Shown one piece after another: positions 1 through 64,000 of a DNA stretch of 64,000 nt. The notes beneath the pieces are model-generated. The model had not been told where the DNA came from. It worked only from the letters and a program-made list of their open reading frames with translations, and searched no databases. The position numbers were made by a program, and so were the translations under genes. Positions within the stretch are counted from its first letter, which is position 1, and the number at the start of each line of letters is the position of its first letter. This stretch comes from Alphaproteobacteria bacterium (GTDB lineage Bacteria; Pseudomonadota; Alphaproteobacteria; Ferrovibrionales; Ferrovibrionaceae), in NCBI GenBank assembly GCA_947473805.1, contig CANJGB010000016.1:1-64000 (forward strand), given 5' to 3'.

Positions 1-82
1 CCGTCCGGCCCTTTGCCAGCTCCACCTCGGCCTGCCGCAGCAGCCCGATGATCTGCTCCGCCGTATATCGCTTCCTTGGCAT
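1..82 (-). CDS. IS3-family transposase OrfA, N-terminal fragment
   Basis: On the minus strand an ATG at 82 opens a frame of 27 residues reaching the window edge. It begins MPRKRYTAEQIIGLLRQAE, the well-known opening of IS3-family OrfA proteins, whose N-terminal helix-turn-helix binds the element ends. A very strong ribosome site (GGAGGAGGT) lies just upstream of the ATG. OrfA normally works with OrfB, made by frameshifting, as an OrfAB DDE transposase; OrfB would lie to the left, outside the window. Identity rests on a short but characteristic segment. Confidence 0.75.
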   Translation of the reverse strand, partial: MPRKRYTAEQIIGLLRQAEVELAKGRT

Positions 83-149
83 CGTACCTCCTCCATGTGG
101 AGGCCGAATTCTCCCTCAAATCTTGGAGCCCTTTAAGGGATGCAGACCA
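1..149 (-). mobile_element. End of an IS3-family insertion sequence (cut by window edge)
   Basis: The first 82 bases encode the N-terminus of an IS3-type OrfA transposase on the minus strand. The stretch up to about position 149 is its upstream end. Read on the minus strand, a TGGTCTGCATCCC-like start at about 149 could be the outer tip of the terminal inverted repeat. The other end and the target duplication lie outside the window, so the boundary is a guess. Confidence 0.6.
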
Positions 150-240
150 TTTGAGAATCTGTTCTAGAAAGGTTAGCGCCCCGTCATCTTCGTCGCCTCA
201 GCCTCGTCACGGGGCATCCAACCTTAAATGACGCTGACGC

Positions 241-510
241 TCAGGGCTCCCGCCCGTTGGCATTTTTAGAGTCGGCAATGCTGCTCTCCGCCAGACGGGG
301 AAAGTACGCCTTGCACAACTTCATCTGGGGGCTGTCGAACCGGCCGTCGCAGGCCGCAGACAAGATGCTGGCCAACCGGGGCAGCCCGATATCGCCGTGC
401 TCCGCGATCAGCTTCGCCTTGGAGTAGACACCGCGCCGGCCGCAGGGCGTGCATGCGTAAATCACCTGCTCGCCGGGATGCTGGGAAATGGGAACGCCGC
501 CGTCATTCAC
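241..510 (-). CDS. Small conserved hypothetical protein with paired cysteines
   Basis: This 89-residue protein starts with GTG at 510; GGAGG lies about 15 bases upstream, a rather long spacing. It carries Cys20-x2-Cys23 followed by Gly-Arg-Arg-Gly, and further cysteines at 54 and 66, so a small metal site is possible but not proven. The style matches short hypothetical proteins often found near mobile elements and phage genes in Alphaproteobacteria, which fits its place beside an IS end. No function can be assigned. The overlapping plus- and minus-strand frames lack comparable features. Confidence 0.55.
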   Translation of the reverse strand: MNDGGVPISQHPGEQVIYACTPCGRRGVYSKAKLIAEHGDIGLPRLASILSAACDGRFDSPQMKLCKAYFPRLAESSIADSKNANGREP

Positions 511-767
511 CAGCTTACTTTAATGCCTCCGAGTTGTTGATTTACCGCAATCTACGGGGTCGGGTTTCCCTGCAAATGCAGGCCGGATGCAGGGAATTGG
601 GGCTGCGAGGCGGCATCTCAATGGCTCGGATAGTACCCCTTGGACGGCCGTGGTCGTGCGGTGTAATTCCTGTGTAATCGTGCAGAAAACGCGCGGGACA
701 AAAATAGAATTTCACAGGCGCTGAAAAGCGGGAAAATGTGCCCTAAGCCCTTATGTCATAAGGGTAA

Positions 768-1337
768 ATGGATCATCGCGGCAACGCGTGGAATGTTCTG
801 CCGGCTTACTTAAAAACCGGACGCAACCCGGCCCAAAAGGGCATTTTGGTACGCCAAGGCGATATCACGACCGCAACGGTTGATGCGGTCGTCAACGCCG
901 CCAACGGATCGTTACTGGGCGGGGGCGGGGTAGACGGTGCCATTCACCGGGCGGCTGGCCCCGGGCTGCTGGCCGAGTGCCGCATGTTACGCGGCTGCGC
1001 GACCGGCCAAGCCAAAGCGACCGGGGGCCATCGCCTGCAGGCGCGCCATATCATCCATACCGTCGGGCCAGTCTGGCACGATGGCGGCCAGAACGAGGCC
1101 GCGCTGCTGGCGGCCTGTTACAGCAACAGCCTGAAACTGGCGGCCTCACTCTCGTGCGTTTCCGTCGCCTTCCCCGCAATTTCAACCGGGGTCTATGGCT
1201 ACCCGCGCACCGCGGCGGCGGAGATTGCGGTCGCACAGTGCTTCGCGTGGATAAATGCCGGCGAAGCGCCCCATACCATCGAACTGTGGGCCTTCGACGA
1301 CGAAACGGCGCGGCTTTATCGAGCCCTGTTGCCATGA
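768..1337 (+). CDS. Macro-domain protein (O-acetyl-ADP-ribose deacetylase type)
   Basis: 189 residues forming one macro domain of the YmdB/MacroD type, which bind ADP-ribose and remove acetyl or ADP-ribosyl groups. Visible motifs in order: GDIT at 31-34, NAAN at 43-46, the Gly-rich substrate loop with [10 protein letters not shown] at 51-60, and STGVYGYP at 139-146. YmdB-type proteins usually begin just before the GDIT motif, so the first 25 or so residues are an extension and the true start may be downstream (a TTG at 846 is possible). Its stop overlaps the start of the exporter gene as ATGA, so the two are translationally coupled. Cytoplasmic; the physiological substrate cannot be read from sequence. 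Confidence 0.88.
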
Positions 1338-2209
1338 ACGACACCCGCCTGCGCGCTACGCTGTTTGGCGCGGTCGCTCTGTTGCTGTGGTCGTCGCTGG
1401 CCGTCCTCGCCGCCGCGACGGGCCACGTGCCGCCACTGCTGTTGACCGTCGTTTCTTTCGCTATCGCCTCACTCCTCGCGCTCGGCAAATGGCTGGTGCG
1501 AGGCGAGAGCATTGTGGCGCACCTGCGTCTGCCCGCCGGCGCCTGGGTCGTCGGTGTGGGCGGATTGTTCGGCTATCACGCGTTGTATTTCCTCGCCCTA
1601 CAGCGGGCGCCGCCGGTCGAGGCATCGCTGATCAACTATTTATGGCCGCTGCTGATCGTGTTGCTGTCGGCCTTTCTGCCGGGGGAACGCCTGCGCTGGT
1701 TTCATGTGGCCGGCGCGATTCTGGGCCTGTCGGGCACGGTGCTGCTGGTCACTGGCGGGCGCCTCGGCTTTCGCGCCGAGTTTGCTTTGGGCTACGGCGC
1801 CGCCTTTGCCTGCGCCTTCATCTGGTCGAGCTATTCCGTCCTCAGTCGGCGGATGGCGGCGGTGCCGACCGATGCCGTGGGCGGATTCTGTGCCGCCACC
1901 GCGCTGCTGGCCCTGCTGCTGCACCTCGGTCTGGAGCAGACGGTCTGGCCGGAAACCGGCCTGCAATGGCTGGCCCTGCTGGCGCTTGGCCTGGGTCCGG
2001 CGGGCAGCGCCTTTTTCTTTTGGGACTATGGCGTGAAGCGCGGCGACATCCGCGCGCTGGGCGCTGCCTCCTACGCGACGCCCCTGCTCTCGACATTGTG
2101 GCTGCTGCTTTCGGGCGTGGGAACGGCGCACTGGACGGCGATTGTGGCGTGCCTGTTGATTGCCGGTGGCGGCGCGCTGGGTGCGGGCGACCTGCTGCGC
2201 CGGCGCTGA
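1334..2209 (+). CDS. EamA/DMT-family exporter, YddG-like
   Basis: 291 residues from the ATG that overlaps the macro-domain stop codon. The open frame extends further upstream but only inside the preceding gene. About ten hydrophobic segments form two EamA repeats. The pattern LLWSS near the N-terminus, NYLWPLL near residue 100, and a second-half segment ending in SYATPLLS resemble the aromatic amino acid exporter YddG and related drug/metabolite transporters. Inner membrane protein exporting a small metabolite; the substrate is unknown. The gene is convergent with and directly abuts the gamma-glutamyltransferase gene (stop codons adjacent). Confidence 0.88.
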
Positions 2210-3823
2210 TCAGTCGCCGACCGCAACACCCTCACGCCGGCGGTCTCCGCCGCCCCTCAACCGGTCTCCGACAATGCGGATGCCCTGCTGGCCGCTGTCG
2301 ATTTCGCCCAGCCGCACCTGATGACCCATCCCTTCGAGTGCTGTCTTCGCCGCCTCGCGCCCTGGGCCGGTTTCCAGTTCGGTCATGCCGTTGCGGTTAA
2401 GGGCGTGCGGCAGGTCAATGGCGGCCTGCATGTCGAGATTCCAGTCGAGCGTCGCCACCAGCATCTTGGCGACGAAACCGATAATGCGTGGCCCACCCTG
2501 GCTGCCCAGCGCCAGGACCATTCGGCCATCGCGGTCGAACACCAGGACGGGTGTCATGGACGAGCGCGGGCGCTTGCCCGGCCCAGGGACATTCGGCCCT
2601 TCAGTGCGGGCGTCGAAATCGGCCAGTTCGTTGTTCAGGACATAGCCATCCTGCATCAGGCCGCTGCCGAAGGCGTCGCCCACGGAGCTGGTCATGCTGA
2701 CCGCGAGACCGGAATTATCAACCACGCTGACCTGGCTGGTGCCGTGCGTTTCGTTGAGCGCTGGAAGCGCGCCGCGACGGCCGAACGGTTCGCCAGGCGA
2801 CGCCACCCCCAGCGAGCTGTCGAGCGAGATCAGGTTGGACCGGCGCGCGAGATAGCGGCGGTCGAGCAGGGCGGCGACACGGCCCGGCGCAATCCCGTCG
2901 CCCACATAGGCATCGCGGTCTGCAAAGGCCAGCCGGCCGGCCTCGGCAATGACGTGCAGGCTGCGAACGTCAGCCGGTCCCCAGGCGGCGAGGTCGAACC
3001 GCTGCAGCAGAGCCATTATCTGCAGCACCGCAATGGCGCCGGACGATGGCGGCGGCGGACCGCAGATGACATAGACACGATATGGGCCGCACAAGGCGGC
3101 GACGCGGTGCGCGCGGTAGCCGGCCATGTCGCGACCGTCGAACATGCCGGGGCGGCGATAGAAGGCTGCTGCACCGCCGGAGGCAACGGTGCGCAAAGTT
3201 TCGGCCAGAGCCGGGTTGCGCAGGATCTGCCCGGCCTGCAACGACTGCCCATTGGGAAGGAAGTAAGCGGCCATGGCCGGATCGCGCGCCAGGCGCTCGC
3301 GGTATGTGGCGACGGACGAGGCGAGCCGCGGCGAGACAACGAAGCCATTTTCGGAAAGATCTATGGCGTGGCGGAACAGGTCGGCCCACGGCAGGTGGCC
3401 ATAGGCACGATGCGCCATCTCGAATGCCCGCAACATGCCCGGTATGCCGACCGCCTGCGGGCCATAAGCATAGGACAGATAGGGCAGCGATCTGCCATCG
3501 GGACCGACGAACAAGCCGGGACGAACGGTAGACGGGGCCGCCTCGCGCCCCTCGAACACCTCGACCTTGTCGCGATCGCGGCCGACGACCATGAACGTAC
3601 TGCCCCCAATGCCGGCCGCCTGCGGCTCGACCAGGGTCAGGACCAGCTGGGTGGCGATGGCGGCGTCGACGGCATTGCCGCCGGCGCGGAGGATGTCGCG
3701 CCCTGCCTCCGCCGCCAGCGGATGGGCAGCCGCCAGCATGTGGCGCCGGGCCTCGACCGCCTCTGCCGTAGCCAGGCCCGGCCAGAGCAGGACGATCAGA
3801 ATCAATGTCGCGCGCCGCATCAT
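2210..3823 (-). CDS. ggt: Gamma-glutamyltransferase (Ntn hydrolase)
   Basis: 537 residues. An N-terminal signal sequence (cleavage plausible near ATA-EA at 20-21) sends it to the periplasm. The enzyme transfers or hydrolyses gamma-glutamyl groups of glutathione and related peptides and is made as a precursor that cleaves itself. The small-subunit nucleophile is Thr362, in the family position (TSQVSVVD, equivalent to TTHYSVVD of E. coli GGT). Other family segments seen are GGNAVDAAIA at 48-57, GIGGSTFMV at 71-79 and the PLHA-like DLPHAL near the C-terminus. Length is slightly shorter than the usual 560-580. It points away from the ion channel gene, so it is probably transcribed alone. Confidence 0.93.
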   Translation of the reverse strand: MMRRATLILIVLLWPGLATAEAVEARRHMLAAAHPLAAEAGRDILRAGGNAVDAAIATQLVLTLVEPQAAGIGGSTFMVVGRDRDKVEVFEGREAAPSTVRPGLFVGPDGRSLPYLSYAYGPQAVGIPGMLRAFEMAHRAYGHLPWADLFRHAIDLSENGFVVSPRLASSVATYRERLARDPAMAAYFLPNGQSLQAGQILRNPALAETLRTVASGGAAAFYRRPGMFDGRDMAGYRAHRVAALCGPYRVYVICGPPPPSSGAIAVLQIMALLQRFDLAAWGPADVRSLHVIAEAGRLAFADRDAYVGDGIAPGRVAALLDRRYLARRSNLISLDSSLGVASPGEPFGRRGALPALNETHGTSQVSVVDNSGLAVSMTSSVGDAFGSGLMQDGYVLNNELADFDARTEGPNVPGPGKRPRSSMTPVLVFDRDGRMVLALGSQGGPRIIGFVAKMLVATLDWNLDMQAAIDLPHALNRNGMTELETGPGREAAKTALEGMGHQVRLGEIDSGQQGIRIVGDRLRGGGDRRREGVAVGD

Positions 3824-3866
3824 GTCGTAAGCTTACCGCGAATAACCAAAGTCACGGGATAATCCG

Positions 3867-4298
3867 ATGCCGCAGGCGATGCTGTTTACCACCGTGCTCG
3901 TGCTCATCTGCGTGCTGATCCACTATGAGGTCCTGCGGCTGAACACCCATTTGCTGCCTCGCTTGCCGGTCATGCCCCGTTACCGCATCATTTCCGTCCT
4001 GGTCTTTGCATTCGTCGGCCACACTATCGAGGTCTGGCTGTTCGGCGTGGCCTACTGGCTGATGGCCGGGCATCTGGGCCTGGGCACGCTGGCCGGCGAT
4101 TTCGACGGTAGCCTGGTCGAATCCGTCTATTTCTCGGCCGTCACCTATTCGACGCTGGGCTTTGGCGATGTCTATCCCACTGGCGCGCTGCGCCTGGTCT
4201 CCGGCGTCGAGGCGCTGCTGGGCCTCGTGCTGGTCGGCTGGACCACCTCCTATACCTATCTGGCAATGCGCGAATTGTGGGACCTGCACGGAAAGTAA
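3867..4298 (+). CDS. Two-TM ion channel with K+-channel-like pore
   Basis: 143 residues with an N-terminal hydrophobic segment (5-20), two membrane segments (about 42-68 and 107-128) and a pore loop between them. The selectivity-filter position reads TLGFGD (96-101) instead of the canonical TVGYGD, a substitution common in the small bacterial Ion_trans_2 (PF07885) proteins. No RCK or cyclic-nucleotide domain follows; the chain ends about 15 residues after the last helix. It probably forms a tetrameric cation channel in the inner membrane. Ion preference cannot be told from the altered filter. Confidence 0.82.
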   Translation: MPQAMLFTTVLVLICVLIHYEVLRLNTHLLPRLPVMPRYRIISVLVFAFVGHTIEVWLFGVAYWLMAGHLGLGTLAGDFDGSLVESVYFSAVTYSTLGFGDVYPTGALRLVSGVEALLGLVLVGWTTSYTYLAMRELWDLHGK

Positions 4299-4354
4299 CA
4301 GACCGTAAGTACCCGGACAGACAGACACCGCGGCAACGGCTATAAGCTGCGCCG

Positions 4355-5356
4355 ATGGTGCGCCCCGGCCCCCGCAACCTGATTACCGACGTCGACGGGA
4401 TTCTCGTCGGCAATGCCGAGGATGCGCGCGTCCGTACCGGCACGACAGTCGTGCTGGCCGAAACGCCTGCCGTGGCCGGCGTGGACGTTCGCGGCGGCGC
4501 GCCCGGTACCCGTGAGACCGCGCTGCTGGACCCGGTAAACCTGATCGAGCGGATCGACGCCATCTGCCTGTCGGGCGGGTCGGCCTTTGGTCTGGACGCG
4601 GCGTCGGGTGTCATGCATTTTTTGGCCGAACAAGGGCGCGGCTTCGCCATTGGCCCGGCCCGGGTGCCACTCGTCCCGGCGGCGATCCTGTTCGACTTGC
4701 TGAACGGCGGCGACAAGAGCTGGACCCATGAGCCGCCCTATCGCCTGCTGGGGCGCGCAGCGGTCGCGGCAGCGGGCCACGACTTTCACCTCGGGAATGC
4801 CGGCGCCGGCTTCGGCGCCGTGGCCGGCGCATTGAAGGGCGGGCTGGGCAGTGCATCGATTGTCGCCGCGGACGGCCTGCAGGTCGGCGCGCTGGTGGCG
4901 GCCAATCCCGTCGGCAGCGCCGTGGATGGCAAGACCGGCGCCTTCTGGGCGCACGCCCTGGCCGCTCCGGGTGAAGCCAATGACCGCCGCCCGACCAGCC
5001 CGCGCACCGAGTTCGATCTGCCGCCAGACATGAAGCGTCCGCAAGTGGGCGCCAATACGACCATCGGCGTGATCGCAACCAACGCGACGCTCGACAAGGC
5101 GCAGGCTACCCGCATCGCCATAATGGCGCATGACGGCCTGGCGCGGGCCATCCGCCCCGTGCATACGCCGACGGATGGCGATACGATATTCGCCCTGGCA
5201 ACGGCCCGTCGGCCGCTGGACCAGCCGGCCGCCGACGCCCTGACAAGGATCGGGCATTTGGCGGCTGATTGCGTTGCCCGCGCCGTGATGCGGGCGATCA
5301 TGGCGGCAGAAAGTCTCGGTAACGGCATCGGCTATAGCAGCCGGTACGGCGAGTAG
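4355..5356 (+). CDS. P1-family peptidase (DmpA / L-aminopeptidase-D-esterase type)
   Basis: 333 residues of the self-cleaving P1 peptidase family, relatives of DmpA that release N-terminal residues from small peptides or amides. Seen: NLITDVDGILVGN at the start, the oxyanion/substrate segment LSGGSAFGLDA (72-82), and the cleavage region ANTTIGVIATN at 233-243, where a Thr after Asn234 should become the N-terminal nucleophile of the small subunit. No signal peptide. It lies 31 bases upstream of a peptide-binding protein gene on the same strand, which suggests peptide use, although the pairing is only inferred. Confidence 0.88.
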   Translation: MVRPGPRNLITDVDGILVGNAEDARVRTGTTVVLAETPAVAGVDVRGGAPGTRETALLDPVNLIERIDAICLSGGSAFGLDAASGVMHFLAEQGRGFAIGPARVPLVPAAILFDLLNGGDKSWTHEPPYRLLGRAAVAAAGHDFHLGNAGAGFGAVAGALKGGLGSASIVAADGLQVGALVAANPVGSAVDGKTGAFWAHALAAPGEANDRRPTSPRTEFDLPPDMKRPQVGANTTIGVIATNATLDKAQATRIAIMAHDGLARAIRPVHTPTDGDTIFALATARRPLDQPAADALTRIGHLAADCVARAVMRAIMAAESLGNGIGYSSRYGE

Positions 5357-5387
5357 TTCCCCGAACCCGCGCACACAGGAGGATTTC

Positions 5388-6875
5388 ATGCGCAAGATCG
5401 GTACTCTGGCCCTCGCGGCCATGGCGGCTTTGACGTTGCCGGCGGCGGTACAGGCCCAGGGCAAGAAGGATGCCGTCGTCGTCGGCATGGTGCTTGAGCC
5501 GCCGGGCCTCGACCCGACGGTTGCGCCGGCCGCCGCCATTGGCGAGATCACCCACTACAACATCTACGAAGGCCTGACCCGCATCGTCGAGAACGGCACG
5601 GTACAGCCGCTGCTGGCCGACGAGTGGTCGGTCTCGTCCGACAGCAAGACCTGGACGTTCAAGCTGAAAAAGGGCGTGAAATTTCACGACGGCACGGCGT
5701 TCGACGGCGCCGATGTGAAGTCTGCCTTCGAGCGCTATGGCGCCGAGAAGAGCACCAACAAGAACAAATCCACCTTCGCCAACATGGAATCGATCACCAC
5801 GCCGGACCCGGCCACGGTGGTGATCAAGCTGAAGGAGGTCAACGCCACGCTGCTGTTCGACCTCGGCCTCAACACCGCCGTGATCACCGCAACCGAAAGC
5901 ACCGAGGGCAACGCGACCAAGCCCGTCGGTACCGGTCCGTTCAAGTTCGACAACTGGGTCAAGGGTGATCGCGTGGTCATGGTGGCGGCGCCGACCTGGC
6001 GCACGCCCGGCTCGGTAAAGATCAAGCGGGCCACGTTCCGCTTCATCACCGATCCGAATGCGGGCATGGCCGCGCTGATGGCGGGCGATGTTGATGCCTT
6101 CCCGCAGTTCAACACCTACGAGGCGGTGAACCAGTTCGCCAAGGACCCGCGCTTCACGGTGACGACGGGCACGACCGAGGGCGAAACGGTTCTGGCGATG
6201 AACAACAAGCGCAAGCCGTTCGATGACGTGCGGGTGCGCCGCGCCGTCGCCCACGCCATCGACCGCAACGCGATCCTGGCTGGCGCGCTGTACGGTTTCG
6301 GCCTGCCGATCGGCACCCACTTCCCACCGCACAACCCGGCGTATGTGGACCTGACCGGCCTGTATCCGCACGACGTGGCCAAGGCCAAGGCCTTGCTGGC
6401 CGAGGCCGGCTACCCGAACGGCATCGACGTCACGCTGAAACTGCCGCCGCCCGCCTATGCGCGCCGGAGCGGCGAGATCGTCGCCGCCGAGCTGGCCGAG
6501 GCCGGCATCCGCGTGAAGATCGAGAACATCGAGTTCGCGCAGTGGCTGGACGTCGTCTATGCCAAACTGAACTACGATCTGTCGATCATCGCGCATGTCG
6601 AGCCGAACGACCTCGATATCTACTCGAAGCCTGGCTACTACTTTGGCTACGAGAATGCCGAGTACAATGCGCTGATCGCCAAGATCAAGTCGACGGTCAA
6701 CGACGCCGAGCGGGCGAAGCTGCAGCAACAGGCCCAGCGCAAGCTGGCAGAGGACAGTGTCAACGGCTTCCTGTTCAGCCTGCCGCGCATTACCATCGCG
6801 AAGAAGGGCCTGACCGGCCTGTGGAAGAACGCGCCGATCTTCGCGAACGACCTGACCAACGTTCACTGGCAGTAG
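5388..6875 (+). CDS. ABC transporter substrate-binding protein, family 5 (oligopeptide type)
   Basis: 495 residues with a Sec signal peptide (MRKIG...ALPAAVQAQ, cleavage about 23) and the SBP_bac_5 fold. Family patterns include the opening VGMVLEPPGLDPT, the YEGLTRI segment, ADEWSVSSDSKTWTFKLKKGVKFHDG and DDVRVRRAVAHAIDR in the second half. It should bind peptides, nickel-like complexes or related cargo in the periplasm. No permease or ATPase genes are adjacent, so it is an orphan receptor or shares a distant transporter. A strong SD (AGGAGG) precedes the ATG, and a rho-independent terminator follows at 6905. Confidence 0.92.
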   Translation: MRKIGTLALAAMAALTLPAAVQAQGKKDAVVVGMVLEPPGLDPTVAPAAAIGEITHYNIYEGLTRIVENGTVQPLLADEWSVSSDSKTWTFKLKKGVKFHDGTAFDGADVKSAFERYGAEKSTNKNKSTFANMESITTPDPATVVIKLKEVNATLLFDLGLNTAVITATESTEGNATKPVGTGPFKFDNWVKGDRVVMVAAPTWRTPGSVKIKRATFRFITDPNAGMAALMAGDVDAFPQFNTYEAVNQFAKDPRFTVTTGTTEGETVLAMNNKRKPFDDVRVRRAVAHAIDRNAILAGALYGFGLPIGTHFPPHNPAYVDLTGLYPHDVAKAKALLAEAGYPNGIDVTLKLPPPAYARRSGEIVAAELAEAGIRVKIENIEFAQWLDVVYAKLNYDLSIIAHVEPNDLDIYSKPGYYFGYENAEYNALIAKIKSTVNDAERAKLQQQAQRKLAEDSVNGFLFSLPRITIAKKGLTGLWKNAPIFANDLTNVHWQ

Positions 6876-6904
6876 CGCCAGACGAAATAGGCCCGGAACG
6901 CCAG

Positions 6905-6942
6905 GGGCGCGGAGGATAAGTCCTTCGCGCCCTTTGTGTTTT
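6905..6942 (+). terminator. Rho-independent terminator after the peptide-binding protein
   Basis: A 12-bp stem (one G-T wobble), GGGCGCGGAGGA paired with TCCTTCGCGCCC around a TAAG loop, is followed by TTTGTGTTTT. It lies 30 bases past the stop of the binding-protein gene and separates it from the AI-2E transporter gene. Confidence 0.85.
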
Positions 6943-7003
6943 AACGATCCACACTTATTCGCGCGAAGGCTGAACCGAAACGCGGCGGACACGTTACGGA
7001 GGG

Positions 7004-8185
7004 ATGGCGGACCTTTCCAAGATCGAGGCGATCCTGCCGTCCGAAGGCACGGGCGGACCGGGCGAAGCGACCACGGCAGGGCCCGAGCGCTGGACGGTGC
7101 ATACTCTTTTGCTGACAGGCATTTTCCTGGTCGGCTTGTTATTCGCGCTGTACTTCGCGCGGGTCATCCTGCTGCCGATCCTGTTCGCCTTTCTGCTCTC
7201 CCTTTTGTTGCAGCCGGCGATGAACGGCCTGCTGAAGATAAAGCTGCCGAAGCCTATCGCCTCGGCGCTGGTCATCGTCGTGGTCTATGGCGCGCTGGGC
7301 GGCCTCGGCTCGCTGGTCGGCCCGCCGGCGGCGGAATGGTTCAGCAAGGCGCCGGAAAGCGTGGAGCGGCTGCAGACAAAGGTTGGTCATGCCAGCACCC
7401 TGCTCACCAAGCTGGACCGCGCCACTGCCAAGGTGGAGAAAATGGCCACTCCTGCCGGTGCTGGCGAGGCGCCTGCCGTGACTGTGCAAGGCCCGCGCCT
7501 GCGCACCATCCTGTTCGCGGGTACCCGCGACACGCTGACTGGCCTGTTCACCATGACCATCCTGCTGTTCTTCCTGCTGATGTCGGGCGACCAGTTCCTG
7601 CGCCGGCTGGTGGAGGTGGCACCACGCCTGTCCGACAAGAAACAGGTAGTCGAGATCGCCCGCGAAGTTGAGCGCAGCATTGCCGGCTACCTGTTGACCA
7701 TCAGCCTGATGAACGGCGCCCTCGGCGTGGCCACGACCCTGATCGCCTGGGGCTGTGGCATGGAAGACGCCCTTCTCTGGGGCACGCTCGCGTTCCTGCT
7801 GAACTACATCCCAATTCTGGGCCCCGTGGTCATGACCGCGGTTATGTTCATGGCCGGACTGGTGCAATTCGACTCGCTGCCACTCGCGGCGCTGCCGGCT
7901 GGCCTCTACTTCCTTGCGCATCTCATCGAGGCGGAGAGCGTGACACCGCTGCTGCTGGCGCGGCGCTTCGCGCTGAACCCGGTGATGATCATCCTGGCGC
8001 TGGTGTTCTGGTACTGGATGTGGGGCGTGCCGGGCGCGCTGCTGGCCGTGCCGATGCTCGCCACGTTCAAAATCCTGTGCGACCGCGTCGAACCGCTAAT
8101 GGCGCTGGGGCACTTCCTGGGTGGCGACCCGCCCGCCAACGGCGTCAATACCGCCAGCTACGGCAACGGCAACAGCCCTTCCTGA
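7004..8185 (+). CDS. AI-2E family transporter (PF01594)
   Basis: 393 residues. After a polar N-terminus of about 30 residues come two helices, a short third, a soluble segment (about 115-165), and then a cluster of helices, the arrangement of the AI-2E/PerM family. The family signature NYIPILGP lies near residue 267. These inner-membrane proteins export varied small molecules or ions; calling it an autoinducer transporter would be unsupported. GGAGGG directly touches the chosen ATG, an awkwardly short spacing, so a slightly later start is possible, though the membrane part is not affected. Confidence 0.88.
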   Translation: MADLSKIEAILPSEGTGGPGEATTAGPERWTVHTLLLTGIFLVGLLFALYFARVILLPILFAFLLSLLLQPAMNGLLKIKLPKPIASALVIVVVYGALGGLGSLVGPPAAEWFSKAPESVERLQTKVGHASTLLTKLDRATAKVEKMATPAGAGEAPAVTVQGPRLRTILFAGTRDTLTGLFTMTILLFFLLMSGDQFLRRLVEVAPRLSDKKQVVEIAREVERSIAGYLLTISLMNGALGVATTLIAWGCGMEDALLWGTLAFLLNYIPILGPVVMTAVMFMAGLVQFDSLPLAALPAGLYFLAHLIEAESVTPLLLARRFALNPVMIILALVFWYWMWGVPGALLAVPMLATFKILCDRVEPLMALGHFLGGDPPANGVNTASYGNGNSPS

Positions 8186-8214
8186 TTGCAGGCCGCCGGC
8201 CTTACAATATCGGC

Positions 8215-8589
8215 ATGACTTTCACCGTCAAAAAGATCGACCATGTCGTATTGCTGGCGCGAAACATCGCGTCACTGACGCGGTTCTACACGGCGGTCCT
8301 GGACGCCGTGGTTGAGCGGGAAGAAGCCAGTATCGGCCTGGTCCAGATCCGCATCGGCGACGCCCTGCTCGATCTCGTGCCGGCAACGGACGGCGCACCG
8401 GGCCGCAACATGGACCATCTGTGCTTTCGCATCGAGCCGATGGATGTGGCGGCCATCCGTACACGGTTGCAACCCTTTGGCGTTGTGCCCGAGCCGGTCG
8501 TGCGCCGGTATGGTGCCGACGGCTATGGACCCTCGGTCTATTTTCACGATCCTGAAGGAAACCGGATCGAACTGAAAGGCGGCGACTGA
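8215..8589 (+). CDS. VOC-family protein (glyoxalase/dioxygenase fold)
   Basis: 124 residues starting MTFTVKKIDHVVL, a single-domain vicinal-oxygen-chelate protein. The start is the ATG at 8215; the longer open frame only reads back into the previous gene. Likely metal ligands are His10, the HLCF histidine near residue 66 and Glu120 in the C-terminal DPEGNRIEL motif, which fits the usual His/Glu set. Such proteins act as glyoxalase-like enzymes, fosfomycin-resistance-like thiol transferases or binding proteins, and nothing here chooses among them. Few bases separate it from neighbours and no clear SD is seen. Confidence 0.85.
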   Translation: MTFTVKKIDHVVLLARNIASLTRFYTAVLDAVVEREEASIGLVQIRIGDALLDLVPATDGAPGRNMDHLCFRIEPMDVAAIRTRLQPFGVVPEPVVRRYGADGYGPSVYFHDPEGNRIELKGGD

Positions 8590-8691
8590 GCCACCCGGAC
8601 TGCGACATGGCTGGGCTTGTGCCCGGCGGGTATGGCTCTAGACTGCCGGCGCCTATTTTCCCCGCGCCGATTCGCCCTATTCACCCCTCAG

Positions 8692-10074
8692 ATGAAAAAA
8701 TCTGTCCTCGTCCCGCTCATCGTTGCCAGCGCGCTGTTCATGGAACAGCTCGATACGTCGGTGCTGTCGACGGCATTGCCGGTCGTGGCGCGGGACCTGG
8801 GCGAGGACCCGATCCATCTGAAACTGGCGGTGACGTCTTACCTGCTGAGCCTCGCGGTTTTCCTGCCGATCAGCGGCTGGGTGGCGGACCGCTTTGGCGC
8901 CCGCCTGGTTTTCCGGGTGGCCATGGTGGTGTTCATGATCGGCTCGGTGGGCTGCGGCCTGTCGAACGGGATCGGCGAGCTGATCGCCGCCCGCATCGTG
9001 CAGGGCATCGGCGGCGCTATGATGACGCCGGTGGGGCGCCTCGTCATCCTGCGCACAGTATCCAAGGCCGAACTGGTGGCGTCGCTGATGTGGCTGTCGG
9101 TGCCCGCCATCGTGGCGCCGATCATCGGGCCGCCGATAAGTGGCCTGATCACCACGTTCGTCTCGTGGCGATGGATTTTCTGGCTCAACGTACCGATCGG
9201 CGTCCTCGGCATCGTGGTCGCGACATTGTACATCCCCAACATCAAGGCCGACGAGGGTGTGCGCTTTGATGTGAAGGGTTTCATCCTGGTGGGCCTGGGC
9301 CTCGCCACCTTTGTCACCGGCACCACCACATTGGGCCTCCGCATCATCCCGCTGTGGACGGTGGCGGCGCTGCTGGTGGTCGGCATCGCGCTGCTCATCG
9401 CCTATGCGATTTACTCGCTACAGACATCTGAGCCGGTGCTTGACCTGCGCCTTCTGGCGATTCCCACGTTCCGCCTGGCGCTGCTGGGCGGTTCGCTGTT
9501 GCGCATCGCCGTGGGGGCGACGCCGTTCCTGTTGCCTTTGCTGTTCCAGGTGGCGTTCGGACTCAGCGCGCTGAACTCAGGCCTTCTCATCTTCATCAGT
9601 GCCGTGGGCGTGATGGCGTCGCGTTTCGTTTCCGTGCCGCTGCTTCGGCGCTTTGGTTTCCGGCCGGTGCTGGTCGGCGGGACGTTGGCGGCGGCGATTT
9701 TCCTGGGAGTCCCCGCTGGCTTCACCGCCGCAACGCCGGCCTTCGTCATCATGGGCCTGCTGCTGTTCAGCGGCTTTTTCCGCTCGATGGCACTGTCTTG
9801 CGTTCATGCCCTCAGTTTCGCCGACATCGAGACCAACCGCCTGAGCCAGGGCACCAGCATCTCGGCCGTGGCGCAGCAATTGTCGCTATCGGCCGGCGTC
9901 ACCATCGGCGCGGTGATCCTGGAATTTTCACTCGGTGGTCGTACCGGTACGCAATTGGTGCAGTCGGACTTCGTACCCGCCTTTCTCGGCCTGACCCTGA
10001 TCGGAGCCGCCGCGACCATTCCCTTCCTTCGCCTGGACCGCGCGGCAGGCGCTGAAATGGCCGGTCGGCACTAG
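8692..10074 (+). CDS. MFS multidrug-type transporter, MdtD/DHA2-like
   Basis: 460 residues from the ATG of MKKSVLVPL; an earlier in-frame ATG at 8617 would add a charged 25-residue leader without family support. The early segment FMEQLDTSVLSTALP, followed by SGWVADRFG (loop 2-3) and the antiporter motif-C-like VAPIIGPPISG, matches E. coli MdtD closely in order and spacing. Thirteen or fourteen membrane segments are expected. It should be a proton-driven exporter in the inner membrane; the substrate is unknown. It stands alone with no adjacent regulator or membrane-fusion partner. Confidence 0.9.
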   Translation: MKKSVLVPLIVASALFMEQLDTSVLSTALPVVARDLGEDPIHLKLAVTSYLLSLAVFLPISGWVADRFGARLVFRVAMVVFMIGSVGCGLSNGIGELIAARIVQGIGGAMMTPVGRLVILRTVSKAELVASLMWLSVPAIVAPIIGPPISGLITTFVSWRWIFWLNVPIGVLGIVVATLYIPNIKADEGVRFDVKGFILVGLGLATFVTGTTTLGLRIIPLWTVAALLVVGIALLIAYAIYSLQTSEPVLDLRLLAIPTFRLALLGGSLLRIAVGATPFLLPLLFQVAFGLSALNSGLLIFISAVGVMASRFVSVPLLRRFGFRPVLVGGTLAAAIFLGVPAGFTAATPAFVIMGLLLFSGFFRSMALSCVHALSFADIETNRLSQGTSISAVAQQLSLSAGVTIGAVILEFSLGGRTGTQLVQSDFVPAFLGLTLIGAAATIPFLRLDRAAGAEMAGRH

Positions 10075-10231
10075 CGCGCCGCCGCCGCAATTCCGCCGTG
10101 CCATGAACACGGTAAGACCTCTGCAAAGCCATGAAAGAAAGTGACGTTCGACGGCACAGGAGTGTGCCCGTCCGCCCGTGGAATCCCCCGGTAGATGCAG
10201 GTGCACCCCGCACCTCACGGAGGAACGCGAG

Positions 10232-10432
10232 ATGTCGACGGTTATTAAGCGGAAATCTATGGCACTGCTGGCCCTGCTCGGCCTTGGAGCTGCCCTGGCC
10301 GCCTGCGCGGTGGAAACCGTGGCCTACCAGCCGCGTCCGCGGGGCTACTACGTCGCGGAGCCTGCACCGTATTATTATGCCCCGCCCCCACCGCGCCGGG
10401 GCTATTACGGGCGGCCGGGTTACTGGCGCTAG
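10232..10432 (+). CDS. Small Tyr/Pro-rich lipoprotein
   Basis: 66 residues. After a positively charged start (MSTVIKRKS) comes a hydrophobic stretch ending in the lipobox LAAC, so the mature protein would start at a lipidated Cys near residue 24. The remaining 40 or so residues are a low-complexity Tyr/Pro/Arg/Gly tail (YYYAPPPPRRGYYG), as in many small envelope lipoproteins of unknown role. SD GGAGG lies 8 bases before the ATG; the longer frame from 10178 has no support. Function unknown. Confidence 0.8.
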   Translation: MSTVIKRKSMALLALLGLGAALAACAVETVAYQPRPRGYYVAEPAPYYYAPPPPRRGYYGRPGYWR

Positions 10433-10467
10433 CCGCGCGACAAAAACACCGAGGCAGGTGCTAATAT

Positions 10468-11055
10468 GTGCGGATGCTGACCGACCTGCCGAACCTGCTG
10501 ACCCTGTCGCGGATACTTGTTATCCCCGCGTTCTGCGCCGCTTTCTGGCTGCCCGGCGCCTGGGGGTGCTGGGTGCCGCTGGGCCTGTTCGCGTTTGCCG
10601 GGATCACCGACTTCGCCGACGGCTATCTGGCGCGGCGGTACGGCCAGACCTCGGCGCTGGGCCGCTTTCTCGACCCGGTTGCGGACAAGCTGCTGATCGC
10701 GGCGGCGATCCTGATGCTGGTCGCGTTCGACCGCATCCATGACCTGAGCGTCCTGGCAGCCGTTGTCATTCTATGCCGCGAAGTGGCGGTAACCGGCCTG
10801 CGGGAGTTTTTGGCCGAACTGCGCGTGCGCGTGCCGGTCAGCAAGCTGGCAAAATGGAAGACCACGGTCCAGATCCTGGCGCTGGGCACGCTGATGGGCG
10901 CGCCCGCCGCCACGCCGTGGCTGCACGCCACCGAGATTGGCGAAATCGGCCTGTGGCTGGCGGCCTTGATTACACTCTATACCGGCTACGACTATCTCCG
11001 CGCCGGCCTGCAGCACGTTACCGGTGAGGCGCCAAAGTCCGACCCGCCGACATGA
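10468..11055 (+). CDS. pgsA: CDP-diacylglycerol--glycerol-3-phosphate 3-phosphatidyltransferase
   Basis: 195 residues. Makes phosphatidylglycerol phosphate from CDP-diacylglycerol in the inner membrane, the committed step to phosphatidylglycerol and cardiolipin. The CDP-alcohol phosphotransferase signature is complete: D48-x2-D51-G-x2-A-R-x8-G65-x3-D69-x3-D73. Four or five further hydrophobic helices follow. GTG at 10468 is chosen because AGGTG sits seven bases upstream; an ATG at 10474 is an alternative. It heads the operon pgsA-mobB-moeA-moaD-moaE and overlaps mobB as ATGA. Linkage of pgsA to moaD-moaE is common in Alphaproteobacteria. Confidence 0.95.
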   Translation: MRMLTDLPNLLTLSRILVIPAFCAAFWLPGAWGCWVPLGLFAFAGITDFADGYLARRYGQTSALGRFLDPVADKLLIAAAILMLVAFDRIHDLSVLAAVVILCREVAVTGLREFLAELRVRVPVSKLAKWKTTVQILALGTLMGAPAATPWLHATEIGEIGLWLAALITLYTGYDYLRAGLQHVTGEAPKSDPPT

Positions 11056-11555
11056 AGGTTCTGGGCCTGCGCGGGTGGAGCGGCAGCGGCAAGACCACAC
11101 TGCTGGTGCGGCTGGTGCCTGAACTGGTCGCCCGCGGCATCAAGGTCTCCACGGTCAAACACGCACACCATCACTTCGACCTCGACCGGCCAGGCAAGGA
11201 CAGTTTCCGCCACCGCGAGGCCGGCGCCACCGAGGTGATGATTTCCAGTTCGTCGCGCTGGGCCCTGATGCACGAAGCACGATCCGAGGGCGAAGTGCCC
11301 CTGCCCGCGTTGCTGGCGCGGATGAGCCCGGTCGATCTCGTGCTGGTCGAAGGCTACAAGACCGAGCCGCATGACAAGATCGAAGTCTGGCGCGCCGCGA
11401 CGGGGCAAAAGTTGCTGGCGACTGAAGATGCACACGTAGTGGCAATCGCCACCGACCGGCCCGATGAACTGAGTACGCCGCGCGGCCTGCCGGTCCTGCC
11501 GCTGGACGACGCGGCGGCGGTGGCCAGCTTCGTGATGCGGCATTGCGGACTGTGA
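11052..11555 (+). CDS. mobB: Molybdopterin-guanine dinucleotide biosynthesis protein MobB
   Basis: 167 residues with a Walker A P-loop at 8-16 (GWSGSGKTT), the switch segment STVKHAHH around 37-44 and LVEGYK near 102. MobB is a GTP-binding accessory protein that assists MobA in forming the guanine dinucleotide form of molybdenum cofactor. Its ATG overlaps the pgsA stop, and its own stop overlaps a potential GTG start of moeA. No mobA gene lies in the window. Confidence 0.94.
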   Translation: MKVLGLRGWSGSGKTTLLVRLVPELVARGIKVSTVKHAHHHFDLDRPGKDSFRHREAGATEVMISSSSRWALMHEARSEGEVPLPALLARMSPVDLVLVEGYKTEPHDKIEVWRAATGQKLLATEDAHVVAIATDRPDELSTPRGLPVLPLDDAAAVASFVMRHCGL

Positions 11556-11560
11556 CCACA

Positions 11561-12784
11561 ATGCCAGCAGACGGTTGCTTCACTCCGGTTGCGCCGCTGA
11601 TGACCATGCAGGCGGCGCTTGATCTGATCGACGCACGCATCGAGTGCGGCAAAGGCAGCGAAGCCATCCCGCTCCACGACGCCGCCGGACGCATTCTGGC
11701 AGAAGACATTACAAGCGAACGTAACGTGCCGCCGCAAAACAATGCGGCGGTCGATGGGTATGCGTTCGCGCATGACGATCTGGGACACACCGCCCTGTCC
11801 GTTCGCGGCCGCGCCGCGCCGGGAGAGGCGCAAGCTATGCTAGTGCGCGGTACAGCCATGCGCATCTTCACCGGCGCGGTATTACCGACCGGCGCAGATA
11901 CGGTTGCGCCACAGGAGCTGGTGCACCTGGTGGGCGACGACGCAATCCTGCCAGACTTGCCGCGCGGGTCGAACTGCCGGGCGCGCGGCGAGGATATTGC
12001 GGCAGGCGACGTGGCGCTGCGCGCCGGCACGCGAGTGCAGCCGCAACATCTCGCCCTGGCCGCCGCGTTAGGCTGTGCGACGGTTGAGGTGCGGCAGCGC
12101 CTGCGTATTGCGTTGCTGTCCTCGGGCAACGAGCTACGCTCGCCCGGTCTCGACTTGCCGCCGGGGGCGATCTTTGATGCCAACCGCCCGATGCTGAAGG
12201 CGCTGCTGCACGGTCTTGGCGTCAAGACCACCGATCTCGGCATCCTGCCTGACGAACCGGGGATGATCCTCGCCGCACTAGAGCAGGCCGCGCGCGACCA
12301 CGATGCGGTGATTGCGTCGGGCGGCGTGTCCGTGGGCGAGACCGACCATGTGCGCGCGGCGATAGAGGCGCTGGGCGAACTGCACGTCTGGCGGCTGGCG
12401 ATCCGGCCCGGTAAGCCGCTGGCGCTGGGGCGCATCGGGAATTGCACATTCGTCGGCCTGCCGGGAAATCCGGTCGCCGCGATGGTCTGCTTCTTGCGCT
12501 TTGCGCGGCCGCTGCTGTTGCGGCTGGCGGGGTCCGGTGATGTGAGGCCGCGCCTGTACCGGGCCACTGCGGATTTCGCCCACAGCAAGCGGCCGGGCCT
12601 GCGCGAATTCCTGCGCGGCACGCTGACTGCGGACGGCAAGGCACGGGCCTTTCCCCGCCACGGCTCCGCGTTAATTACCTCGTTGACCGAAAGCGACGGA
12701 CTGATCGAAATAGACGAGGCCGTGAGCGAAATTCGCCCGGGCGACCCGGTGGATTTCCTCTCCTATGCCGAGGTGATGCGATGA
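11561..12784 (+). CDS. moeA: Molybdopterin molybdotransferase MoeA
   Basis: 407 residues from ATG 11561; a GTG at 11552 overlapping the mobB stop (GTGA) could instead be used by coupled translation and would add three residues. MoeA inserts molybdate into adenylylated molybdopterin. Seen in order: the N-terminal linker region with PPQNNAAVDGYA, RIFTGAVLPTGADTV, the Mog-like nucleotide-binding domain with SSGNEL and DANRPML, then GGVSVGETDH and LPGNPVA, and a C-terminal beta domain. The gene overlaps moaD by four bases (ATGA). Confidence 0.95.
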   Translation: MPADGCFTPVAPLMTMQAALDLIDARIECGKGSEAIPLHDAAGRILAEDITSERNVPPQNNAAVDGYAFAHDDLGHTALSVRGRAAPGEAQAMLVRGTAMRIFTGAVLPTGADTVAPQELVHLVGDDAILPDLPRGSNCRARGEDIAAGDVALRAGTRVQPQHLALAAALGCATVEVRQRLRIALLSSGNELRSPGLDLPPGAIFDANRPMLKALLHGLGVKTTDLGILPDEPGMILAALEQAARDHDAVIASGGVSVGETDHVRAAIEALGELHVWRLAIRPGKPLALGRIGNCTFVGLPGNPVAAMVCFLRFARPLLLRLAGSGDVRPRLYRATADFAHSKRPGLREFLRGTLTADGKARAFPRHGSALITSLTESDGLIEIDEAVSEIRPGDPVDFLSYAEVMR

Positions 12785-13032
12785 AGTTGATCTACTTCGC
12801 CTGGCTGCGCGAGCGGATCGGCATTGCCGAGGAAACCGTGACGCCGCCGGCGAGCGTGACCGACGTGACCAGCCTGATCGAGTGGCTGAAGGGCCGCGGG
12901 CCCGGCTATGCGCTGGCACTGGCAAAGCCGGAAGCCATCCGCGTCGCGGTGAACCAGCAATATCGCAAGGGACCGGCGCCGATTGCGGCAAGCGATGAAG
13001 TGGCGCTGTTCCCACCCGTCACGGGTGGCTGA
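12781..13032 (+). CDS. moaD: Molybdopterin synthase sulfur-carrier subunit MoaD
   Basis: 83 residues, ubiquitin-like, ending in the required Gly-Gly (VTGG), whose terminal carboxylate becomes the thiocarboxylate donor. The start is the ATG overlapping the moeA stop. It pairs with the MoaE encoded one base after its stop codon. The LFPPVTGG tail is diagnostic of MoaD. Confidence 0.96.
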   Translation: MKLIYFAWLRERIGIAEETVTPPASVTDVTSLIEWLKGRGPGYALALAKPEAIRVAVNQQYRKGPAPIAASDEVALFPPVTGG

Positions 13033-13033
13033 A

Positions 13034-13486
13034 ATGGCCATCGTGCGGGTGCAGGCGGCGGACTTCGACACCGGGGCGGAACTCGACGCCCTGACGCGCG
13101 GGCGACGCGACGTTGGCGGGGTTGCCAGTTTCACCGGCCTGGTGCGCGATTTCGGCGGAAGCGGCGACGCGGCGATGACGCTGGAACATTATCCGGGCAT
13201 GACCGAGCGCGAACTCGAGGCCATCGCGGCCGAGGCGGTTCAACGCTGGGGACTGCAAGGTGTACTGATCATCCACCGCTACGGGCGACTGCAGCCCGGC
13301 GACCGGATCGTGTTGACGGCGGCGGCGGCGGCGCACCGGCAGGCCGCGTTTGACGCCTGCATGTTCCTGATGGACTGGCTCAAGACCCGCGCGCCGTTCT
13401 GGAAACTGGAAGAGACCGGCGATGAACGCCACTGGGTCGAGGCAAAAGCCAGCGACGACGACGCGGCGGCGAAGTGGGCCAAATAA
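13034..13486 (+). CDS. moaE: Molybdopterin synthase catalytic subunit MoaE
   Basis: 150 residues, start at the ATG just after the moaD stop. MoaE converts precursor Z (cPMP) to molybdopterin together with MoaD. Typical segments are LEHYPGMTE (near 55), IIHRYGRLQPGD (near 82), HRQAAFDACMFLMDWLK and the catalytic-lysine motif APFWKLEE (near 122). The C-terminus carries a short Asp/Ala-rich tail. It is the last gene of the operon; a bidirectional terminator follows within a few bases. Confidence 0.96.
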   Translation: MAIVRVQAADFDTGAELDALTRGRRDVGGVASFTGLVRDFGGSGDAAMTLEHYPGMTERELEAIAAEAVQRWGLQGVLIIHRYGRLQPGDRIVLTAAAAAHRQAAFDACMFLMDWLKTRAPFWKLEETGDERHWVEAKASDDDAAAKWAK

Positions 13487-13488
13487 AG

Positions 13489-13514
13489 AAGCGCGGCGAT
13501 TACTCGCCGCGCTT
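13489..13514. terminator. Bidirectional rho-independent terminator between moaE and ilvE
   Basis: A perfect 11-bp stem (AAGCGCGGCGA and complement) closes a TTAC loop. Runs of A before it and T after it give a U-tract on either transcript. It serves moaE on the plus strand and ilvE on the minus strand, whose stop codons flank it. Confidence 0.85.
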
Positions 13515-13534
13515 TGATATACCGACCTTCCGGA

Positions 13535-14428
13535 TCAAGCCGCGGCCTTGACCGCCCGCGTCACCTTGTCGAAATCCTCCAGCATGGCGCGGCAGACCTG
13601 GCCCGGCGTGAAGCGGTAGGGGCCGATCTCGCTGACCGGGGTAACCTCTGCTGCGGTGCCGGTCAGGAAGCATTCCTGGAAGCCGCTCATCTCGTCCGGC
13701 ATGATCGCGCGCTCGATCACCTCGATGCCGCGCCGTTTAGCGAGGTCGATGACCGTCCGGCGGGTGATACCGTCGAGGAAGCAGTCGGGCTTCGGCGTAT
13801 GCAGCTTGCCGTCCTTGGTGAAAAAGACGTTGGCGCCGGTCGCCTCGGCAATCTGGCCCCGCCAGTCAAACATGATGGCGTCGTCGAAGCCGTCACGCTC
13901 GGCCTTGTGCTTGGACAGGGTACAGATCATGTACAGGCCGGCCGCCTTGGATGCGGTCGGCGCGGTGCGCGGGTCGGGGCGGCGCCAGTCCGAAATCTGC
14001 AGGCGAATGCCCTTCATCTTGGCCTCGGGCGAGAAATAGGATGGCCAGACCCAGATGGCGATGCCGAGGTGAATCTTGCTGGTCTGGGCCGACACGCCCA
14101 TCATCTCGCTGCCGCGCCAGGCAATCGGGCGCAGATAGGCGTCGGGCATGTTGTTGGCGTGGACCACCTGGCGGCAGGCCTCGTCAATCTCGGCCACCGA
14201 CCACGGGATCTCGAAATCGAGCAGACGAGCGGAATTTACCAGGCGCTGGCTATGCTCGGTCAGCTTGAATATCTCGCCGCCATAGACTCGTTCGCCTTCG
14301 AACACGGCACTGGCATAATGCAGCGCATGGGTCAGAACATGGACCTGCGCGTCGCGCCAGGGAATCAGCTTGCCGTCGAACCAGATCGTGCCGTCGCGGT
14401 CGTCGAAAGCGGGGCCGGGTGCAGCCAT
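13535..14428 (-). CDS. ilvE: Branched-chain amino acid aminotransferase
   Basis: 297 residues, class IV aminotransferase making or degrading valine, leucine and isoleucine with PLP. The Schiff-base lysine is Lys161 (TASKAAGLY); HALHYASAVFEG near 34-45 and the phosphate-binding EATGANVF (195-202) are also present. A GGGAGG SD precedes the ATG and a good minus-strand promoter lies at 14481-14509. It is divergent from the petP-like regulator gene, an arrangement common in Alphaproteobacteria. Confidence 0.95.
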   Translation of the reverse strand: MAAPGPAFDDRDGTIWFDGKLIPWRDAQVHVLTHALHYASAVFEGERVYGGEIFKLTEHSQRLVNSARLLDFEIPWSVAEIDEACRQVVHANNMPDAYLRPIAWRGSEMMGVSAQTSKIHLGIAIWVWPSYFSPEAKMKGIRLQISDWRRPDPRTAPTASKAAGLYMICTLSKHKAERDGFDDAIMFDWRGQIAEATGANVFFTKDGKLHTPKPDCFLDGITRRTVIDLAKRRGIEVIERAIMPDEMSGFQECFLTGTAAEVTPVSEIGPYRFTPGQVCRAMLEDFDKVTRAVKAAA

Positions 14429-14480
14429 GATGTCGTCCTCCCTGTCTTCGGGGATAGATAATTTCTAAAAAAGCGGGCGC

Positions 14481-14509
14481 AGGCTAACAATATGCCTAAG
14501 ATATGTCAA
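14481..14509 (-). promoter_or_regulatory. Predicted sigma70-type promoter of ilvE, abutting the petP start
   Basis: On the minus strand, TTGACA (14504-14509) is followed after 17 bases by TAGCCT (14481-14486). The -35 box is a perfect consensus and ends one base before the ATG of the divergent MarR-type gene. The motif ATATGYC occurs twice, 11 bases apart, inside the spacer and -35 region (14490-14507), so a regulator bound there would affect both genes. Confidence 0.5.
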
Positions 14510-14510
14510 C

Positions 14511-15011
14511 ATGGCTGACCTAAAAACCGAAACGCCGCCCCACCTGGCCGAGCCCTCGCTGCGCGAAGGGATCGAGCTGCTGTTCTATGCGTATCGCTAC
14601 TTCACATCGGACCCGGACGAGATTCTGGCGCGTTATGGCTTTGGCCGGGCGCATCACCGGGTGCTGCACTTTGTCGGCGGCAACCCGGATATCACCGTGG
14701 CCGAGTTGCTGGTCATCCTCAGCATCACCAAACAGAGCCTGGCGCGGGTGCTGGGCACGCTGGTGCGCGAGAAGTACATCGACCAGCAACCCGGCGCACG
14801 CGACCGGCGGCAGCGCCGCCTGCGCCTGACCGAAAAAGGCGCCGCGCTGGAGGCCGAATTGAGCCGCGTGCAACAGGGCCGCGTCGCCCGCGCCTATCGC
14901 GCGGCAGGACCCGAAGCCGTGGCCGGCTGCTGGGACGTGTTGGCGGGGCTGATCGATCCGGCCGACCGCGAGGCCATCCTCCGTTCGATCCGGCAGGGTA
15001 AGTCGGCGTGA
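14511..15011 (+). CDS. petP: MarR-family transcriptional regulator, PetP-like
   Basis: 166 residues with a winged helix-turn-helix of MarR type; the recognition part reads ITKQSLARVLGTLVREKYID and the wing follows at DRRQRRLRLTEKG. The arrangement petP (MarR) directly followed by petR (response regulator) matches the petPR pair of Rhodobacter capsulatus, and in many Alphaproteobacteria the pair sits next to ilvE as here. No SD is visible before the ATG, and the ilvE promoter box lies directly upstream, so translation may be from a leaderless message. The stop overlaps the next start as GTGA. Symbol by synteny and family, not by experiment. Confidence 0.85.
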   Translation: MADLKTETPPHLAEPSLREGIELLFYAYRYFTSDPDEILARYGFGRAHHRVLHFVGGNPDITVAELLVILSITKQSLARVLGTLVREKYIDQQPGARDRRQRRLRLTEKGAALEAELSRVQQGRVARAYRAAGPEAVAGCWDVLAGLIDPADREAILRSIRQGKSA

Positions 15012-15688
15012 GCGACGGCGGCGCCCATATCCTCGTCATCGACGACGACACGCGCCTGCGTGACCTGCTGGCGCGCTATCTCAGCAGCAACGGCCACCGC
15101 GTGTCGGTCGCCGCCGATGCCGAAGAGGCCAAGGCCAAGCTAGTGAACTTCGCCTTCGACCTGCTCATCGTCGATGTCATGCTGCCGGGTCAGACGGGCG
15201 TCGAGTTCGTGCGGGACCTGCGCCGCACCAGCCAGGTTCCAGTGCTGATGCTGACGGCCCTGGCGGATTCCACGGACCGCATCGCAGGCCTCGAAACCGG
15301 CGCCGACGACTATCTACCGAAGCCGTTCGAGCCACGCGAACTGCTGCTGCGCATCGGCGCCATCCTCCGCCGCGCCACGGCCCCTGCCCCGCCCGCCGCA
15401 GTGGTAAAATTCGGTCCGTTCCAGTTCGACCTTGCGCGCGGCGACTTGCGCCAAGGCGAGGAGTTCGTCCCGCTGACGTCGGGGGAATCAGCACTGCTGC
15501 GCGTGCTGGCCCGCAATCCGGGCGCGACGGTCAGCCGCGCGGCCCTGGCCGCGCAGACCGGCGCTGGCGAAGGGCGCGCCACCGACGTGCAGGTCACACG
15601 GCTGCGGCGCAAGATCGAGGCGGACCCGAAAAATCCGCGCTACCTGCAAACGGTGTGGGGCGAGGGCTATGTGCTCTGGACCGACTGA
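15008..15688 (+). CDS. petR: OmpR-family response regulator, PetR-like
   Basis: 226 residues from a GTG that overlaps the petP stop. The receiver domain has the acidic pocket IDDD at 11-14, phospho-acceptor Asp56 (LLIVDVMLPG), Thr83 and Lys105 (LPKPFE). The C-terminal winged-helix domain ends with the OmpR-type hairpin QTVWGEGYVLW. PetR of R. capsulatus is known to be linked to cytochrome expression; the petABC operon of this window lies 23 kb away, so any link is inferred. The partner kinase is encoded immediately downstream. Confidence 0.92.
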   Translation: MSDGGAHILVIDDDTRLRDLLARYLSSNGHRVSVAADAEEAKAKLVNFAFDLLIVDVMLPGQTGVEFVRDLRRTSQVPVLMLTALADSTDRIAGLETGADDYLPKPFEPRELLLRIGAILRRATAPAPPAAVVKFGPFQFDLARGDLRQGEEFVPLTSGESALLRVLARNPGATVSRAALAAQTGAGEGRATDVQVTRLRRKIEADPKNPRYLQTVWGEGYVLWTD

Positions 15689-15700
15689 GAACGCCGCGCC

Positions 15701-17014
15701 ATGGGCATGAAGCGGTTCCTGCCGAAGTCGCTGTTCGGTCGCTGGCTGCTGATGCTGGTGACGCCGGTCGTGCTGCTGCAGGTGATCTCCACCTCGATCT
15801 TTTACCAAGGCCACTGGGATACGGTGACCCGGCGGCTGGCGTTGGGCGTGGCCGGCGAGATCGCGCTGCTGATCGACGCGCGCACCCTGGTGCCCGATCC
15901 AATCATGCGGGCACGGGTGAACTACCTGGCCGACCGGCACATGCAGATCGCCAGCAGTTTCGAAACAGGCGCCCGCCTGCCGGCCGAAGGGCCGCGGGTG
16001 CGCTTTTACTCAATCCTGGACAATATGCTGGCCCAGGCGCTGCGCGAGCGGTTGGACCTGCCTTTCGACATCGACACACGACGCGGCGACAACCTGATCG
16101 AGATCCGGGTGCAACTGCCCGATGGCGTGCTGACCGTGCTGACGCAAGAGAAGCGGCTGTTCTCGACAACCACCTACGTGTTTGTCATGTGGATGGTCGG
16201 CACCTCGCTGGTCTTGCTGGCCATCGCCATCCTGTTCCTGCGTAACCAGGTAAAGCCGATACGACTGCTGGCGGAAGCCGCTGACGCGTTTGGCAAAGGC
16301 CGCGACGTGGGGCGCTTCCGTCCTGCCGGGGCAACGGAAGTTCGCCGCGCGGCGGCCGCCTTCATCGCCATGCAGAAGCGCATCCAGCGGCAGATCGGCC
16401 AGCGCACCGAGATGCTGGCGGGCGTCAGCCACGATCTGCGCACCCCGCTGACGCGGATGAAGTTGCAGCTGGAAATGCTGGGCGACGAAACACTGACGGC
16501 TGACCTGAAGCGCGACATCGCCGACATGGAAAAGATGATTGAAGGCTACCTCGCCTTCGCGCGCGGTCAGGATGGCGAACCGGCCGTGATGGCCGATCTG
16601 ACGGCGTTGGTCGCCGAAGTTGCCGATGATGTAAGGCGGCATGGGGGCGACATCAGCCTCGACACCGACGGACAGGTCGAACTGCACTTGCGCCCCAATG
16701 CAATGAAACGCGCCTTGACCAATCTGGTCGACAACGCGCGGCGCCACGCGAAGCACGTCGCCATCGGGATGAAGACCCTGCAAAACGTGGTTGAGATCGT
16801 CATCGATGATGACGGACCGGGAATTCCGCCGGAAAGGCGAGAGGAAGTCTTCCGTCCATTCTTCCGCCTCGACCCCTCGCGCAATCCGGCCACCGGCGGC
16901 GTCGGCTTGGGCCTGACCATCGCGCGCGACGTGGTGCGCGGCCATGGTGGGGAAATCGTTCTTAGCGGATCGCCCTTGGGAGGACTACGGGTAGCATTAC
17001 GCCTACCTCTGTGA
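15701..17014 (+). CDS. EnvZ-like sensor histidine kinase
   Basis: 437 residues. One membrane helix (about 14-34), a periplasmic sensor region (35-158), a second helix (159-180), a HAMP domain (about 180-235), the phospho-acceptor segment GVSHDLRTPLTRMK with His244, and a catalytic ATPase domain with the N box (NLVDNARRHA), DDDGPGIP and GGVGLGLTI. It lies 12 bases after petR and is its obvious partner. The signal sensed is unknown. Confidence 0.93.
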   Translation: MGMKRFLPKSLFGRWLLMLVTPVVLLQVISTSIFYQGHWDTVTRRLALGVAGEIALLIDARTLVPDPIMRARVNYLADRHMQIASSFETGARLPAEGPRVRFYSILDNMLAQALRERLDLPFDIDTRRGDNLIEIRVQLPDGVLTVLTQEKRLFSTTTYVFVMWMVGTSLVLLAIAILFLRNQVKPIRLLAEAADAFGKGRDVGRFRPAGATEVRRAAAAFIAMQKRIQRQIGQRTEMLAGVSHDLRTPLTRMKLQLEMLGDETLTADLKRDIADMEKMIEGYLAFARGQDGEPAVMADLTALVAEVADDVRRHGGDISLDTDGQVELHLRPNAMKRALTNLVDNARRHAKHVAIGMKTLQNVVEIVIDDDGPGIPPERREEVFRPFFRLDPSRNPATGGVGLGLTIARDVVRGHGGEIVLSGSPLGGLRVALRLPL

Positions 17015-17143
17015 CTATATTACTAGATTGTATTGACTAATCGTTCACTCTTATTAGCTTCCGACAGTTTTCCTGTAATTTATTAACCATAGGTTGGGTC
17101 AAAACAGCGAACGCGCTGTGATCCACACCAGCAGGGGAACATT

Positions 17144-17881
17144 ATGGCGCTCAGCGATGAAGACTTCGGTCTGCTGCAGACCAGCATCGACGCGATCATG
17201 GAACGGATCGCCGCCTTGCATCTTAACCTTCGGATCGAGCGCGACTTTCACGCCCTTACCGACTTCCTGCGATCGACCGGCACGTCGATTATCAACACCA
17301 CCTTCGACCCCTATTTCCATCCGGTGCCGGAGAACAGTTTCTGGCTCCGCGTGCTGGATGAAGATGGCGTTACCGTCGCGACGCATGCCGAGACCATGTT
17401 CCTGACCGATGACTTCGTTTCGCTGATCGAGTCCGGCGAACTGTGGCGCTGGGCGGGTTCACCGCCGCCAGCAGGTGAATCAAATCCGGTGATCCAGCGG
17501 CCCCCTGTCCAGATCAAGGGCAAAGTCGCCTATGGCGGAAGCATGTGGATAAATCCGGCGCAGCGCAAACTTGGACTGTCGCTGTACTTGCCGTATCTCA
17601 GCCGCGCGCTGTTCATGCGCAATTACGAAACGGATTTCCACACCGGCCTGGTTCTGGGCAGCCTCGGCCTGTCGTCGGTGCCCAAGCAGGGCTACGGCTT
17701 CACAAATGTCGAACCCTGCCTGACCGGCTGGTTCGCGCCGGCCGAGAAGCACGGCGTTGCGTATCTCTGCTACATGAACCAACAGGAATCCCTGAAGCAG
17801 TTCCAAAAACTGCCGCAGCATCCGCAATTTCCGGTGGTGATAACACCCAATTTCGACGCGCGTCAGCGCCTCAAAGCCTGA
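17144..17881 (+). CDS. Conserved hypothetical protein, unrecognised family
   Basis: 245 residues with no signal peptide, no membrane helix and no motif I can name. The sequence is rich in aromatic residues and has a defined start (AGGGGAA upstream of ATG). A 129-base AT-rich stretch precedes it, with TTGACT at 17033 and TAGCTT at 17055 as a possible promoter, so it is likely its own transcription unit. The middle (about 50-110) resembles an FHPVPENSFWLRVLDEDG-type alpha/beta core and could be an acyltransferase-like fold, but this is speculation. Its last 11 bases overlap the end of the convergent PAS_5 gene. Confidence 0.7.
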   Translation: MALSDEDFGLLQTSIDAIMERIAALHLNLRIERDFHALTDFLRSTGTSIINTTFDPYFHPVPENSFWLRVLDEDGVTVATHAETMFLTDDFVSLIESGELWRWAGSPPPAGESNPVIQRPPVQIKGKVAYGGSMWINPAQRKLGLSLYLPYLSRALFMRNYETDFHTGLVLGSLGLSSVPKQGYGFTNVEPCLTGWFAPAEKHGVAYLCYMNQQESLKQFQKLPQHPQFPVVITPNFDARQRLKA

Positions 17882-18392
17882 AGTCGGAAAATTCCCGGCG
17901 GTTGAAGCAGACCATCAGGGTGTCCACCTTGCGGCCGTCATCGGCCAGCGGAAGAACAAGGCGACTGTAGCTGTGGCGGATCATGTCGATCGACATGATG
18001 ACATGGTGAAAACTGGGCACACCCGTAAAGGCGACCGCACCATAATCTTCCATCAGGGTGTCGCCCATGATCTTTGAACCGCACTGGTCGAGGGTGCGAT
18101 TGTTCATCTTCTTCTCGACATCGGGCGGCACGCTGCCGCCATGAAGGCGGACGCGATAGTTCTTTGGCGCGGGGTCGGACACGTCCACCATATGTGTCGT
18201 GCCAATGAGCGGGCGCAGTTCGAGAATGTCGATATCCTTGCGCGCGGGCAGCATGCCGCTGCGGCGTTTCGCCTGCCAATAGGCAAAGGCAGCGGCCAGC
18301 TTGGCATCCTCAGGCGGAATCTCGCCCAGCGCCACGCGACGACGGCGCACGACGTCCTGGATGACATTCAGCTTTAAAGCGGTAACCACCAC
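17871..18392 (-). CDS. PAS-domain protein of the alphaproteobacterial PAS_5 family
   Basis: 173 residues. The family is recognised by the pattern ...AYWQAKR...GMLPARKDIDILELRPLIG... and the central YRVRLHGGSVPPDVEKKMNN segment. These stand-alone PAS proteins carry no output domain; their role is unknown. The start is a GTG at 18392, and the only earlier same-strand starts lie on the other side of a ten-base G run (C10 on the plus strand, 18396-18405) and in another frame. It is convergent with, and overlaps by 11 bases, the preceding unknown gene. Confidence 0.8.
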   Translation of the reverse strand: MVVTALKLNVIQDVVRRRRVALGEIPPEDAKLAAAFAYWQAKRRSGMLPARKDIDILELRPLIGTTHMVDVSDPAPKNYRVRLHGGSVPPDVEKKMNNRTLDQCGSKIMGDTLMEDYGAVAFTGVPSFHHVIMSIDMIRHSYSRLVLPLADDGRKVDTLMVCFNRREFSDFRL

Positions 18393-18395
18393 GCA

Positions 18396-18405
18396 CCCCC
18401 CCCCC
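18396..18405. repeat. C10 homopolymer just upstream of the PAS_5 start
   Basis: Ten consecutive C on the plus strand (G10 in the PAS_5 transcript) lie three bases before the chosen GTG start. A GTG further upstream is out of frame with the gene at this tract length and would come into frame with a change of one base. The tract may be a phase-variation site or only a sequencing-error hotspot. Confidence 0.6.
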
Positions 18406-18508
18406 GACGGCCACTCCCGCCTAGGAACCGGACGATTGGAGCCTGAATGGGATTAATAGGGAGTTAACGGCCCGGCGAATCGGTCTGTTCCGGGCTGAGG
18501 TGGGAAAA

Positions 18509-18874
18509 TCAGAACATTCGACCACCATTGGGGACCGGCAAATCCGGCGCCAGAAGCACGACTTCGCCTGCCGGGTCCGGCACCCCAAGGCACAAGACCT
18601 CGGACATGAACTTGCCGATCTGGCGGGGCGGAAAATTAACCACCACCACAATCTGGCGGCCGATCAGGCGGTCAGGCTGGTAATGCCGGGTGATCTGGGC
18701 AGAACTTTTTCGGACGCCGATTTCACCGCCGAAGTCGACCAACAACTTGATGGCCGGCTTGCGGGCTTCGGGAAAAGGTTCGGCGGCCACGATGGTGCCG
18801 ACCCGGATATCGACCTTCAGGAACTCTTCGAAGAAGATGGCGGCCGCAACGCCCTCCGGCGACGCGGCCGTCAA
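18509..18874 (-). CDS. csaA: tRNA-binding-domain protein, CsaA/YgjH type
   Basis: 121 residues forming one OB-fold tRNA-binding domain (PF01588), as in CsaA and the C-termini of some aminoacyl-tRNA synthetases. Seen are FLKVDIRVGTIVAAE (18-32), then SSAQITRHY, IGRQIVVVVNFPPRQIG, and a C-terminal LLAPDLPVPNGGRMF close to the family ending. The frame opens with TTG at 18874; no ATG exists before the domain, so the exact start is uncertain. It follows the phasin gene by seven bases on the same strand. Confidence 0.85.
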   Translation of the reverse strand: MTAASPEGVAAAIFFEEFLKVDIRVGTIVAAEPFPEARKPAIKLLVDFGGEIGVRKSSAQITRHYQPDRLIGRQIVVVVNFPPRQIGKFMSEVLCLGVPDPAGEVVLLAPDLPVPNGGRMF

Positions 18875-18881
18875 TTCCCGA

Positions 18882-19448
18882 CTACTTCTTGGCCTTGGCG
18901 GCCGTCGCCTTCAACTCGTCCAGGCTTTCGACAACGCGCTTGTTGATGATATCGAACGCCTCGGTATTGGCCTTGGTCGTCAACTCGGCCAGTTCGCGCA
19001 TATTGGCCAGCGCCTTCTCGAACGCGGTCTTGGCGAAGTCGGCCTGCTTGGAGGCATTGGCTTCCGGGCTGGTGCCGCCGCCCATCATGCCCTTCATGGC
19101 AGACTGGGCCTGCTCCATGGTCTCCTTGAAGATCTCGGCCTGGCGCTTGGCCACTGCCTGGAAGCCTTCGGTCGCCAGCTTGTTGGCCTGGCTCAGGGCC
19201 TCGAAATTGCGCTTCTGCGACGCCATGACGCCATCCATGTCGAGGTTCGGCATCTTGCCGAACTCGCCCATCATCTTCGTCATGTCCGGCATTTTGCCGA
19301 AGTCGCCCATCATCTTGGTCATGTCGGGCATCTTGAAGTCGCCCATCATCTTGGTCATGTCCGGCATTTTGCCGAACTCAGGCATCTTGAAGTCGCCGAA
19401 CATCTTGGTGAAATCGCCACCCATAAACGGAAATTCTGCTTTTGCCAT
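18882..19448 (-). CDS. Phasin with an N-terminal Met-rich repeat
   Basis: 188 residues. The C-terminal half (about 75-188) is a phasin domain (PF09361): amphipathic helices beginning MASQKRNFEALSQANKLA, a QAE-I-F-K-E segment, and a Lys/Ala tail. Phasins coat polyhydroxyalkanoate granules. The N-terminus (16-67) is unusual, with three tandem copies of a 12-13 residue unit, GKMPDMTKMMGDF-like, each with four Met and a Phe. A partial extra unit (MFGDFKMPEF) precedes them. A perfect inverted repeat at 19491-19505 lies upstream and may be a PhaR-type operator. The gene is upstream of csaA on the same strand. Confidence 0.85.
   Translation of the reverse strand: MAKAEFPFMGGDFTKMFGDFKMPEFGKMPDMTKMMGDFKMPDMTKMMGDFGKMPDMTKMMGEFGKMPNLDMDGVMASQKRNFEALSQANKLATEGFQAVAKRQAEIFKETMEQAQSAMKGMMGGGTSPEANASKQADFAKTAFEKALANMRELAELTTKANTEAFDIINKRVVESLDELKATAAKAKK
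19260..19373 (-). repeat. Three in-frame tandem repeats in the phasin gene
   Basis: Residues 26-63 of the phasin comprise 13-, 12- and 13-residue copies of K-M-P-D-M-T-K-M-M-G-(D/E)-F. The DNA is nearly identical between copies, with differences mostly at third positions. Copies differ in whether Gly precedes the Lys, so unit length alternates 39/36/39 bases. Recent duplication by slippage or unequal exchange is likely. Confidence 0.85.
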
Positions 19449-19490
19449 CAGGGCCCCCAGGGTTGGTCGCCGCCACGTCCCACCGTATTA

Positions 19491-19505
19491 TGTTGCGGCG
19501 CAACA
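19491..19505. promoter_or_regulatory. Inverted repeat upstream of the phasin gene, possible PhaR-type operator
   Basis: TGTTGCG-G-CGCAACA is a perfect 7-bp inverted repeat around a single base, 43 bases before the phasin ATG. On the minus strand it is immediately followed by CATAAT, a plausible -10 element. TGC/GCA-rich palindromes are the kind of site bound by PhaR repressors that control phasin genes. No phaR gene is in the window. Confidence 0.5.
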
Positions 19506-19559
19506 ATGCTACCAATCTAGGCACTTGAATCATTCGCGTCAAGCCGACTGTGGACAAAC

Positions 19560-20174
19560 TTACGTAGCGGACTCGGCAGTTTTCCTAGGACGGTGGAACC
19601 AGTTGACCAATGTTTCAGCACGTCCAAGGCCACTGTCCAGCCGGGCCATGGTCTTCCCCATATCCTCGCTCTCGTCCGTCAACCAGATGCGAACGGCGTC
19701 GGCATAAACCAGTCCCAGGCCCTTGCGGCGCAGCAACCCGGCGGGTCCGTCGGCCGACACTCCAGCCAGTTCCAGCGCCCAGCCCAGCGAGCGGCCGAGC
19801 GAGGCGCCGCCAGCCAGAACGGCGCAGGGATCCAAGGCGCTGTCGCGGATAACCCTGCGCAGCCCCTCCCGATAGGGGCGCAGCAAATCGAAGCGTGCCA
19901 TGAGCACGGCGAAAAGACGGTCTCGCACCGGGTCGTCGTCTGTTCCCGCCGCGGCCAGCATGGCCGCATCGGCGCGACGGGACAGTTCGGCCAGGATGGC
20001 GTTCTTGGCGGGGTATTGGCGGTAGAGGTCGGCCAGCGTCAGGCCGGCGGCAGCCGCAATGTCGGCCAACGTGGTGTGACGCCAGCCCTGCTGGGCGGCA
20101 AGTTCCAGCGCCGCGTCGACCACGTCGCGTGTCGCCTCGCCAACCGTTGATTTCCGTTTTGCCTTGGCCGCCAT
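19560..20174 (-). CDS. TetR-like regulator with a COQ9-like C-terminus
   Basis: 204 residues. The N-terminal 60 residues are a TetR helix-turn-helix (DAALELAAQQGWRHTTLADIAAAAGLTLADLYRQYPAKNAIL). The C-terminal part ends with WLTDESEDMGKTMARLD, the pattern found in COQ9/rpsU-divergent proteins, which share the TetR fold but act in ubiquinone biosynthesis. Both a DNA-binding regulator and a COQ9-like lipid-binding factor are possible. UbiK, another ubiquinone-related protein, is encoded 1.6 kb away. It follows proC by 45 bases on the same strand. Confidence 0.78.
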   Translation of the reverse strand: MAAKAKRKSTVGEATRDVVDAALELAAQQGWRHTTLADIAAAAGLTLADLYRQYPAKNAILAELSRRADAAMLAAAGTDDDPVRDRLFAVLMARFDLLRPYREGLRRVIRDSALDPCAVLAGGASLGRSLGWALELAGVSADGPAGLLRRKGLGLVYADAVRIWLTDESEDMGKTMARLDSGLGRAETLVNWFHRPRKTAESAT

Positions 20175-20219
20175 AGGAACCTCCAGAGTTCCCCCGAGCG
20201 GATGATAGGCCCGTCCGTC

Positions 20220-21035
20220 CTAGCTGGCGAGTTCGCGTGAACGGCGGGTGGCGGCGGCAACCGCGCGGGTCATCAGTGTCGGCAAGCCATCAGGCGCCAT
20301 CATCACTTCGAGCGCCGCCTGGGTGGTGCCGCCGGGACTGGTGACGTTCTTGCGCAACTGGGCCGGATCGTCGGCAGAGCGTGCCGCCAGTTCGCCGGAA
20401 CCGGCGACGGTCGCCCGTGCCAGCCGTGCTGCAAGGTCGGGCGGCAGGCCGGCCGCAACGCCAGCTTGGGCCATGGCCTCAATCAGCAGGAAAACATAAG
20501 CCGGGCCGGAACCGGATACGGCGGTGACGGCATCAAGCAGCGCCTCATCGCCGACCCAGACCACCTCGCCTACCGCCTCCAGCAGGGCGGTACAGGCTGT
20601 CTTCATGTCAGACGTTATCGAGGCGTTGGGCACGGCGACGGTAATGCCGCGGCCGACCGCCGCCGGCGTGTTCGGCATGGTGCGGACGAGTGCGGCGTTG
20701 CCCAATCCGCGCTGCAGCGACGCCAGAGTCTTGCCGGCAGCAATGGAGAGGAAACAAGCCGAGCCGGCAAAACGGGCATAGGCCGGGATCACGGCATCCA
20801 TCGCCTGCGGCTTGACCGCCAGCAACACCACCGCGGGGCGATAATCCGCCGGCAGGCCGGCCGCGTCGTCGAGCACCTGCACGCCCAACTGCCGCGCTGC
20901 AGCCGCCTGGTCGGGGCCGGGTTCGATGACGGTAACGGATTGGGCAGGCGTGCCGCGCGCCAGCCAGCCAGCCAGCAGCGCGCGGCCCATATTGCCGCAC
21001 CCGACGAGCAGGAGCGGCCCGATGCCCCCGGTCAT
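20220..21035 (-). CDS. proC: Pyrroline-5-carboxylate reductase
   Basis: 271 residues catalysing the last step of proline synthesis, NAD(P)H-dependent reduction of pyrroline-5-carboxylate. The Rossmann motif LLVGCGNMGRAL covers 9-20; LLAVKPQ and RTMPNTPA lie mid-chain; the C-terminal dimer domain holds SGSGPAYVFLLIEAM and the signature TSPGGTTQAAL. Length matches the family. It is downstream of the YbjN gene by 24 bases, a pairing seen in many Alphaproteobacteria. Confidence 0.95.
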   Translation of the reverse strand: MTGGIGPLLLVGCGNMGRALLAGWLARGTPAQSVTVIEPGPDQAAAARQLGVQVLDDAAGLPADYRPAVVLLAVKPQAMDAVIPAYARFAGSACFLSIAAGKTLASLQRGLGNAALVRTMPNTPAAVGRGITVAVPNASITSDMKTACTALLEAVGEVVWVGDEALLDAVTAVSGSGPAYVFLLIEAMAQAGVAAGLPPDLAARLARATVAGSGELAARSADDPAQLRKNVTSPGGTTQAALEVMMAPDGLPTLMTRAVAAATRRSRELAS

Positions 21036-21058
21036 GACAGATCAGGGGTCATGTCGGA

Positions 21059-21562
21059 TCAGGCTTCGCCGACGGTTTCCAGCATCGCGGCGGCCACCGC
21101 TTCCTCGGCCGTCTTCCCACCCCAGATCAGGAACTGGAAGGCCGGGTAGAACCGCTCGCATTCTGACAGGGCGATCTCAACCAGATCCTCGACCTGTTCC
21201 GACGTGGCGCCAATGCCGCCGCGCAGCAGCAGCGCGTGACGAAACAGGACCAGGCCCTCGTCGCGCCAAAGGTCGAAATGGCCGACCGGCATCTTCTCGT
21301 TGATAAATACCAAGAGAGAATGCATGTCGCGGCGGCGCTTCTCGGGCACCTTCATGTCGAAGGCGCAGGAGAGGTGCATGGCGCCGATCTCTTCGCGCCA
21401 CGAGAACCAGAGCTGGAATTCGCAGTAATTGCCGCCGATCCCGACGGTCAGTTCATCGTCACCCTGGCGGTCGAACGCCCATTCATGCTCGACCACCAGC
21501 TGTTCGATCATGTCGAGCGGGTTCATCGGCGCAGCCTCGGTGTGCTCCATCAAAATCGACAT
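21059..21562 (-). CDS. YbjN-domain protein
   Basis: 167 residues from the ATG of MSILMEHTEAAP, which has GGGGGAG upstream; the frame can be extended by 30 residues but without support. The protein is a YbjN domain (PF10722): an N-terminal helix MNPLDMIEQLVVEHEWAFDRQGDDEL, the beta-sheet core, WREEIGAMHLSCAFDMKVPEKRR, and a helical end. Function is unknown; the fold resembles secretion chaperones. The gene lies between ubiK and proC, all on the minus strand. Confidence 0.85.
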   Translation of the reverse strand: MSILMEHTEAAPMNPLDMIEQLVVEHEWAFDRQGDDELTVGIGGNYCEFQLWFSWREEIGAMHLSCAFDMKVPEKRRRDMHSLLVFINEKMPVGHFDLWRDEGLVLFRHALLLRGGIGATSEQVEDLVEIALSECERFYPAFQFLIWGGKTAEEAVAAAMLETVGEA

Positions 21563-21747
21563 GGCGATGGGTTCTCCCCCGGTGACGATCTGGTGGTGAA
21601 AGAGGCCGACAGGGACGGGCGCGAAAAAGGCCGGAAACCTGCCGCGAACCATAGATATGGGTGTCGAACGCCGCTAAACACCATAGATTTAGACTAGAAA
21701 GGACGAAATCCCAGCGCAAGCCCAGAATGATGACGGCGGTGATTTTT

Positions 21748-21787
21748 TTCCGGAGTCGGGCGCTAAATTCCGGAGTCGGGCTCTAAA
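21748..21787. repeat. Two-copy 20-bp tandem repeat at the end of ubiK
   Basis: Two adjacent 20-base units, TTCCGGAGTCGGGCGCTAAA and the same with one changed base (T for G in GCGCT), occupy 21748-21787. The second unit contains the ubiK stop codon. A run of seven T precedes the first unit. In the ubiK transcript direction the units end in a string of A. Confidence 0.8.
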
Positions 21788-22076
21788 AAGGACCAGCGCC
21801 CGGTTCGGACGGCGCCGTCCGTGCTTCGAGTGCAACCAGGCGTGCCTCGAGACTCACCACCTGCCCGGCCAGCCGCTCGTTCTCGGCTCGCGCTGCGGCT
21901 GCCATAGCCTGAACCACGTCGAACTCCTCGCGGCGGACGGCGCCCATCTCGGCTAATAGTCGTTCGACCTGCTGGCGGACCGCCTGCTGTGCCTCGGCCG
22001 CGACGCCTTGCACCGCCCCGGCGGCACCTGACGCAAGACGGGCGAGATCGTCGAGGAAGCGGTTGTCGGTCTGCAT
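21783..22076 (-). CDS. ubiK: Ubiquinone biosynthesis accessory factor UbiK (BMFP)
   Basis: 97 residues from MQTDNRFLDDLARLASG, with AGGAG upstream; the frame also extends upstream into the divergent lgt leader without support. The N-terminal amphipathic helix and the C-terminal coiled coil (ENERLAGQVVSLEARLVALE) are typical of the membrane-fusogenic BMFP/UbiK family (PF04380). UbiK helps the aerobic coenzyme Q assembly complex. Divergent from lgt; co-directional with ybjN and proC. Confidence 0.88.
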   Translation of the reverse strand: MQTDNRFLDDLARLASGAAGAVQGVAAEAQQAVRQQVERLLAEMGAVRREEFDVVQAMAAAARAENERLAGQVVSLEARLVALEARTAPSEPGAGPF

Positions 22077-22179
22077 GAAAGTCTCCTGCGCTTCACCCAA
22101 TATGGGGAAGCGACGCGGCCGGCGCAATGTCGGCCGGACGCGTTGCCGAACGGCGCGCTGCAGCCTATAAACCCCGCCA

Positions 22180-22983
22180 ATGTACGTCATCGCATTCCCG
22201 GCCATCGACCCCGTCCTGGTGCAGGTTGGCCCGTTCGCCATTCGCTGGTACGCGCTGGCCTATATCGCCGGCATCGTCATCGCCTGGCAGATGATGATGC
22301 GCATGGCCACCTGGCCAGGCGCGAAATACACCCGCAACGATGCCGATGACGCCCTGCTGTGGATGACGGCGGGCGTGATCCTCGGCGGCCGGCTGGGCTA
22401 CGTCCTGTTCTACAAGCCGCTCTATTTCCTGAGCCATCCGCTGGAAATCGCCCAGGTCTGGCAGGGCGGGATGTCTTTCCACGGCGGCATGCTGGGCGTG
22501 GTTCTGGCCACCATCCTGTTCACGCGCCGGCGCAAGATTCCCCTGCTCAATTTCGGCGACCGGCTGGCGCTGGTGGCTCCTGTCGGCCTGTTCTTCGGCC
22601 GCATCGCCAATTTCATCAACGGCGAATTGTGGGGCCGGCCCAGCGAGGCGCCCTGGGCCATGATTTTCCCGAGCGGCGGCCCGTGGCCGCGCCATCCCAG
22701 CCAGCTGTACCAGGCCGCTCTGGAGGGCGTGGTCCTGCTGGCCGTGCTGTGGACTCTCCGCCGCCTGCCGGTGGCCCGGAACGATGGCTTCCTGACCGGC
22801 GCGTTCCTGACCGGCTATGGCGTGGCGCGCATCATTGGCGAACTGTTCCGCGAACCGGACGGCCATCTTGGCTTCCTGTTCGCCCACATCACCATGGGCC
22901 AGGTGCTATCGCTGCCGATGGTTCTGATCGGACTGGCTATCATCGCCTGGGCGCTTCGTGGCCGGACTCGCGGCGCAGCTTGA
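22180..22983 (+). CDS. lgt: Prolipoprotein diacylglyceryl transferase
   Basis: 267 residues, seven membrane helices. It adds diacylglycerol from phosphatidylglycerol to the lipobox Cys of prolipoproteins. The Lgt signature lies at GRIANFINGELWGR (near 145-158), with the essential Arg in it, and SFHGGMLG (near 104) is also present. Overlaps the next gene by 26 bases. Confidence 0.96.
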   Translation: MYVIAFPAIDPVLVQVGPFAIRWYALAYIAGIVIAWQMMMRMATWPGAKYTRNDADDALLWMTAGVILGGRLGYVLFYKPLYFLSHPLEIAQVWQGGMSFHGGMLGVVLATILFTRRRKIPLLNFGDRLALVAPVGLFFGRIANFINGELWGRPSEAPWAMIFPSGGPWPRHPSQLYQAALEGVVLLAVLWTLRRLPVARNDGFLTGAFLTGYGVARIIGELFREPDGHLGFLFAHITMGQVLSLPMVLIGLAIIAWALRGRTRGAA

Positions 22984-24013
22984 AGCCCTGATTGCGGCGC
23001 AGGGACCGATTCCGGTCTCGCGCTACATGGCCGAGGCGCTGTACCACCCCCGCGACGGCTATTACATGTCGATGCTGCCGTTCGGCAGCCTGGGCGACTA
23101 CATTACCGCCCCCGAGGTCAGCCAGATGTTCGGCGAACTGGTCGGGCTGTGGTGCGTCGATTCCTGGCGGCGGCTGGACATTCCCCTCGTCGAGAGCGTC
23201 AGCCGTGACGAGCCTCCGCTGCTGATCGAGCTGGGTCCCGGGCGCGGCACGATGATGGCCGATATCCTGCGGACCACGCGCCGCTTCACGCCTTTCCAGG
23301 CCGCCTTAATCGAGATCAGCCCGCACCTGCGCGGCCTTCAGCGTAACGCGCTGCACGGCCTCGGCGTTGAATGGCATGACACGCTGGAAAAGGTGCCCGC
23401 AGCGCCGTTCGTGCTGGTCGCCAATGAGCTGTTCGACGCTCTGCCGATCCACCAGTTCGTGCGCCTGAGGGATGGGTGGCATGAGCGCATGGTCGGTCGC
23501 GGCCCGGATGGCGGGCTAGCGTTCGTCGCCGCGCCCGACACGGTGCCGCTGGGTCTTGATGCCAATGAGGGCGACGTGGCCGAAACCTGCCCCGCCGGCG
23601 AGGCGCTGATGATGCAGATCGCCGAAAGGGTGGTGCGCGACCGCGGCGTGGCGCTGGTGATCGACTACGGCCGCGCGGAAACGGGACCGGGCGCGAGCCT
23701 GCAAGGAATCAAGCGGCATCAACCGCATCCGGTGCTCGATATGCCGGGCAGCGCCGACCTTACGGCGCATGTGGATTTTGCAGCTCTCGTCCGCGCTGCC
23801 CGCGCCGCTGGCGCAGAAGTGCATGGCCCGACTACCCAAGGCCATTTCCTGATGGCCCTGGGTCTGGCGGAGCGCGCAGGCGCGCTGCACCGCACGGGCG
23901 CCGAAAACATTGAGGCGGCCGTCGAAAGGTTGGCCTCACCGCAGCAGATGGGCACGCTATTCAAGGTGCTGGCCGTGGTGCCGCCAGGCTTTGGCCCACC
24001 GGCAGGGTTTTAG
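22958..24013 (+). CDS. Class I SAM-dependent methyltransferase, MidA/NDUFAF7 type
   Basis: 351 residues (PF02636). The GTG start at 22958 lies inside the end of lgt. Motifs: GPIPVSRYMAEAL near the N-terminus, GDYITAPEVSQMFGELVGLW (about 45-64), the SAM-binding LLIELGPGRGTMM (about 87-99) and VLVANELFDALPIHQF (near 150). The mitochondrial relative NDUFAF7 methylates an arginine of complex I. The family is commonly located next to lgt and pgeF in Alphaproteobacteria. Confidence 0.93.
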   Translation: MAGLAAQLEALIAAQGPIPVSRYMAEALYHPRDGYYMSMLPFGSLGDYITAPEVSQMFGELVGLWCVDSWRRLDIPLVESVSRDEPPLLIELGPGRGTMMADILRTTRRFTPFQAALIEISPHLRGLQRNALHGLGVEWHDTLEKVPAAPFVLVANELFDALPIHQFVRLRDGWHERMVGRGPDGGLAFVAAPDTVPLGLDANEGDVAETCPAGEALMMQIAERVVRDRGVALVIDYGRAETGPGASLQGIKRHQPHPVLDMPGSADLTAHVDFAALVRAARAAGAEVHGPTTQGHFLMALGLAERAGALHRTGAENIEAAVERLASPQQMGTLFKVLAVVPPGFGPPAGF

Positions 24014-24063
24014 ACGCCTTCATCCCGTATAGGATGCATCGAGGATTTCCTGTGGAGGAACCG

Positions 24064-24570
24064 ATGGGCGACAACACGACAAGCGACGTCAAGGCACTGA
24101 CCGCGCGGCTGGATCTGCTCGAGGCGGAGCGCGCCGTCCTGCACACCCTTAACCGTTACGGCCATGCTATCGACTATGGCCTCGAGGCCGACTGGGTCGA
24201 TTGCTTCCTGCCGACCGGCGCGTATGACCTGCGCTTTCGCGAAAAGCCAAAAGCCTACAACCCGCTGCAAGGCACGCCCACCGAGCGTGGCGCCCGTCAC
24301 GTCGGGCACGCGCAAATTGCCGCCTTCGTCGCCAACCACACCCGCGCCCCAGGCCGCTGGCACAAGCACGTGCTGGTCGAGCCGATGATCACCGTGACCG
24401 GCGACACCGCCCGGGTGCAGTCGTATTTCCTCCGGGTCGATCACGAGGACGAGGGCAAGGCGGCGATCCGCTCGTTCGGGCGCTACCTGGACCGGATGCG
24501 TCGTTGCGCCGATGGGCAGTGGCGGTTTGAGGAAGGCGTGGCCGAGATAGAGTCGACACTATTCAGGTAG
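24064..24570 (+). CDS. SnoaL-like / NTF2-fold protein
   Basis: 168 residues from the ATG with TGGAGG eight bases upstream. It has a SnoaL_4 (PF13577) pattern: helical opening ending in LNRYGHAIDYGLEADWVDCFLPTGAYDLRF, HVGHAQIAAFVANH, RWHKHVLVEP, and a closing IRSFGRYLDRM-RFEEG strand pair. Such proteins include isomerases, dehydratases and non-catalytic binders; no substrate can be named. It is the first gene of a four-gene insertion between midA and pgeF. Confidence 0.85.
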   Translation: MGDNTTSDVKALTARLDLLEAERAVLHTLNRYGHAIDYGLEADWVDCFLPTGAYDLRFREKPKAYNPLQGTPTERGARHVGHAQIAAFVANHTRAPGRWHKHVLVEPMITVTGDTARVQSYFLRVDHEDEGKAAIRSFGRYLDRMRRCADGQWRFEEGVAEIESTLFR

Positions 24571-24648
24571 GTCACTTCGCGTAGTGGGTCGCTGAGATAG
24601 TGACCATGTGACGCGCCAATAGCGCCGGGAAGGGTCGCTACGTGCTGG

Positions 24649-24927
24649 ATGGACAGCCGATTTATTGGCTGGTTCTTGCGTCGCACATGGTGGTCGCTTT
24701 TCATCGCGCGGGCCCTGCCGCTCACGGCCGGCGTCCAAATCGGAACTGGTTTCTCAACTATGGTCTCTGACGGTCAGCGATCGATGTCATCGGCGATGTT
24801 TACCGGATGGAGAATCGGTGTTTTTACCCTGTTGGTGGTCTTAAGCTGCGCGCTGCCGCTGCTTGTGTGGTTTGTCGCCGGGCGGACACGGGCCGAACGG
24901 GAACAGGCCAAGACGGTTAAACAATAA
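24649..24927 (+). CDS. Possible small membrane protein
   Basis: An open frame of 92 residues with one clear hydrophobic helix near the C-terminus (FTLLVVLSCALPLLVWFVAG) followed by a basic tail. A shorter start at ATG 24760 or 24784 would give 55 or 47 residues and may be more realistic. No family is recognised and no good SD is seen. Included because a helix plus charged tail is unlikely for a random frame, but it could be spurious. A short hairpin (GGTCGCT / AGTGACC) sits before it at about 24587-24605. Confidence 0.35.
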   Translation: MDSRFIGWFLRRTWWSLFIARALPLTAGVQIGTGFSTMVSDGQRSMSSAMFTGWRIGVFTLLVVLSCALPLLVWFVAGRTRAEREQAKTVKQ

Positions 24928-24935
24928 CTTCAGAT

Positions 24936-25895
24936 CTATTTCTTTAGCAGTCCCGCCTTCGTCACGACCGGCGTCCAGCGGCGCTCCTCGGCGACCAAAA
25001 CCTGGGCGAACTCGGCGGGGCTGTTCAGCACCGGCTGAAAGGACAGTTTCTTCATCTGCTCCTGCATCTCGGGCGTACTCATCGCGGTCTTCACCTCGGC
25101 GTTCAGCTTCGCGATTATCGAGGGACTTGTCTTCGACGGCGCGATGAGTGCCATCCAGGCCTCGGCCTGCACATCCGGCAGGCCCGCCTCGGCGAAGGTC
25201 GGCACCTGGGGCAGCAGCGGCGAACGTTGTGCCGTCGATACCGCCAGCATCTTCACCTTGCCTTCGTTGGCTTGTGGCACAACGGCGAGCGGGGCCAGTG
25301 CGGCCATCTGCGCCTCGCCCGTCACGACGGCAGTCAGGGCTTCGGGGGAGGATTTGTAGGGCACATGGACAATCTCCGTGCCGCTCTTTAGCGCCAGCAG
25401 CTCCATCGACAGGTGCGATATCGAGCCGATGCCGATGGAGGCGTAATTGTACTTCCCGGGATTCCTCCGTAGCAGGTCCAGCAGGCCGGCCATGGTATCG
25501 ACGCCAAGGCTTGACGGCACGACCAGCACGCTGGGCTGGGTGGCGAGGATCATGACCGGCGCGAGATCGGTTTTGGGGTCATAACCGACTGGCGCGGTCA
25601 TCGGGTTGACGACCATCGGACCGGGAATGGTTACGCCGAATGTGGTGCCGTCGGGCTCGGCCCGGGCCACAGCCTCGGCCGCGATGCTGCCGCCGGCGCC
25701 AATCTTGTTTTCGACCACGAACGGCTGGCCAAACTTTGCCTGCAGCCGTTCAGCCACCAGCCGCCCCATGACATCGGGCGTCGAGCCGGGACCGAAACCG
25801 ACGATAATCTTTACCGGCCGCAAGGGCCATTCCTGCGCCGCGACAGGCAGAGAGAATGTTAACGCAAGAGCAGCGACAAGTGGCGCGAGACGCAT
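24936..25895 (-). CDS. Bug/TctC-family periplasmic substrate-binding protein
   Basis: 319 residues with a signal peptide ending at VAAQ (about 21). Tripartite tricarboxylate receptor family: the opening WPLRPVKIIVGFGPGSTPDVMGRLVAE, GAGGSIAAEAVARAEPDG and VPYKSSPEALT segments are diagnostic. It should bind a carboxylate in the periplasm. No TctA or TctB membrane genes are nearby; orphan receptors of this type are abundant in soil Beta- and Alphaproteobacteria. Divergent from the sterol-desaturase-like gene. Confidence 0.93.
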   Translation of the reverse strand: MRLAPLVAALALTFSLPVAAQEWPLRPVKIIVGFGPGSTPDVMGRLVAERLQAKFGQPFVVENKIGAGGSIAAEAVARAEPDGTTFGVTIPGPMVVNPMTAPVGYDPKTDLAPVMILATQPSVLVVPSSLGVDTMAGLLDLLRRNPGKYNYASIGIGSISHLSMELLALKSGTEIVHVPYKSSPEALTAVVTGEAQMAALAPLAVVPQANEGKVKMLAVSTAQRSPLLPQVPTFAEAGLPDVQAEAWMALIAPSKTSPSIIAKLNAEVKTAMSTPEMQEQMKKLSFQPVLNSPAEFAQVLVAEERRWTPVVTKAGLLKK

Positions 25896-25978
25896 GGTTT
25901 CCCCCGGAGCGCGTTATTTCCCAAAGCCTAGCCGGTCAGCCGTTCACGCACAATTGCGGGACATGCTATGGTCGCGCC

Positions 25979-26848
25979 ATGGATCACACCCGTATAGGCA
26001 TGTACGCCTTTCCGGCGTTCCTGGCGCTGATCGCGCTAGAAGCGTGGTGGTATGCGCGGGCACGTAATGCCGGCTATCCTTGGGCCGAGAGCGCGGCGTC
26101 GCTCGGCATGGCCGTCGGCTACCGGTTGATCGGCATAGCGACTCCGCTCGTGGTCGGCGGCGTCTATCTGTGGGTATGGGACCGCCGGCTGTGGACTGTG
26201 CCGATGGACGCGTGGTGGAGTTGGCCGCTGCTGTTCGTTCTGTTCGAGTTCACCTACTACTGGTTCCATCGTTTCAGTCACGAGTGCCGCTGGTTATGGG
26301 CCACCCATGCGCCGCACCACTCGCCGACCCATCTGACATTTTCCGCCGCCTACCGGCTTGGATGGACCGGCCTCGTGTCCGGCACATGGCTTTTCTGGCT
26401 ACCGTTGATGACGCTGGGATTTCCGCCATGGGCGGTTGTCCTGATGTTGGGTGCCAACCTGACGTACCAGTTCTGGCTGCACACCGAGATGATCGGGCGC
26501 CTCGGCCCGCTTGAAGCGGTGCTGAACACGCCGTCACACCACCGTGTGCACCATTCGACTAACGACGGATATCTTGATCGCAACTACGGCGGCGTGGTGA
26601 TTTTCTGGGACCGACTATTCGGCACCTTCGCGGCGGAACGCGAGGATGAGCCCTGCCGCTACGGATTGGTACATCCCATAGAAAGCAATAACCCGTTCGT
26701 TCTGGCCTTCACCGAATGGGTGCGCCTCTGCCGCGATGTCTGGCGGGCGCGCACCTGGCGCGCGCGGCTGGGCCATGCCTTCGGGCGGCCCGGATGGCAT
26801 GCCGGCAAAGAACGGCCGGCGCTTGGCGCCGGCATCCAGCAGGCATGA
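25979..26848 (+). CDS. Fatty acid hydroxylase / sterol desaturase-like membrane di-iron protein
   Basis: 289 residues from the ATG of MDHTRIGMY; the longer frame lacks support. A membrane protein with the His-rich di-iron motifs HRFSH (near 97), HAPHH (near 110) and the C-terminal HHRVHH (near 184), followed by RNYGGVVIFWDRLFGTF, as in PF04116. These enzymes hydroxylate or desaturate lipids; the substrate is unknown. Its stop overlaps the start of pgeF as ATGA, suggesting read-through into the pgeF operon. Confidence 0.9.
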   Translation: MDHTRIGMYAFPAFLALIALEAWWYARARNAGYPWAESAASLGMAVGYRLIGIATPLVVGGVYLWVWDRRLWTVPMDAWWSWPLLFVLFEFTYYWFHRFSHECRWLWATHAPHHSPTHLTFSAAYRLGWTGLVSGTWLFWLPLMTLGFPPWAVVLMLGANLTYQFWLHTEMIGRLGPLEAVLNTPSHHRVHHSTNDGYLDRNYGGVVIFWDRLFGTFAAEREDEPCRYGLVHPIESNNPFVLAFTEWVRLCRDVWRARTWRARLGHAFGRPGWHAGKERPALGAGIQQA

Positions 26849-27609
26849 TCCTCTCCGCCGCCCTTGGCCCGCAACCTTGGTTGCGGCATGCCTTCTTTAC
26901 CCGCGCCGGTGGCGTATCGGACGGCATTTATGCGGGCATGAACTGTGGCCCGGGCTCGAACGACGATCCGGGCGCGGTACGCATCAACCGCCAGCTGGCG
27001 ATGCAGCAACTGGGCGTGCCGGTCGAAGCGCTGTGTTCGCTGTACCAGGTTCATGGTCGTGAGGTGGTGCGAGTCACCGCGCCGCTGGGCGAAACGCGGC
27101 CCAAGGCCGATGGCATGGTGACCAATGTACCAGGATTGGCGTTGGGCATCCTGACCGCCGACTGCGCCCCGGTGCTGTTTGCCGACAGTGAAGCGCAGGT
27201 GATCGGCGCCTGCCATGCGGGCTGGCGCGGCGCCTTGCTGGGCATGACGGATGCGACGATCGACGCCATGGTCGAACTCGGCGCATCGGTGGAGAGAATC
27301 GGCGCAGCAATCGGGCCGACAATTGCCCAGGCCTCGTACGAGGTGGGTCCCGAGTTTCCGGGGCCGTTCCTGCAGGTTGACGAGAGCAGCGCCCGGTTTT
27401 TCGCCCCCAGCACACGACCGAGCCATTTCCGTTTCGACCTGCCGGGCTACCTTGTTGCGCGGCTCACCGCGCGCGGTCTGGGCAGAGTTGAGAACCTTGC
27501 CCTCGACACCCTGGCCGACGACACCCGTTTTTTCAGCTTTCGCCGCACCACATTGCGCGGTGAAAAGGACTATGGTCGCCAGCTTTCCGCCATTGTGATT
27601 GCCCCATGA
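26845..27609 (+). CDS. pgeF: Peptidoglycan editing factor PgeF (laccase-domain protein)
   Basis: 254 residues starting MILSAALGPQPWLRHAFFTRAGG. Cu-oxidase_4 / DUF152 family. Metal-ligand regions: YQVHG (His near 70), LTADCAPVLFAD and CHAGWRG (near 128). E. coli PgeF removes L-serine misincorporated into peptidoglycan precursors; family members also have polyphenol oxidase or purine-nucleoside activity. The gene overlaps its neighbours on both sides by four bases (ATGA). Confidence 0.93.
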   Translation: MILSAALGPQPWLRHAFFTRAGGVSDGIYAGMNCGPGSNDDPGAVRINRQLAMQQLGVPVEALCSLYQVHGREVVRVTAPLGETRPKADGMVTNVPGLALGILTADCAPVLFADSEAQVIGACHAGWRGALLGMTDATIDAMVELGASVERIGAAIGPTIAQASYEVGPEFPGPFLQVDESSARFFAPSTRPSHFRFDLPGYLVARLTARGLGRVENLALDTLADDTRFFSFRRTTLRGEKDYGRQLSAIVIAP

Positions 27610-28445
27610 ACCGTTTCGCCTTTGTCTTGGCAGCCCTGATGCTCACCGCCTGCGGGAATGGCGTGCCGCTACCGTTCCAGCCGGAAACCAAGACGCTCGC
27701 CACCACGGAGCTGATCCGGCCCAAGGCCGATGCGTCGCTGGCGTTGACCAGTATTGGGGGCATGCCGGGCGCCCTCGGGCGTGACCTGGCCGAGCAGGTG
27801 GCCGTGCAGCTGCGCGAGCGCGGCGTGCCCGCCTTCACCGACTTCGCCAACAAAAGCTCCTGGTGGCTGTACGGCGACTACCGCCCAAATCCAACCCGCA
27901 TCGACTGGACGCTGATCGATCCCGATGGCAAGGGGGCGACGAACCTCAGCACCCCTGTCATCACCCTGACGCCGCGTGCCGGTGCGGTCGAGATCGCGGC
28001 GATGGCCAAGTCCGCGACACCCGACCTGGAAAAGATCGTGCGCATCGACCCCGGCCCGGAAATGGTCCCGGTCGCCCAGGCCGTGTTCATGCAGGGCGTG
28101 ACCGGCGCGCCGGGCGACGGACGCGACGCACTGGAGCGCGCCATGCGGACGGAACTACAGCGTCTGGGGATCACGATTATCGACCAGTTGAACCGCGACA
28201 CGTTGGTCCTGTCGGCCCAGGTTGGCGTGACCGATGCTGGGGCCAATGAACAGCGGGTCAAGATCGACTGGACCCTGATGACCAGTAACGGCAAGCAGGT
28301 CGGCACAATCAGCCAGAATAATGCGATCCCGAAGGGCCGCCTGGACCGGACATGGGGTGACATAGCCTGGGTGGCCGCCCAAGGCGCCGCCGGCGGCCTT
28401 CAGGAACTATTAAAGGCCGTGGCCGGCAAGCCGGTGGATGGCTGA
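27606..28445 (+). CDS. Lipoprotein of unknown function
   Basis: 279 residues with a signal ending in the lipobox LTAC (Cys16). The mature protein has two similar halves, each containing an R-I-D-W-T-L-(I/M)-(D/T) strand motif (near 99 and 219), which suggests an internal duplication of a beta-rich domain. It overlaps pgeF as ATGA. Common downstream of pgeF in related alphaproteobacteria as an unnamed lipoprotein. Outer or inner membrane sorting cannot be decided. Confidence 0.85.
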   Translation: MNRFAFVLAALMLTACGNGVPLPFQPETKTLATTELIRPKADASLALTSIGGMPGALGRDLAEQVAVQLRERGVPAFTDFANKSSWWLYGDYRPNPTRIDWTLIDPDGKGATNLSTPVITLTPRAGAVEIAAMAKSATPDLEKIVRIDPGPEMVPVAQAVFMQGVTGAPGDGRDALERAMRTELQRLGITIIDQLNRDTLVLSAQVGVTDAGANEQRVKIDWTLMTSNGKQVGTISQNNAIPKGRLDRTWGDIAWVAAQGAAGGLQELLKAVAGKPVDG

Positions 28446-28465
28446 AAAACGGGCATTTCCTGCCG

Positions 28466-28494
28466 TTTACACGTCCGTGACCCCCTGATATGTT
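28466..28494 (+). promoter_or_regulatory. Predicted promoter of prs
   Basis: TTTACA (28466-28471) and TATGTT (28489-28494) are separated by exactly 17 bases and lie 53 bases before the prs ATG. Good agreement with sigma70-type boxes in the only gap upstream of prs. Confidence 0.6.
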
Positions 28495-28547
28495 CCGCGC
28501 GCTTTTGGGCGGCTGCATGACATCGCCGCCGCCATTGGGGTCCCCGC

Positions 28548-29483
28548 ATGAAAATCCTGGCCGGTAACAGCAACCGCCCGCTGGCCGAGGCCGTCGCGGC
28601 CTATTTGGGCGTGCCCCTGACCAAGGCGCGGGTCACTCGCTTTTCGGATATGGAAGTCTTCGTCGAAGTGCATGAAAACGTGCGCGGCGAGGATGTTTTC
28701 ATTGTTCAGAGCACCTCTTTCCCGACCAACGACCATCTTATGGAACTGTTGGTCTGCATCGACGCCCTGAAACGGGCATCCGCACACCGGATTACCGCTG
28801 TCATCCCCTATTTCGGCTATGCGCGGCAGGATCGGAAGCCCGGCCCACGCACCCCGATTTCCGCCAAGCTGGTGGCCAACTTGATCACCGTGGCCGGCGC
28901 CGACCGCGTCCTGACGCTGGATCTGCACGCCGGCCAGATTCAGGGCTTTTTCGACATCCCGACCGACAACCTGTTCGCCGCCCCTGTCGTGGTCCGGGAC
29001 ATCAAGCTCAAATACCCCGGCGCCAAGGATTTGATGATCGTATCGCCCGACGTGGGTGGCGTGGTGCGCGCCCGGGCCATCGCCAAGCGGCTTGACGCCG
29101 ACCTTGCCATCGTGGATAAGCGCCGCGAAAAGGCTGGCGTTTCCGAGGTTATGAATATCATCGGCGACGTTCAGGGCCGGACATGCATCCTGGTCGACGA
29201 TATCGTCGATTCGGCCGGTACATTGTGCAATGCCGCCAATGCGTTGATGAAGAACGGCGCCACTTCGGTCGCCGCCTATGTCACCCATGGCGTGCTGTCG
29301 GGCGGCGCGGTATCGCGCGTTGCCGCGTCTGACCTGCTGGAACTGGTCACGACCGACAGCATCATGGCGACCGAGGCCGTCCGGGTCTCGCACAATGTCC
29401 GCCAGATCGGGATCGCGCCGCTGATCGGCGAGGCGATGCGCCGGATCAGTGAAGAAAGCTCGGTTTCGAGTCTGTTCGACTGA
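28548..29483 (+). CDS. prs: Ribose-phosphate pyrophosphokinase
   Basis: 311 residues making PRPP from ribose-5-phosphate and ATP, the precursor of nucleotides, histidine and tryptophan. Seen: [31 protein letters not shown], the ATP-binding [12 protein letters not shown], and the PRPP-binding loop [14 protein letters not shown] (near 212-225). Length and order fit class I Prs. Followed by rplY after a 127-base leader with hairpins. Confidence 0.97.
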
Positions 29484-29495
29484 GCAACAGTTTTG

Positions 29496-29583
29496 CGGTT
29501 CGCGCGACGAACCGGAGAGTTTCCGAGGCGAGCGGCACCCCTGGAGGCCGAGGCCCGGAAGAGGAACGGAATGATCCGTTCCT
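29496..29583 (+). promoter_or_regulatory. Two hairpins in the prs-rplY leader
   Basis: The 127-base gap holds a 7-bp stem CGGTTCG / CGAACCG with a five-base loop (29496-29514) and a perfect 9-bp stem AGGAACGGA / TCCGTTCCT with an ATGA loop (29562-29583), ending 27 bases before the rplY ATG. Neither has a T-run. They may be a ribosomal-protein leader, a processing signal or an attenuator; that is inference. Confidence 0.45.
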
Positions 29584-29610
29584 GAACGAGAACGAACGAA
29601 GGAGTTCGAT

Positions 29611-30345
29611 ATGCGCGAGGTGATCAGTATCGCCGCCGAAGCGCGTGCACGGGCCGGCAAGGGGACCGCCCGAGCAACGCGCCTGAAGCAGCGTGTGCCC
29701 GCCGTGATTTACGGCGGCAAGCAGGAACCGGTGATGATTTCCGTCGATCTGAAGGAACTCACCAAGGACTATTCGACCGGCGGCTTCCTGAACCGCCTGA
29801 TCGATGTGAACATCGACGGCAAGGCGCACCGCGTCCTGCCGCGCGACGTGCAGATCCACCCGGTCACCGACCGGCCGATCCATGTCGACTTCCTCCGCGT
29901 CCTGCCGGACTCGCGCGTCCGCATCTTCGTGCCTGTGCACTTCACCGGGAACGACGCCTCGCCTGGCATCAAGAAGGGCGGCGTCCTGAACGTCGTCCGC
30001 CACGAGGTCGAGTTCTATTGCACGCCGGACCACATTCCGGAGTCCATCACGGTCGACCTGACCGGGCTGGAAATCGGCGCGTCGATCCACATCAGCCACA
30101 TCAGCCTGCCCGGTGACATCAAGCCGGTCATCAACAACCGCGACTTCACGGTGGCCACGATTGCGGCGCCGCTGAAGGAAGAGGCGGCGGCCCCTGTTGC
30201 GGCAGCAGCCGCAGCTACCGACGCAGCAGCGGCTCCGGCCGGCGGTGCGAAGGCCGCAGCCCCGGGCGCCGCTGGCGCCAAGGCAGCTGCCCCGGCCGCT
30301 GGTGCGAAGGCGCCGGCAGCCAAGGCTCCGGCCGCGAAGAAGTAA
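29611..30345 (+). CDS. rplY: Large ribosomal subunit protein bL25 (CTC/TL5 form)
   Basis: 244 residues. N-terminal L25 domain (about 1-95) binding 5S rRNA and a TL5-type C-terminal domain (about 100-190). Beyond 195 there is a low-complexity Ala/Lys/Pro tail (repeats of GAKAAAP type), so it is longer than the usual 190-210. SD AAGGAG is well placed. Sits in the common prs-rplY-pth-ychF order. Confidence 0.95.
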   Translation: MREVISIAAEARARAGKGTARATRLKQRVPAVIYGGKQEPVMISVDLKELTKDYSTGGFLNRLIDVNIDGKAHRVLPRDVQIHPVTDRPIHVDFLRVLPDSRVRIFVPVHFTGNDASPGIKKGGVLNVVRHEVEFYCTPDHIPESITVDLTGLEIGASIHISHISLPGDIKPVINNRDFTVATIAAPLKEEAAAPVAAAAAATDAAAAPAGGAKAAAPGAAGAKAAAPAAGAKAPAAKAPAAKK

Positions 30346-30355
30346 GAGGCCGGTT

Positions 30356-30393
30356 CACCTTCCCCGTTGCAAAGATTAGCAACGGGGAGGGTG
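30356..30393 (+). terminator. 15-bp hairpin between rplY and pth
   Basis: CACCTTCCCCGTTGC pairs with GCAACGGGGAGGGTG (one T-G wobble) around the eight-base loop AAAGATTA, directly after rplY. No T-run follows, so it may be a weak terminator, attenuator or mRNA-stabilising structure that limits pth relative to rplY. Confidence 0.5.
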
Positions 30394-30464
30394 CATCTGC
30401 CGCAATCACCCCCACCCTGCCCGGCCGCCACGCGCGCGCGGGACTTACGGAGCGGTGATCCACC

Positions 30465-31064
30465 ATGTTGCTGCTGGTTGGTCTCGGCAATCCGGGCCCG
30501 GATTACGCGGCCACCCGGCACAATATCGGCTTCATGGCGGTGGACGCCGTGGCGCGGCGGCACGGCTTCACGCCTTGGCGCAAAAGGTTCCGTGGCGAAG
30601 TTGCCGAGGGCGAACTGAACGGCACCAAGACCCTGGCGCTGAAACCGATGACCTACATGAACAATTCCGGCGAGGCGGTGGCCGAGGCGGCACGGTTCTA
30701 CAAGATCCCCACGTCGGATATCGTCGTCCTGTATGACGAGATCGACCTGGTGCCGGGCAAGACGCGGGCGAAGGTCGGCGGCGGTAGCGCGGGGCATAAC
30801 GGCATCCGCTCGATCGATGCGCACCTCGACGATGCGAACTACCGCCGCATCCGGCTGGGTGTTGGGCATCCGGGCGACAAAGCCGCCGTGCTGCACTGGG
30901 TGCTGCGGCCATTCGCCAAGAGCGACAAGATTTGGCTCGACCCCCTGCTGGAAGCGCTGGCCGAAGCCGCGCCCCTGCTGGGCAAGGGCGACGACGCGGG
31001 TTACATGACGAAAGTCGCATTGCTGACACAGCCGCCCAAAGCAGGGCCGGCGAAGGAGGACTAG
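30465..31064 (+). CDS. pth: Peptidyl-tRNA hydrolase
   Basis: 199 residues releasing tRNA from stalled peptidyl-tRNA. Seen: [21 protein letters not shown] (4-24) with the catalytic His after Arg, [19 protein letters not shown] and the C-terminal [12 protein letters not shown] segment. Its TAG stop shares its last G with the GTG start of ychF. Confidence 0.97.
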
Positions 31065-32161
31065 TGGGTTTCAAATGCGGCATCGTCGGCCTTCCGAACG
31101 TCGGCAAATCAACCCTGTTTAACGCCCTGACGCAGACCATTGCGGCGCAGGCGGCGAACTATCCGTTCTGCACAATCGAGCCGAATACGGGCATCGTGGC
31201 GGTGCCGGACGAGCGGCTGGAACAGCTGGCGGCCATTGCGAAGTCGGCGCAGATCATTCCCACGCAGTTGACCTTCGTCGACATTGCAGGCCTCGTGCGC
31301 GGCGCCAGCAAGGGCGAGGGCCTGGGCAACCAGTTCCTGGCCCATATCCGCGAAGTGGATGCGATCTGCCACGTGCTGCGCTGCTTCGTCGATGACGACA
31401 TCACCCATGTGGAAGGTAAGGTCGACCCTATCGCCGATGCCGAAACGGTCGAAACAGAATTGATGCTGGCTGATATGGACAGCTTGGAGAAGCGCGTCGG
31501 TGCGTTGGAGAAGAAGGCCAAGGGCGGCGACGAAGAGTCCAAGGGGCGCGTCGCGCTGATCGGCCGCATACTGGAAGCCCTGCGCAGCGGCAAGCCGGCC
31601 CGCACCGTCGAGGTGAGCGAGGAGGAAAAGAAGACCTTCCGCGAACTGCAGCTGCTGACCGCCAAGCCGGTGTTGTACGTGTGCAACGTCGAGGAGGCCA
31701 AGGCTGCCGAAGGCAATGAACTGTCCGCCAAGGTTGCGGCAAAGGCCAAAGCCGAAAAGGCCGGCCATGTGGTGATCTCGGCCGCCATCGAGGCGGAGGT
31801 GGCGCAGCTGGCGGCCGACGAACGCAGCGGCTTCCTGGCCGACCTCGGCCTGACCGAAACCGGCCTGACGCGCGTGATCCGTGCAGGCTATGAACTGCTG
31901 GGTCTCATCACCTATTTCACCGTCGGCCCGAAGGAGACGCGCGCCTGGACCGTGCGCGGTGGCGCCAAGGGACCGGAAGCCGCCGGCGTCATCCATACCG
32001 ATTTCGAGAAGGGCTATATCCGCGCCGAGACCATCGCCTATGCCGACTACCTCGCCTGCAAGGGCGAAACAGGTGCGAAGGATGCTGGCAAGATGCGCCT
32101 GGAAGGGAAGGACTACGTCGTCCGCGACGGCGACGTGCTGCACTTCCGGTTCACTTCATAG
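31064..32161 (+). CDS. ychF: Redox-regulated ATPase YchF (Obg-like)
   Basis: 365 residues from a GTG with GAAGGAGG upstream. The P-loop GIVGLPNVGKST lies at 6-17, with the DIAGLVRGASKGEGLGN switch region near 67. A helical insert (about 130-200) and a C-terminal TGS domain (FTVGPKETRAWTVRGG onward) complete the protein. YchF binds ATP rather than GTP and interacts with ribosomes. Usual partner of pth. Confidence 0.96.
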   Translation: MGFKCGIVGLPNVGKSTLFNALTQTIAAQAANYPFCTIEPNTGIVAVPDERLEQLAAIAKSAQIIPTQLTFVDIAGLVRGASKGEGLGNQFLAHIREVDAICHVLRCFVDDDITHVEGKVDPIADAETVETELMLADMDSLEKRVGALEKKAKGGDEESKGRVALIGRILEALRSGKPARTVEVSEEEKKTFRELQLLTAKPVLYVCNVEEAKAAEGNELSAKVAAKAKAEKAGHVVISAAIEAEVAQLAADERSGFLADLGLTETGLTRVIRAGYELLGLITYFTVGPKETRAWTVRGGAKGPEAAGVIHTDFEKGYIRAETIAYADYLACKGETGAKDAGKMRLEGKDYVVRDGDVLHFRFTS

Positions 32162-32182
32162 GGGTTATTCAGCGTAAGAAAC

Positions 32183-33208
32183 CTACAAGGCGATCCGGTA
32201 AACCGTCGCCGCCGTGCCGGCGAACAGCATGCGCTTTTCCTCGGCCGTATAACCCTTGGCAATGCGTTTGAAGGCGTTGAAGAGCACCGCGAAGCTGTGC
32301 GAGCGTTTATCGACCGGGAAGTTGCTTTCGAACATGCAGCGAGACGGGCCGAACAGCTGGATGCAGGGTTCCAGCCACGGCGCCCATACCTTCACGATCT
32401 CCTCTGACGAAACAGGCGTGGCGCGGTTCCACAGATCGACACCCATGACCGTGGTCGCGAGGCCGCCGATCTTCACGTGGATGTTGGGACAGCGTGCCGC
32501 CGCCTCGATACCCTTGCGCCACAGTGCCCGGACTTCGTCGCGCTTCGCGGCGTAGGACCCGACACCAAGCGGGCCTCCCACATGGTTCATCACGATGGTC
32601 GTTTCTGGAAAGGCCCGGGCGAGGTCGGCCAGCTCGTCGAGCTGGTGGTGGTAGGCCCATGAATCGTAGGCCAGGTTCAGCGGCGCCAGTTTCGCAAAGG
32701 CGGCGCGGAAAGTCTTGTCACCCAACAGGCCCGGCGGCCAGTTGACGCCGGCCACGACAGCGGCGGGGTCCGTGTCGGAATGGGTGTGGCCGCGAATGAC
32801 GCGGAAGCGCCCCTGTCCCGCCGCGACATGGGCCTGGAACACTTCCTCCGCCGCGGCACCTCGCATGAAGTCGGCCACGCCGCCGATGCCGGCGCAGAGC
32901 CGCGGGCCGGATTTGCCATCCTGATAGAACGCGGTGACGCGGGCCACGAACTCCGTCTCACCGACGGGGCGTAGATGGACCGGCCCGTCCTTGCGGTAGT
33001 TGGAGTTTCCACCATCTGAATAGACCGTTGCGACAACGTTGTGGCCGGACTGCGCATCCTTCAGCAGTGTCGCGACCGGATAGTCGAGCGGCCCGCCCAC
33101 AAACAGGTGGTGGTGGGGGTCGATGACGGGGATTTCCGGCTCGAGAATCGGCTCGACCCGCTGCGCCAGCCAGGACTCATCGACCGCGTTTTCCCTGATC
33201 TTGGTCAC
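32183..33208 (-). CDS. Amidohydrolase family protein (amidohydrolase-2)
   Basis: 341 residues of the metal-dependent TIM-barrel hydrolase type (PF04909). The N-terminal metal motif is IDPHHHLF (29-36); MNHVGGP near 206 and the C-terminal FESNFPVDK near 297 are typical. Similar proteins hydrolyse lactones or decarboxylate aromatic acids. It is divergent from the MaoC pair. The reaction is unknown. Confidence 0.9.
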   Translation of the reverse strand: MTKIRENAVDESWLAQRVEPILEPEIPVIDPHHHLFVGGPLDYPVATLLKDAQSGHNVVATVYSDGGNSNYRKDGPVHLRPVGETEFVARVTAFYQDGKSGPRLCAGIGGVADFMRGAAAEEVFQAHVAAGQGRFRVIRGHTHSDTDPAAVVAGVNWPPGLLGDKTFRAAFAKLAPLNLAYDSWAYHHQLDELADLARAFPETTIVMNHVGGPLGVGSYAAKRDEVRALWRKGIEAAARCPNIHVKIGGLATTVMGVDLWNRATPVSSEEIVKVWAPWLEPCIQLFGPSRCMFESNFPVDKRSHSFAVLFNAFKRIAKGYTAEEKRMLFAGTAATVYRIAL

Positions 33209-33271
33209 GCTTCTCTCCCATTCATTATTGCGGCTAGACTAGCGCCTTCCGACGACAGGACAAGCGGCCGA

Positions 33272-33727
33272 ATGATCACTTACGAAGACCTTCCCCCCGG
33301 CACGATCCTGGAAATGGGTCCGAAAACGGTGACCAAGGACGACATCGTGCGCTTCGCCAAACGTTACGACCCGATGCCGTTCCATCTGGACGAGACGGCG
33401 GCCAGGGAATCGATTTTCGGTGAGATCTGCGCCTCAGGCTGGCACGTCGCGGGCATGTGCATGCGGATGATCGTGGATGGCTTCCTGAGCAAGGCGGATT
33501 CGCGCGGTGGCGCCGGTATCGACGAGTTGCGCTGGCTGAAGCCGGTTTTTCCGGGCGACGAATTGCGAGTGAAGTGCACCGTACTGGGCGCACGTATCTC
33601 GCAGAGCCGGCCGGACATGGGACTGATCAACTTCAGCTGGGAATTGTTCGATCAGAACGACACGCTGAAGATGAAGATGCGGTCGACAGGCCTGGTCGGC
33701 TTGCGCGGCAAGGCGCCGGCGCAATGA
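33272..33727 (+). CDS. MaoC-like hotdog-fold dehydratase, first of a pair
   Basis: 151 residues. MaoC/(R)-specific enoyl-CoA hydratase fold: the catalytic-type segment FAKRYDPMPFHLDETAARES (D near 33, H near 38), FGEICASGWHVAGM, and LRWLKPVFPGDEL. Acts on acyl-CoA or related thioesters. Its stop overlaps the next MaoC start as ATGA; such pairs may form heterodimers. The two proteins share the layout but clearly differ in sequence. Confidence 0.88.
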   Translation: MITYEDLPPGTILEMGPKTVTKDDIVRFAKRYDPMPFHLDETAARESIFGEICASGWHVAGMCMRMIVDGFLSKADSRGGAGIDELRWLKPVFPGDELRVKCTVLGARISQSRPDMGLINFSWELFDQNDTLKMKMRSTGLVGLRGKAPAQ

Positions 33728-34173
33728 ACTACTGGGAGGATATCGAAATCGGCCTGACCATCGACCTTGGCACGCACTATTGCGAACCGGGCGAGGTCAT
33801 TGCCTATGCGCGGGAGTTCGATCCGCAATTCTTCCATCTGGATGAGGCCCGCGCGAAGCAGACCATGTTCGGCGGCCTGATCGCCAGCGGCTGGTATACG
33901 GCATCAAGCATGAGCCGAATGATGGGCGACCGCATGGCGACGCGCTTCAGGGTCGCCACGTCGCCGGGCTTCGATGACCTGCGCTGGCACAAGCCGGTCT
34001 ATCCGGGCGACACGCTGAGCGGTACGATCACGTTCACGGAGAAGAAGCCGTCGTCCAAGCGGCCCGAGATCGGCAGCGCGAAATTTCGCGGCGAAATGCT
34101 GAACCAGAAGAGAGAACTTGTCATGTCGGTAGTCCACATTGCCCTATTCTGGCGGCACCCCGCCGCCTCATAA
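33724..34173 (+). CDS. MaoC-like hotdog-fold dehydratase, second of a pair
   Basis: 149 residues from the ATG overlapping the first MaoC stop. Has the same core (ARE-FDPQFFHLDEARA, FGGLIASGWYTASSM, LRWHKPVYPGDTL). Both copies keep the Asp/His pair, so both could be active. It lies 15 bases before the dienelactone hydrolase gene, so the three are probably one operon. Confidence 0.88.
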   Translation: MNYWEDIEIGLTIDLGTHYCEPGEVIAYAREFDPQFFHLDEARAKQTMFGGLIASGWYTASSMSRMMGDRMATRFRVATSPGFDDLRWHKPVYPGDTLSGTITFTEKKPSSKRPEIGSAKFRGEMLNQKRELVMSVVHIALFWRHPAAS

Positions 34174-34188
34174 ATACAGGAGGAAGCC

Positions 34189-34860
34189 ATGGGTGAAACG
34201 GTACAGATCAAGGCCGCCGACGGGCACGTGTTCGACGTCTATCGCGCCGCGCCCAAGGGCAAACCGCGGGGCGCCATCGTCACGATCATGGAGATTTTTG
34301 GCGTCAACGGGCACATCCGCAGCGTGGCCGACGGCTTCACCGCCGAGGGCTATGTGGCACTGGCGCCGGCGATCTACGACCGGGTGCAGCGGGGTGCCGA
34401 CCTCGGCTACGAAGGCGCCGATTTCGAGAAGGGCCGCGAACTGCGCGGCAAGGTGCAATGGGATTGGGTTGTCGCCGACGTCACCGCGACGGTGAAGGTC
34501 GCCAGCGAGGCTGGAAATGTGGGCATTGTCGGCTATTGCTATGGCGGAGGTATCGTCCAGGCCGCGGCCTGCCGGGTGCCAGGCCTGTCGGCGGCGGTCG
34601 GCTATTACGGCGGACCATGGGCGGAGCTGGTGAACGAAGCCCCGCAATGCCCAGTGCTGATGCACTTCGCGGCGGCCGACAAGCACATCCCGCTGACGCT
34701 CGCCGCCGAGTACAAGAAGAAGCACCCGCAGACCGTGGTGCACGTCCACGACGCCGATCACGGCTTCTCGTGCGACCAGCGGCCAGCGGTCTATGACGCC
34801 TATGCGCACTACCGCGCGCGGGCGCAGACGATGGGCTTCTTCGCCGCGACGCTGGATTAG
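34189..34860 (+). CDS. Dienelactone hydrolase family protein
   Basis: 223 residues of alpha/beta hydrolase fold. The nucleophile is Cys117 in GYCYGG, with Asp164 (AAADKH) and His191 (DADHGFSC) completing the triad, and Glu35 (IMEIFG), as in true dienelactone hydrolases. Acts on lactone or ester bonds in the cytoplasm. SD AGGAGG precedes the ATG. Four bases overlap the end of the convergent interrupted arginine kinase locus. Confidence 0.93.
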   Translation: MGETVQIKAADGHVFDVYRAAPKGKPRGAIVTIMEIFGVNGHIRSVADGFTAEGYVALAPAIYDRVQRGADLGYEGADFEKGRELRGKVQWDWVVADVTATVKVASEAGNVGIVGYCYGGGIVQAAACRVPGLSAAVGYYGGPWAELVNEAPQCPVLMHFAAADKHIPLTLAAEYKKKHPQTVVHVHDADHGFSCDQRPAVYDAYAHYRARAQTMGFFAATLD

Positions 34861-35429
34861 CTGGCCCTGGCCAGCGATTTTTCCAGATCGATCAGTTTTA
34901 CCGCGCCTTCAAGACATTCCTGCAGGCATTGAACCTCGCTTGGACCGAGCCGGCGCTTGTTCGAGATATCGTAGATATCGTCCGAGACAGCGGAATGTTC
35001 TCCGGCCGTGCCCCGCACCGCCAGATGATACTGCGCGCATATCGCATAGAATTCCGGGCTTCTTCCGGAACGCGGCAGCCTGATGTGGAAACTGACCCGC
35101 AAGCCGGTGCCGAGATTGGTCGGACAGGACGACAGATAGCCATATTCGCCGGAATGCTGGAACGTAAGCCTCCGGCCCACGACCGCCATGGCCGCGCACA
35201 GTCGCGTGAACACCGCGGCAATGTCCGCGCCGCGCTGAATCGAAATGAAGCGTAGATGATCCTCTTCATTGATCCAGGAAAAGAAGGTGCGCGCCGCGCT
35301 GGCAAAAACGCCCCGGCCAGCCGGCCAGTTCCGGTTGAGGCCAGCGGCATCCTGGAAGCGGTCGCCCCGCTTGAAGATGTGGTTGTGCAGCGGCGGCAGT
35401 CCGTCCGCGTCATCGCTCAGGCGGCTCAT
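34857..35429 (-). CDS. C-terminal part of arginine kinase (ATP:guanido phosphotransferase)
   Basis: 190 residues beginning at an ATG that directly follows the TAG. It contains NEEDHLR (54-60) with the catalytic Glu56 and Arg60, the reactive Cys102 in CPTNLGT, Arg111, and Arg139-G-T-A-G-Glu144, all conserved in phosphagen kinases, then DISNKRRLG. Arginine kinases move phosphate between ATP and arginine. AGGAG lies about 11 bases before this ATG, so re-initiation is possible. By itself this fragment lacks the guanidino-specificity domain and the first ATP-binding arginines. GC is visibly lower than in neighbours. Confidence 0.7.
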   Translation of the reverse strand: MSRLSDDADGLPPLHNHIFKRGDRFQDAAGLNRNWPAGRGVFASAARTFFSWINEEDHLRFISIQRGADIAAVFTRLCAAMAVVGRRLTFQHSGEYGYLSSCPTNLGTGLRVSFHIRLPRSGRSPEFYAICAQYHLAVRGTAGEHSAVSDDIYDISNKRRLGPSEVQCLQECLEGAVKLIDLEKSLARAS

Positions 35430-35924
35430 CTAGCTATACTCTCCTGCGAGATCGCCGGAGAAGGCGGCAAAGGCACCTTTAGCCTGGCGCTCGACTTCAA
35501 GATTTGTCTCGTATGTTGCCGTTGGCCGCAGGCCGTGGCCCGATAAATTCCGGGCCACGCGAATCCGCGTCGAGAGGACATACCGGCCGCCAATATCTGG
35601 ATTGGCGGGTTGAAAGTCTGTCGCCTCGAGGCTGCTGTGCTGCACATCGCCAACACGAAAACCAGGATGGCAATCCGCAATCACTGGCGCAAATAGCGGA
35701 GCGAAAGCGCTGTAGCTGTGAGCGTCGCCGGCATAGAGCCCAACCTCGCTGTCCGTGTTCGCTATGCCAGAGCGGATACAATCGTGCAGGCTCACGCCAT
35801 TACTTGTCTCGCGGTCTTTAAGCTGCACCCAGACATCGCGCGTCAAATATTTCTTGAGCAGCGCATGGTTGCTCGGCGCAAACGCAGGAAATTGCTGTTC
35901 GATGGGGGCGACCTTCTGGTCCAC
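35430..35924 (-). CDS. N-terminal part of arginine kinase
   Basis: 164 residues from a GTG; an in-frame TGA four codons upstream rules out an earlier start. It holds the helical guanidino-substrate domain (LLKKYLTRDVWVQLKDRETS; specificity loop SEVGLYAGD at 59-67, where arginine kinases often have SGVGIYA) and the start of the catalytic domain with STRIRVARN (118-126), which gives the phosphate-binding arginines 120 and 122. It ends at TAG after GEYS. The break is inside the catalytic domain, not at the domain boundary. Confidence 0.7.
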   Translation of the reverse strand: MDQKVAPIEQQFPAFAPSNHALLKKYLTRDVWVQLKDRETSNGVSLHDCIRSGIANTDSEVGLYAGDAHSYSAFAPLFAPVIADCHPGFRVGDVQHSSLEATDFQPANPDIGGRYVLSTRIRVARNLSGHGLRPTATYETNLEVERQAKGAFAAFSGDLAGEYS

Positions 35925-35958
35925 GCGGTGAAATCACCAAGACAACGTCGAATACCGC

Positions 35959-36804
35959 CTACAGTGCCCGGTCAATGAATTCTGCAACCACACCATTGGC
36001 GCGGGCAGGCGCAACGCTGATTGTATGGTCCAATGCACGGACGAATGGGACGCCATTAGCCTCCAGCACCAGGGCCGTCCGCGCGAGGTCGGCGGTGCGA
36101 AAGGTCAGGGTTGCCGCCTGGCCCGCGCTATCATCCATCTCGGGGTGGATGGACTCAGCCTCCTCGGATGGCATCAGGACTAGGGCATTGGCGCCGGAAA
36201 TCACCGTCAGGGTACTGTCGGTCAGATTGCAGCTGCCCTCGCCGAATAACTGGGTGCACAGCGGCAACAGGGCCGGTGGATCCGGCGCCACTACGGTGAT
36301 AGCAGAAAGGTCGATCACGCCATTCGGATGCACCAGCCAGTCGTCGCGGCGGATCAGTTCGGGCGTCAAATGCGCAGTCAGGAACAACGGCAGGACGGGC
36401 AATATGCCCTCGGCCATGTGGACAAGCGAGAAGCGCGGCAAGACCGTGCCTTCGGGCAGTTCCAGTTCGCGCGCCAGGTCCTGGTCCCTCGCCCTGATGC
36501 CCGCCGCTCGCAGGCTAGCCACCGTGGCGGCGGAATCAGCGATGCCATAGGCAAGGCCCAGCAGCCCTTCGCCGCCCTCGCGCAGGCGCTGGTCCAGGCC
36601 GGCGACGAACTGGGTCGCATCGACCACGCCAAGGAGTTCGACGTAGTTCGCGCCGAACATGATGCAGTAATTGGCGGTTCCCCAGCCGATATGCTTGCCG
36701 CGTGGCGTGACGACAAAGCCGAGCCGGCGCCAGGTATCGCGCGACGCCTCCAGGTCGTTTACGCCGACTATTGCGTGGTCAAAGCCAGTTATACCGTGGG
36801 CCAC
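35959..36804 (-). CDS. VOC-family protein with glyoxalase-like domain (PF13468 type)
   Basis: 281 residues beginning MAHGITGFDHAIVGVNDLEAS, a VOC opening with a likely metal His at 10. The central part (NYVELLG near 55, then RRDDWLVHPNGV) and a C-terminal second domain (GVVAEFIDRA) fit the larger Glyoxalase_3-like group. Function unknown. Four bases downstream of apt on the same strand. Confidence 0.85.
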   Translation of the reverse strand: MAHGITGFDHAIVGVNDLEASRDTWRRLGFVVTPRGKHIGWGTANYCIMFGANYVELLGVVDATQFVAGLDQRLREGGEGLLGLAYGIADSAATVASLRAAGIRARDQDLARELELPEGTVLPRFSLVHMAEGILPVLPLFLTAHLTPELIRRDDWLVHPNGVIDLSAITVVAPDPPALLPLCTQLFGEGSCNLTDSTLTVISGANALVLMPSEEAESIHPEMDDSAGQAATLTFRTADLARTALVLEANGVPFVRALDHTISVAPARANGVVAEFIDRAL

Positions 36805-36808
36805 TTGT

Positions 36809-37339
36809 CTAGTGCCCCTCGAAGGCGCACAGCGTGAGCACCTTCACGCCCATGGCCTCGATACGCTTGCGTCCGCCGATTTCCGGCAGGTCGATGATGA
36901 AAGAGCAACCGATCACGTCGCCGCCCAGGCGGCGGATCAGCTTGATCGCAGCCTGGGCCGTGCCACCGGTGGCGATGAGGTCGTCGACCAGCAGCACCTG
37001 CTCGCCCGGCTTGACGGCATCGACATGGATTTCGACCACGTCCTCGCCATATTCCAGCGCGTAGGTCTCACCGATCGTCTTAAACGGCAGCTTGCCCTTC
37101 TTGCGGATTGGCACGAAGCCAGTGGCCAGCTGGTGCGCCACCGCGCCGCCCAGGATGAAACCGCGCGATTCGATACCGGCCACCTTGTCGATGCGCACGC
37201 CCGCATGGGCCTGGACCAGCTCGTCCACGGTCTTGCGGAAGCCACGTGCGTCCTGCAGCAGGGTGGTGATGTCGCGAAACATGATCCCCGGCTTTGGATA
37301 GTCCGTAATGGTGCGGATCCGATCCTTGACGTGTTCCAT
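36809..37339 (-). CDS. apt: Adenine phosphoribosyltransferase
   Basis: 176 residues salvaging adenine with PRPP to AMP. The PRPP loop [14 protein letters not shown] lies near 119-132; [15 protein letters not shown] near the start and [12 protein letters not shown] near 62 are typical. It overlaps mtnP by one base (TGATG) and together with it recycles adenine released from methylthioadenosine. Confidence 0.96.
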
Positions 37340-38277
37340 CAGGACACCCGTCCCGCGATTACCCGCAATTTCTTCAGGAATTTCGGATTGCGCGAATCCG
37401 GAGACGTGATCAGCGCATTGGTCAGCGCACGGTCACAGCCATGCGGGCAAGTGTGCGGCCGGTCACCCAGGCGGGGCGCCGCATCGGCCACAAGGCCGCG
37501 CGCCTTGTCGGCATTTTCCAGCAGGACCTTGATCACCGCCGTCACCTCGACATGCTCGTGGTCGGGATGCCAGCAGTCGAAATCGGTCACCATGGCGACG
37601 GTGGCATAGCAGAGCTCTGCCTCGCGCGCGAGCTTCGCTTCGGGCATGTTGGTCATGCCGATCACCGAACAGCCCCACGAGCGGTATAGGAAGCTTTCCG
37701 CCTGGGTCGAGAATTGCGGCCCCTCCATCACCATATAGGTGCCGCCCCGGTGGACAGGAATACCCAGCGCACGGGCCGAGTCTTCCAACACGTCGCCAAG
37801 GCGTCGGCAAACAGGGTGGCCCATCGAAACGTGCGCCACCATGCCGGGGCCGAAGAAGCTCTTGGCTCGTGCAAACGTGCGGTCAATAAACTGATCGACC
37901 ACGACGAAGGTACCTGGTGGCAGTTCCTCTCGCAGTGAGCCGCAGGCGGAGAGCGAAAGCACATCGGTACAGCCTGCCTGTTTCAACGCAGCGATGTTGG
38001 CGCGGTAGTTAATGTCGCTCGGCGACAGGGCGTGGCCCGGCCCATGGCGTGGAACGAACACAAGCTGCACATCGCCAATGCGGCCGTACATGAGCGGACC
38101 GGAGGGATCCCCCCACGGCGTCTTCACCTTGACCCGGCGGGTATCGGCAAGGCCGGGAATGTCGTAGATGCCGCTACCGCCGATCACGCCGACAATGGCT
38201 TTGGGCGTCCATTTGGGGGCAGCGGGCACGCGGCGCTTCGCCGAAGTCTTCGATTTTGCCTTGGTCTTGGCAGCCAT
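37339..38277 (-). CDS. mtnP: S-methyl-5'-thioadenosine phosphorylase
   Basis: 312 residues. Catalyses phosphorolysis of methylthioadenosine to adenine and methylthioribose-1-phosphate. Core motifs [14 protein letters not shown] (near 29-42), [15 protein letters not shown], the SACGSLR segment and GTNMPEA-like [13 protein letters not shown]. The first 25 residues are an unusual Lys/Ala-rich basic extension absent from most homologues; a start at a later codon is not evident. Its product adenine is the substrate of the downstream apt. Confidence 0.95.
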
Positions 38278-38343
38278 GAGTCTCCCCGATATTCCTGTGC
38301 GAGGATTTCACCACCAAACTGGCAAAGGGTCCAAGAAGCAAAT

Positions 38344-38365
38344 GGGGCGCACCGAAGTGCGCCCC
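38344..38365 (-). terminator. Terminator of the petABC operon
   Basis: On the minus strand a perfect 9-bp GC-rich stem (GGGGCGCAC and complement) closes a TTCG tetraloop, 29 bases after the petC stop, followed by ATTTGCTTCTT. The stable UUCG hairpin is typical; the T-run is imperfect. Confidence 0.8.
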
Positions 38366-38394
38366 AGATAGATGGCCGGCTATGCCGATGTCGT

Positions 38395-39153
38395 CTAGTG
38401 CAGGTCGGCCCAGACGCGGCGCTTCACGCCGTAGAACAGGAACGACATGATTACCAGGAAGATGATGACCTTAAGGCCCATGGCATGGCGGGCCTCCAAT
38501 TTGGGCTCGGCCGCCCACATCAGGAACGCGGAGACGTCACGCGACATCTGGTCAACCGTCGGCTTGGTGCCATCCTCATACGAAACCTGGCCCTCGGAAG
38601 CGATCGGCTGCGGCATCGCGATGATGTGGCCGGGGAAGTACTTGTTGTAATTACCGCCCTCCGGCACCTGCACGTCGGCCGGCGCTTTTTCATATCCGGT
38701 CAGGAGGGCGTGGATGTAATCAGCGCCACCATTACGGGCCTTGGCCATCAATGACAGATCCGGCGGCGCCTTGCCGTTATTGGCGGCCGCAGCTGCCTTG
38801 CTGTTCGCATAGGGCGACTTGAAGCGGTCCGACGGCAAGGCAGGACGCTGGAACATCTCGCCATCATCGTTCGGGCCGGCAGTGACCTCGTTCGCCGCTG
38901 CGATCGCCTTTACCTCGGCCTCGGTGAAACCGATATCGGCGAGATTGCGATACGACACGTAGTGCATCGAATGGCAGGCGGCGCAAACTTCCTTGTAGAC
39001 CTGAAAGCCGCGCTGAACTTCGCCGCGATCGAACGTGCCAAACGCGCCATTGAAGCTCCACTTCAGCTTCGGCAGCTCTGGTCCGCCTTCCGCCGCGTAA
39101 GCGGGCGCGGCAATGGCAAGAGCGGCGACAGTCGCGAAAACAATCCTGAGCAT
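38395..39153 (-). CDS. petC: Cytochrome c1 of the bc1 complex
   Basis: 252 residues from an ATG with GAAGGAG upstream; the frame extends into petB but that is not used. A signal peptide (cleavage at YAA) is followed by the covalent heme motif CAACH (57-61) and, in the C-terminal part, PADVQVPEGGNYNKYFPGHIIAMP with the axial Met region. A C-terminal helix (about 225-245) anchors it in the inner membrane. Last gene of petABC. Confidence 0.95.
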   Translation of the reverse strand: MLRIVFATVAALAIAAPAYAAEGGPELPKLKWSFNGAFGTFDRGEVQRGFQVYKEVCAACHSMHYVSYRNLADIGFTEAEVKAIAAANEVTAGPNDDGEMFQRPALPSDRFKSPYANSKAAAAANNGKAPPDLSLMAKARNGGADYIHALLTGYEKAPADVQVPEGGNYNKYFPGHIIAMPQPIASEGQVSYEDGTKPTVDQMSRDVSAFLMWAAEPKLEARHAMGLKVIIFLVIMSFLFYGVKRRVWADLH

Positions 39154-39158
39154 CGGAA

Positions 39159-40418
39159 CTACTCCTTCGCCGGCGCGGCAACCGCCGCGGCTGGCTTGCC
39201 GCCACCTAGAACCGGTTCGGAAATCGACTTGGGCAGCGGCAAAGGGCGCTCCCAGAAACCGATAACCGGCAACAGGATCAGGAAGTGGATGAAGTAGTAG
39301 GCAGTGCCAATACGGCCGAGGATGAGCCAGATGCCCTCGGGCGGCTTGCCGCCGCACACGAGCAGCAGCACGCAGTCGGCGATGAAGACGTAGAAGAACA
39401 CCTTGAACACCGGACGGAACCGCGCGGACCGAACCCGGCTGGTGTCCAGCCAAGGCAGGACGAACAGCAGCAGGATGGAGCCGAACATCGCCAGCACGCC
39501 GAACAGCTTGTCCGGGATCGAGCGCAGGATCGCGTAGAACGGCAGGAAGTACCATTCGGGGACGATATGCGCCGGGGTCACCAGCGGGTTTGCCTCGATA
39601 TAATTGTCCACCTCGCCCAACATATTGGGCGCGTAGAACACCAGCGCCGAGAAGAAAATCAGGAACACGGCGATGCCGAACAGATCCTTCACCGTGTAGT
39701 ACGGATGGAACGGGATCTTGTCCTGCGGACCATTGGCGTCGATACCGAGCGGGTTGTTCGAGCCATGCTGGTGCAGGGCCAGGATGTGCAGCACGACCAC
39801 CGCCGCAATCGCGAACGGCAGCAGGTAGTGCAGCGAGAAGAACCGGTTCAGGGTCGGGTTATCGACCGAGAAGCCGCCCCAGAGCAGGGTGACGATATAG
39901 TCGCCAACCACCGGAATGGCAGAGAACAGATTGGTGATGACGGTGGCGCCCCAGAAGCTCATCTGGCCCCACGGCAGCACATAGCCCATGAACGCGGTCG
40001 CCATCATCAGGAGGAAGATGATGATGCCAAGGAACCACAGCACTTCGCGCGGGCTCTTGTACGAACCGAAGTAAAGGCCGCGGAAAATGTGGATATAGAC
40101 GACCACGAAGAACATCGACGCGCCATTGGCGTGGACGTAGCGCAGCAGCCAACCGTAGTTGACGTCGCGCATGATGTGTTCGACCGAGGCGAACGCCAGA
40201 TCAACGTGTGGCGTATAGTGCATCGCCAACACGATGCCGGTGACGATCTGGATAACCAAGCAGAGGCCGGCGAGCGAGCCGAAGTTCCACCAGTAATTGA
40301 GGTTCCTTGGGGTCGGATAACCGGTACCGACCATGTCGTCGAGGATGGTGAAGATCGGCAGGCGATAATCGATCCAGCCGATAATGCCCTTGTTGAACTT
40401 ACTGTGAATGCCGGACAT
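39159..40418 (-). CDS. petB: Cytochrome b of the bc1 complex
   Basis: 419 residues from [11 protein letters not shown]; the longer frame is not used. Eight membrane helices with the two bis-His heme sites and the Qo-site motif PEWYF (near 276). The [14 protein letters not shown] and [17 protein letters not shown] segments are diagnostic. The C-terminus carries a short Gly/Ala/Pro tail. Between petA and petC, gap of 14 bases to petA and 5 to petC. Confidence 0.97.
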
Positions 40419-40432
40419 GCCCCCGCTCCCCC

Positions 40433-40963
40433 TCAGCCGATCTTGACGCGCGTGTCGTTGAGGAAGGCGTATTGCGGGACTTCGAGATTTCTCGGCGCCG
40501 GCCCCTTCCTGATGCGGCCCGACGTGTCGTAGTGCGAACCGTGACAGGGACAGAACCAGCCCTTGTAGTCGCCCTGGAAGGCCAACGGCACGCAACCCAG
40601 ATGGGTGCAGACACCCAAGGTGATCAGCCACTCCGCCTTCTTAACGCGGTCCGCGTCTTTCTGCGGATCGGGCAGGCTGGCGGTGTCGTCGCGCCGGGCA
40701 GCGTCGATCTCCGCCTCGGTGCGGTGGCGCACGAAGACGGGCTTGCCACGCCACAATACGGTGATGGCCTGGCCGGCCTGGACCTTCGAGATGTCGACCT
40801 CGGTGGACGACAGGGCCAGAACGTCAGCGGAGGGGTTCATCTGGTGCACGAAGGGCCAGATTGCCGCCGCAACGCCGACAGCTGTGAAAGCACCTGCCGC
40901 AATCGTCAGGAAGTCGCGACGCACGACGCCGTCAGCGCCGCCGTTCGAACCGCTTGTGGCCAT
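40433..40963 (-). CDS. petA: Rieske iron-sulfur subunit of the bc1 complex
   Basis: 176 residues from [10 protein letters not shown] twin-arginine motif RRDFL (15-19) precedes the hydrophobic anchor, as usual for Rieske proteins exported by Tat. The 2Fe-2S ligands are Cys119/His121 (CTHLGC) and Cys138/His141 (CPCHGSH), with the flanking disulfide cysteines in each motif. First gene of petABC, divergent from trmL. Confidence 0.96.
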
Positions 40964-41106
40964 GAAATCCCCAAAAGTGCGCAAAATCGAAGGCCTGAGT
41001 TTTTCTCACTATAATCTTGCGATGTCCAGCATTTCGCCAGTTTTATGCGACAGCTTGCCGCACCGCAGCAAAAATCCAATTCCTCCATTCAAGCCAATGA
41101 TTTGAG

Positions 41107-41568
41107 ATGCACCTCGCCCTATACCAGCCTGACCTGCCACCGAACGTGGGGACGCTGATTCGCTTGGGCGCCTGCCTTGGCGTTCCGGTCCATATAATTG
41201 AACCCTGTGGCTTCCCGTTTTCGTTGCAGGCCGTACGCCGGTCCGCCCTGGACTACGCCGAACATGCCGACATTTCGGCCTACAGATCGTGGGAGACGTT
41301 CTGCGACACGCGCCCAAGGGGCCGACTCGTGCTGCTGAGCACCAAGGCGAGCATGCCCTATACCGCCTTTGCCTTTGCGCCCGATGACCTGCTGATGGTG
41401 GGGCGCGAAACCGCCGGGGTGCCCGAGGACGTGGCCGCATCGGCCGATGCCCGCGTCCTGATCCCGATGCGCCCGGGTTTGCGCTCCATCAATGTCGCCA
41501 TCGCAGCCGGCATGGTATTGGGCGAGGCACTACGCCAAACCGGCGGCTTCACCACACCTTATATATAA
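41107..41568 (+). CDS. trmL: tRNA (cytidine(34)-2'-O)-methyltransferase
   Basis: 153 residues, SPOUT methyltransferase forming a trefoil knot. Seen: [22 protein letters not shown] (4-25), [18 protein letters not shown], the SAM loop [13 protein letters not shown] and [22 protein letters not shown]. It methylates the wobble ribose of some leucine tRNAs. Its last codons contain an AT-rich palindrome that reaches into the hemF ribosome site. Location beside petABC and hemF is common in this class. Confidence 0.93.
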
Positions 41569-41570
41569 GG
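41557..41570 (+). promoter_or_regulatory. Palindrome that includes the trmL stop and the hemF SD
   Basis: CCTTATATATAAGG is a perfect 14-bp palindrome. As RNA it can fold with CCTTA pairing TAAGG around TATA. The last AAGG belongs to the AAGGAG ribosome site of hemF, so the hairpin would partly block it. Could be an RNA thermosensor, a protein site or a coincidence. Confidence 0.4.
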
Positions 41571-41579
41571 AGTTTAGGT

Positions 41580-42440
41580 TTGCCCGTTTCCGACCAGACC
41601 GAATCGCGCAAGGCCGAAGCGGCCGCCTGGTTCCTCAGCCTCCGAGACCGTATCTGCGCCGCCTTCGAGGCGCTGGAAGATGAACTGGACGCCGGGCCAC
41701 ATGCCGGCCTTCCGGCGGGACGATTCGAACGTCGGGCCTGGGACCGGCCTGGCGGTGGCGGCGGAACGATGAGTTTGATGCATGGCCGGGTGTTCGAGAA
41801 GGTCGGCGTCAACATCTCGACCGTACACGGAGAATTCTCGGCAGACTTCCGCAAACAAATTCCCGGTGCATCGGAGGATGGACGCTTTTGGGCGAGCGGA
41901 ATTTCGCTTGTCGCCCACATGCGCAGCCCGAAAGTTCCGGCGGTCCACATGAACACCCGCCACATCGTGACGACGCAGGGATGGTTCGGCGGCGGCGCGG
42001 ACCTGACACCGATGGTGCCAGTGGATGCGGACACAAAAATATTCCACGACGCGTTCCGGGAGTCGTGTGACCGCCATGACCCGACCTATTACCCGCGGTT
42101 CAAGAAATGGTGCGACGAATACTTCTTCCTGCCGCATCGCAACGAGCCCCGGGGAGTAGGCGGGATTTTCTATGACCATGTCGACAGCGGCGATTGGGCA
42201 AATGACTTTGCTTTCACCAAGGACGTCGGCCTCGCCTTTCTTGACGTCTATCCCCGAATCGTCAGACGACACCTGAACGAGACCTGGACCCCGGCCGACC
42301 GCGAACACCAATTGCAGCGTCGTGGGAGGTATGTGGAGTTCAACCTGCTCTATGACCGGGGCACGACGTTCGGTCTCAAGACCGGCGGCAATGTCGAGGC
42401 GATCCTGATGTCGCTGCCACCCGAGGTGAAATGGCCCTGA
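41580..42440 (+). CDS. hemF: Oxygen-dependent coproporphyrinogen III oxidase
   Basis: 286 residues from a TTG start with AAGGAG seven bases upstream. Oxidative decarboxylation of coproporphyrinogen III in aerobic heme synthesis. Seen: [50 protein letters not shown], and [22 protein letters not shown] near the end. Separated from trmL by 11 bases. Confidence 0.96.
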
Positions 42441-42504
42441 CTTAAGGGTTGCGCGCACCTATCATCGCGGCATTCAGCGCCAAGGTATCGACAGGGAGAA
42501 GAAG

Positions 42505-43023
42505 ATGACATTTCGCCGGGTGATTCCGCTTTTCGTCGCGCTATTGCTGGCTTTTCCGGCGATGGCCAAGGATGCGTCCATCAATGCATTCTTCGGCCAG
42601 TGGCGCGGCAATGCGCTCTCGGAGAGCGACGGCAGCGTCTATTTCCAGGTGACGGCCCGCGACCTCGACGTGCAGGTCGCCGGCGCCGACAATGGCTTCA
42701 CCATCACGTGGAACACGATCCAGCGCCAGAAGGGCAGCACCGCCGATCCGACCGCGGTGAACAAGAGCACCACGAAGGCCTTTGTCTCGGCCGGCCGGCC
42801 CAACCTTTGGCGCGCAACCGACACCGTCGATCCGATGCAGGGCGTATACGCCTGGGCGAACATCCGCAACAACACGCTGACCATCGGCGACGATGGCGCG
42901 TTCGAACTGCAAATTTATGAGCGTACGCTGACCGGTGAAGGCATGACGTTGCGGTTCGCGCGTCATCGCGATGGTGAACAGGTTCGCACCGCGAAGGGGC
43001 GCATGGTGAAAATCGCGCGCTGA
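42505..43023 (+). CDS. Exported protein of unknown function
   Basis: 172 residues with a Sec signal (cleavage after AMA, about 21). Short Trp- and Gly-containing opening (FFGQWRGNALSESDG) then an all-beta pattern, with a basic RHRDGEQVRTAKGRMVKIAR tail. Resembles small periplasmic beta-barrel-like or lipocalin-like proteins of Alphaproteobacteria, no named family. SD AGGGAGAAGAAG precedes the ATG. Confidence 0.8.
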   Translation: MTFRRVIPLFVALLLAFPAMAKDASINAFFGQWRGNALSESDGSVYFQVTARDLDVQVAGADNGFTITWNTIQRQKGSTADPTAVNKSTTKAFVSAGRPNLWRATDTVDPMQGVYAWANIRNNTLTIGDDGAFELQIYERTLTGEGMTLRFARHRDGEQVRTAKGRMVKIAR

Positions 43024-43203
43024 TCCACGCACCTGTTGCAGACTCAGCACGGCGCGCGGAAAAATTTCTCCTCCGCAATAATTTCAAAGTTGATTCAGCA
43101 AGATTTTGTGGTTAGCGCACCGCTGATATGCTAGCAATATGGGTGTGCGAGAGGTTTCTCGTCACATCCATACGGCTCAAGCCGTTACGCAATGGAGAAG
43201 ATC

Positions 43204-43281
43204 ATGGCAGCAAAGAAGAAGGCCGCGAAGAAGAAGGTGGCCAAGAAGGTCGTCAAGAAGAAGGCCGCGAAGAAGAAGTAG
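43204..43281 (+). CDS. 25-residue Lys/Ala/Val mini-protein, histone H1-like
   Basis: ATG at 43204 with GGAGAAG four bases upstream opens 25 codons. The protein consists of Met, 14 Lys, Ala and Val only, as AAKKK/VKK units, like the tails of bacterial H1-type histones and HU. A strong terminator follows the stop by 12 bases. The 5' leader can form two small hairpins (43148-43161 and 43172-43185). It would be expected to bind nucleic acid. A functional RNA in the same place cannot be excluded. Confidence 0.65.
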   Translation: MAAKKKAAKKKVAKKVVKKKAAKKK

Positions 43282-43292
43282 TTTGCGGTTCC

Positions 43293-43348
43293 GAGCTCCG
43301 CTTTGGTGATCGCCCAATAAGTGGCACCGAAGCGGAGCTCGAATTTTA
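43293..43348 (+). terminator. Terminator after the mini-protein gene
   Basis: A 16-bp inverted repeat (GAGCTCCGCTTTGGTG against CACCGAAGCGGAGCTC, one T-G wobble) with a 16-base loop is followed by GAATTTTATC. Ends the short transcript of the mini-protein gene. Confidence 0.8.
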
Positions 43349-43685
43349 TCTGGCGTCTGCCGGTCGCTCCCCGAAAGTTATCCACCGTCGGGTCGAGCCT
43401 AAAAAACCCAATAAAATCAACATTTAAGCAGGTCCCTGCCGAGGCAGCTTGTTGCTGCACGCGCGTTGCGCCCACACGCGCTACGCAAATTCACGACAGC
43501 AAAATTGATCGATTGTGCCCGCGACATCGCAGGTCCGCGATGATGTTGCGCGTGTGATGAGGATGCAGTGGGAGGCGCGCGACGCACATGCGCATGCTGG
43601 CGACGACGCGAGATTTTTGATCACGCTGCAGTGCAAAAAATGAAATCGCTTCAGTGAGAATCGGAGAAACGAATCGGAGTCGCGC
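43349..43685. other. Gene-poor interval before cca
   Basis: About 340 bases with lower GC than the surroundings. No frame looks coding. It contains a direct repeat CCGATTC (minus strand) close to the cca stop, and several short inverted repeats (for example around GACATCGC/GCGATG, 43521-43541), so an unannotated small RNA is possible but not shown. Confidence 0.4.
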
Positions 43686-44906
43686 TCAGACGGTTTTTTT
43701 GGCCAGTTCGCGCAATCTGGCGAGAGATTCGGTCCGGCTGGCAGAAAAATTCTGGTCGATCCACCAGGCTTCGACCGCATGGAGAAGCTTTCCAATCGCC
43801 GGACCGCGTGTAACGCCAAGCGCCATGACGTCATCGCCGCGGACCGGCAGTACCGGCGACGACCATGCATCCAGCACGGCGAGGGCCGCAGCAACATCTC
43901 CGCCTGCCCCGTCCGCGGCAGCCAGCAAAACATGTGCACGGGTGCGTTCGATGCCGATCCGGTAGGCCGCACGCCGTACGGCAAGCGCATCATCCAAAGG
44001 TGGCGGAGCTTGCGCGAATGCCACCAGATCGGCGCGCTGCTGATTTGACAGCCGCCAGCGGCCGGCCACCGACAGCGCGACAGCGCTGTCGCGCGGCAGC
44101 AGCGCGGCGAGACGACGTAGCGGATCCGACAGGCCGTGAATATCCTCAAGTTTCACCAGGCGTTGCAGGCGATCCACATCGAACGGCACAGGAATCACGT
44201 ACTGGAGTACACAGGCCTGCGCCATCAGAGCCAAAGCCGGCGCAGGATCGGGCAAAGCAAGGATGCGAAACATCTCGCCGGAAATGCGCTCGCCCGACAG
44301 TCCGCCTACCAAGGCAGCGGCGTCATGGGACGCCGCCATGGCCGCCTCGTCCGGTTCGCCCCGGCCGTAACGAGCGTGGAAACGGAAGAACCGGAGGATG
44401 CGCAGGGCGTCCTCGGCCACGCGCCGATGTGCGTCGCCGACGAAGCGCACCCGGCCGGCGGCAAGGTCAGCAATGCCGCCGACCGTGTCAAACACCAGGC
44501 CGTCCGGGCCGGCATAGATCGCATTTATTGTCAGGTCGCGGCGGGCGGCGTCGGCATGCCAGTTGCCAGTAAAAGCAACCCGCGCGTGACGGCCGAAGGT
44601 TTCGACATCGACGCGAAGCGTGGTGATCTCTACGTGTTCGCCGCCGACCACGGCAGTGACGGTGCCGTGCTTCAGGCCGGTCGGGATCGCCCGCAGGCCG
44701 GCGCGCCGCAATGCCGCCATAACGCGCAAGGGCACCAGGTCGGTGGCAATGTCGATGTCGCCGGGCGGTTCGCGCCGCAGCGCCGCACGGACCGCGCCAC
44801 CGACAAACCGGGCCGTACCGCCAGCTGACTCCAGCGCACGGATCACCATGCGCAAGCCAGGGCGGCGCAGCCAGGCCGGCAGCGCGATGCGCCGCCGCCC
44901 GGTCAT
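43686..44906 (-). CDS. cca: CCA tRNA nucleotidyltransferase / poly(A) polymerase family
   Basis: 406 residues from MTGRRRIALP; the longer frame overlaps the upstream gene and lacks support. Class II nucleotidyltransferase: GGAVR (36-40), the metal-binding Asp pair in GDIDIATD (50-52), RRDLTINA and the RNA-binding ERISGEMFR segment. Adds or repairs CCA at tRNA 3' ends. Last gene of the minus-strand operon DUF1285-Nudix-DUF6111-cca. Confidence 0.93.
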   Translation of the reverse strand: MTGRRRIALPAWLRRPGLRMVIRALESAGGTARFVGGAVRAALRREPPGDIDIATDLVPLRVMAALRRAGLRAIPTGLKHGTVTAVVGGEHVEITTLRVDVETFGRHARVAFTGNWHADAARRDLTINAIYAGPDGLVFDTVGGIADLAAGRVRFVGDAHRRVAEDALRILRFFRFHARYGRGEPDEAAMAASHDAAALVGGLSGERISGEMFRILALPDPAPALALMAQACVLQYVIPVPFDVDRLQRLVKLEDIHGLSDPLRRLAALLPRDSAVALSVAGRWRLSNQQRADLVAFAQAPPPLDDALAVRRAAYRIGIERTRAHVLLAAADGAGGDVAAALAVLDAWSSPVLPVRGDDVMALGVTRGPAIGKLLHAVEAWWIDQNFSASRTESLARLRELAKKTV

Positions 44907-45169
44907 TTGACCATTTCGCCTGGGACGATCTTGCCGTTTTCGATCCGGGCGGGAACGTAGGTCCCATCCCTGTTGGCCGGTTCCAGCAGACGCCATGCAA
45001 CGAAGCTGATCAGCACCAGGCCCAGGCCCGCCATGGTCAGCCAAGCGAGCGGCGCATCGCGCCATTTAGGATCGTGCTCCAGTCGCCAGCGCGCATACCA
45101 GATGTATATTCCGTACAGCAGGAACGGCAGCAGGAAGAGCAAGAGGTCGAAGGCGATACGCCCGGCCAT
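44903..45169 (-). CDS. DUF6111 small membrane protein
   Basis: 88 residues from MAGRIAFDLLLFLLPF, two hydrophobic helices (about 5-22 and 45-63), with a conserved Pro/Trp linker between them (RDAPLAWLTMAGLG), and a polar tail. Found between Nudix and CCA genes in many Alphaproteobacteria; function unknown. Overlaps cca by four bases, and starts five bases after the Nudix stop. Confidence 0.85.
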   Translation of the reverse strand: MAGRIAFDLLLFLLPFLLYGIYIWYARWRLEHDPKWRDAPLAWLTMAGLGLVLISFVAWRLLEPANRDGTYVPARIENGKIVPGEMVK

Positions 45170-45173
45170 GGCT

Positions 45174-45815
45174 TCAGCCCGCCTTTGCCCAGCGTTCGTA
45201 CAGGTCGCGCACCAAGCCCGCCGTCGCGCCCCAAATGTAATAGTCGCCGTAGGGCATGGCCCACCATTCGCGCACGGCGCCACCAATCTCGCCGCGATGC
45301 CGGTGATGGTTCACCGGATCGAGCAGGAAGTCGAGAGGCACCTCAAAGGCCTCGGCCACCTCGCGAGAGTCGGGTGCCAAAGTGAAACCCGGACGCACCA
45401 GACCGACAATAGGCACGATCACAAAGCCTGTGCCGGTGGCATAGGGTGACAGGGCTCCCAATACCTGTACGTAGTCTGGTGTCAGACCGATTTCCTCCTG
45501 TGCCTCACGCAGGGCGGCGGCGACTGTATCGATATCGTCGGGGTCGACCCGACCACCCGGAAAGGCAATTTGCCCCGCGTGGCGCCGCATCGCTTCCTGC
45601 CGACGGGTCAGCAGAACGCGCGGATCGTGCGGATAGTCGATCACCGGCACCAGCACCGCCGCCGCCGACAGCTGCGACGGGCGCGTCTCGCGCAAGTAGT
45701 CGCTCATCTTGATGTCGCCAGCCAGCATCGCCGTATAGCTACGTGGCACATGCTCCAGCGCGGGCGGGGGTGATACGGCGCGGGTGAGCCGATCGAAGAA
45801 AGTGGCGTCAGCCAT
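45174..45815 (-). CDS. CoA pyrophosphatase-type Nudix hydrolase
   Basis: 213 residues. The Nudix box at 87-111 (GGRVDPDD...REAQEEIGL) has all key acidic residues, and it is preceded by LLTRRQEAMRRHAGQIAFPGG, the pattern of NudL/CoA diphosphatases. Hydrolyses CoA and acyl-CoA to phosphopantetheine and ADP products. Overlaps DUF1285 by eight bases. Confidence 0.92.
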   Translation of the reverse strand: MADATFFDRLTRAVSPPPALEHVPRSYTAMLAGDIKMSDYLRETRPSQLSAAAVLVPVIDYPHDPRVLLTRRQEAMRRHAGQIAFPGGRVDPDDIDTVAAALREAQEEIGLTPDYVQVLGALSPYATGTGFVIVPIVGLVRPGFTLAPDSREVAEAFEVPLDFLLDPVNHHRHRGEIGGAVREWWAMPYGDYYIWGATAGLVRDLYERWAKAG

Positions 45816-46365
45816 GGGGCCGCCCCAGCGTGAAAAACTGCCCGCCGCTCCACACGCCGAGTTGGCCGTCGCGCTCCTCGGCCATGTTGACCAGTTCGTA
45901 GAACACTGCCCGGCCGATCAGCGCCTCGAGTCCGCGGCGGACGTGGATGTAGGGCGACGGCTCCTGCGTTTCAGGGTCGATCTCGACCCGAATGGCATGA
46001 TCGGGCCCGGCCGTCACCACGTCGTCCACATTCGTCCGAAAGGCGAGATTGGTATCCGCACCCGCACCCGTGGCACGTACCTCGACCGCCACAAACGGCG
46101 CGTCATCGACCTTGATTCCGACCTTTTCCACCGGAGTCACCAGGTAGTAGCGGCCGTCTTCACGCTTCAGCACGCTGGCGAACAGCTTCACCATGGGCAA
46201 CCGGCCGATCGGCGAGCCTAGATAGAACCAGGTGCCGTCGCGGGCGATGCGCATGTCCAGATCGCCACAAAACGGCGGATTCCAGCGCTCAACCGGTGGT
46301 GCCTTGCGCAAATCCAGACCGGCAAACAGCTTGAAAGGATCGGTCGGAGTGGGCCTCTCGGTCAC
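45808..46365 (-). CDS. DUF1285 family protein
   Basis: 185 residues, DUF1285 (PF06938). Family markers: CGDLDMRIARDGTWFYLGSPIGR, FASVLKREDGRYYLVTPVEK and a C-terminal FYELVNMAEE. Small soluble protein, function unknown. First gene of the cca operon and divergent from moxR; 90 bases separate the starts. Confidence 0.9.
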   Translation of the reverse strand: MTERPTPTDPFKLFAGLDLRKAPPVERWNPPFCGDLDMRIARDGTWFYLGSPIGRLPMVKLFASVLKREDGRYYLVTPVEKVGIKVDDAPFVAVEVRATGAGADTNLAFRTNVDDVVTAGPDHAIRVEIDPETQEPSPYIHVRRGLEALIGRAVFYELVNMAEERDGQLGVWSGGQFFTLGRPHG

Positions 46366-46455
46366 TTTGGTCCCTTATTTTCGTCGCGAGGGGTGGCACA
46401 AGCCTTGCGACTCGGTTTAGCCTTGGGATCGCTCACATATATATAAAGGGTCAGG

Positions 46456-47454
46456 ATGAGCAATGTCAGCGATACGGCCGACGTGCTGGTCGGCGAGATC
46501 GAGGCGGCCGGCGAACGTATCGCCCAGGTTCGCCACGAGGTCGGCCGCGTCATCTTCGGCCAAGAGAGCGTGATCGACGAGGTGTTGATCACCATCCTCG
46601 CTGGCGGTCACGCATTGCTGGTCGGCGTGCCGGGCCTGGCCAAGACCCGCCTGGTGGAGACATTGAGCAAGGTCTTGGGCCTGAACGAACGCCGTATCCA
46701 GTTTACCCCCGACCTGATGCCGGCTGACATCACCGGCTCGGAAGTGTTGGAAGAAGATGAAACCGGCCGCCGGTCGTTCCGCTTCATTCCAGGCCCCGTG
46801 TTCTGCCAGCTGCTGATGGCCGACGAAATCAACCGCGCCAGCCCGCGCACACAATCGGCCCTGCTGCAGGCGATGCAGGAGAAACAGGTCTCGGTCGCCG
46901 GCACGCGTCATCCCCTGCCCGCCCCGTTCCATGTTCTCGCAACGCAGAACCCGATTGAGCAGGAAGGCACCTATCCGTTGCCGGAGGCGCAGCTCGACCG
47001 CTTCCTGCTGCAGATCGATGTGTCCTATCCGGACCGCGAGGCGGAAAAGAGCATGCTCCTGGCCACGACCGGCTCGGTCGAGGCTAAAGCCCAGGCGGTA
47101 ATGAACGGCAACGAGCTGATCGCCGCCCAACAACTGGTGCGCCGTTTGCCTGTCGGCGAAAGCGTGCTGGATGCGATCCTGAATCTGGTGCGCGGTGCGC
47201 GGCCAGAAACCAGCACGTCGGCCAACCTGAAGGACCACGTCGCTTGGGGCCCCGGCCCGCGCGCCAGCCAGGCGCTGATGCTGGCGGTGCGCGCACGCGC
47301 GCTGCTGCAAGGACGCCTGGCTCCATCGGTCGATGACGTTGTTGCACTCGCCCCGCCGGTGCTACGCCATCGCATGGCGTTGACGTTTGCGGCGCGCGCA
47401 GACGGTATTGGCATCGACGCGCTGATCGACCGGCTGCTGGTCCCGTTGCGCTAG
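46456..47454 (+). CDS. MoxR-type AAA+ ATPase
   Basis: 332 residues. Walker A GVPGLAKT (57-64), Walker B LLMADEIN (119-126), the sensor-1 TQNP, and the C-terminal ATPase lid domain. MoxR proteins act as chaperone ATPases with VWA-domain partners. Upstream, TTGCGA (46415) and TATATA (46438) are spaced 17 apart but lie so near the ATG that the leader would be only a few bases, so this promoter is unproven. First gene of a four-gene operon. Confidence 0.93.
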   Translation: MSNVSDTADVLVGEIEAAGERIAQVRHEVGRVIFGQESVIDEVLITILAGGHALLVGVPGLAKTRLVETLSKVLGLNERRIQFTPDLMPADITGSEVLEEDETGRRSFRFIPGPVFCQLLMADEINRASPRTQSALLQAMQEKQVSVAGTRHPLPAPFHVLATQNPIEQEGTYPLPEAQLDRFLLQIDVSYPDREAEKSMLLATTGSVEAKAQAVMNGNELIAAQQLVRRLPVGESVLDAILNLVRGARPETSTSANLKDHVAWGPGPRASQALMLAVRARALLQGRLAPSVDDVVALAPPVLRHRMALTFAARADGIGIDALIDRLLVPLR

Positions 47455-47458
47455 CCGG

Positions 47459-48355
47459 ATGGCAGCTGCTCCCCGACAGGACCCGGCCAGAAGACTTCGC
47501 GAAGGCGCCGAGCAGCTTGGCTCGACCCTGCCGCCGCTGCTGGTCGCGGCCGAACGCGTCGCCTCGACCGTGGCGCAGGGCGTCCATGGCCGCCGCCGCA
47601 CCGGCACCGGCGATGCATTCTGGCAGTTCCGCCGGTATCAGCCCGACGATCCGGCCGCAGTCATCGACTGGCGGCAATCGGCGAAGAGCCAGAATTACTA
47701 CGTCCGCCAGAACGAATGGGAGGCGGCGGAGAGCGTCTGGCTATGGCGCGACGGTTCGCCCTCGATGCAGTGGCGCTCGGCCCGCGCCGAGATGGAAAAG
47801 CGCGACCGCGCCACCGTGCTGCTGCTCGCGCTGGCCAGCCTGCTCGTGCGCGGCGGCGAGCGTATTGGCCTGCTCGGCGTTGATCGGCTGGCCACGACGG
47901 GCAAGGCCGCACTCGACCGCATGGCGCGCACCCTTCTGGTCGAGAACGCGGCAATGGACAGCCTGCCGCCGGCGACCGAACTGCCTCGCTATGCCCATGT
48001 GGTGCTGATCGGCGACTTCCTGTCGCCGCTGGGCGAAGTCGATGCCGCCGTTCGCCGCTTTGCCGCCTCTGGCATTTCCGGCCATCTGCTGCAGATCGTC
48101 GATCCGGCGGAGGAAAGCCTGCCCTTCCGCGGCCGCACCCGGTTCGAAGGCATGGAAGGCGAAAGCGCCCTCACCATCGGCCGGGTGGAAACGCTCCGCG
48201 CCGACTGGACCGCGCGGCTCACCCGCCGCCACGACTCGCTGCGTGCCCTGACCCAGCGCGCCGGCTGGACTTTTGCCACCCATCGTACCGACCGGCCGCC
48301 GCAAAGCGCGCTGCTGTCGCTGTATGGCGCGCTGGCCGGCGGGCTGCGCCCGTGA
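47459..48355 (+). CDS. DUF58 domain protein
   Basis: 298 residues. DUF58 region RFRRYQPDDPAAVIDWRQSAKSQNYYVRQNEWE (about 58-92), followed by a VWA-like alpha/beta domain. DUF58 proteins are standard partners of MoxR ATPases. No membrane helix. Starts five bases after moxR and 14 bases before the next gene. Confidence 0.93.
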   Translation: MAAAPRQDPARRLREGAEQLGSTLPPLLVAAERVASTVAQGVHGRRRTGTGDAFWQFRRYQPDDPAAVIDWRQSAKSQNYYVRQNEWEAAESVWLWRDGSPSMQWRSARAEMEKRDRATVLLLALASLLVRGGERIGLLGVDRLATTGKAALDRMARTLLVENAAMDSLPPATELPRYAHVVLIGDFLSPLGEVDAAVRRFAASGISGHLLQIVDPAEESLPFRGRTRFEGMEGESALTIGRVETLRADWTARLTRRHDSLRALTQRAGWTFATHRTDRPPQSALLSLYGALAGGLRP

Positions 48356-48368
48356 CGGATCGCACGGC

Positions 48369-51107
48369 ATGCTGAACCTCGGCGCCATCGGCTTCGTCGC
48401 GCCGTGGATATTGCTGGCGCTGGTCGCACTGCCAGTCCTGTGGTGGTTGCTGCGGATCACGCCTCCTTCGCCCAAGCAGGTGACGTTCCCGCCGTTGCGC
48501 CTGCTGCTGCAATTGATCCCCAAGGAAGAAACGCCCGCACACACACCGTGGTGGCTGCTATTGCTGCGTCTGGTCATCGCAGCGCTGGCAATCCTCGCCC
48601 TGGCGCAGCCTGTGCTCAATCCCGACACCAAACTTGTTTCGGCCGGGCCCCTGCTGATCGTGGCCGACGACGGCTGGGCCGCAGCAGGCGACTGGCCCGC
48701 GCGGCTGGACAAGATGAACCAGACCGTAGAGCAGGCGGAGCGTGACAACCGGGCCGTCGTGCTGATGGGCACCGCCGCCTCTGCAACGGGCGAGACACTG
48801 CATCCCGGCCGGCTGATGCCGGCGTCAGAAGCGCGCGCCATCGTGCAGGCCTGGCGACCGAAGCCCTGGCCTACCGACCGCGCAGCGGCGCTGCGCGCCC
48901 TTGACGGCCTGAAACTGCCTGGGCCGGCAGAGATCATGTGGTTTACCGATAGCCTGGAAAGCGGCGCGTCAAACAACGCATTCGCACTGGCCGAGCGGCT
49001 GCAGACCCTCGGCGATGTAAAGGTCGTGGCCGGCACCAGTGCCCGTGCGTTGCTGCCGCCCGTGGTCGAAGGCGCGGGCATGCGCCTGCGTGCGATCCGC
49101 GCCACGACAGGCGCACCGGAAAGCCTGTGGGTCACTGCCACCGCTGACCAGGGCCGCGTGCTGGCGCGCGAAGCGCTGAGCTTTGAGGCCAATGCGACCT
49201 CTGCCTCCGCCCTGCTCGACCTGCCGCTGGAACTGCGCAACCGGCTTGTCCGGCTGGATATCGAGAATGGCCAGTCGGCCGGCACTACGGTGCTGCTGGA
49301 CGAACGCTGGCGTCGCCGCCCTGTGGGGCTGGTATCGAGCAGCAGCGACGAGGATCGCCAGCCCTTGCTGTCGGACCTGTTCTATCTCGACCGCGCACTG
49401 GCACCTTACAACGAGGTGCGCACGGGGCGCATCGACGACCTGCTGCAGCGCGAACTGGCGGTGATGATGCTGGCCGATATCGGCCAGGTGGTCGGCGTCG
49501 AGCGGCGCCTGTTGGACGGCTGGGTCGATGCCGGCGGCGTACTCGTCCGCTTTGCCGGCCCGCGTCTGGCGGAAAGCGCCGATACGCTGCTGCCGGTTAC
49601 CGTACGCACCGGAGGCGGCCGACAACTGGGCGGCGCAATGTCGTGGGCGCAACCGGCGAAGCTGTCACCCTTTCCCGAGACGAGCCCGTTTCACGGTCTG
49701 GAACTGCCGCCGGATGTGACGGTGACGCGCCAGGTTCTGGCCGAGCCCGACGTCAATCTGAATGCCAAGACATGGGCGCGACTGGAAGATGGCACGCCGC
49801 TGGTGACCGCCGAGCGGCGCGGCAAGGGCTGGATCGTGCTGTTCCACACGACTGCAAACACGCAATGGTCGGACCTGCCGCTGTCGGGCCTGTTCGTCGA
49901 AATGCTGCGCCGCGTGACCGACCTGGCCCAAGGCGTTGCCGGCGTCACGGGCCGCGAGACATTACCGCCGCTGAGCCTGCTCGACGGCTTCGGCCGCCTC
50001 GGCACACCGGGACCAGCGGCCCAGCCACTCAGCGTCGCCGACACGACGACAGAGATCGGCCCGCGTCATCCGCCCGGCTTCTATGGTCGCGAAGATGCGC
50101 GCGTAGCACTGAACCTCACCACGGGCACAACGGCGCTGACTCCGATCACCCGCTGGCCTGGTGGCGTCACCCTGCTCGGGCTGGAAGGTGGCAAGGCACT
50201 GGACCTGTTGCCGTGGCTGCTGGTAGCTGCCATTGCGCTCGGCCTGCTCGACCTGATTATCGCGTTTTTGATGCGCGGGTTGTTCCGCCTGCGTCTGGCC
50301 GGCGCGGTCATCCTCCTCGCACTTATCGGCGGCCACGACCCTGCGCAGGCGCAAGGTGCGCTGCCGACACAGCCGCCGCCGCGCAATACCGAGGAAATGG
50401 CGCTGCAGGCGGCGGTCGACATGCGGCTGGCCTATGTGATCACCGGCACCGCCGAGGTCGATACCATCAGCAAGGCCGGTCTGACCGGCCTGACCGACGT
50501 ATTGTTCCGCCGCACCTCGGTCGAGGCGACGGCCCCGTTCGGTATCGACATGGAGAAGGACGAGATCGCGTTCTTCCCGTTCCTGTACTGGCCGATGGTG
50601 GCGACCCAACCCGACCTGTCGCCGGCCGCGCTGGCGAAGCTGGACCGTTTCATGAAAACCGGCGGGCTGATCCTGTTCGATACCCGCGACCACGGCTCAT
50701 TCACCGGCGGCCGCGCCGGCCCAGGTACGCTGAAGCTGCGTCAATTGCTCAGCCGGCTGGATATACCGCCGCTGGCGCCGGTGCCGACCGATCACGTGCT
50801 GACAAAATCGTTCTACCTGCTGCAGGAATTCCCCGGCCGCTTCGGCGGCGGACAGATCTGGGTGGAACGCAATCCTGGCGGAGCCAAGGACGGTGTCACA
50901 TCGATTGTGATCGGCGGCAGCGACTGGGCCGGCGCCTGGGCGGTTGACGCGGCGGGGCGGCCAATGGCGCCGCTGGTTCCCGGCACGCCGACGCAGCGCG
51001 AAATGGCATATCGCTTCGGCGTCAACCTGATCATGTACACGCTGACCGGCAATTACAAAGCGGACCAGGTACACGTGCCCGCACTGCTTGAACGGCTGGG
51101 CAATTGA
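48369..51107 (+). CDS. BatA-type N-terminal / DUF4159 membrane protein
   Basis: 912 residues from ATG 48369. N-terminal BatA-like anchor with two helices (about 7-22 and 58-80), then a large region with a degenerate VWA-like alpha/beta domain and a gatase-like part, a helix near 620-650 and a short signal-like helix, and then a C-terminal DUF4159 domain (about 700-912). DUF4159 is usually found at the C-terminus of such MoxR-operon proteins. Probably spans the inner membrane with periplasmic domains. Overlaps the next gene as TTGA. Confidence 0.9.
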   Translation: MLNLGAIGFVAPWILLALVALPVLWWLLRITPPSPKQVTFPPLRLLLQLIPKEETPAHTPWWLLLLRLVIAALAILALAQPVLNPDTKLVSAGPLLIVADDGWAAAGDWPARLDKMNQTVEQAERDNRAVVLMGTAASATGETLHPGRLMPASEARAIVQAWRPKPWPTDRAAALRALDGLKLPGPAEIMWFTDSLESGASNNAFALAERLQTLGDVKVVAGTSARALLPPVVEGAGMRLRAIRATTGAPESLWVTATADQGRVLAREALSFEANATSASALLDLPLELRNRLVRLDIENGQSAGTTVLLDERWRRRPVGLVSSSSDEDRQPLLSDLFYLDRALAPYNEVRTGRIDDLLQRELAVMMLADIGQVVGVERRLLDGWVDAGGVLVRFAGPRLAESADTLLPVTVRTGGGRQLGGAMSWAQPAKLSPFPETSPFHGLELPPDVTVTRQVLAEPDVNLNAKTWARLEDGTPLVTAERRGKGWIVLFHTTANTQWSDLPLSGLFVEMLRRVTDLAQGVAGVTGRETLPPLSLLDGFGRLGTPGPAAQPLSVADTTTEIGPRHPPGFYGREDARVALNLTTGTTALTPITRWPGGVTLLGLEGGKALDLLPWLLVAAIALGLLDLIIAFLMRGLFRLRLAGAVILLALIGGHDPAQAQGALPTQPPPRNTEEMALQAAVDMRLAYVITGTAEVDTISKAGLTGLTDVLFRRTSVEATAPFGIDMEKDEIAFFPFLYWPMVATQPDLSPAALAKLDRFMKTGGLILFDTRDHGSFTGGRAGPGTLKLRQLLSRLDIPPLAPVPTDHVLTKSFYLLQEFPGRFGGGQIWVERNPGGAKDGVTSIVIGGSDWAGAWAVDAAGRPMAPLVPGTPTQREMAYRFGVNLIMYTLTGNYKADQVHVPALLERLGN

Positions 51108-53179
51108 ACGCGCTGACCACCATCGACTTCGCACCGCTGGTTCCGGTCTGGCTGATCGCGGCATTGGGCGTCGTCGGCCTGGCGCTGGTCATCTTCGGCG
51201 CGGTGCGACGCGCGCGCGGCATCATCTGGCGCGCAGGCGCCATCGCGGTCGGTCTGCTGACCCTTGCCAATCCCCTACTGGTCGAGGAACTCCGCCAGCC
51301 GGTGCCCAACGTTGCAGTGGTGGTAGTCGATGACAGCCCGTCGCAAGACCTCGGCAAGCGCCGCGAGCAGACTGAGAAGGCGGAGCAGGAAATCACCCAG
51401 CGCCTGGGCGCCGCCGGCAATCTGGATCTGCGGGTCGTCCATGCCGGCCGCACGGAAGCTGGCAGCGAGACGCCGAACGACGACGGCACGCGCCTGTTTG
51501 ACGCCCTGCAGCGCGCGCTGGCCGACACGCCCAGGGAGCGCTTCGCCGGCGCCCTGTTGCTGACCGACGGCCAGGTGCACGACGCGCCGGCGGCGGATGT
51601 CGCGCGCCGCCTCGGTGGCCCGGTGCATACGTTGCTGACCGGCTCTCCCGACGAACGCGACCGGCGCATCACCATCGACCAGGCTCCGACCTATGGCATC
51701 GTCGGCCACGACGTGGAAATTGGCCTGCGCGTGGACGACACCGTGCCAGGCGATGCGCTGGTGACCATGACGACTGATAGCGGCCCGCCGGTGCAGAAGC
51801 GCGTGCTGATCGGCCAGATGGCCACCGTGCCGTTCAAAATTCCCCATGGCGGCACCAATTTCGTCGAGCTGTCAGTCGAGCCGGTCGATGGCGAACTCAC
51901 CCTGCTGAACAACCGCACCGTTGTCGTCATCAACGGCGTGCGCGACCGCCTGCGCGTGCTGCTGGTGTCGGGCGAGCCGCACGCGGGCGAGCGTGTCTGG
52001 CGTAACCTGCTGAAGGCCGACCCCTCGGTCGATCTGGTCCACTTCACCATTCTGCGTCCGCCCGAGAAGCAGGATGGCACGCCGATTCGCGAACTGTCGT
52101 TGATCGCCTTCCCGATCCGCGAACTGTTCGAACTGAAGATCGCCGAGTTCGACCTCATCATCTTCGACCGCTACCGGCGGCGCGGAATCCTGCCGAACAA
52201 CTATTTCCAGAACATCGCGAATTACGTGAAGAAGGGCGGCGCGCTGCTCGAGGCCTCGGGGCCCGGCTTCGCCAGCCCGAATGGCTTGTCGCGCACGCCT
52301 CTGTCGGAGATTTTGCCTGGCCGGCCCACGGGACAGATCCGCGTTGAGGGCTTCCGGCCGACACTGACGGATTCTGGCCGGCGTCATCCCGTAACCGCCG
52401 ACCTGCCCGGTGCAGGCACCGCCACCGAACTACCGACCTGGGGTCGCTGGTTCCAGATGGTCGATGTCGATCCGCAGCGTGGCTACACCTTGATGTCCGG
52501 TCTCGGCAGCCGGCCGGTATTGCAGCTGGACCGCGTCGGCAAAGGCCGCGTGGCGCAGATCACGTCTGACCATGCCTGGCTGTGGGCACGCGGTTTCGAC
52601 GGCGGCGGACCGCAGGCCGAACTGTTGCGCCGCGTGGCGCACTGGCTGATGAAGGAGCCTGACCTCGAGGAAGACGCGTTGACCGCCAAGGTCGCGGACA
52701 ACAAAATCGAGATTACGCGCCGCTCGCTGATGCCCACCGAACGCACCGCGACGGTAACGCGCCCGGATGGCGGCCCCGATGACGTGGTGCTGACCGAGAC
52801 CGGCGACGGCCGCGCCACCGGCACGCTGGTCGCCCGCCAGTCGGGTTTGTACCGCATCAGCGAGGGCGACAAGACCACCATGGCCGCTGTCGGTACCGTG
52901 AATCCGCGCGAGTTCGCCGACGTTCGTGCCACGCCGAAGATCCTGCAGCCGGTCGCCGATGCGACAGGTGGTTCGGTCCGCTGGCTGGCCGACGGGATGC
53001 CCGAACTGCGCCGCACCGGCGCAGGCCGCGATACCAGCGGGCGCACCTGGCTGGGCCTCGTCGCCCACGACGACTACCTCGTCACCGGCATCCGGCAGTT
53101 CCCCCTACTGCCAGCGCTGCTGGTGCTTGTCCTGCTGATCGGCACGATGGTTACCGCGTGGCGCCGCGAGGGCCGCTGA
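51104..53179 (+). CDS. VWA-like membrane protein of the MoxR operon
   Basis: 691 residues from a TTG overlapping the previous stop. Two N-terminal helices (about 12-33 and 43-60), then a VWA-like domain with a MIDAS-like DDSPS at 76-80 and LLLTDGQ (152-157), then a gatase1-like alpha/beta region (about 240-480), a beta-rich part and a C-terminal helix (LLPALLVLVLLIGTMV). Last gene of the operon; likely a component of an envelope complex of unknown task. Confidence 0.88.
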   Translation: MNALTTIDFAPLVPVWLIAALGVVGLALVIFGAVRRARGIIWRAGAIAVGLLTLANPLLVEELRQPVPNVAVVVVDDSPSQDLGKRREQTEKAEQEITQRLGAAGNLDLRVVHAGRTEAGSETPNDDGTRLFDALQRALADTPRERFAGALLLTDGQVHDAPAADVARRLGGPVHTLLTGSPDERDRRITIDQAPTYGIVGHDVEIGLRVDDTVPGDALVTMTTDSGPPVQKRVLIGQMATVPFKIPHGGTNFVELSVEPVDGELTLLNNRTVVVINGVRDRLRVLLVSGEPHAGERVWRNLLKADPSVDLVHFTILRPPEKQDGTPIRELSLIAFPIRELFELKIAEFDLIIFDRYRRRGILPNNYFQNIANYVKKGGALLEASGPGFASPNGLSRTPLSEILPGRPTGQIRVEGFRPTLTDSGRRHPVTADLPGAGTATELPTWGRWFQMVDVDPQRGYTLMSGLGSRPVLQLDRVGKGRVAQITSDHAWLWARGFDGGGPQAELLRRVAHWLMKEPDLEEDALTAKVADNKIEITRRSLMPTERTATVTRPDGGPDDVVLTETGDGRATGTLVARQSGLYRISEGDKTTMAAVGTVNPREFADVRATPKILQPVADATGGSVRWLADGMPELRRTGAGRDTSGRTWLGLVAHDDYLVTGIRQFPLLPALLVLVLLIGTMVTAWRREGR

Positions 53180-53259
53180 GATTTACTCAGCTGCCTCCGC
53201 GCCGATCACCGCGAACAAAGCCGTGAAGGCAAGAACCGGACTGGCGGTTGCGCGCGGTC

Positions 53260-53793
53260 TTACGCCGCTTTTCGCCGCGCCTGCCGCCCGGCACTGCCAA
53301 AAGGGGACTTGGCCACCATGCCACTGACGCCCCGCATGGCGCCCGGCATCAGCTCCATGACCTGGAACCGCTCGGGATCGACCCAGCCAGGCAGTTCGAG
53401 GCCTGCCGCCGGCGCGTTGTGGAAGCCGAACGGCTCGTAATACGCCTTGTCGCCGACCAGCACGCAGATGCGGTGACCCAGGCGCGTTGCCGCATAGAGG
53501 CTGTGCCGCATCAATGCGCGGCCGATGCCCTGTCCCTGCCGCTCGGGCGAAATGCACAGCGGGCCCAGCAGCACAGCGGGGATTTCCTGCGCGCCGATCA
53601 CGACCGGCCAGAAGCGGATCGAACCTTCGACCTCGCGCCCGTTGCGGACGACGAACGACAGTTCCGGAATCGGCGCCACGTCCTCGCGGAAACGGTAGAC
53701 CGTCTTCTGGTGCCGGTCCGGGCCGAAGCACGCGGCGACGAGGGCATCGATGCGGGGGGAATCCGAGGGCCGTTCGGTAAGGATGGGGAACAT
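53260..53793 (-). CDS. GNAT-family N-acetyltransferase
   Basis: 177 residues from MFPILTERPSDSP. The acetyl-CoA motif reads ISPERQGQGIGRALMRHSL (near 82-100), preceded by VVRNGREVEGSIRFWPVVIG, and followed by VLVGDKAYYEPFGF. The frame extends upstream without support. Substrate unknown. Convergent with the MoxR operon, whose last stop is 80 bases away. Confidence 0.88.
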   Translation of the reverse strand: MFPILTERPSDSPRIDALVAACFGPDRHQKTVYRFREDVAPIPELSFVVRNGREVEGSIRFWPVVIGAQEIPAVLLGPLCISPERQGQGIGRALMRHSLYAATRLGHRICVLVGDKAYYEPFGFHNAPAAGLELPGWVDPERFQVMELMPGAMRGVSGMVAKSPFGSAGRQARRKAA

Positions 53794-54085
53794 GAGCGTG
53801 CTTTCGGGTACGAGATCGTGGACGGTGGGAACCGGCGCGCGACCGCTTGATGCGGTGCTGCCGCCGGGGGTGCGGCGCTGCCGACCCTGTCCTGAACGAC
53901 CCGAAGCGGGGATGGAGATTCTCGCTGGTAGGTTCAGACCGAGGTCAGGCGGGCGCACCGCGCTCGTTTGAGCGCTTGGTGTCGAAGTCGTCGCATGTTC
54001 TGCATGACCCGATACGCCTGACGGTTGAACCAACGACGCCTGCATATGGCAGTTTGGCCCACCCCTGCAAGGGCGATTTGCGTAC

Positions 54086-55033
54086 TTACGAAACTTTTTT
54101 ATGCTGCGTTGCAGCGTCGCACAGGCCGGATTCCGTGTCCCAGTACGGCTCGGGGCCAAAGCGCGCGACCAGGAAATCAATGAAAGTGCGCACCTTCGGC
54201 GTCAGGTAGCGGCGCGATGGATAGACAGCGTAGATCGCAGAATCGTCGGGCGTAAAGTCGCGCAGCACGACGCGCAGGCGCCCGGCGGCGACGTCTTGGC
54301 CGATCATGAAGCTGGGCGAATAGATCAGTCCGTGGTGGTTGATCGCGGCGACCCGCAACGCGTCGCCGTTATTGGCGCGCAGCCGGCCGCCGACCCGCAC
54401 GTTCACCGGCTTGCCATCGACGATGAACTTCCAGTGCTCGGGATCGGCCGAATAGGTGTAGCCGAGGCAGGAATGGGCGGCGAGATCGTCCGGCCTTTTC
54501 GGCTCGCCATGCTTGGCCAGGTATTCTGGCGACGCGCAGACCACGTAGTGGTTCGGCGCCAGACGCTTGGCGATCAGGCTGGAATCAGTCAGGCGCGCGA
54601 TGCGGACGGCAAGATCGAAGCCCTCGTCCAGCAGATCGACATAACGGTCGGAAAACGCCATGTCGATTTTCAGCTCGGGGCAGCGGTTCAGGAAATCCGG
54701 GATAGCCGGCACGATATGCGCCATGCCGAAGCTCATCGGCAGGTTGATGCGCAACAGGCCGCGCGGCATTTCGTGCAGCGACGTAACCGCCTCCTCGGCG
54801 GCGCGCGCCTCGGCGAGCATGCGGGCGGCATGCTCGTAGAACACACGACCCACCTCGGTCAGTGCGATGCGGCGGGTGGTGCGGTCCAATAGGCGGGCGC
54901 CGAGCCGGTCTTCGAGTTGGCCGATCTGCTTGCTGACGGCGGATTTGGACAGGCCCATCTGCTTAGCCGCGCCGGAAAAGCTCCGCGCCTCGACCACCCG
55001 GGCAAAAATCGCCATGCCGCTAAGATTATCCAT
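54086..55033 (-). CDS. LysR-family transcriptional regulator
   Basis: 315 residues. Winged helix-turn-helix at 1-60 (ARSFSGAAKQMGLSKSAVSKQIGQLEDRLG) and a periplasmic-binding-type effector domain from about 90. Divergent from the DoxX operon, which it probably controls, as such arrangements usually show. The effector is unknown; an aromatic or quinone-type inducer would fit the neighbours. Confidence 0.93.
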   Translation of the reverse strand: MDNLSGMAIFARVVEARSFSGAAKQMGLSKSAVSKQIGQLEDRLGARLLDRTTRRIALTEVGRVFYEHAARMLAEARAAEEAVTSLHEMPRGLLRINLPMSFGMAHIVPAIPDFLNRCPELKIDMAFSDRYVDLLDEGFDLAVRIARLTDSSLIAKRLAPNHYVVCASPEYLAKHGEPKRPDDLAAHSCLGYTYSADPEHWKFIVDGKPVNVRVGGRLRANNGDALRVAAINHHGLIYSPSFMIGQDVAAGRLRVVLRDFTPDDSAIYAVYPSRRYLTPKVRTFIDFLVARFGPEPYWDTESGLCDAATQHKKVS

Positions 55034-55091
55034 GCGTCCGCTACCGTTTCCCTCAGGAAACGAGCCTAGGCCGCAAGGCTAGATTGTCAAT

Positions 55092-55268
55092 TCAGAAGCA
55101 GGAAAGTCCAAGATAAACGAGCTGGGCGAAGGGCGAAATTATCCATCGCTCACCCCAGGTCGCCATACCTTCCACGGCCAGTGGCGGTGCCAGCAATGCC
55201 AGTACGACGCCAGCGGCAAGTCCGGCAAGAGCAGGCGCGGTTTCAGGACGGGCTCTCATTGCCGACAT
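55092..55268 (-). CDS. Possible 58-residue membrane protein
   Basis: ATG at 55268 (or 55259) opens a frame of 58 (or 55) codons to TGA at 55092. It encodes a hydrophobic, Ala/Leu-rich N-terminal half (ALAGLAAGVVLALLAPPLAVEG) and a second short hydrophobic part (FAQLVYLGLS), so two membrane passages are possible. No SD is obvious and no family is recognised. It lies between the lysR and doxX promoters, so transcription in this direction would run into the lysR gene. Confidence 0.35.
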   Translation of the reverse strand: MSAMRARPETAPALAGLAAGVVLALLAPPLAVEGMATWGERWIISPFAQLVYLGLSCF

Positions 55269-55350
55269 CTTGGGCCAGTACGGGGTAATTTCAAACTAGC
55301 CATTGTCTACCTGGAAGCAACAAACTATCGCATTTAACCATAATTGTGTT

Positions 55351-55394
55351 TTGGCGACATCGGGCTGATCTTGTCGTTAGCGACATATCGCCAA
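55351..55394. promoter_or_regulatory. Inverted repeat in the lysR-doxX gap, candidate LysR operator
   Basis: TTGGCGA (55351-55357) and TCGCCAA (55388-55394) are perfect inverse complements 30 bases apart. GCGACAT also occurs as a direct repeat inside. It lies 23 bases before the doxX start. The layout suits a LysR-type binding region, but no T-N11-A site is clear. Confidence 0.35.
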
Positions 55395-55416
55395 GCAACA
55401 AGCTGCGGAGCCAGAC

Positions 55417-55851
55417 ATGAACCCACCCTTCCCGCCAACCGTCGCCAGCGCCGCCGCCCTTGCTGGCCGCATCCTCCTTGCCCTTGTCTATCTCCCGGCA
55501 GGGCTGCAGAAGCTCGGCGCCTATTCCGGCACGGCCGAATACATGGCCGCGAAAGGCATGACCATGATCCCGGTCCTGTTGCCGCTGTCGATCGTTGTCG
55601 AGATCGGCGCGCCGCTGTTGCTGATCTTCGGTCTGTGGACATGGCTCGGCGCTGGCTTGCTGGCCGGCTTCACCCTGATCGCGTCGCTGATCTTCCATGA
55701 CTTCTGGAACCAGACGGACATGGAACAGATTATCCAGATGACCATGTTCACCAAGAACATCGGCCTGATTGGCGGCCTGTTGCTTCTGGTCGCGTTTGGT
55801 CCAGGCCGCTGGTCGGTGGCCGGCCGCCGCGCCGCGCGGCTCCAAGGCTGA
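55417..55851 (+). CDS. DoxX-family membrane protein
   Basis: 144 residues, four hydrophobic segments (about 16-35, 50-75, 78-93, 110-128). DoxX pattern LALVYLPAGLQKLGAYSGTAEYMAAKGM is typical. DoxX proteins are linked with redox stress and quinone handling. GCGGAG sits eight bases before the ATG. First gene of a four-gene operon. Confidence 0.88.
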   Translation: MNPPFPPTVASAAALAGRILLALVYLPAGLQKLGAYSGTAEYMAAKGMTMIPVLLPLSIVVEIGAPLLLIFGLWTWLGAGLLAGFTLIASLIFHDFWNQTDMEQIIQMTMFTKNIGLIGGLLLLVAFGPGRWSVAGRRAARLQG

Positions 55852-55861
55852 GGCGACGCCC

Positions 55862-56830
55862 ATGGGCCTGCTGATCGACGGCAAATGGCATGACAAGTGG
55901 TACGACACCGCCAATAGCGGCGGCAAGTTCGTACGTGGTGAATCCGCCTTTCGCGGCCAGGTCACGGCCGACGGATCGAGCGGCTTCAAGGCCGCACCCG
56001 GCCGCTACCACCTGTATGTCTCGCTGGCCTGCCCATGGGCGCACCGCACGCTGATCTTCCGCGCGTTGAAAAAACTCCATAATACGATTTCGGTTTCGGT
56101 CGTCGATTGGCTCATGCTCGAAAACGGCTGGACCTTCTCGGCGCAGCATCCCGACCATGTGAACGGCGCGCGTTTCCTGCACGAGATCTATACCAAGGCG
56201 AAGCCGGACTATTCCGGTCGCGTCACCGTGCCGGTCCTGTGGGACAGGCAGACCGGTATGATTGTGAACAACGAGTCGTCCGAGATCATCCGCATGCTGA
56301 ACTCGGCGTTCGACGCGTTCGGCGACGCCGCGCTCGACTTCTACCCTGCGCCGCTGCGGGCGGAAATCGATGCCGTCAATGCGACCGTCTACGACCACGT
56401 CAACAACGGCGTCTACAAGTGCGGCTTTGCCACCACGCAGGCCGCCTACAACGACGCGTTCGATGCACTGTTCGGCACGCTGGACGACCTTGAGGCAAGG
56501 CTCGGCCGGCAGCGATACCTGGCAGGCGATCTCGTCACCGAGGCTGACTGGCGCCTGTTCACAACGCTGGTGCGCTTCGACGCGGTCTACCATGGGCATT
56601 TCAAGTGCAACCTGAGTCGTATCGTCGACTACCGAAACCTGTCGAACTACCTTCGCGAGCTATACCAGGTGCCGGCTGTTGCAGAGACGGTGAACCTGCC
56701 CCACATCAAGCACCACTACTATGAAAGCCACCGCACCGTTAACCCGACCGGCATCGTGCCCAAGGGTCCGGCACTGAACTTCGCGGCCCCGCACGACCGT
56801 ACGCGCCTGGCCGCAGGGAATGCATCATGA
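55862..56830 (+). CDS. Glutathionyl-hydroquinone reductase (YqjG/ECM4-type GST)
   Basis: 322 residues from MGLLIDGKWHDKWYD. Xi-class glutathione transferase: catalytic Cys57 in SLACPWAHR, then NPDYSGRVTVPVLWDRQTG-type segment, NNESSEIIRML, and a C-terminal helical domain with RFDAVYHGHFKCNLSRI. Reduces glutathionyl-hydroquinones formed from quinones. Stop overlaps the pirin start (ATGA). Confidence 0.94.
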   Translation: MGLLIDGKWHDKWYDTANSGGKFVRGESAFRGQVTADGSSGFKAAPGRYHLYVSLACPWAHRTLIFRALKKLHNTISVSVVDWLMLENGWTFSAQHPDHVNGARFLHEIYTKAKPDYSGRVTVPVLWDRQTGMIVNNESSEIIRMLNSAFDAFGDAALDFYPAPLRAEIDAVNATVYDHVNNGVYKCGFATTQAAYNDAFDALFGTLDDLEARLGRQRYLAGDLVTEADWRLFTTLVRFDAVYHGHFKCNLSRIVDYRNLSNYLRELYQVPAVAETVNLPHIKHHYYESHRTVNPTGIVPKGPALNFAAPHDRTRLAAGNAS

Positions 56831-57525
56831 TCAAGAAAATTCAGTTCGGCGAATTGGGCAAGATGGAAATCGACTGGCTCGACAGTCGATTTCACTTTGC
56901 ATTCTCCGGCGTGCCGGCACCCATGGGTCACGGCTTCGGCCCCTTGCGCGTCTGGAACGACGACCTGATCGCACCGCGCAGCGGCTTCGGCACCCATGGC
57001 CACCGCGACATGGAGATCATCACCTATGTCCGCAAAGGCGCGATCAGCCACAAGGACAGCCTGGGCAATGAGGGCCGCACCGTTGCGGGCGACGTGCAGG
57101 TCATGCATGCCGGCACCGGCATCATGCATTCCGAGTGGAACAAGGAAGACGAGCACACGCTGCTGTACCAGATCTGGGTCGAGCCGAACCGCCGCGGCCT
57201 AGCGCCGGGCTGGGCCGAGGCCAAGTTCCCGGTGAGCGATCGCGGCGGCAAGTGGGTTGCGCTCGCCAGCGGCGAGGACGGCGTGAAGCACGCCTTGCCG
57301 ATCCACCAGGATGCCACGCTGTATGGCGCCATGGTGCCCAAGGGCACGACGCTGCACCACGTTCTAAAGCCGGGCCGGCGCGCCTATCTGGTGGTCGCCG
57401 ATGGCGCTGCAGAGGTGAATGGCACCAAGCTGGACAAGCGCGACGGTGCGGCGATTACTGACGTAACCGAGATCAGTCTTACGGCGCAGGCCGACACCGA
57501 TGCCCTGCTGATGGACCTGCCATGA
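56827..57525 (+). CDS. Pirin family protein (quercetinase-type, YhhW-like)
   Basis: 232 residues of bicupin fold. Metal ligands in GFGTHGHRDMEIITYV (His near 58 and 60), and MHSEWNK (His near 101, Glu near 103), as in YhhW/pirins, some of which open quercetin with oxygen. Overlaps genes on both sides by four bases. Confidence 0.93.
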   Translation: MIKKIQFGELGKMEIDWLDSRFHFAFSGVPAPMGHGFGPLRVWNDDLIAPRSGFGTHGHRDMEIITYVRKGAISHKDSLGNEGRTVAGDVQVMHAGTGIMHSEWNKEDEHTLLYQIWVEPNRRGLAPGWAEAKFPVSDRGGKWVALASGEDGVKHALPIHQDATLYGAMVPKGTTLHHVLKPGRRAYLVVADGAAEVNGTKLDKRDGAAITDVTEISLTAQADTDALLMDLP

Positions 57526-58337
57526 CCGCAAAAGCCCTGCCACCGCTTTTCGTCAGCCATGGCTCGCCCGCCATGGTGATCACGCCGGGACCGGCGCGTG
57601 ACTTCATGCTGGGCCTCGGCAAGGCCTACGAGAAGGCGCATGGCCGGCCGCGCGCCATTCTCAGCGCCTCGGCACACTGGGAGACCGACAAGCCGGCGGT
57701 GAGTACGGCGGAAAAGCCGGAAACGATTCACGACTTCTCCGGCTTTCCCGAGGAGCTATACCGCATCCGCTATGCGGCGCCGGGCGCCCCACAGGTCGCC
57801 AACCGCGCAGCCGACCTGATCTCGGCGGCTGGCCTGCCGGTCGCGTGCGACGCGCACCAGGGACTGGATCACGGTGCCTGGTCGCCGCTGCTGCTCATGT
57901 GGCCCGAGGCCGAGATTCCTGTGGCGCAGGTAGCTATGCAGCCACATGCGGGCGCAGAACATCACATTCGACTTGGCGCGGCGTTGGCCCCGCTGACCAA
58001 GGAGGGCGTGCTGGTGATGGGTACCGGCTCGGCCACTCATAACCTGCGCGACACGTTCACGCGCATGCGCAGCGGCAATGCCGACACACCGGACTGGGCG
58101 CGCGCATTCGACGCCTGGCTCGACGAGAAGATTGCGGCTGGTGACCGTACGGCACTTGCCGATTATCGCCGGCTCGCGCCGGGCGCAGTGATGGCCCATC
58201 CCAGCGATGAGCACCTGCTGCCGCTGCACGTGGCATTCGGCGCGGCAGGTCCTGGCGCGCATGGCCACCGGCTATACAACGGTTTCGACTTCGGCAGCCT
58301 GTCGATGGGCGCCTGGGCGTTCGATCCGGCCGCCTAG
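57522..58337 (+). CDS. DODA-type (LigB-fold) extradiol dioxygenase
   Basis: 271 residues, class III extradiol dioxygenase fold like YgiD/DODA. Metal-binding and catalytic histidines appear at VSHGSP (near 13), SAHWE (near 52), GLDHGAWSPL (near 116) and TGSATHNL (near 174). Opens aromatic rings such as catechols. Together with the hydroquinone reductase, pirin and DoxX it forms a plausible quinone/aromatic detoxification unit. Confidence 0.93.
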   Translation: MTAKALPPLFVSHGSPAMVITPGPARDFMLGLGKAYEKAHGRPRAILSASAHWETDKPAVSTAEKPETIHDFSGFPEELYRIRYAAPGAPQVANRAADLISAAGLPVACDAHQGLDHGAWSPLLLMWPEAEIPVAQVAMQPHAGAEHHIRLGAALAPLTKEGVLVMGTGSATHNLRDTFTRMRSGNADTPDWARAFDAWLDEKIAAGDRTALADYRRLAPGAVMAHPSDEHLLPLHVAFGAAGPGAHGHRLYNGFDFGSLSMGAWAFDPAA

Positions 58338-58391
58338 AATCCGCCGCATCGCGTGCTAATCTCCCCGCCCGCCGAATTCGGGAGGATGCGC

Positions 58392-60752
58392 GTGGCAAAG
58401 TTTCTGGTCGGCCTTCTCTTGTCGCTGCTGTGCGCGTCCGCGTTCGCGCAGGTTCCGGACCCCGACCGGGCCTTCGCCGCCAGCCTCGCCGCCTGGACAC
58501 GCACGCTGGATCTCGCCCAGCGCGAGGCGCGCCTCCCGGCGACGGCTGGCGACCGCCTGCGCGATTTGCGCAGCGAAGCGGACAGTGTCCGCGCCACGGC
58601 CAGCGCTGCCGCCCAGGCAGCCAGTAACGAGGCGGGGCAGCAGCAGGGCCTGATCGACGCGCTGGGGCCGGCACCGACCGCCGAACAGCCGAAAGAAGCA
58701 GCAACCGTCGCCGCGCAACGCGCGAAGCTAGCCAGCGACCTCTCCCGCATCCAAGGGCGCCAGCGCCAGGCCGAGTTCATCGCCGCCCGGGCCCAGTCGG
58801 TTGCCGACGAAATCGCTACCGCCGAGCGGCGGCAATTGACCGAGCAGTTGCTGGATCGAGGACTTTCGCCGGTCGATCCTTCCTTGTGGCAGGCCGCAGG
58901 GCAGCAGTTCGGCGCGTTTCTGGTTGCACTTGGCGATGCGCCGGGGGAGTGGTGGCACAATGTGGCCGATACCCGCGCCGGCCGCACCGCTGCCTTGACC
59001 GCGGCCGTTGTACTGGTGCTGATCCTCCTCATCATGCTGCCGGCCAGATCCTGGCTGCTGCGCCGCGCCGGCGTAGATCCGACGATCACCGAACCCGACC
59101 GCGCGCGGGTGCTCCTGGCCAGTATTGTTGAGGCTTTGGGGCGCGCGATTCTGCCCGCCGTCTGCACCATTGCCGTGCTAATCGTGCTGGATGTAAACGG
59201 CCTGGTCGCCGGCCTGTTCGGTGCTGTACTTCGCGCGATCACCTTCGCTTTCGTCGCCTACGTGCTGGTGACCGGCCTGGCGCAAACAGCCTTTCTGCCG
59301 GACCACCCAAATTGGCGGCCCATTCACCTGACCGAGGAATCGGCAAAACGGGTGGTACATCGCTTCCACATGCTTGGGGCAGCACTCGTATTGGCCAACC
59401 TGCTCAACGTATTGGCTTGGGGGCGCTTTTCGGGCGACGACGAGATGCAGGTGCTGCACCATGCGGTGTCGGGCTGTGCTTTCGCCGTCGTTCTGCTCTC
59501 GCTCGGCGGACGCACGCTGTGGCGAATCGATCCCGCAGCAAAGGGTGGCTTGCCCGTCGGGCCCGGCGCCGCGCGCTTCGCACGCATTCTCGCCTGGGCC
59601 ACCCTCCCGCCGGCTCTGGTGGCTCTCCTGCTGGGCTATGACGACCTGGCAGAGTACGTCATTCGCGGCATGCTGTTTTCTGGCCTGATCTCGGGCCTTT
59701 ACCTAATTGTGCGCGGCGCTGCGCGCGACAGCATGAACTTGCTGCTTCACAGCACCAACCCCAGGCTGAGCAGCCTGCGCGACCGGCTGGCGGTCACGGG
59801 AGAGCAGACCGGTTTGCGTTTCTGGCTGGGCTTCGTATTCGAGGCACTCGCCCTCGCACTTTACCTTCTGGCGCTGGCCGGGGCTTGGCGAGTACCAACG
59901 GACACCCTGGTCGAATGGCTGCGCCGTGCGACGGACGGCATCAAGATCGGAGGTATCACGCTGTCGCTCGGCAATATTGCCGCGGCGATTGCGTTCTTCA
60001 TCCTGGGGCTGATCATCACGCGCTTCGTGCAGAGCGCGCTGCGTGACCGCGTCCTGCCGCAGACGCGGCTCGACATCGGCGTCCGCCATTCGATTACCGC
60101 CGGCGTCGGCTATATCGGGTTCGTGCTGGCCGCGCTGGTCGCGATCTCGGCTATCGGACTGAACCTTGCCAATGTCGCGTTGATCGCCGGCGCCCTGTCG
60201 GTCGGCATCGGCTTCGGCCTGCAGAACATCGTCAACAACTTCGTCTCGGGGCTGATCCTGCTGATCGAACGGCCGGTCAAGGTCGGCGACTGGGTGGTGG
60301 TGGGCCAACACGAAGGCTATGTCCGTCGCATCAGCGTGCGGGCGACCGAGATCGAGACCTTCCCGCGCGCCTCGGTGATCGTGCCGAACTCGGAACTATT
60401 GTCTGGTGCGGTGACCAACTGGACCCACCGCGACCGCATGGGGCGGTTCGATGTGACGGTCAACGTGGCCTATGGCTCGGACGTCGCGAAGGTGAAGGAG
60501 GTTCTGCTGGCCTGCGTAGCGACCGTGCCCGGCCTACTGAAATATCCGGCACCCTACATCATCTTCCGCGACTTCGGTCCCAGTGCGCTGGTGTTCAACG
60601 TGCGCGGCTACATTTCCGACGTTGAACACCGCCTTTCGGTCGAAAGCGACCTGCGTTACGCCCTTTACGAGGCGATGTTGAAGGAGGGCGTCGGCATGCC
60701 CTATGCGGTTACCGCCTCGACCGCGCCTAAACCTGCCGTGCCGCTCGCGTAG
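58392..60752 (+). CDS. Large MscS-family mechanosensitive channel (DUF3772 + MscS)
   Basis: 786 residues from a GTG that has GGAGG six bases upstream; an ATG at 58386 overlapping that SD is less likely. A signal peptide, then a periplasmic coiled-coil DUF3772 region (about 20-170), a cluster of about ten membrane helices, and a C-terminal MscS core with GFGLQNIVNNFVSGLILL and the beta domain (ERPVKVGDWV). The pore helix glycine/alanine packing is visible. Releases osmolytes on hypo-osmotic shock. Confidence 0.93.
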   Translation: MAKFLVGLLLSLLCASAFAQVPDPDRAFAASLAAWTRTLDLAQREARLPATAGDRLRDLRSEADSVRATASAAAQAASNEAGQQQGLIDALGPAPTAEQPKEAATVAAQRAKLASDLSRIQGRQRQAEFIAARAQSVADEIATAERRQLTEQLLDRGLSPVDPSLWQAAGQQFGAFLVALGDAPGEWWHNVADTRAGRTAALTAAVVLVLILLIMLPARSWLLRRAGVDPTITEPDRARVLLASIVEALGRAILPAVCTIAVLIVLDVNGLVAGLFGAVLRAITFAFVAYVLVTGLAQTAFLPDHPNWRPIHLTEESAKRVVHRFHMLGAALVLANLLNVLAWGRFSGDDEMQVLHHAVSGCAFAVVLLSLGGRTLWRIDPAAKGGLPVGPGAARFARILAWATLPPALVALLLGYDDLAEYVIRGMLFSGLISGLYLIVRGAARDSMNLLLHSTNPRLSSLRDRLAVTGEQTGLRFWLGFVFEALALALYLLALAGAWRVPTDTLVEWLRRATDGIKIGGITLSLGNIAAAIAFFILGLIITRFVQSALRDRVLPQTRLDIGVRHSITAGVGYIGFVLAALVAISAIGLNLANVALIAGALSVGIGFGLQNIVNNFVSGLILLIERPVKVGDWVVVGQHEGYVRRISVRATEIETFPRASVIVPNSELLSGAVTNWTHRDRMGRFDVTVNVAYGSDVAKVKEVLLACVATVPGLLKYPAPYIIFRDFGPSALVFNVRGYISDVEHRLSVESDLRYALYEAMLKEGVGMPYAVTASTAPKPAVPLA

Positions 60753-60833
60753 CGCGCTTCTGCACGAGCGTGATCGACGCGGAACCGGGTACATGCAATG
60801 CTCCCTGCGTTATTCATCGTGAAGGGACAGCAC

Positions 60834-61751
60834 ATGCTTCGTCTCGTACTTGGCGCCTTGGCCGCCATAGCGTTGTCTGTGCCGGCCATCGCCCAGGTCG
60901 AGCCCTTCCCCTCTGGCTTCCAGACCCGCGAAGTCGCCACTAACGGGACGTCGCTGCACGTCCGCCTCGGCGGCCGGGGGCCAGCGGTGCTGCTGCTGCA
61001 CGGCTACGGCGAGACCGGCGACATGTGGGCGCCGCTGGCGGCCGACCTGGCCCGTGACCACACCGTTGTGGCACCCGACCTGCGCGGCATGGGGCTCTCG
61101 GCCAAGCCGCGCGACGGCTACGACAAGAAGACGCAAGGCAAGGATATGATCGGCCTGCTCGACGCGCTGAAGATCGAAAAGGTTGACCTCGTCACCCACG
61201 ACATCGGCAACATGGTGGGCTACGCCCTTGCGGCCCAGTACCCGGCCCGGATTACCCGCTTCGTAATTATGGACGCGCCGGTCCCCGGCATCGGTCCGTG
61301 GGATGAAATCCTGCGCATGCCATTGCTGTGGCATTTCAATTTCCGCGGAACCGATGCCGAGCGCCTCGTCGCGGGGCGCGAGCGCATCTATCTCGACCGC
61401 TTATGGAACGAGTTCTCGGCCGATCCGAGGAAGTTCAGCGAGGCCTCGCGCCAGCACTATGCCAAGCTGTATGCCCGGCCAGGCGCCATGCATGCCGGCT
61501 TCAACCAGTTCGCCGCCTTCGGCCAGGATGCGATCGACAACAAGGCCTTCCTGGCCGCCGGCAAGCTGACGATGCCGGTACTGGCGGTTGGCGGCGACAA
61601 GTCGTTCGGGCCGACCATGGCGGTCGTCATGCGGTTTACGGCGACAGACGTCACGGAAGCGGTGATCGGAAACTCCGGCCACTGGCTGATGGAAGAGCAG
61701 CCCAAGGCAACCACCGCCGTCGTCCGCGCGTTCCTCGACAAGAAAAGCTAG
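60834..61751 (+). CDS. Exported alpha/beta hydrolase, epoxide-hydrolase-like
   Basis: 305 residues from the ATG with AAGGGAC upstream. Signal peptide ends near AIAQ (20). The oxyanion motif is LLHGYGE (55-61); the nucleophile position is Asp123 in THDIGNMVG, and the His is 283 (NSGHW), the epoxide hydrolase/dehalogenase style rather than Ser. Cap domain about 145-215. Four bases overlap the end of the convergent RND gene. Confidence 0.9.
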   Translation: MLRLVLGALAAIALSVPAIAQVEPFPSGFQTREVATNGTSLHVRLGGRGPAVLLLHGYGETGDMWAPLAADLARDHTVVAPDLRGMGLSAKPRDGYDKKTQGKDMIGLLDALKIEKVDLVTHDIGNMVGYALAAQYPARITRFVIMDAPVPGIGPWDEILRMPLLWHFNFRGTDAERLVAGRERIYLDRLWNEFSADPRKFSEASRQHYAKLYARPGAMHAGFNQFAAFGQDAIDNKAFLAAGKLTMPVLAVGGDKSFGPTMAVVMRFTATDVTEAVIGNSGHWLMEEQPKATTAVVRAFLDKKS

Positions 61752-64000
61752 CGCATCTCTGGCGGGGCGGCCGCGGACAGGAAGCCATCCGCCGGCGGCG
61801 CGCTTGAAATGGCATCGTCTTCCTTTGGCTTGCGCACGCGGAACCAGGCGGCATAGAGCGCCGGCAGGAACAGCAGCGTCAGCAGCGTGGCTACCGCAAG
61901 GCCGCCCATGATAGCCACCGCCATCGGCCCCCAGAAATCCGATAGGCTGAGCGGGATCATGGCCAGGATCGCCGCCGCTGCCGTCAGGCAGATGGGTCGC
62001 GCGCGGCGCACCGTGGCGTCGATGATCGCCTGCCAGGGGTGGTGTCCGACGGCGATGTCCTGACCGATCTGGTCGACCAGGATGACCGAGTTGCGCATGA
62101 TCATGCCGGCCAGCGCGATAGTGCCCAGCAGCGCGACGAAGCCGAACGGCTGGCCCGAGATCAGCAGCGCCGCGCTGACCCCGATAATCCCGAGTGGCGC
62201 GGTGAGGAACACCAGCGCCAGCTTCGAGAAGCTCTGCAGCTGCACCATCAGGATGGTAAGCATGATCAGCACCATCAGCGGCATCAGCGCGAAGATCGAG
62301 TTGTTGCCCTTGGCCGCCTCTTCGACCACGCCGCCGGCCTCAATACGATAGCCATCAGGAATGTGCGCCCGAATGACGGCGAGCGCCGGGTCAATCTGCG
62401 CGGTCACGACGGGCGCCTGGGTATCGTCACGGATATCGGCACGGACGGTGAGCTGCAGTTCCCGGTCGCGGCGCCACAGGATCGGCTCTTCCAGCGCATA
62501 GCGGATGCGCGCCACCTGGTCGAGCGTCACGGTCGCACCTGTCGCCGTCTTCAGGTTGACGTTGCGCAGGTCGCCCAGCCCTACGCGCTCCTCGGGTACC
62601 GCACGTACGATAACCTCGATGGTCTCACGTCCGTCGCGGAACTGGGTCACCGGCTGGCCGGACAAGATCAGGCCCAGCGTGCTCGATAGGTCAGCCATGC
62701 TGATGCCAAGCGCGCGCGCCTTGTCATAGTCGACGTCGAGCTGGACCACCTTGGTCAGCTCGTTCCACTGCAGGTTTGTCTCGCGCGTATGCAGATTCGC
62801 GCGGACAGCAGTGGCGACTTCCTCGGCGATTTCTCGAATCTTCTGCGCATCCTCGCCGGTGACGCGGAACTGCACCGGATAGCCGACCGGCGGACCGTTC
62901 TCGAGCCGGTTGATGCGGCCGCGAAGATCGACGAACTCCTCGTCCAGGGCAGTTTGGACGCGGGCATAGACACGCTCGCGTTCCTTGTTGCCCTTGGTCA
63001 TCACCACGATCTGGGCGAAGTTCGATGCCGGCAGTTCGGCATTCAGGGGCAAATAGAAGCGCGGACTGCCGGCGCCGATATAGGTGGCGTAGAAGGCAAT
63101 GTCGGGATCGCCGGCCAGCAGCTTTTCCAGACGCAAAGCCGCCGCCTCGGTCGCGCGGATTGAACTGCCTTCCGGCAGGCGCAGGTCGACCAGCAGTTCC
63201 GGGCGCGACGAGGACGGGAAGAATTGTTGCGGCACGAAGCGGAACGCCAAGACCGAGGCCACGAACACCAGAACCGTGACTACGACCACCGTCTTGCGCC
63301 AGATCACGCACCAGGTGACGACAGCGCGTAGCCCGCGATAAAGGCGTCCGCCATGCACACCGTGCTCGTTCTGGCCGGGCTTCGGTGCCGGCAGCAGCTT
63401 GTAGCCAAGGTAGGGCGTGAAGATCACCGCCACCAGCCATGAAATCAGCAGGGCGATGAAGGTGACCCAGAAGATCGCGCCGGTATACTCGCCCGCCGCC
63501 GACGAGGCAAAGCCGACCGGCACGAAACCGGCAGCGGTGATCAACGTGCCGGACAGCATGGGAAAGGCCGTCGAGGTATAGGCGAAGGCGGCCGCCTTGG
63601 CGCGGTCCATGCCCTCGGCCAGCTTCACCGCCATCATCTCGACCGCGATAATCGCGTCGTCCACCAGCAGACCAAGGGCGATGATCAGCGCGCCCAGCGA
63701 GATGCGGTGGAACTGGATGCCGGCTGCCTGCATTATGACGAAGGTAATCGACAGCACCAGCGGCACGCTGAGCGCGACGACGAAACCCGTACGCATGCCC
63801 AGTGTCAGGAAGCTGACCGCCAGCACGATGGCCAACGCCTCGGCGAGCGCATCGATAAATTCCTCGAACGACCGCTCAACCACCTGCGGCTGGTTGGCCA
63901 CGGTATGGAGTTCCACGCCAACCGGCAGTTCGGTCTTGATCTTCTTGAGTTCCGCGTCCAGCGCCTTGCCCATTTCCAGGTTGTTGCCGGTCTTGGCCAT
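61748..64000 (-). CDS. RND efflux transporter permease, C-terminal 750 residues
   Basis: The protein runs off the right edge on its 5' side, so only the C-terminal about three quarters are present. It has large periplasmic loops, GLLVDDAIIAVE (the proton-relay Asp pair region of RND pumps), SGTLITAAGFVP and GTIALAGMIMRNSVILVDQI near the end. This is of the HAE-type drug/metabolite exporter group, which works with a membrane-fusion protein and outer-membrane channel; these would be upstream, outside the window. The C-terminus carries a short Ser/Ala/Pro tail. Confidence 0.92.
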   Translation of the reverse strand: MAKTGNNLEMGKALDAELKKIKTELPVGVELHTVANQPQVVERSFEEFIDALAEALAIVLAVSFLTLGMRTGFVVALSVPLVLSITFVIMQAAGIQFHRISLGALIIALGLLVDDAIIAVEMMAVKLAEGMDRAKAAAFAYTSTAFPMLSGTLITAAGFVPVGFASSAAGEYTGAIFWVTFIALLISWLVAVIFTPYLGYKLLPAPKPGQNEHGVHGGRLYRGLRAVVTWCVIWRKTVVVVTVLVFVASVLAFRFVPQQFFPSSSRPELLVDLRLPEGSSIRATEAAALRLEKLLAGDPDIAFYATYIGAGSPRFYLPLNAELPASNFAQIVVMTKGNKERERVYARVQTALDEEFVDLRGRINRLENGPPVGYPVQFRVTGEDAQKIREIAEEVATAVRANLHTRETNLQWNELTKVVQLDVDYDKARALGISMADLSSTLGLILSGQPVTQFRDGRETIEVIVRAVPEERVGLGDLRNVNLKTATGATVTLDQVARIRYALEEPILWRRDRELQLTVRADIRDDTQAPVVTAQIDPALAVIRAHIPDGYRIEAGGVVEEAAKGNNSIFALMPLMVLIMLTILMVQLQSFSKLALVFLTAPLGIIGVSAALLISGQPFGFVALLGTIALAGMIMRNSVILVDQIGQDIAVGHHPWQAIIDATVRRARPICLTAAAAILAMIPLSLSDFWGPMAVAIMGGLAVATLLTLLFLPALYAAWFRVRKPKEDDAISSAPPADGFLSAAAPPEMR

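Follow-up and report, generated by a model that had tools for sequence, protein, structure and literature searches.

An alphaproteobacterium of the family Ferrovibrionaceae carries a phosphagen (ATP:guanidino) kinase gene that is cut by one in-frame TAG inside its catalytic domain. The gene, probably for an arginine kinase, was gained locally, and its acquisition by lateral transfer is supported. Our leading explanation, held tentatively, is that the TAG is a true nonsense mutation, which would most likely have inactivated or strongly impaired the acquired gene and would have been caught early.

A phosphagen kinase frame cut by a single TAG

In the window, the whole 64,000-nucleotide stretch analyzed here, reading of the open frames places the kinase gene on the minus strand at 35924-34857, as a single frame of 355 positions that is open throughout except for one TAG. 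The original prediction had described two frames on the same strand and in the same frame, separated by one TAG and together 355 positions long, and our reading agrees; it had left the minus strand unstated. Also borne out from the sequence were an ATG directly after the TAG, in the same frame and at a stop-start distance of 0, an AGGAG about 11 bases before it, and a break that falls inside the catalytic domain and not at a domain border. The features of the locus are as follows.

35430..35924, minus strand: N part, GTG start, 164 aa, TAG at 35432-35430; PF02807 (8.1e-27); N domain and first portion of the catalytic domain, with the guanidino-specificity loop, S118, R120, and R122
34857..35429, minus strand: C part, ATG start, 190 aa, TAA at 34859-34857; PF00217 (3.6e-53); remaining catalytic domain, with E220/E221, R225, C267, R276, H280, R304, and E309
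35430..35432, minus strand: in-frame TAG, where eukaryotic kinases have the Pro of YYPL and the bacterial relatives have Ser or Arg
35441..35445, minus strand: AGGAG, possible ribosome-binding core, ending 11 nt before the C-part ATG
35371..35435, minus strand: least conserved stretch, residues ~164-184, starting at the break
35959..36804, minus strand: glyoxalase-like (VOC) gene, the upstream neighbor, separated from the kinase start by 34 bp; one insertion border
34189..34860, plus strand: dienelactone hydrolase family (DLH) gene, convergent with the kinase gene, the two 3' ends sharing 4 bp; the other border

Read by eye, no frame other than the kinase frame was open around the stop, hence no hidden frameshift. 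No Rfam elements were found near the kinase locus, and a promoter and terminator scan of the kinase strand gave nothing convincing.

The family was identified by profile search of the halves, in which PF02807 matched the N part (93.9 bits, 8e-27) and PF00217 the C part (180.4 bits, 4e-53), both above the curated cut-offs; when the frame was joined with an X at the stop, the two domains matched in order. Against solved structures, the whole frame matched arginine kinases, the best of them being the two-domain enzyme 4rf6 (E 1.5e-206). We also considered a McsB identity and rejected it, as the kinase scored 51-107 bits on the McsB NCBIfam equivalog models, for which the cut-offs are 381-679. By sequence descent the gene is solidly a member of the phosphagen kinase family, as originally proposed; a working enzyme is not claimed. 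One continuous chain with both domains, a criterion for the family, was not found, since the TAG at 35430-35432 shows no sign of recoding.

Residues are numbered here after Trypanosoma cruzi arginine kinase (AK). In the short specificity loop, S63/V65/Y68 together with D62 and R193, which we take to be arginine-specificity positions, are kept as S59, V61, Y64, D58, and R189 (position 65 is V/I), while Y89, presumably a guanidine-specificity site, is Cys85. The AK residues S122, R124, R126, E224, E225, R229, C271, R280, H284, R309, and E314 are all kept. We assume that E225 and E314 are catalytic, that C271 is reactive, and that R309 binds phosphate; in the window protein the phosphate-binding arginines correspond to R120, R122, R225, R276, and R304, the catalytic glutamates to E221 and E309, and the reactive cysteine to C267. 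S122, H185, H284, R124, R126, R229, and R280 make nucleotide or phosphate contacts (PMC12467219). H185 corresponds to N181 in an ungapped alignment, with a His on either side. The family residues named in the original prediction are all present. Its arginine kinase call stands for the family, and arginine is a likely substrate judging from these residues, with the Cys in place of Tyr at the Y89 site as a qualification.

The active site is divided by the TAG: R124, R126, and the specificity loop lie in the N part and the catalytic glutamates, the cysteine, and the other arginines in the C part. Almost every catalytic and ATP-binding residue is present, but since they are shared out between the halves, the known mechanism implies that neither half alone would be a whole enzyme.

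Gain of the gene between two neighbors

The glyoxalase-like and dienelactone hydrolase genes of three family relatives (L074, L077, and L080) are convergent and lie 10-18 bp apart, and the kinase in the window fills exactly the slot between them. PF00217 was absent from 17 other genomes of the family and was present in 2 of 385 drawn from the class. Phosphagen kinases are rare in bacteria, with PF02807 present in 4 of the 398 genomes drawn from the phylum. GC3 is 0.63 and 0.72 in the kinase halves compared with about 0.75-0.84 in most neighbors, and the codon fit of the kinase is lower than that of all 19 genes compared. No repeats or mobile-element marks were found at the insertion borders. 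Since the slot genes adjoin in three relatives, 17 family genomes are without the kinase, and GC3 is low, a local gain by lateral transfer in the lineage of this bacterium is supported, in line with the acquisition suggested at the outset. With its insertion site visible between two genes that adjoin each other in relatives, the kinase offers one concrete case of transfer.

In two other relatives, an intradiol-dioxygenase-family gene (PF00775) replaces the glyoxalase-like gene beside the dienelactone hydrolase gene (L075:3511-4176 and L076:3421-4077), and the slot next to the latter seems to be a place of gene turnover.

The window protein is 46% identical to the 4rf6 kinase, 43-44% to arthropod and trypanosome kinases, and 31-34% to the bacterial kinases found. 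A phylogeny, which had been proposed along with the original prediction, was run on 12 kinases; it placed the window protein on a long branch of unresolved position, nearest by path to the 4rf6 kinase, and we claim no donor.

Readings of the TAG

The explanation that we rank first, though at somewhat less than even probability, is a nonsense mutation. In this course of events, a phosphagen kinase gene, probably for an arginine kinase, would have been acquired laterally and inserted between the glyoxalase-like and dienelactone hydrolase genes, and a TAG would later have arisen inside the catalytic domain, where RF1 would terminate. The N-terminal product would be without the catalytic glutamates and the reactive cysteine, and any re-initiated C-terminal product would lack two of the phosphate-binding arginines as well as the substrate loop. 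Because each product would be missing active-site parts, we infer that the gene has most likely lost its function or much of it, and the loss would be early, caught ahead of further lesions. A single TAG in an otherwise open frame, the ordinary use of TAG as a stop, the split active site, and the status of the gene as an acquired orphan all agree with this, and orphan acquired genes are often lost. However, no second lesion is present over 1,065 bases and the C part retains its catalytic residues, the stop sits at the sole site with an immediate ATG and has an SD-like AGGAG upstream, and divergence clusters at the break and not across the C part, which a recent hit alone would not produce.

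These last points bear on the reading that we rank second, a possible but less probable one, in which the gene encodes a natural two-chain kinase: termination at the TAG and re-initiation at the ATG would yield chains of 164 and 190 aa in tight stoichiometry from one mRNA, forming one active site. In the kinase gene, 77 codons are stops or one change from a stop, and only the TAG at the break has an ATG directly after it; a restart backed by an SD core within 9 nt is available to just 3 of the 77 sites, each time at this C-part ATG. Since TAGATG is not rare in the window (8 observed, 9.3 expected), only its position within the kinase gene carries weight. Coupling depends on a stop and a start that lie near each other; a distance of -8 to +10 nt has been taken as predictive of it, and close stop-start gene pairs are enriched for heteromer subunits (PMC10666635); the abutting TAG and ATG, at distance 0, lie within that range. 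That catalytic residues are kept in both halves also speaks for two chains. Against it, the break lies within the catalytic domain, the split form was found in no second genome, and the AGGAG is spaced at 11 nt, compared with 5-6 nt at the dienelactone hydrolase gene and rplY of the same genome. The AGGAG also codes for part of the conserved LAGE motif, so its SD role may be fortuitous.

The least conserved stretch was examined against the columns identical in seven eukaryotic kinase domains. Residues ~164-184 keep 1 of 10 such invariant positions, compared with 66 of 82 elsewhere in the window protein (Fisher 1.9e-5, a post hoc value, as the stretch was picked after the data were seen; no other run of 21 residues in the protein scores lower). 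That it starts at the break would be expected of a new N-terminal tail free to drift; yet four distant, unsplit bacterial kinases are also loose here, keeping 3-4 of the 10 residues (p 0.08-0.16), which suggests that the stretch is looser in bacteria anyway and that part of the looseness predates any split. The pattern would fit an old break with the remainder under selection, and just as well a later hit on a loop that had become loose in this lineage. The absence of insertions and deletions noted originally holds only for the total length: one phmmer alignment has a small compensated insertion/deletion within ~20 residues after the stop, and the MAFFT alignment, gap-free there, has its poorest conservation in this stretch. 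An AlphaFold2 model of the read-through frame, made from four sequences, had a mean pLDDT of 49, too low for the break to be located on it, and was set aside.

The sequence does not decide between a nonsense mutation and a two-chain enzyme, and both of these original options stay, the nonsense mutation ranked first. The further step, that the acquired kinase has turned into a stable two-subunit enzyme with a catalytic domain split by one stop and joined by stop-start translational coupling, we consider unlikely on balance. If the halves work together, a single stop codon can convert a one-chain enzyme into a two-chain enzyme; if they do not, the locus is a snapshot of an acquired gene under loss.

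If the TAG stems from a mistake in sequencing or assembly, or from an allele of a minority strain fixed in the consensus, the real gene would have a sense codon and encode an ordinary one-chain kinase; we regard this as improbable. The assembly has 58 contigs and is 95% complete, the frame has no other stop, and a single miscalled base would be enough to create this one, as 3 of 4 bacterial relatives have Ser at the aligned position. However, none of the 16 syntenic neighbor genes tested has an in-frame stop, no other gene was found in the window with a Pfam family cut by a stop, and the placement of the ATG would be a coincidence. Elsewhere in the window, neighbors that share a frame have the look of normal separate genes lying side by side. 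Given these neighbors and the 16 intact syntenic genes, a generally error-rich assembly is unlikely, while a single-base error at the kinase TAG is possible.

The last reading, that TAG is decoded as an amino acid (by a suppressor tRNA, as pyrrolysine, or through programmed read-through) to give one full-length enzyme, is very improbable: the frame is unbroken, family features lie on both sides of the TAG, and most residues would be tolerated at a position that varies in relatives, but prfA (RF1) is intact (485 bits), no CUA-anticodon tRNA is among the 42 tRNA hits of the 95% complete genome, PylS gave no match over the cut-off and only weak ones resembling those in 13 of 14 control genomes, and TAG ends 24 of the 69 coding-like ORFs in the window. 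On these four grounds, recoding, and with it the amber read-through originally offered, is unlikely; low-level leaky near-cognate read-through may occur, or a tRNA may lie in the missing ~5% of the genome. Also absent among the tRNA hits examined were tRNA-Trp and tRNA-Ile (GAT), probably through assembly gaps.

Comparison with other kinases

No second genome with a split kinase was found. When 84,980 genomes were scanned with the one protein as query, the only match was L003 (Roseivirga); it was discarded, because a single short peptide had matched by chance in a frame full of stops. Viral contigs, searched twice, gave no kinase match, and phages and plasmids gave only McsB-like partial matches (25-32% identity), with the exception of a plasmid of Candidatus Bandiella woodruffii (a ciliate symbiont of the Rickettsiales). 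This plasmid has an intact phosphagen kinase annotated as hypothetical (L053:3893-4990). Its N-terminus is hydrophobic and may be a signal peptide, and transposase genes follow immediately downstream of the gene. An intact, divergent phosphagen kinase was also seen in a genome of 1.3 Mb from the same class (L002:1495-2643); R229 is Thr, H284 is Lys, and Y68 is Ser, and as several usual residues are absent, its activity or substrate may differ. In another class of the phylum, 2 of 78 genomes have a phosphagen kinase, and these are 72% alike (L048:1459-2532 and L049:1453-2538). All four of these kinases have both Pfam domains in an intact, unsplit frame, and they are the bacterial proteins 31-34% identical to the window protein.

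The 4rf6 arginine kinase, which we take to be from the sea anemone Anthopleura, resembles the window protein at 46% identity to each of its domains and in the STRIRVAR, NEEDHLR, CPTNLGTG, and RGxxGEH motifs. In contrast, 4rf6 is an uninterrupted chain of two fused kinase domains, whereas the window gene has one kinase domain pair and is cut by the TAG at the YYPL strand. The McsB protein-arginine kinase has the catalytic domain PF00217 in common with the window protein and is without PF02807.

Bacterial arginine kinases are already known from Desulfotalea, Myxococcus, Moritella, and Sulfurovum (cited in PMC6429109), and whether bacterial phosphagen kinases are ancient or transferred is debated (PMC6429109). 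Like these, the window gene is a eukaryotic-type phosphagen kinase in a bacterium, for which transfer is debated. Unlike them, for which the publications consulted describe no split form, it is split, and it is a new member of the group, either broken or in two parts.
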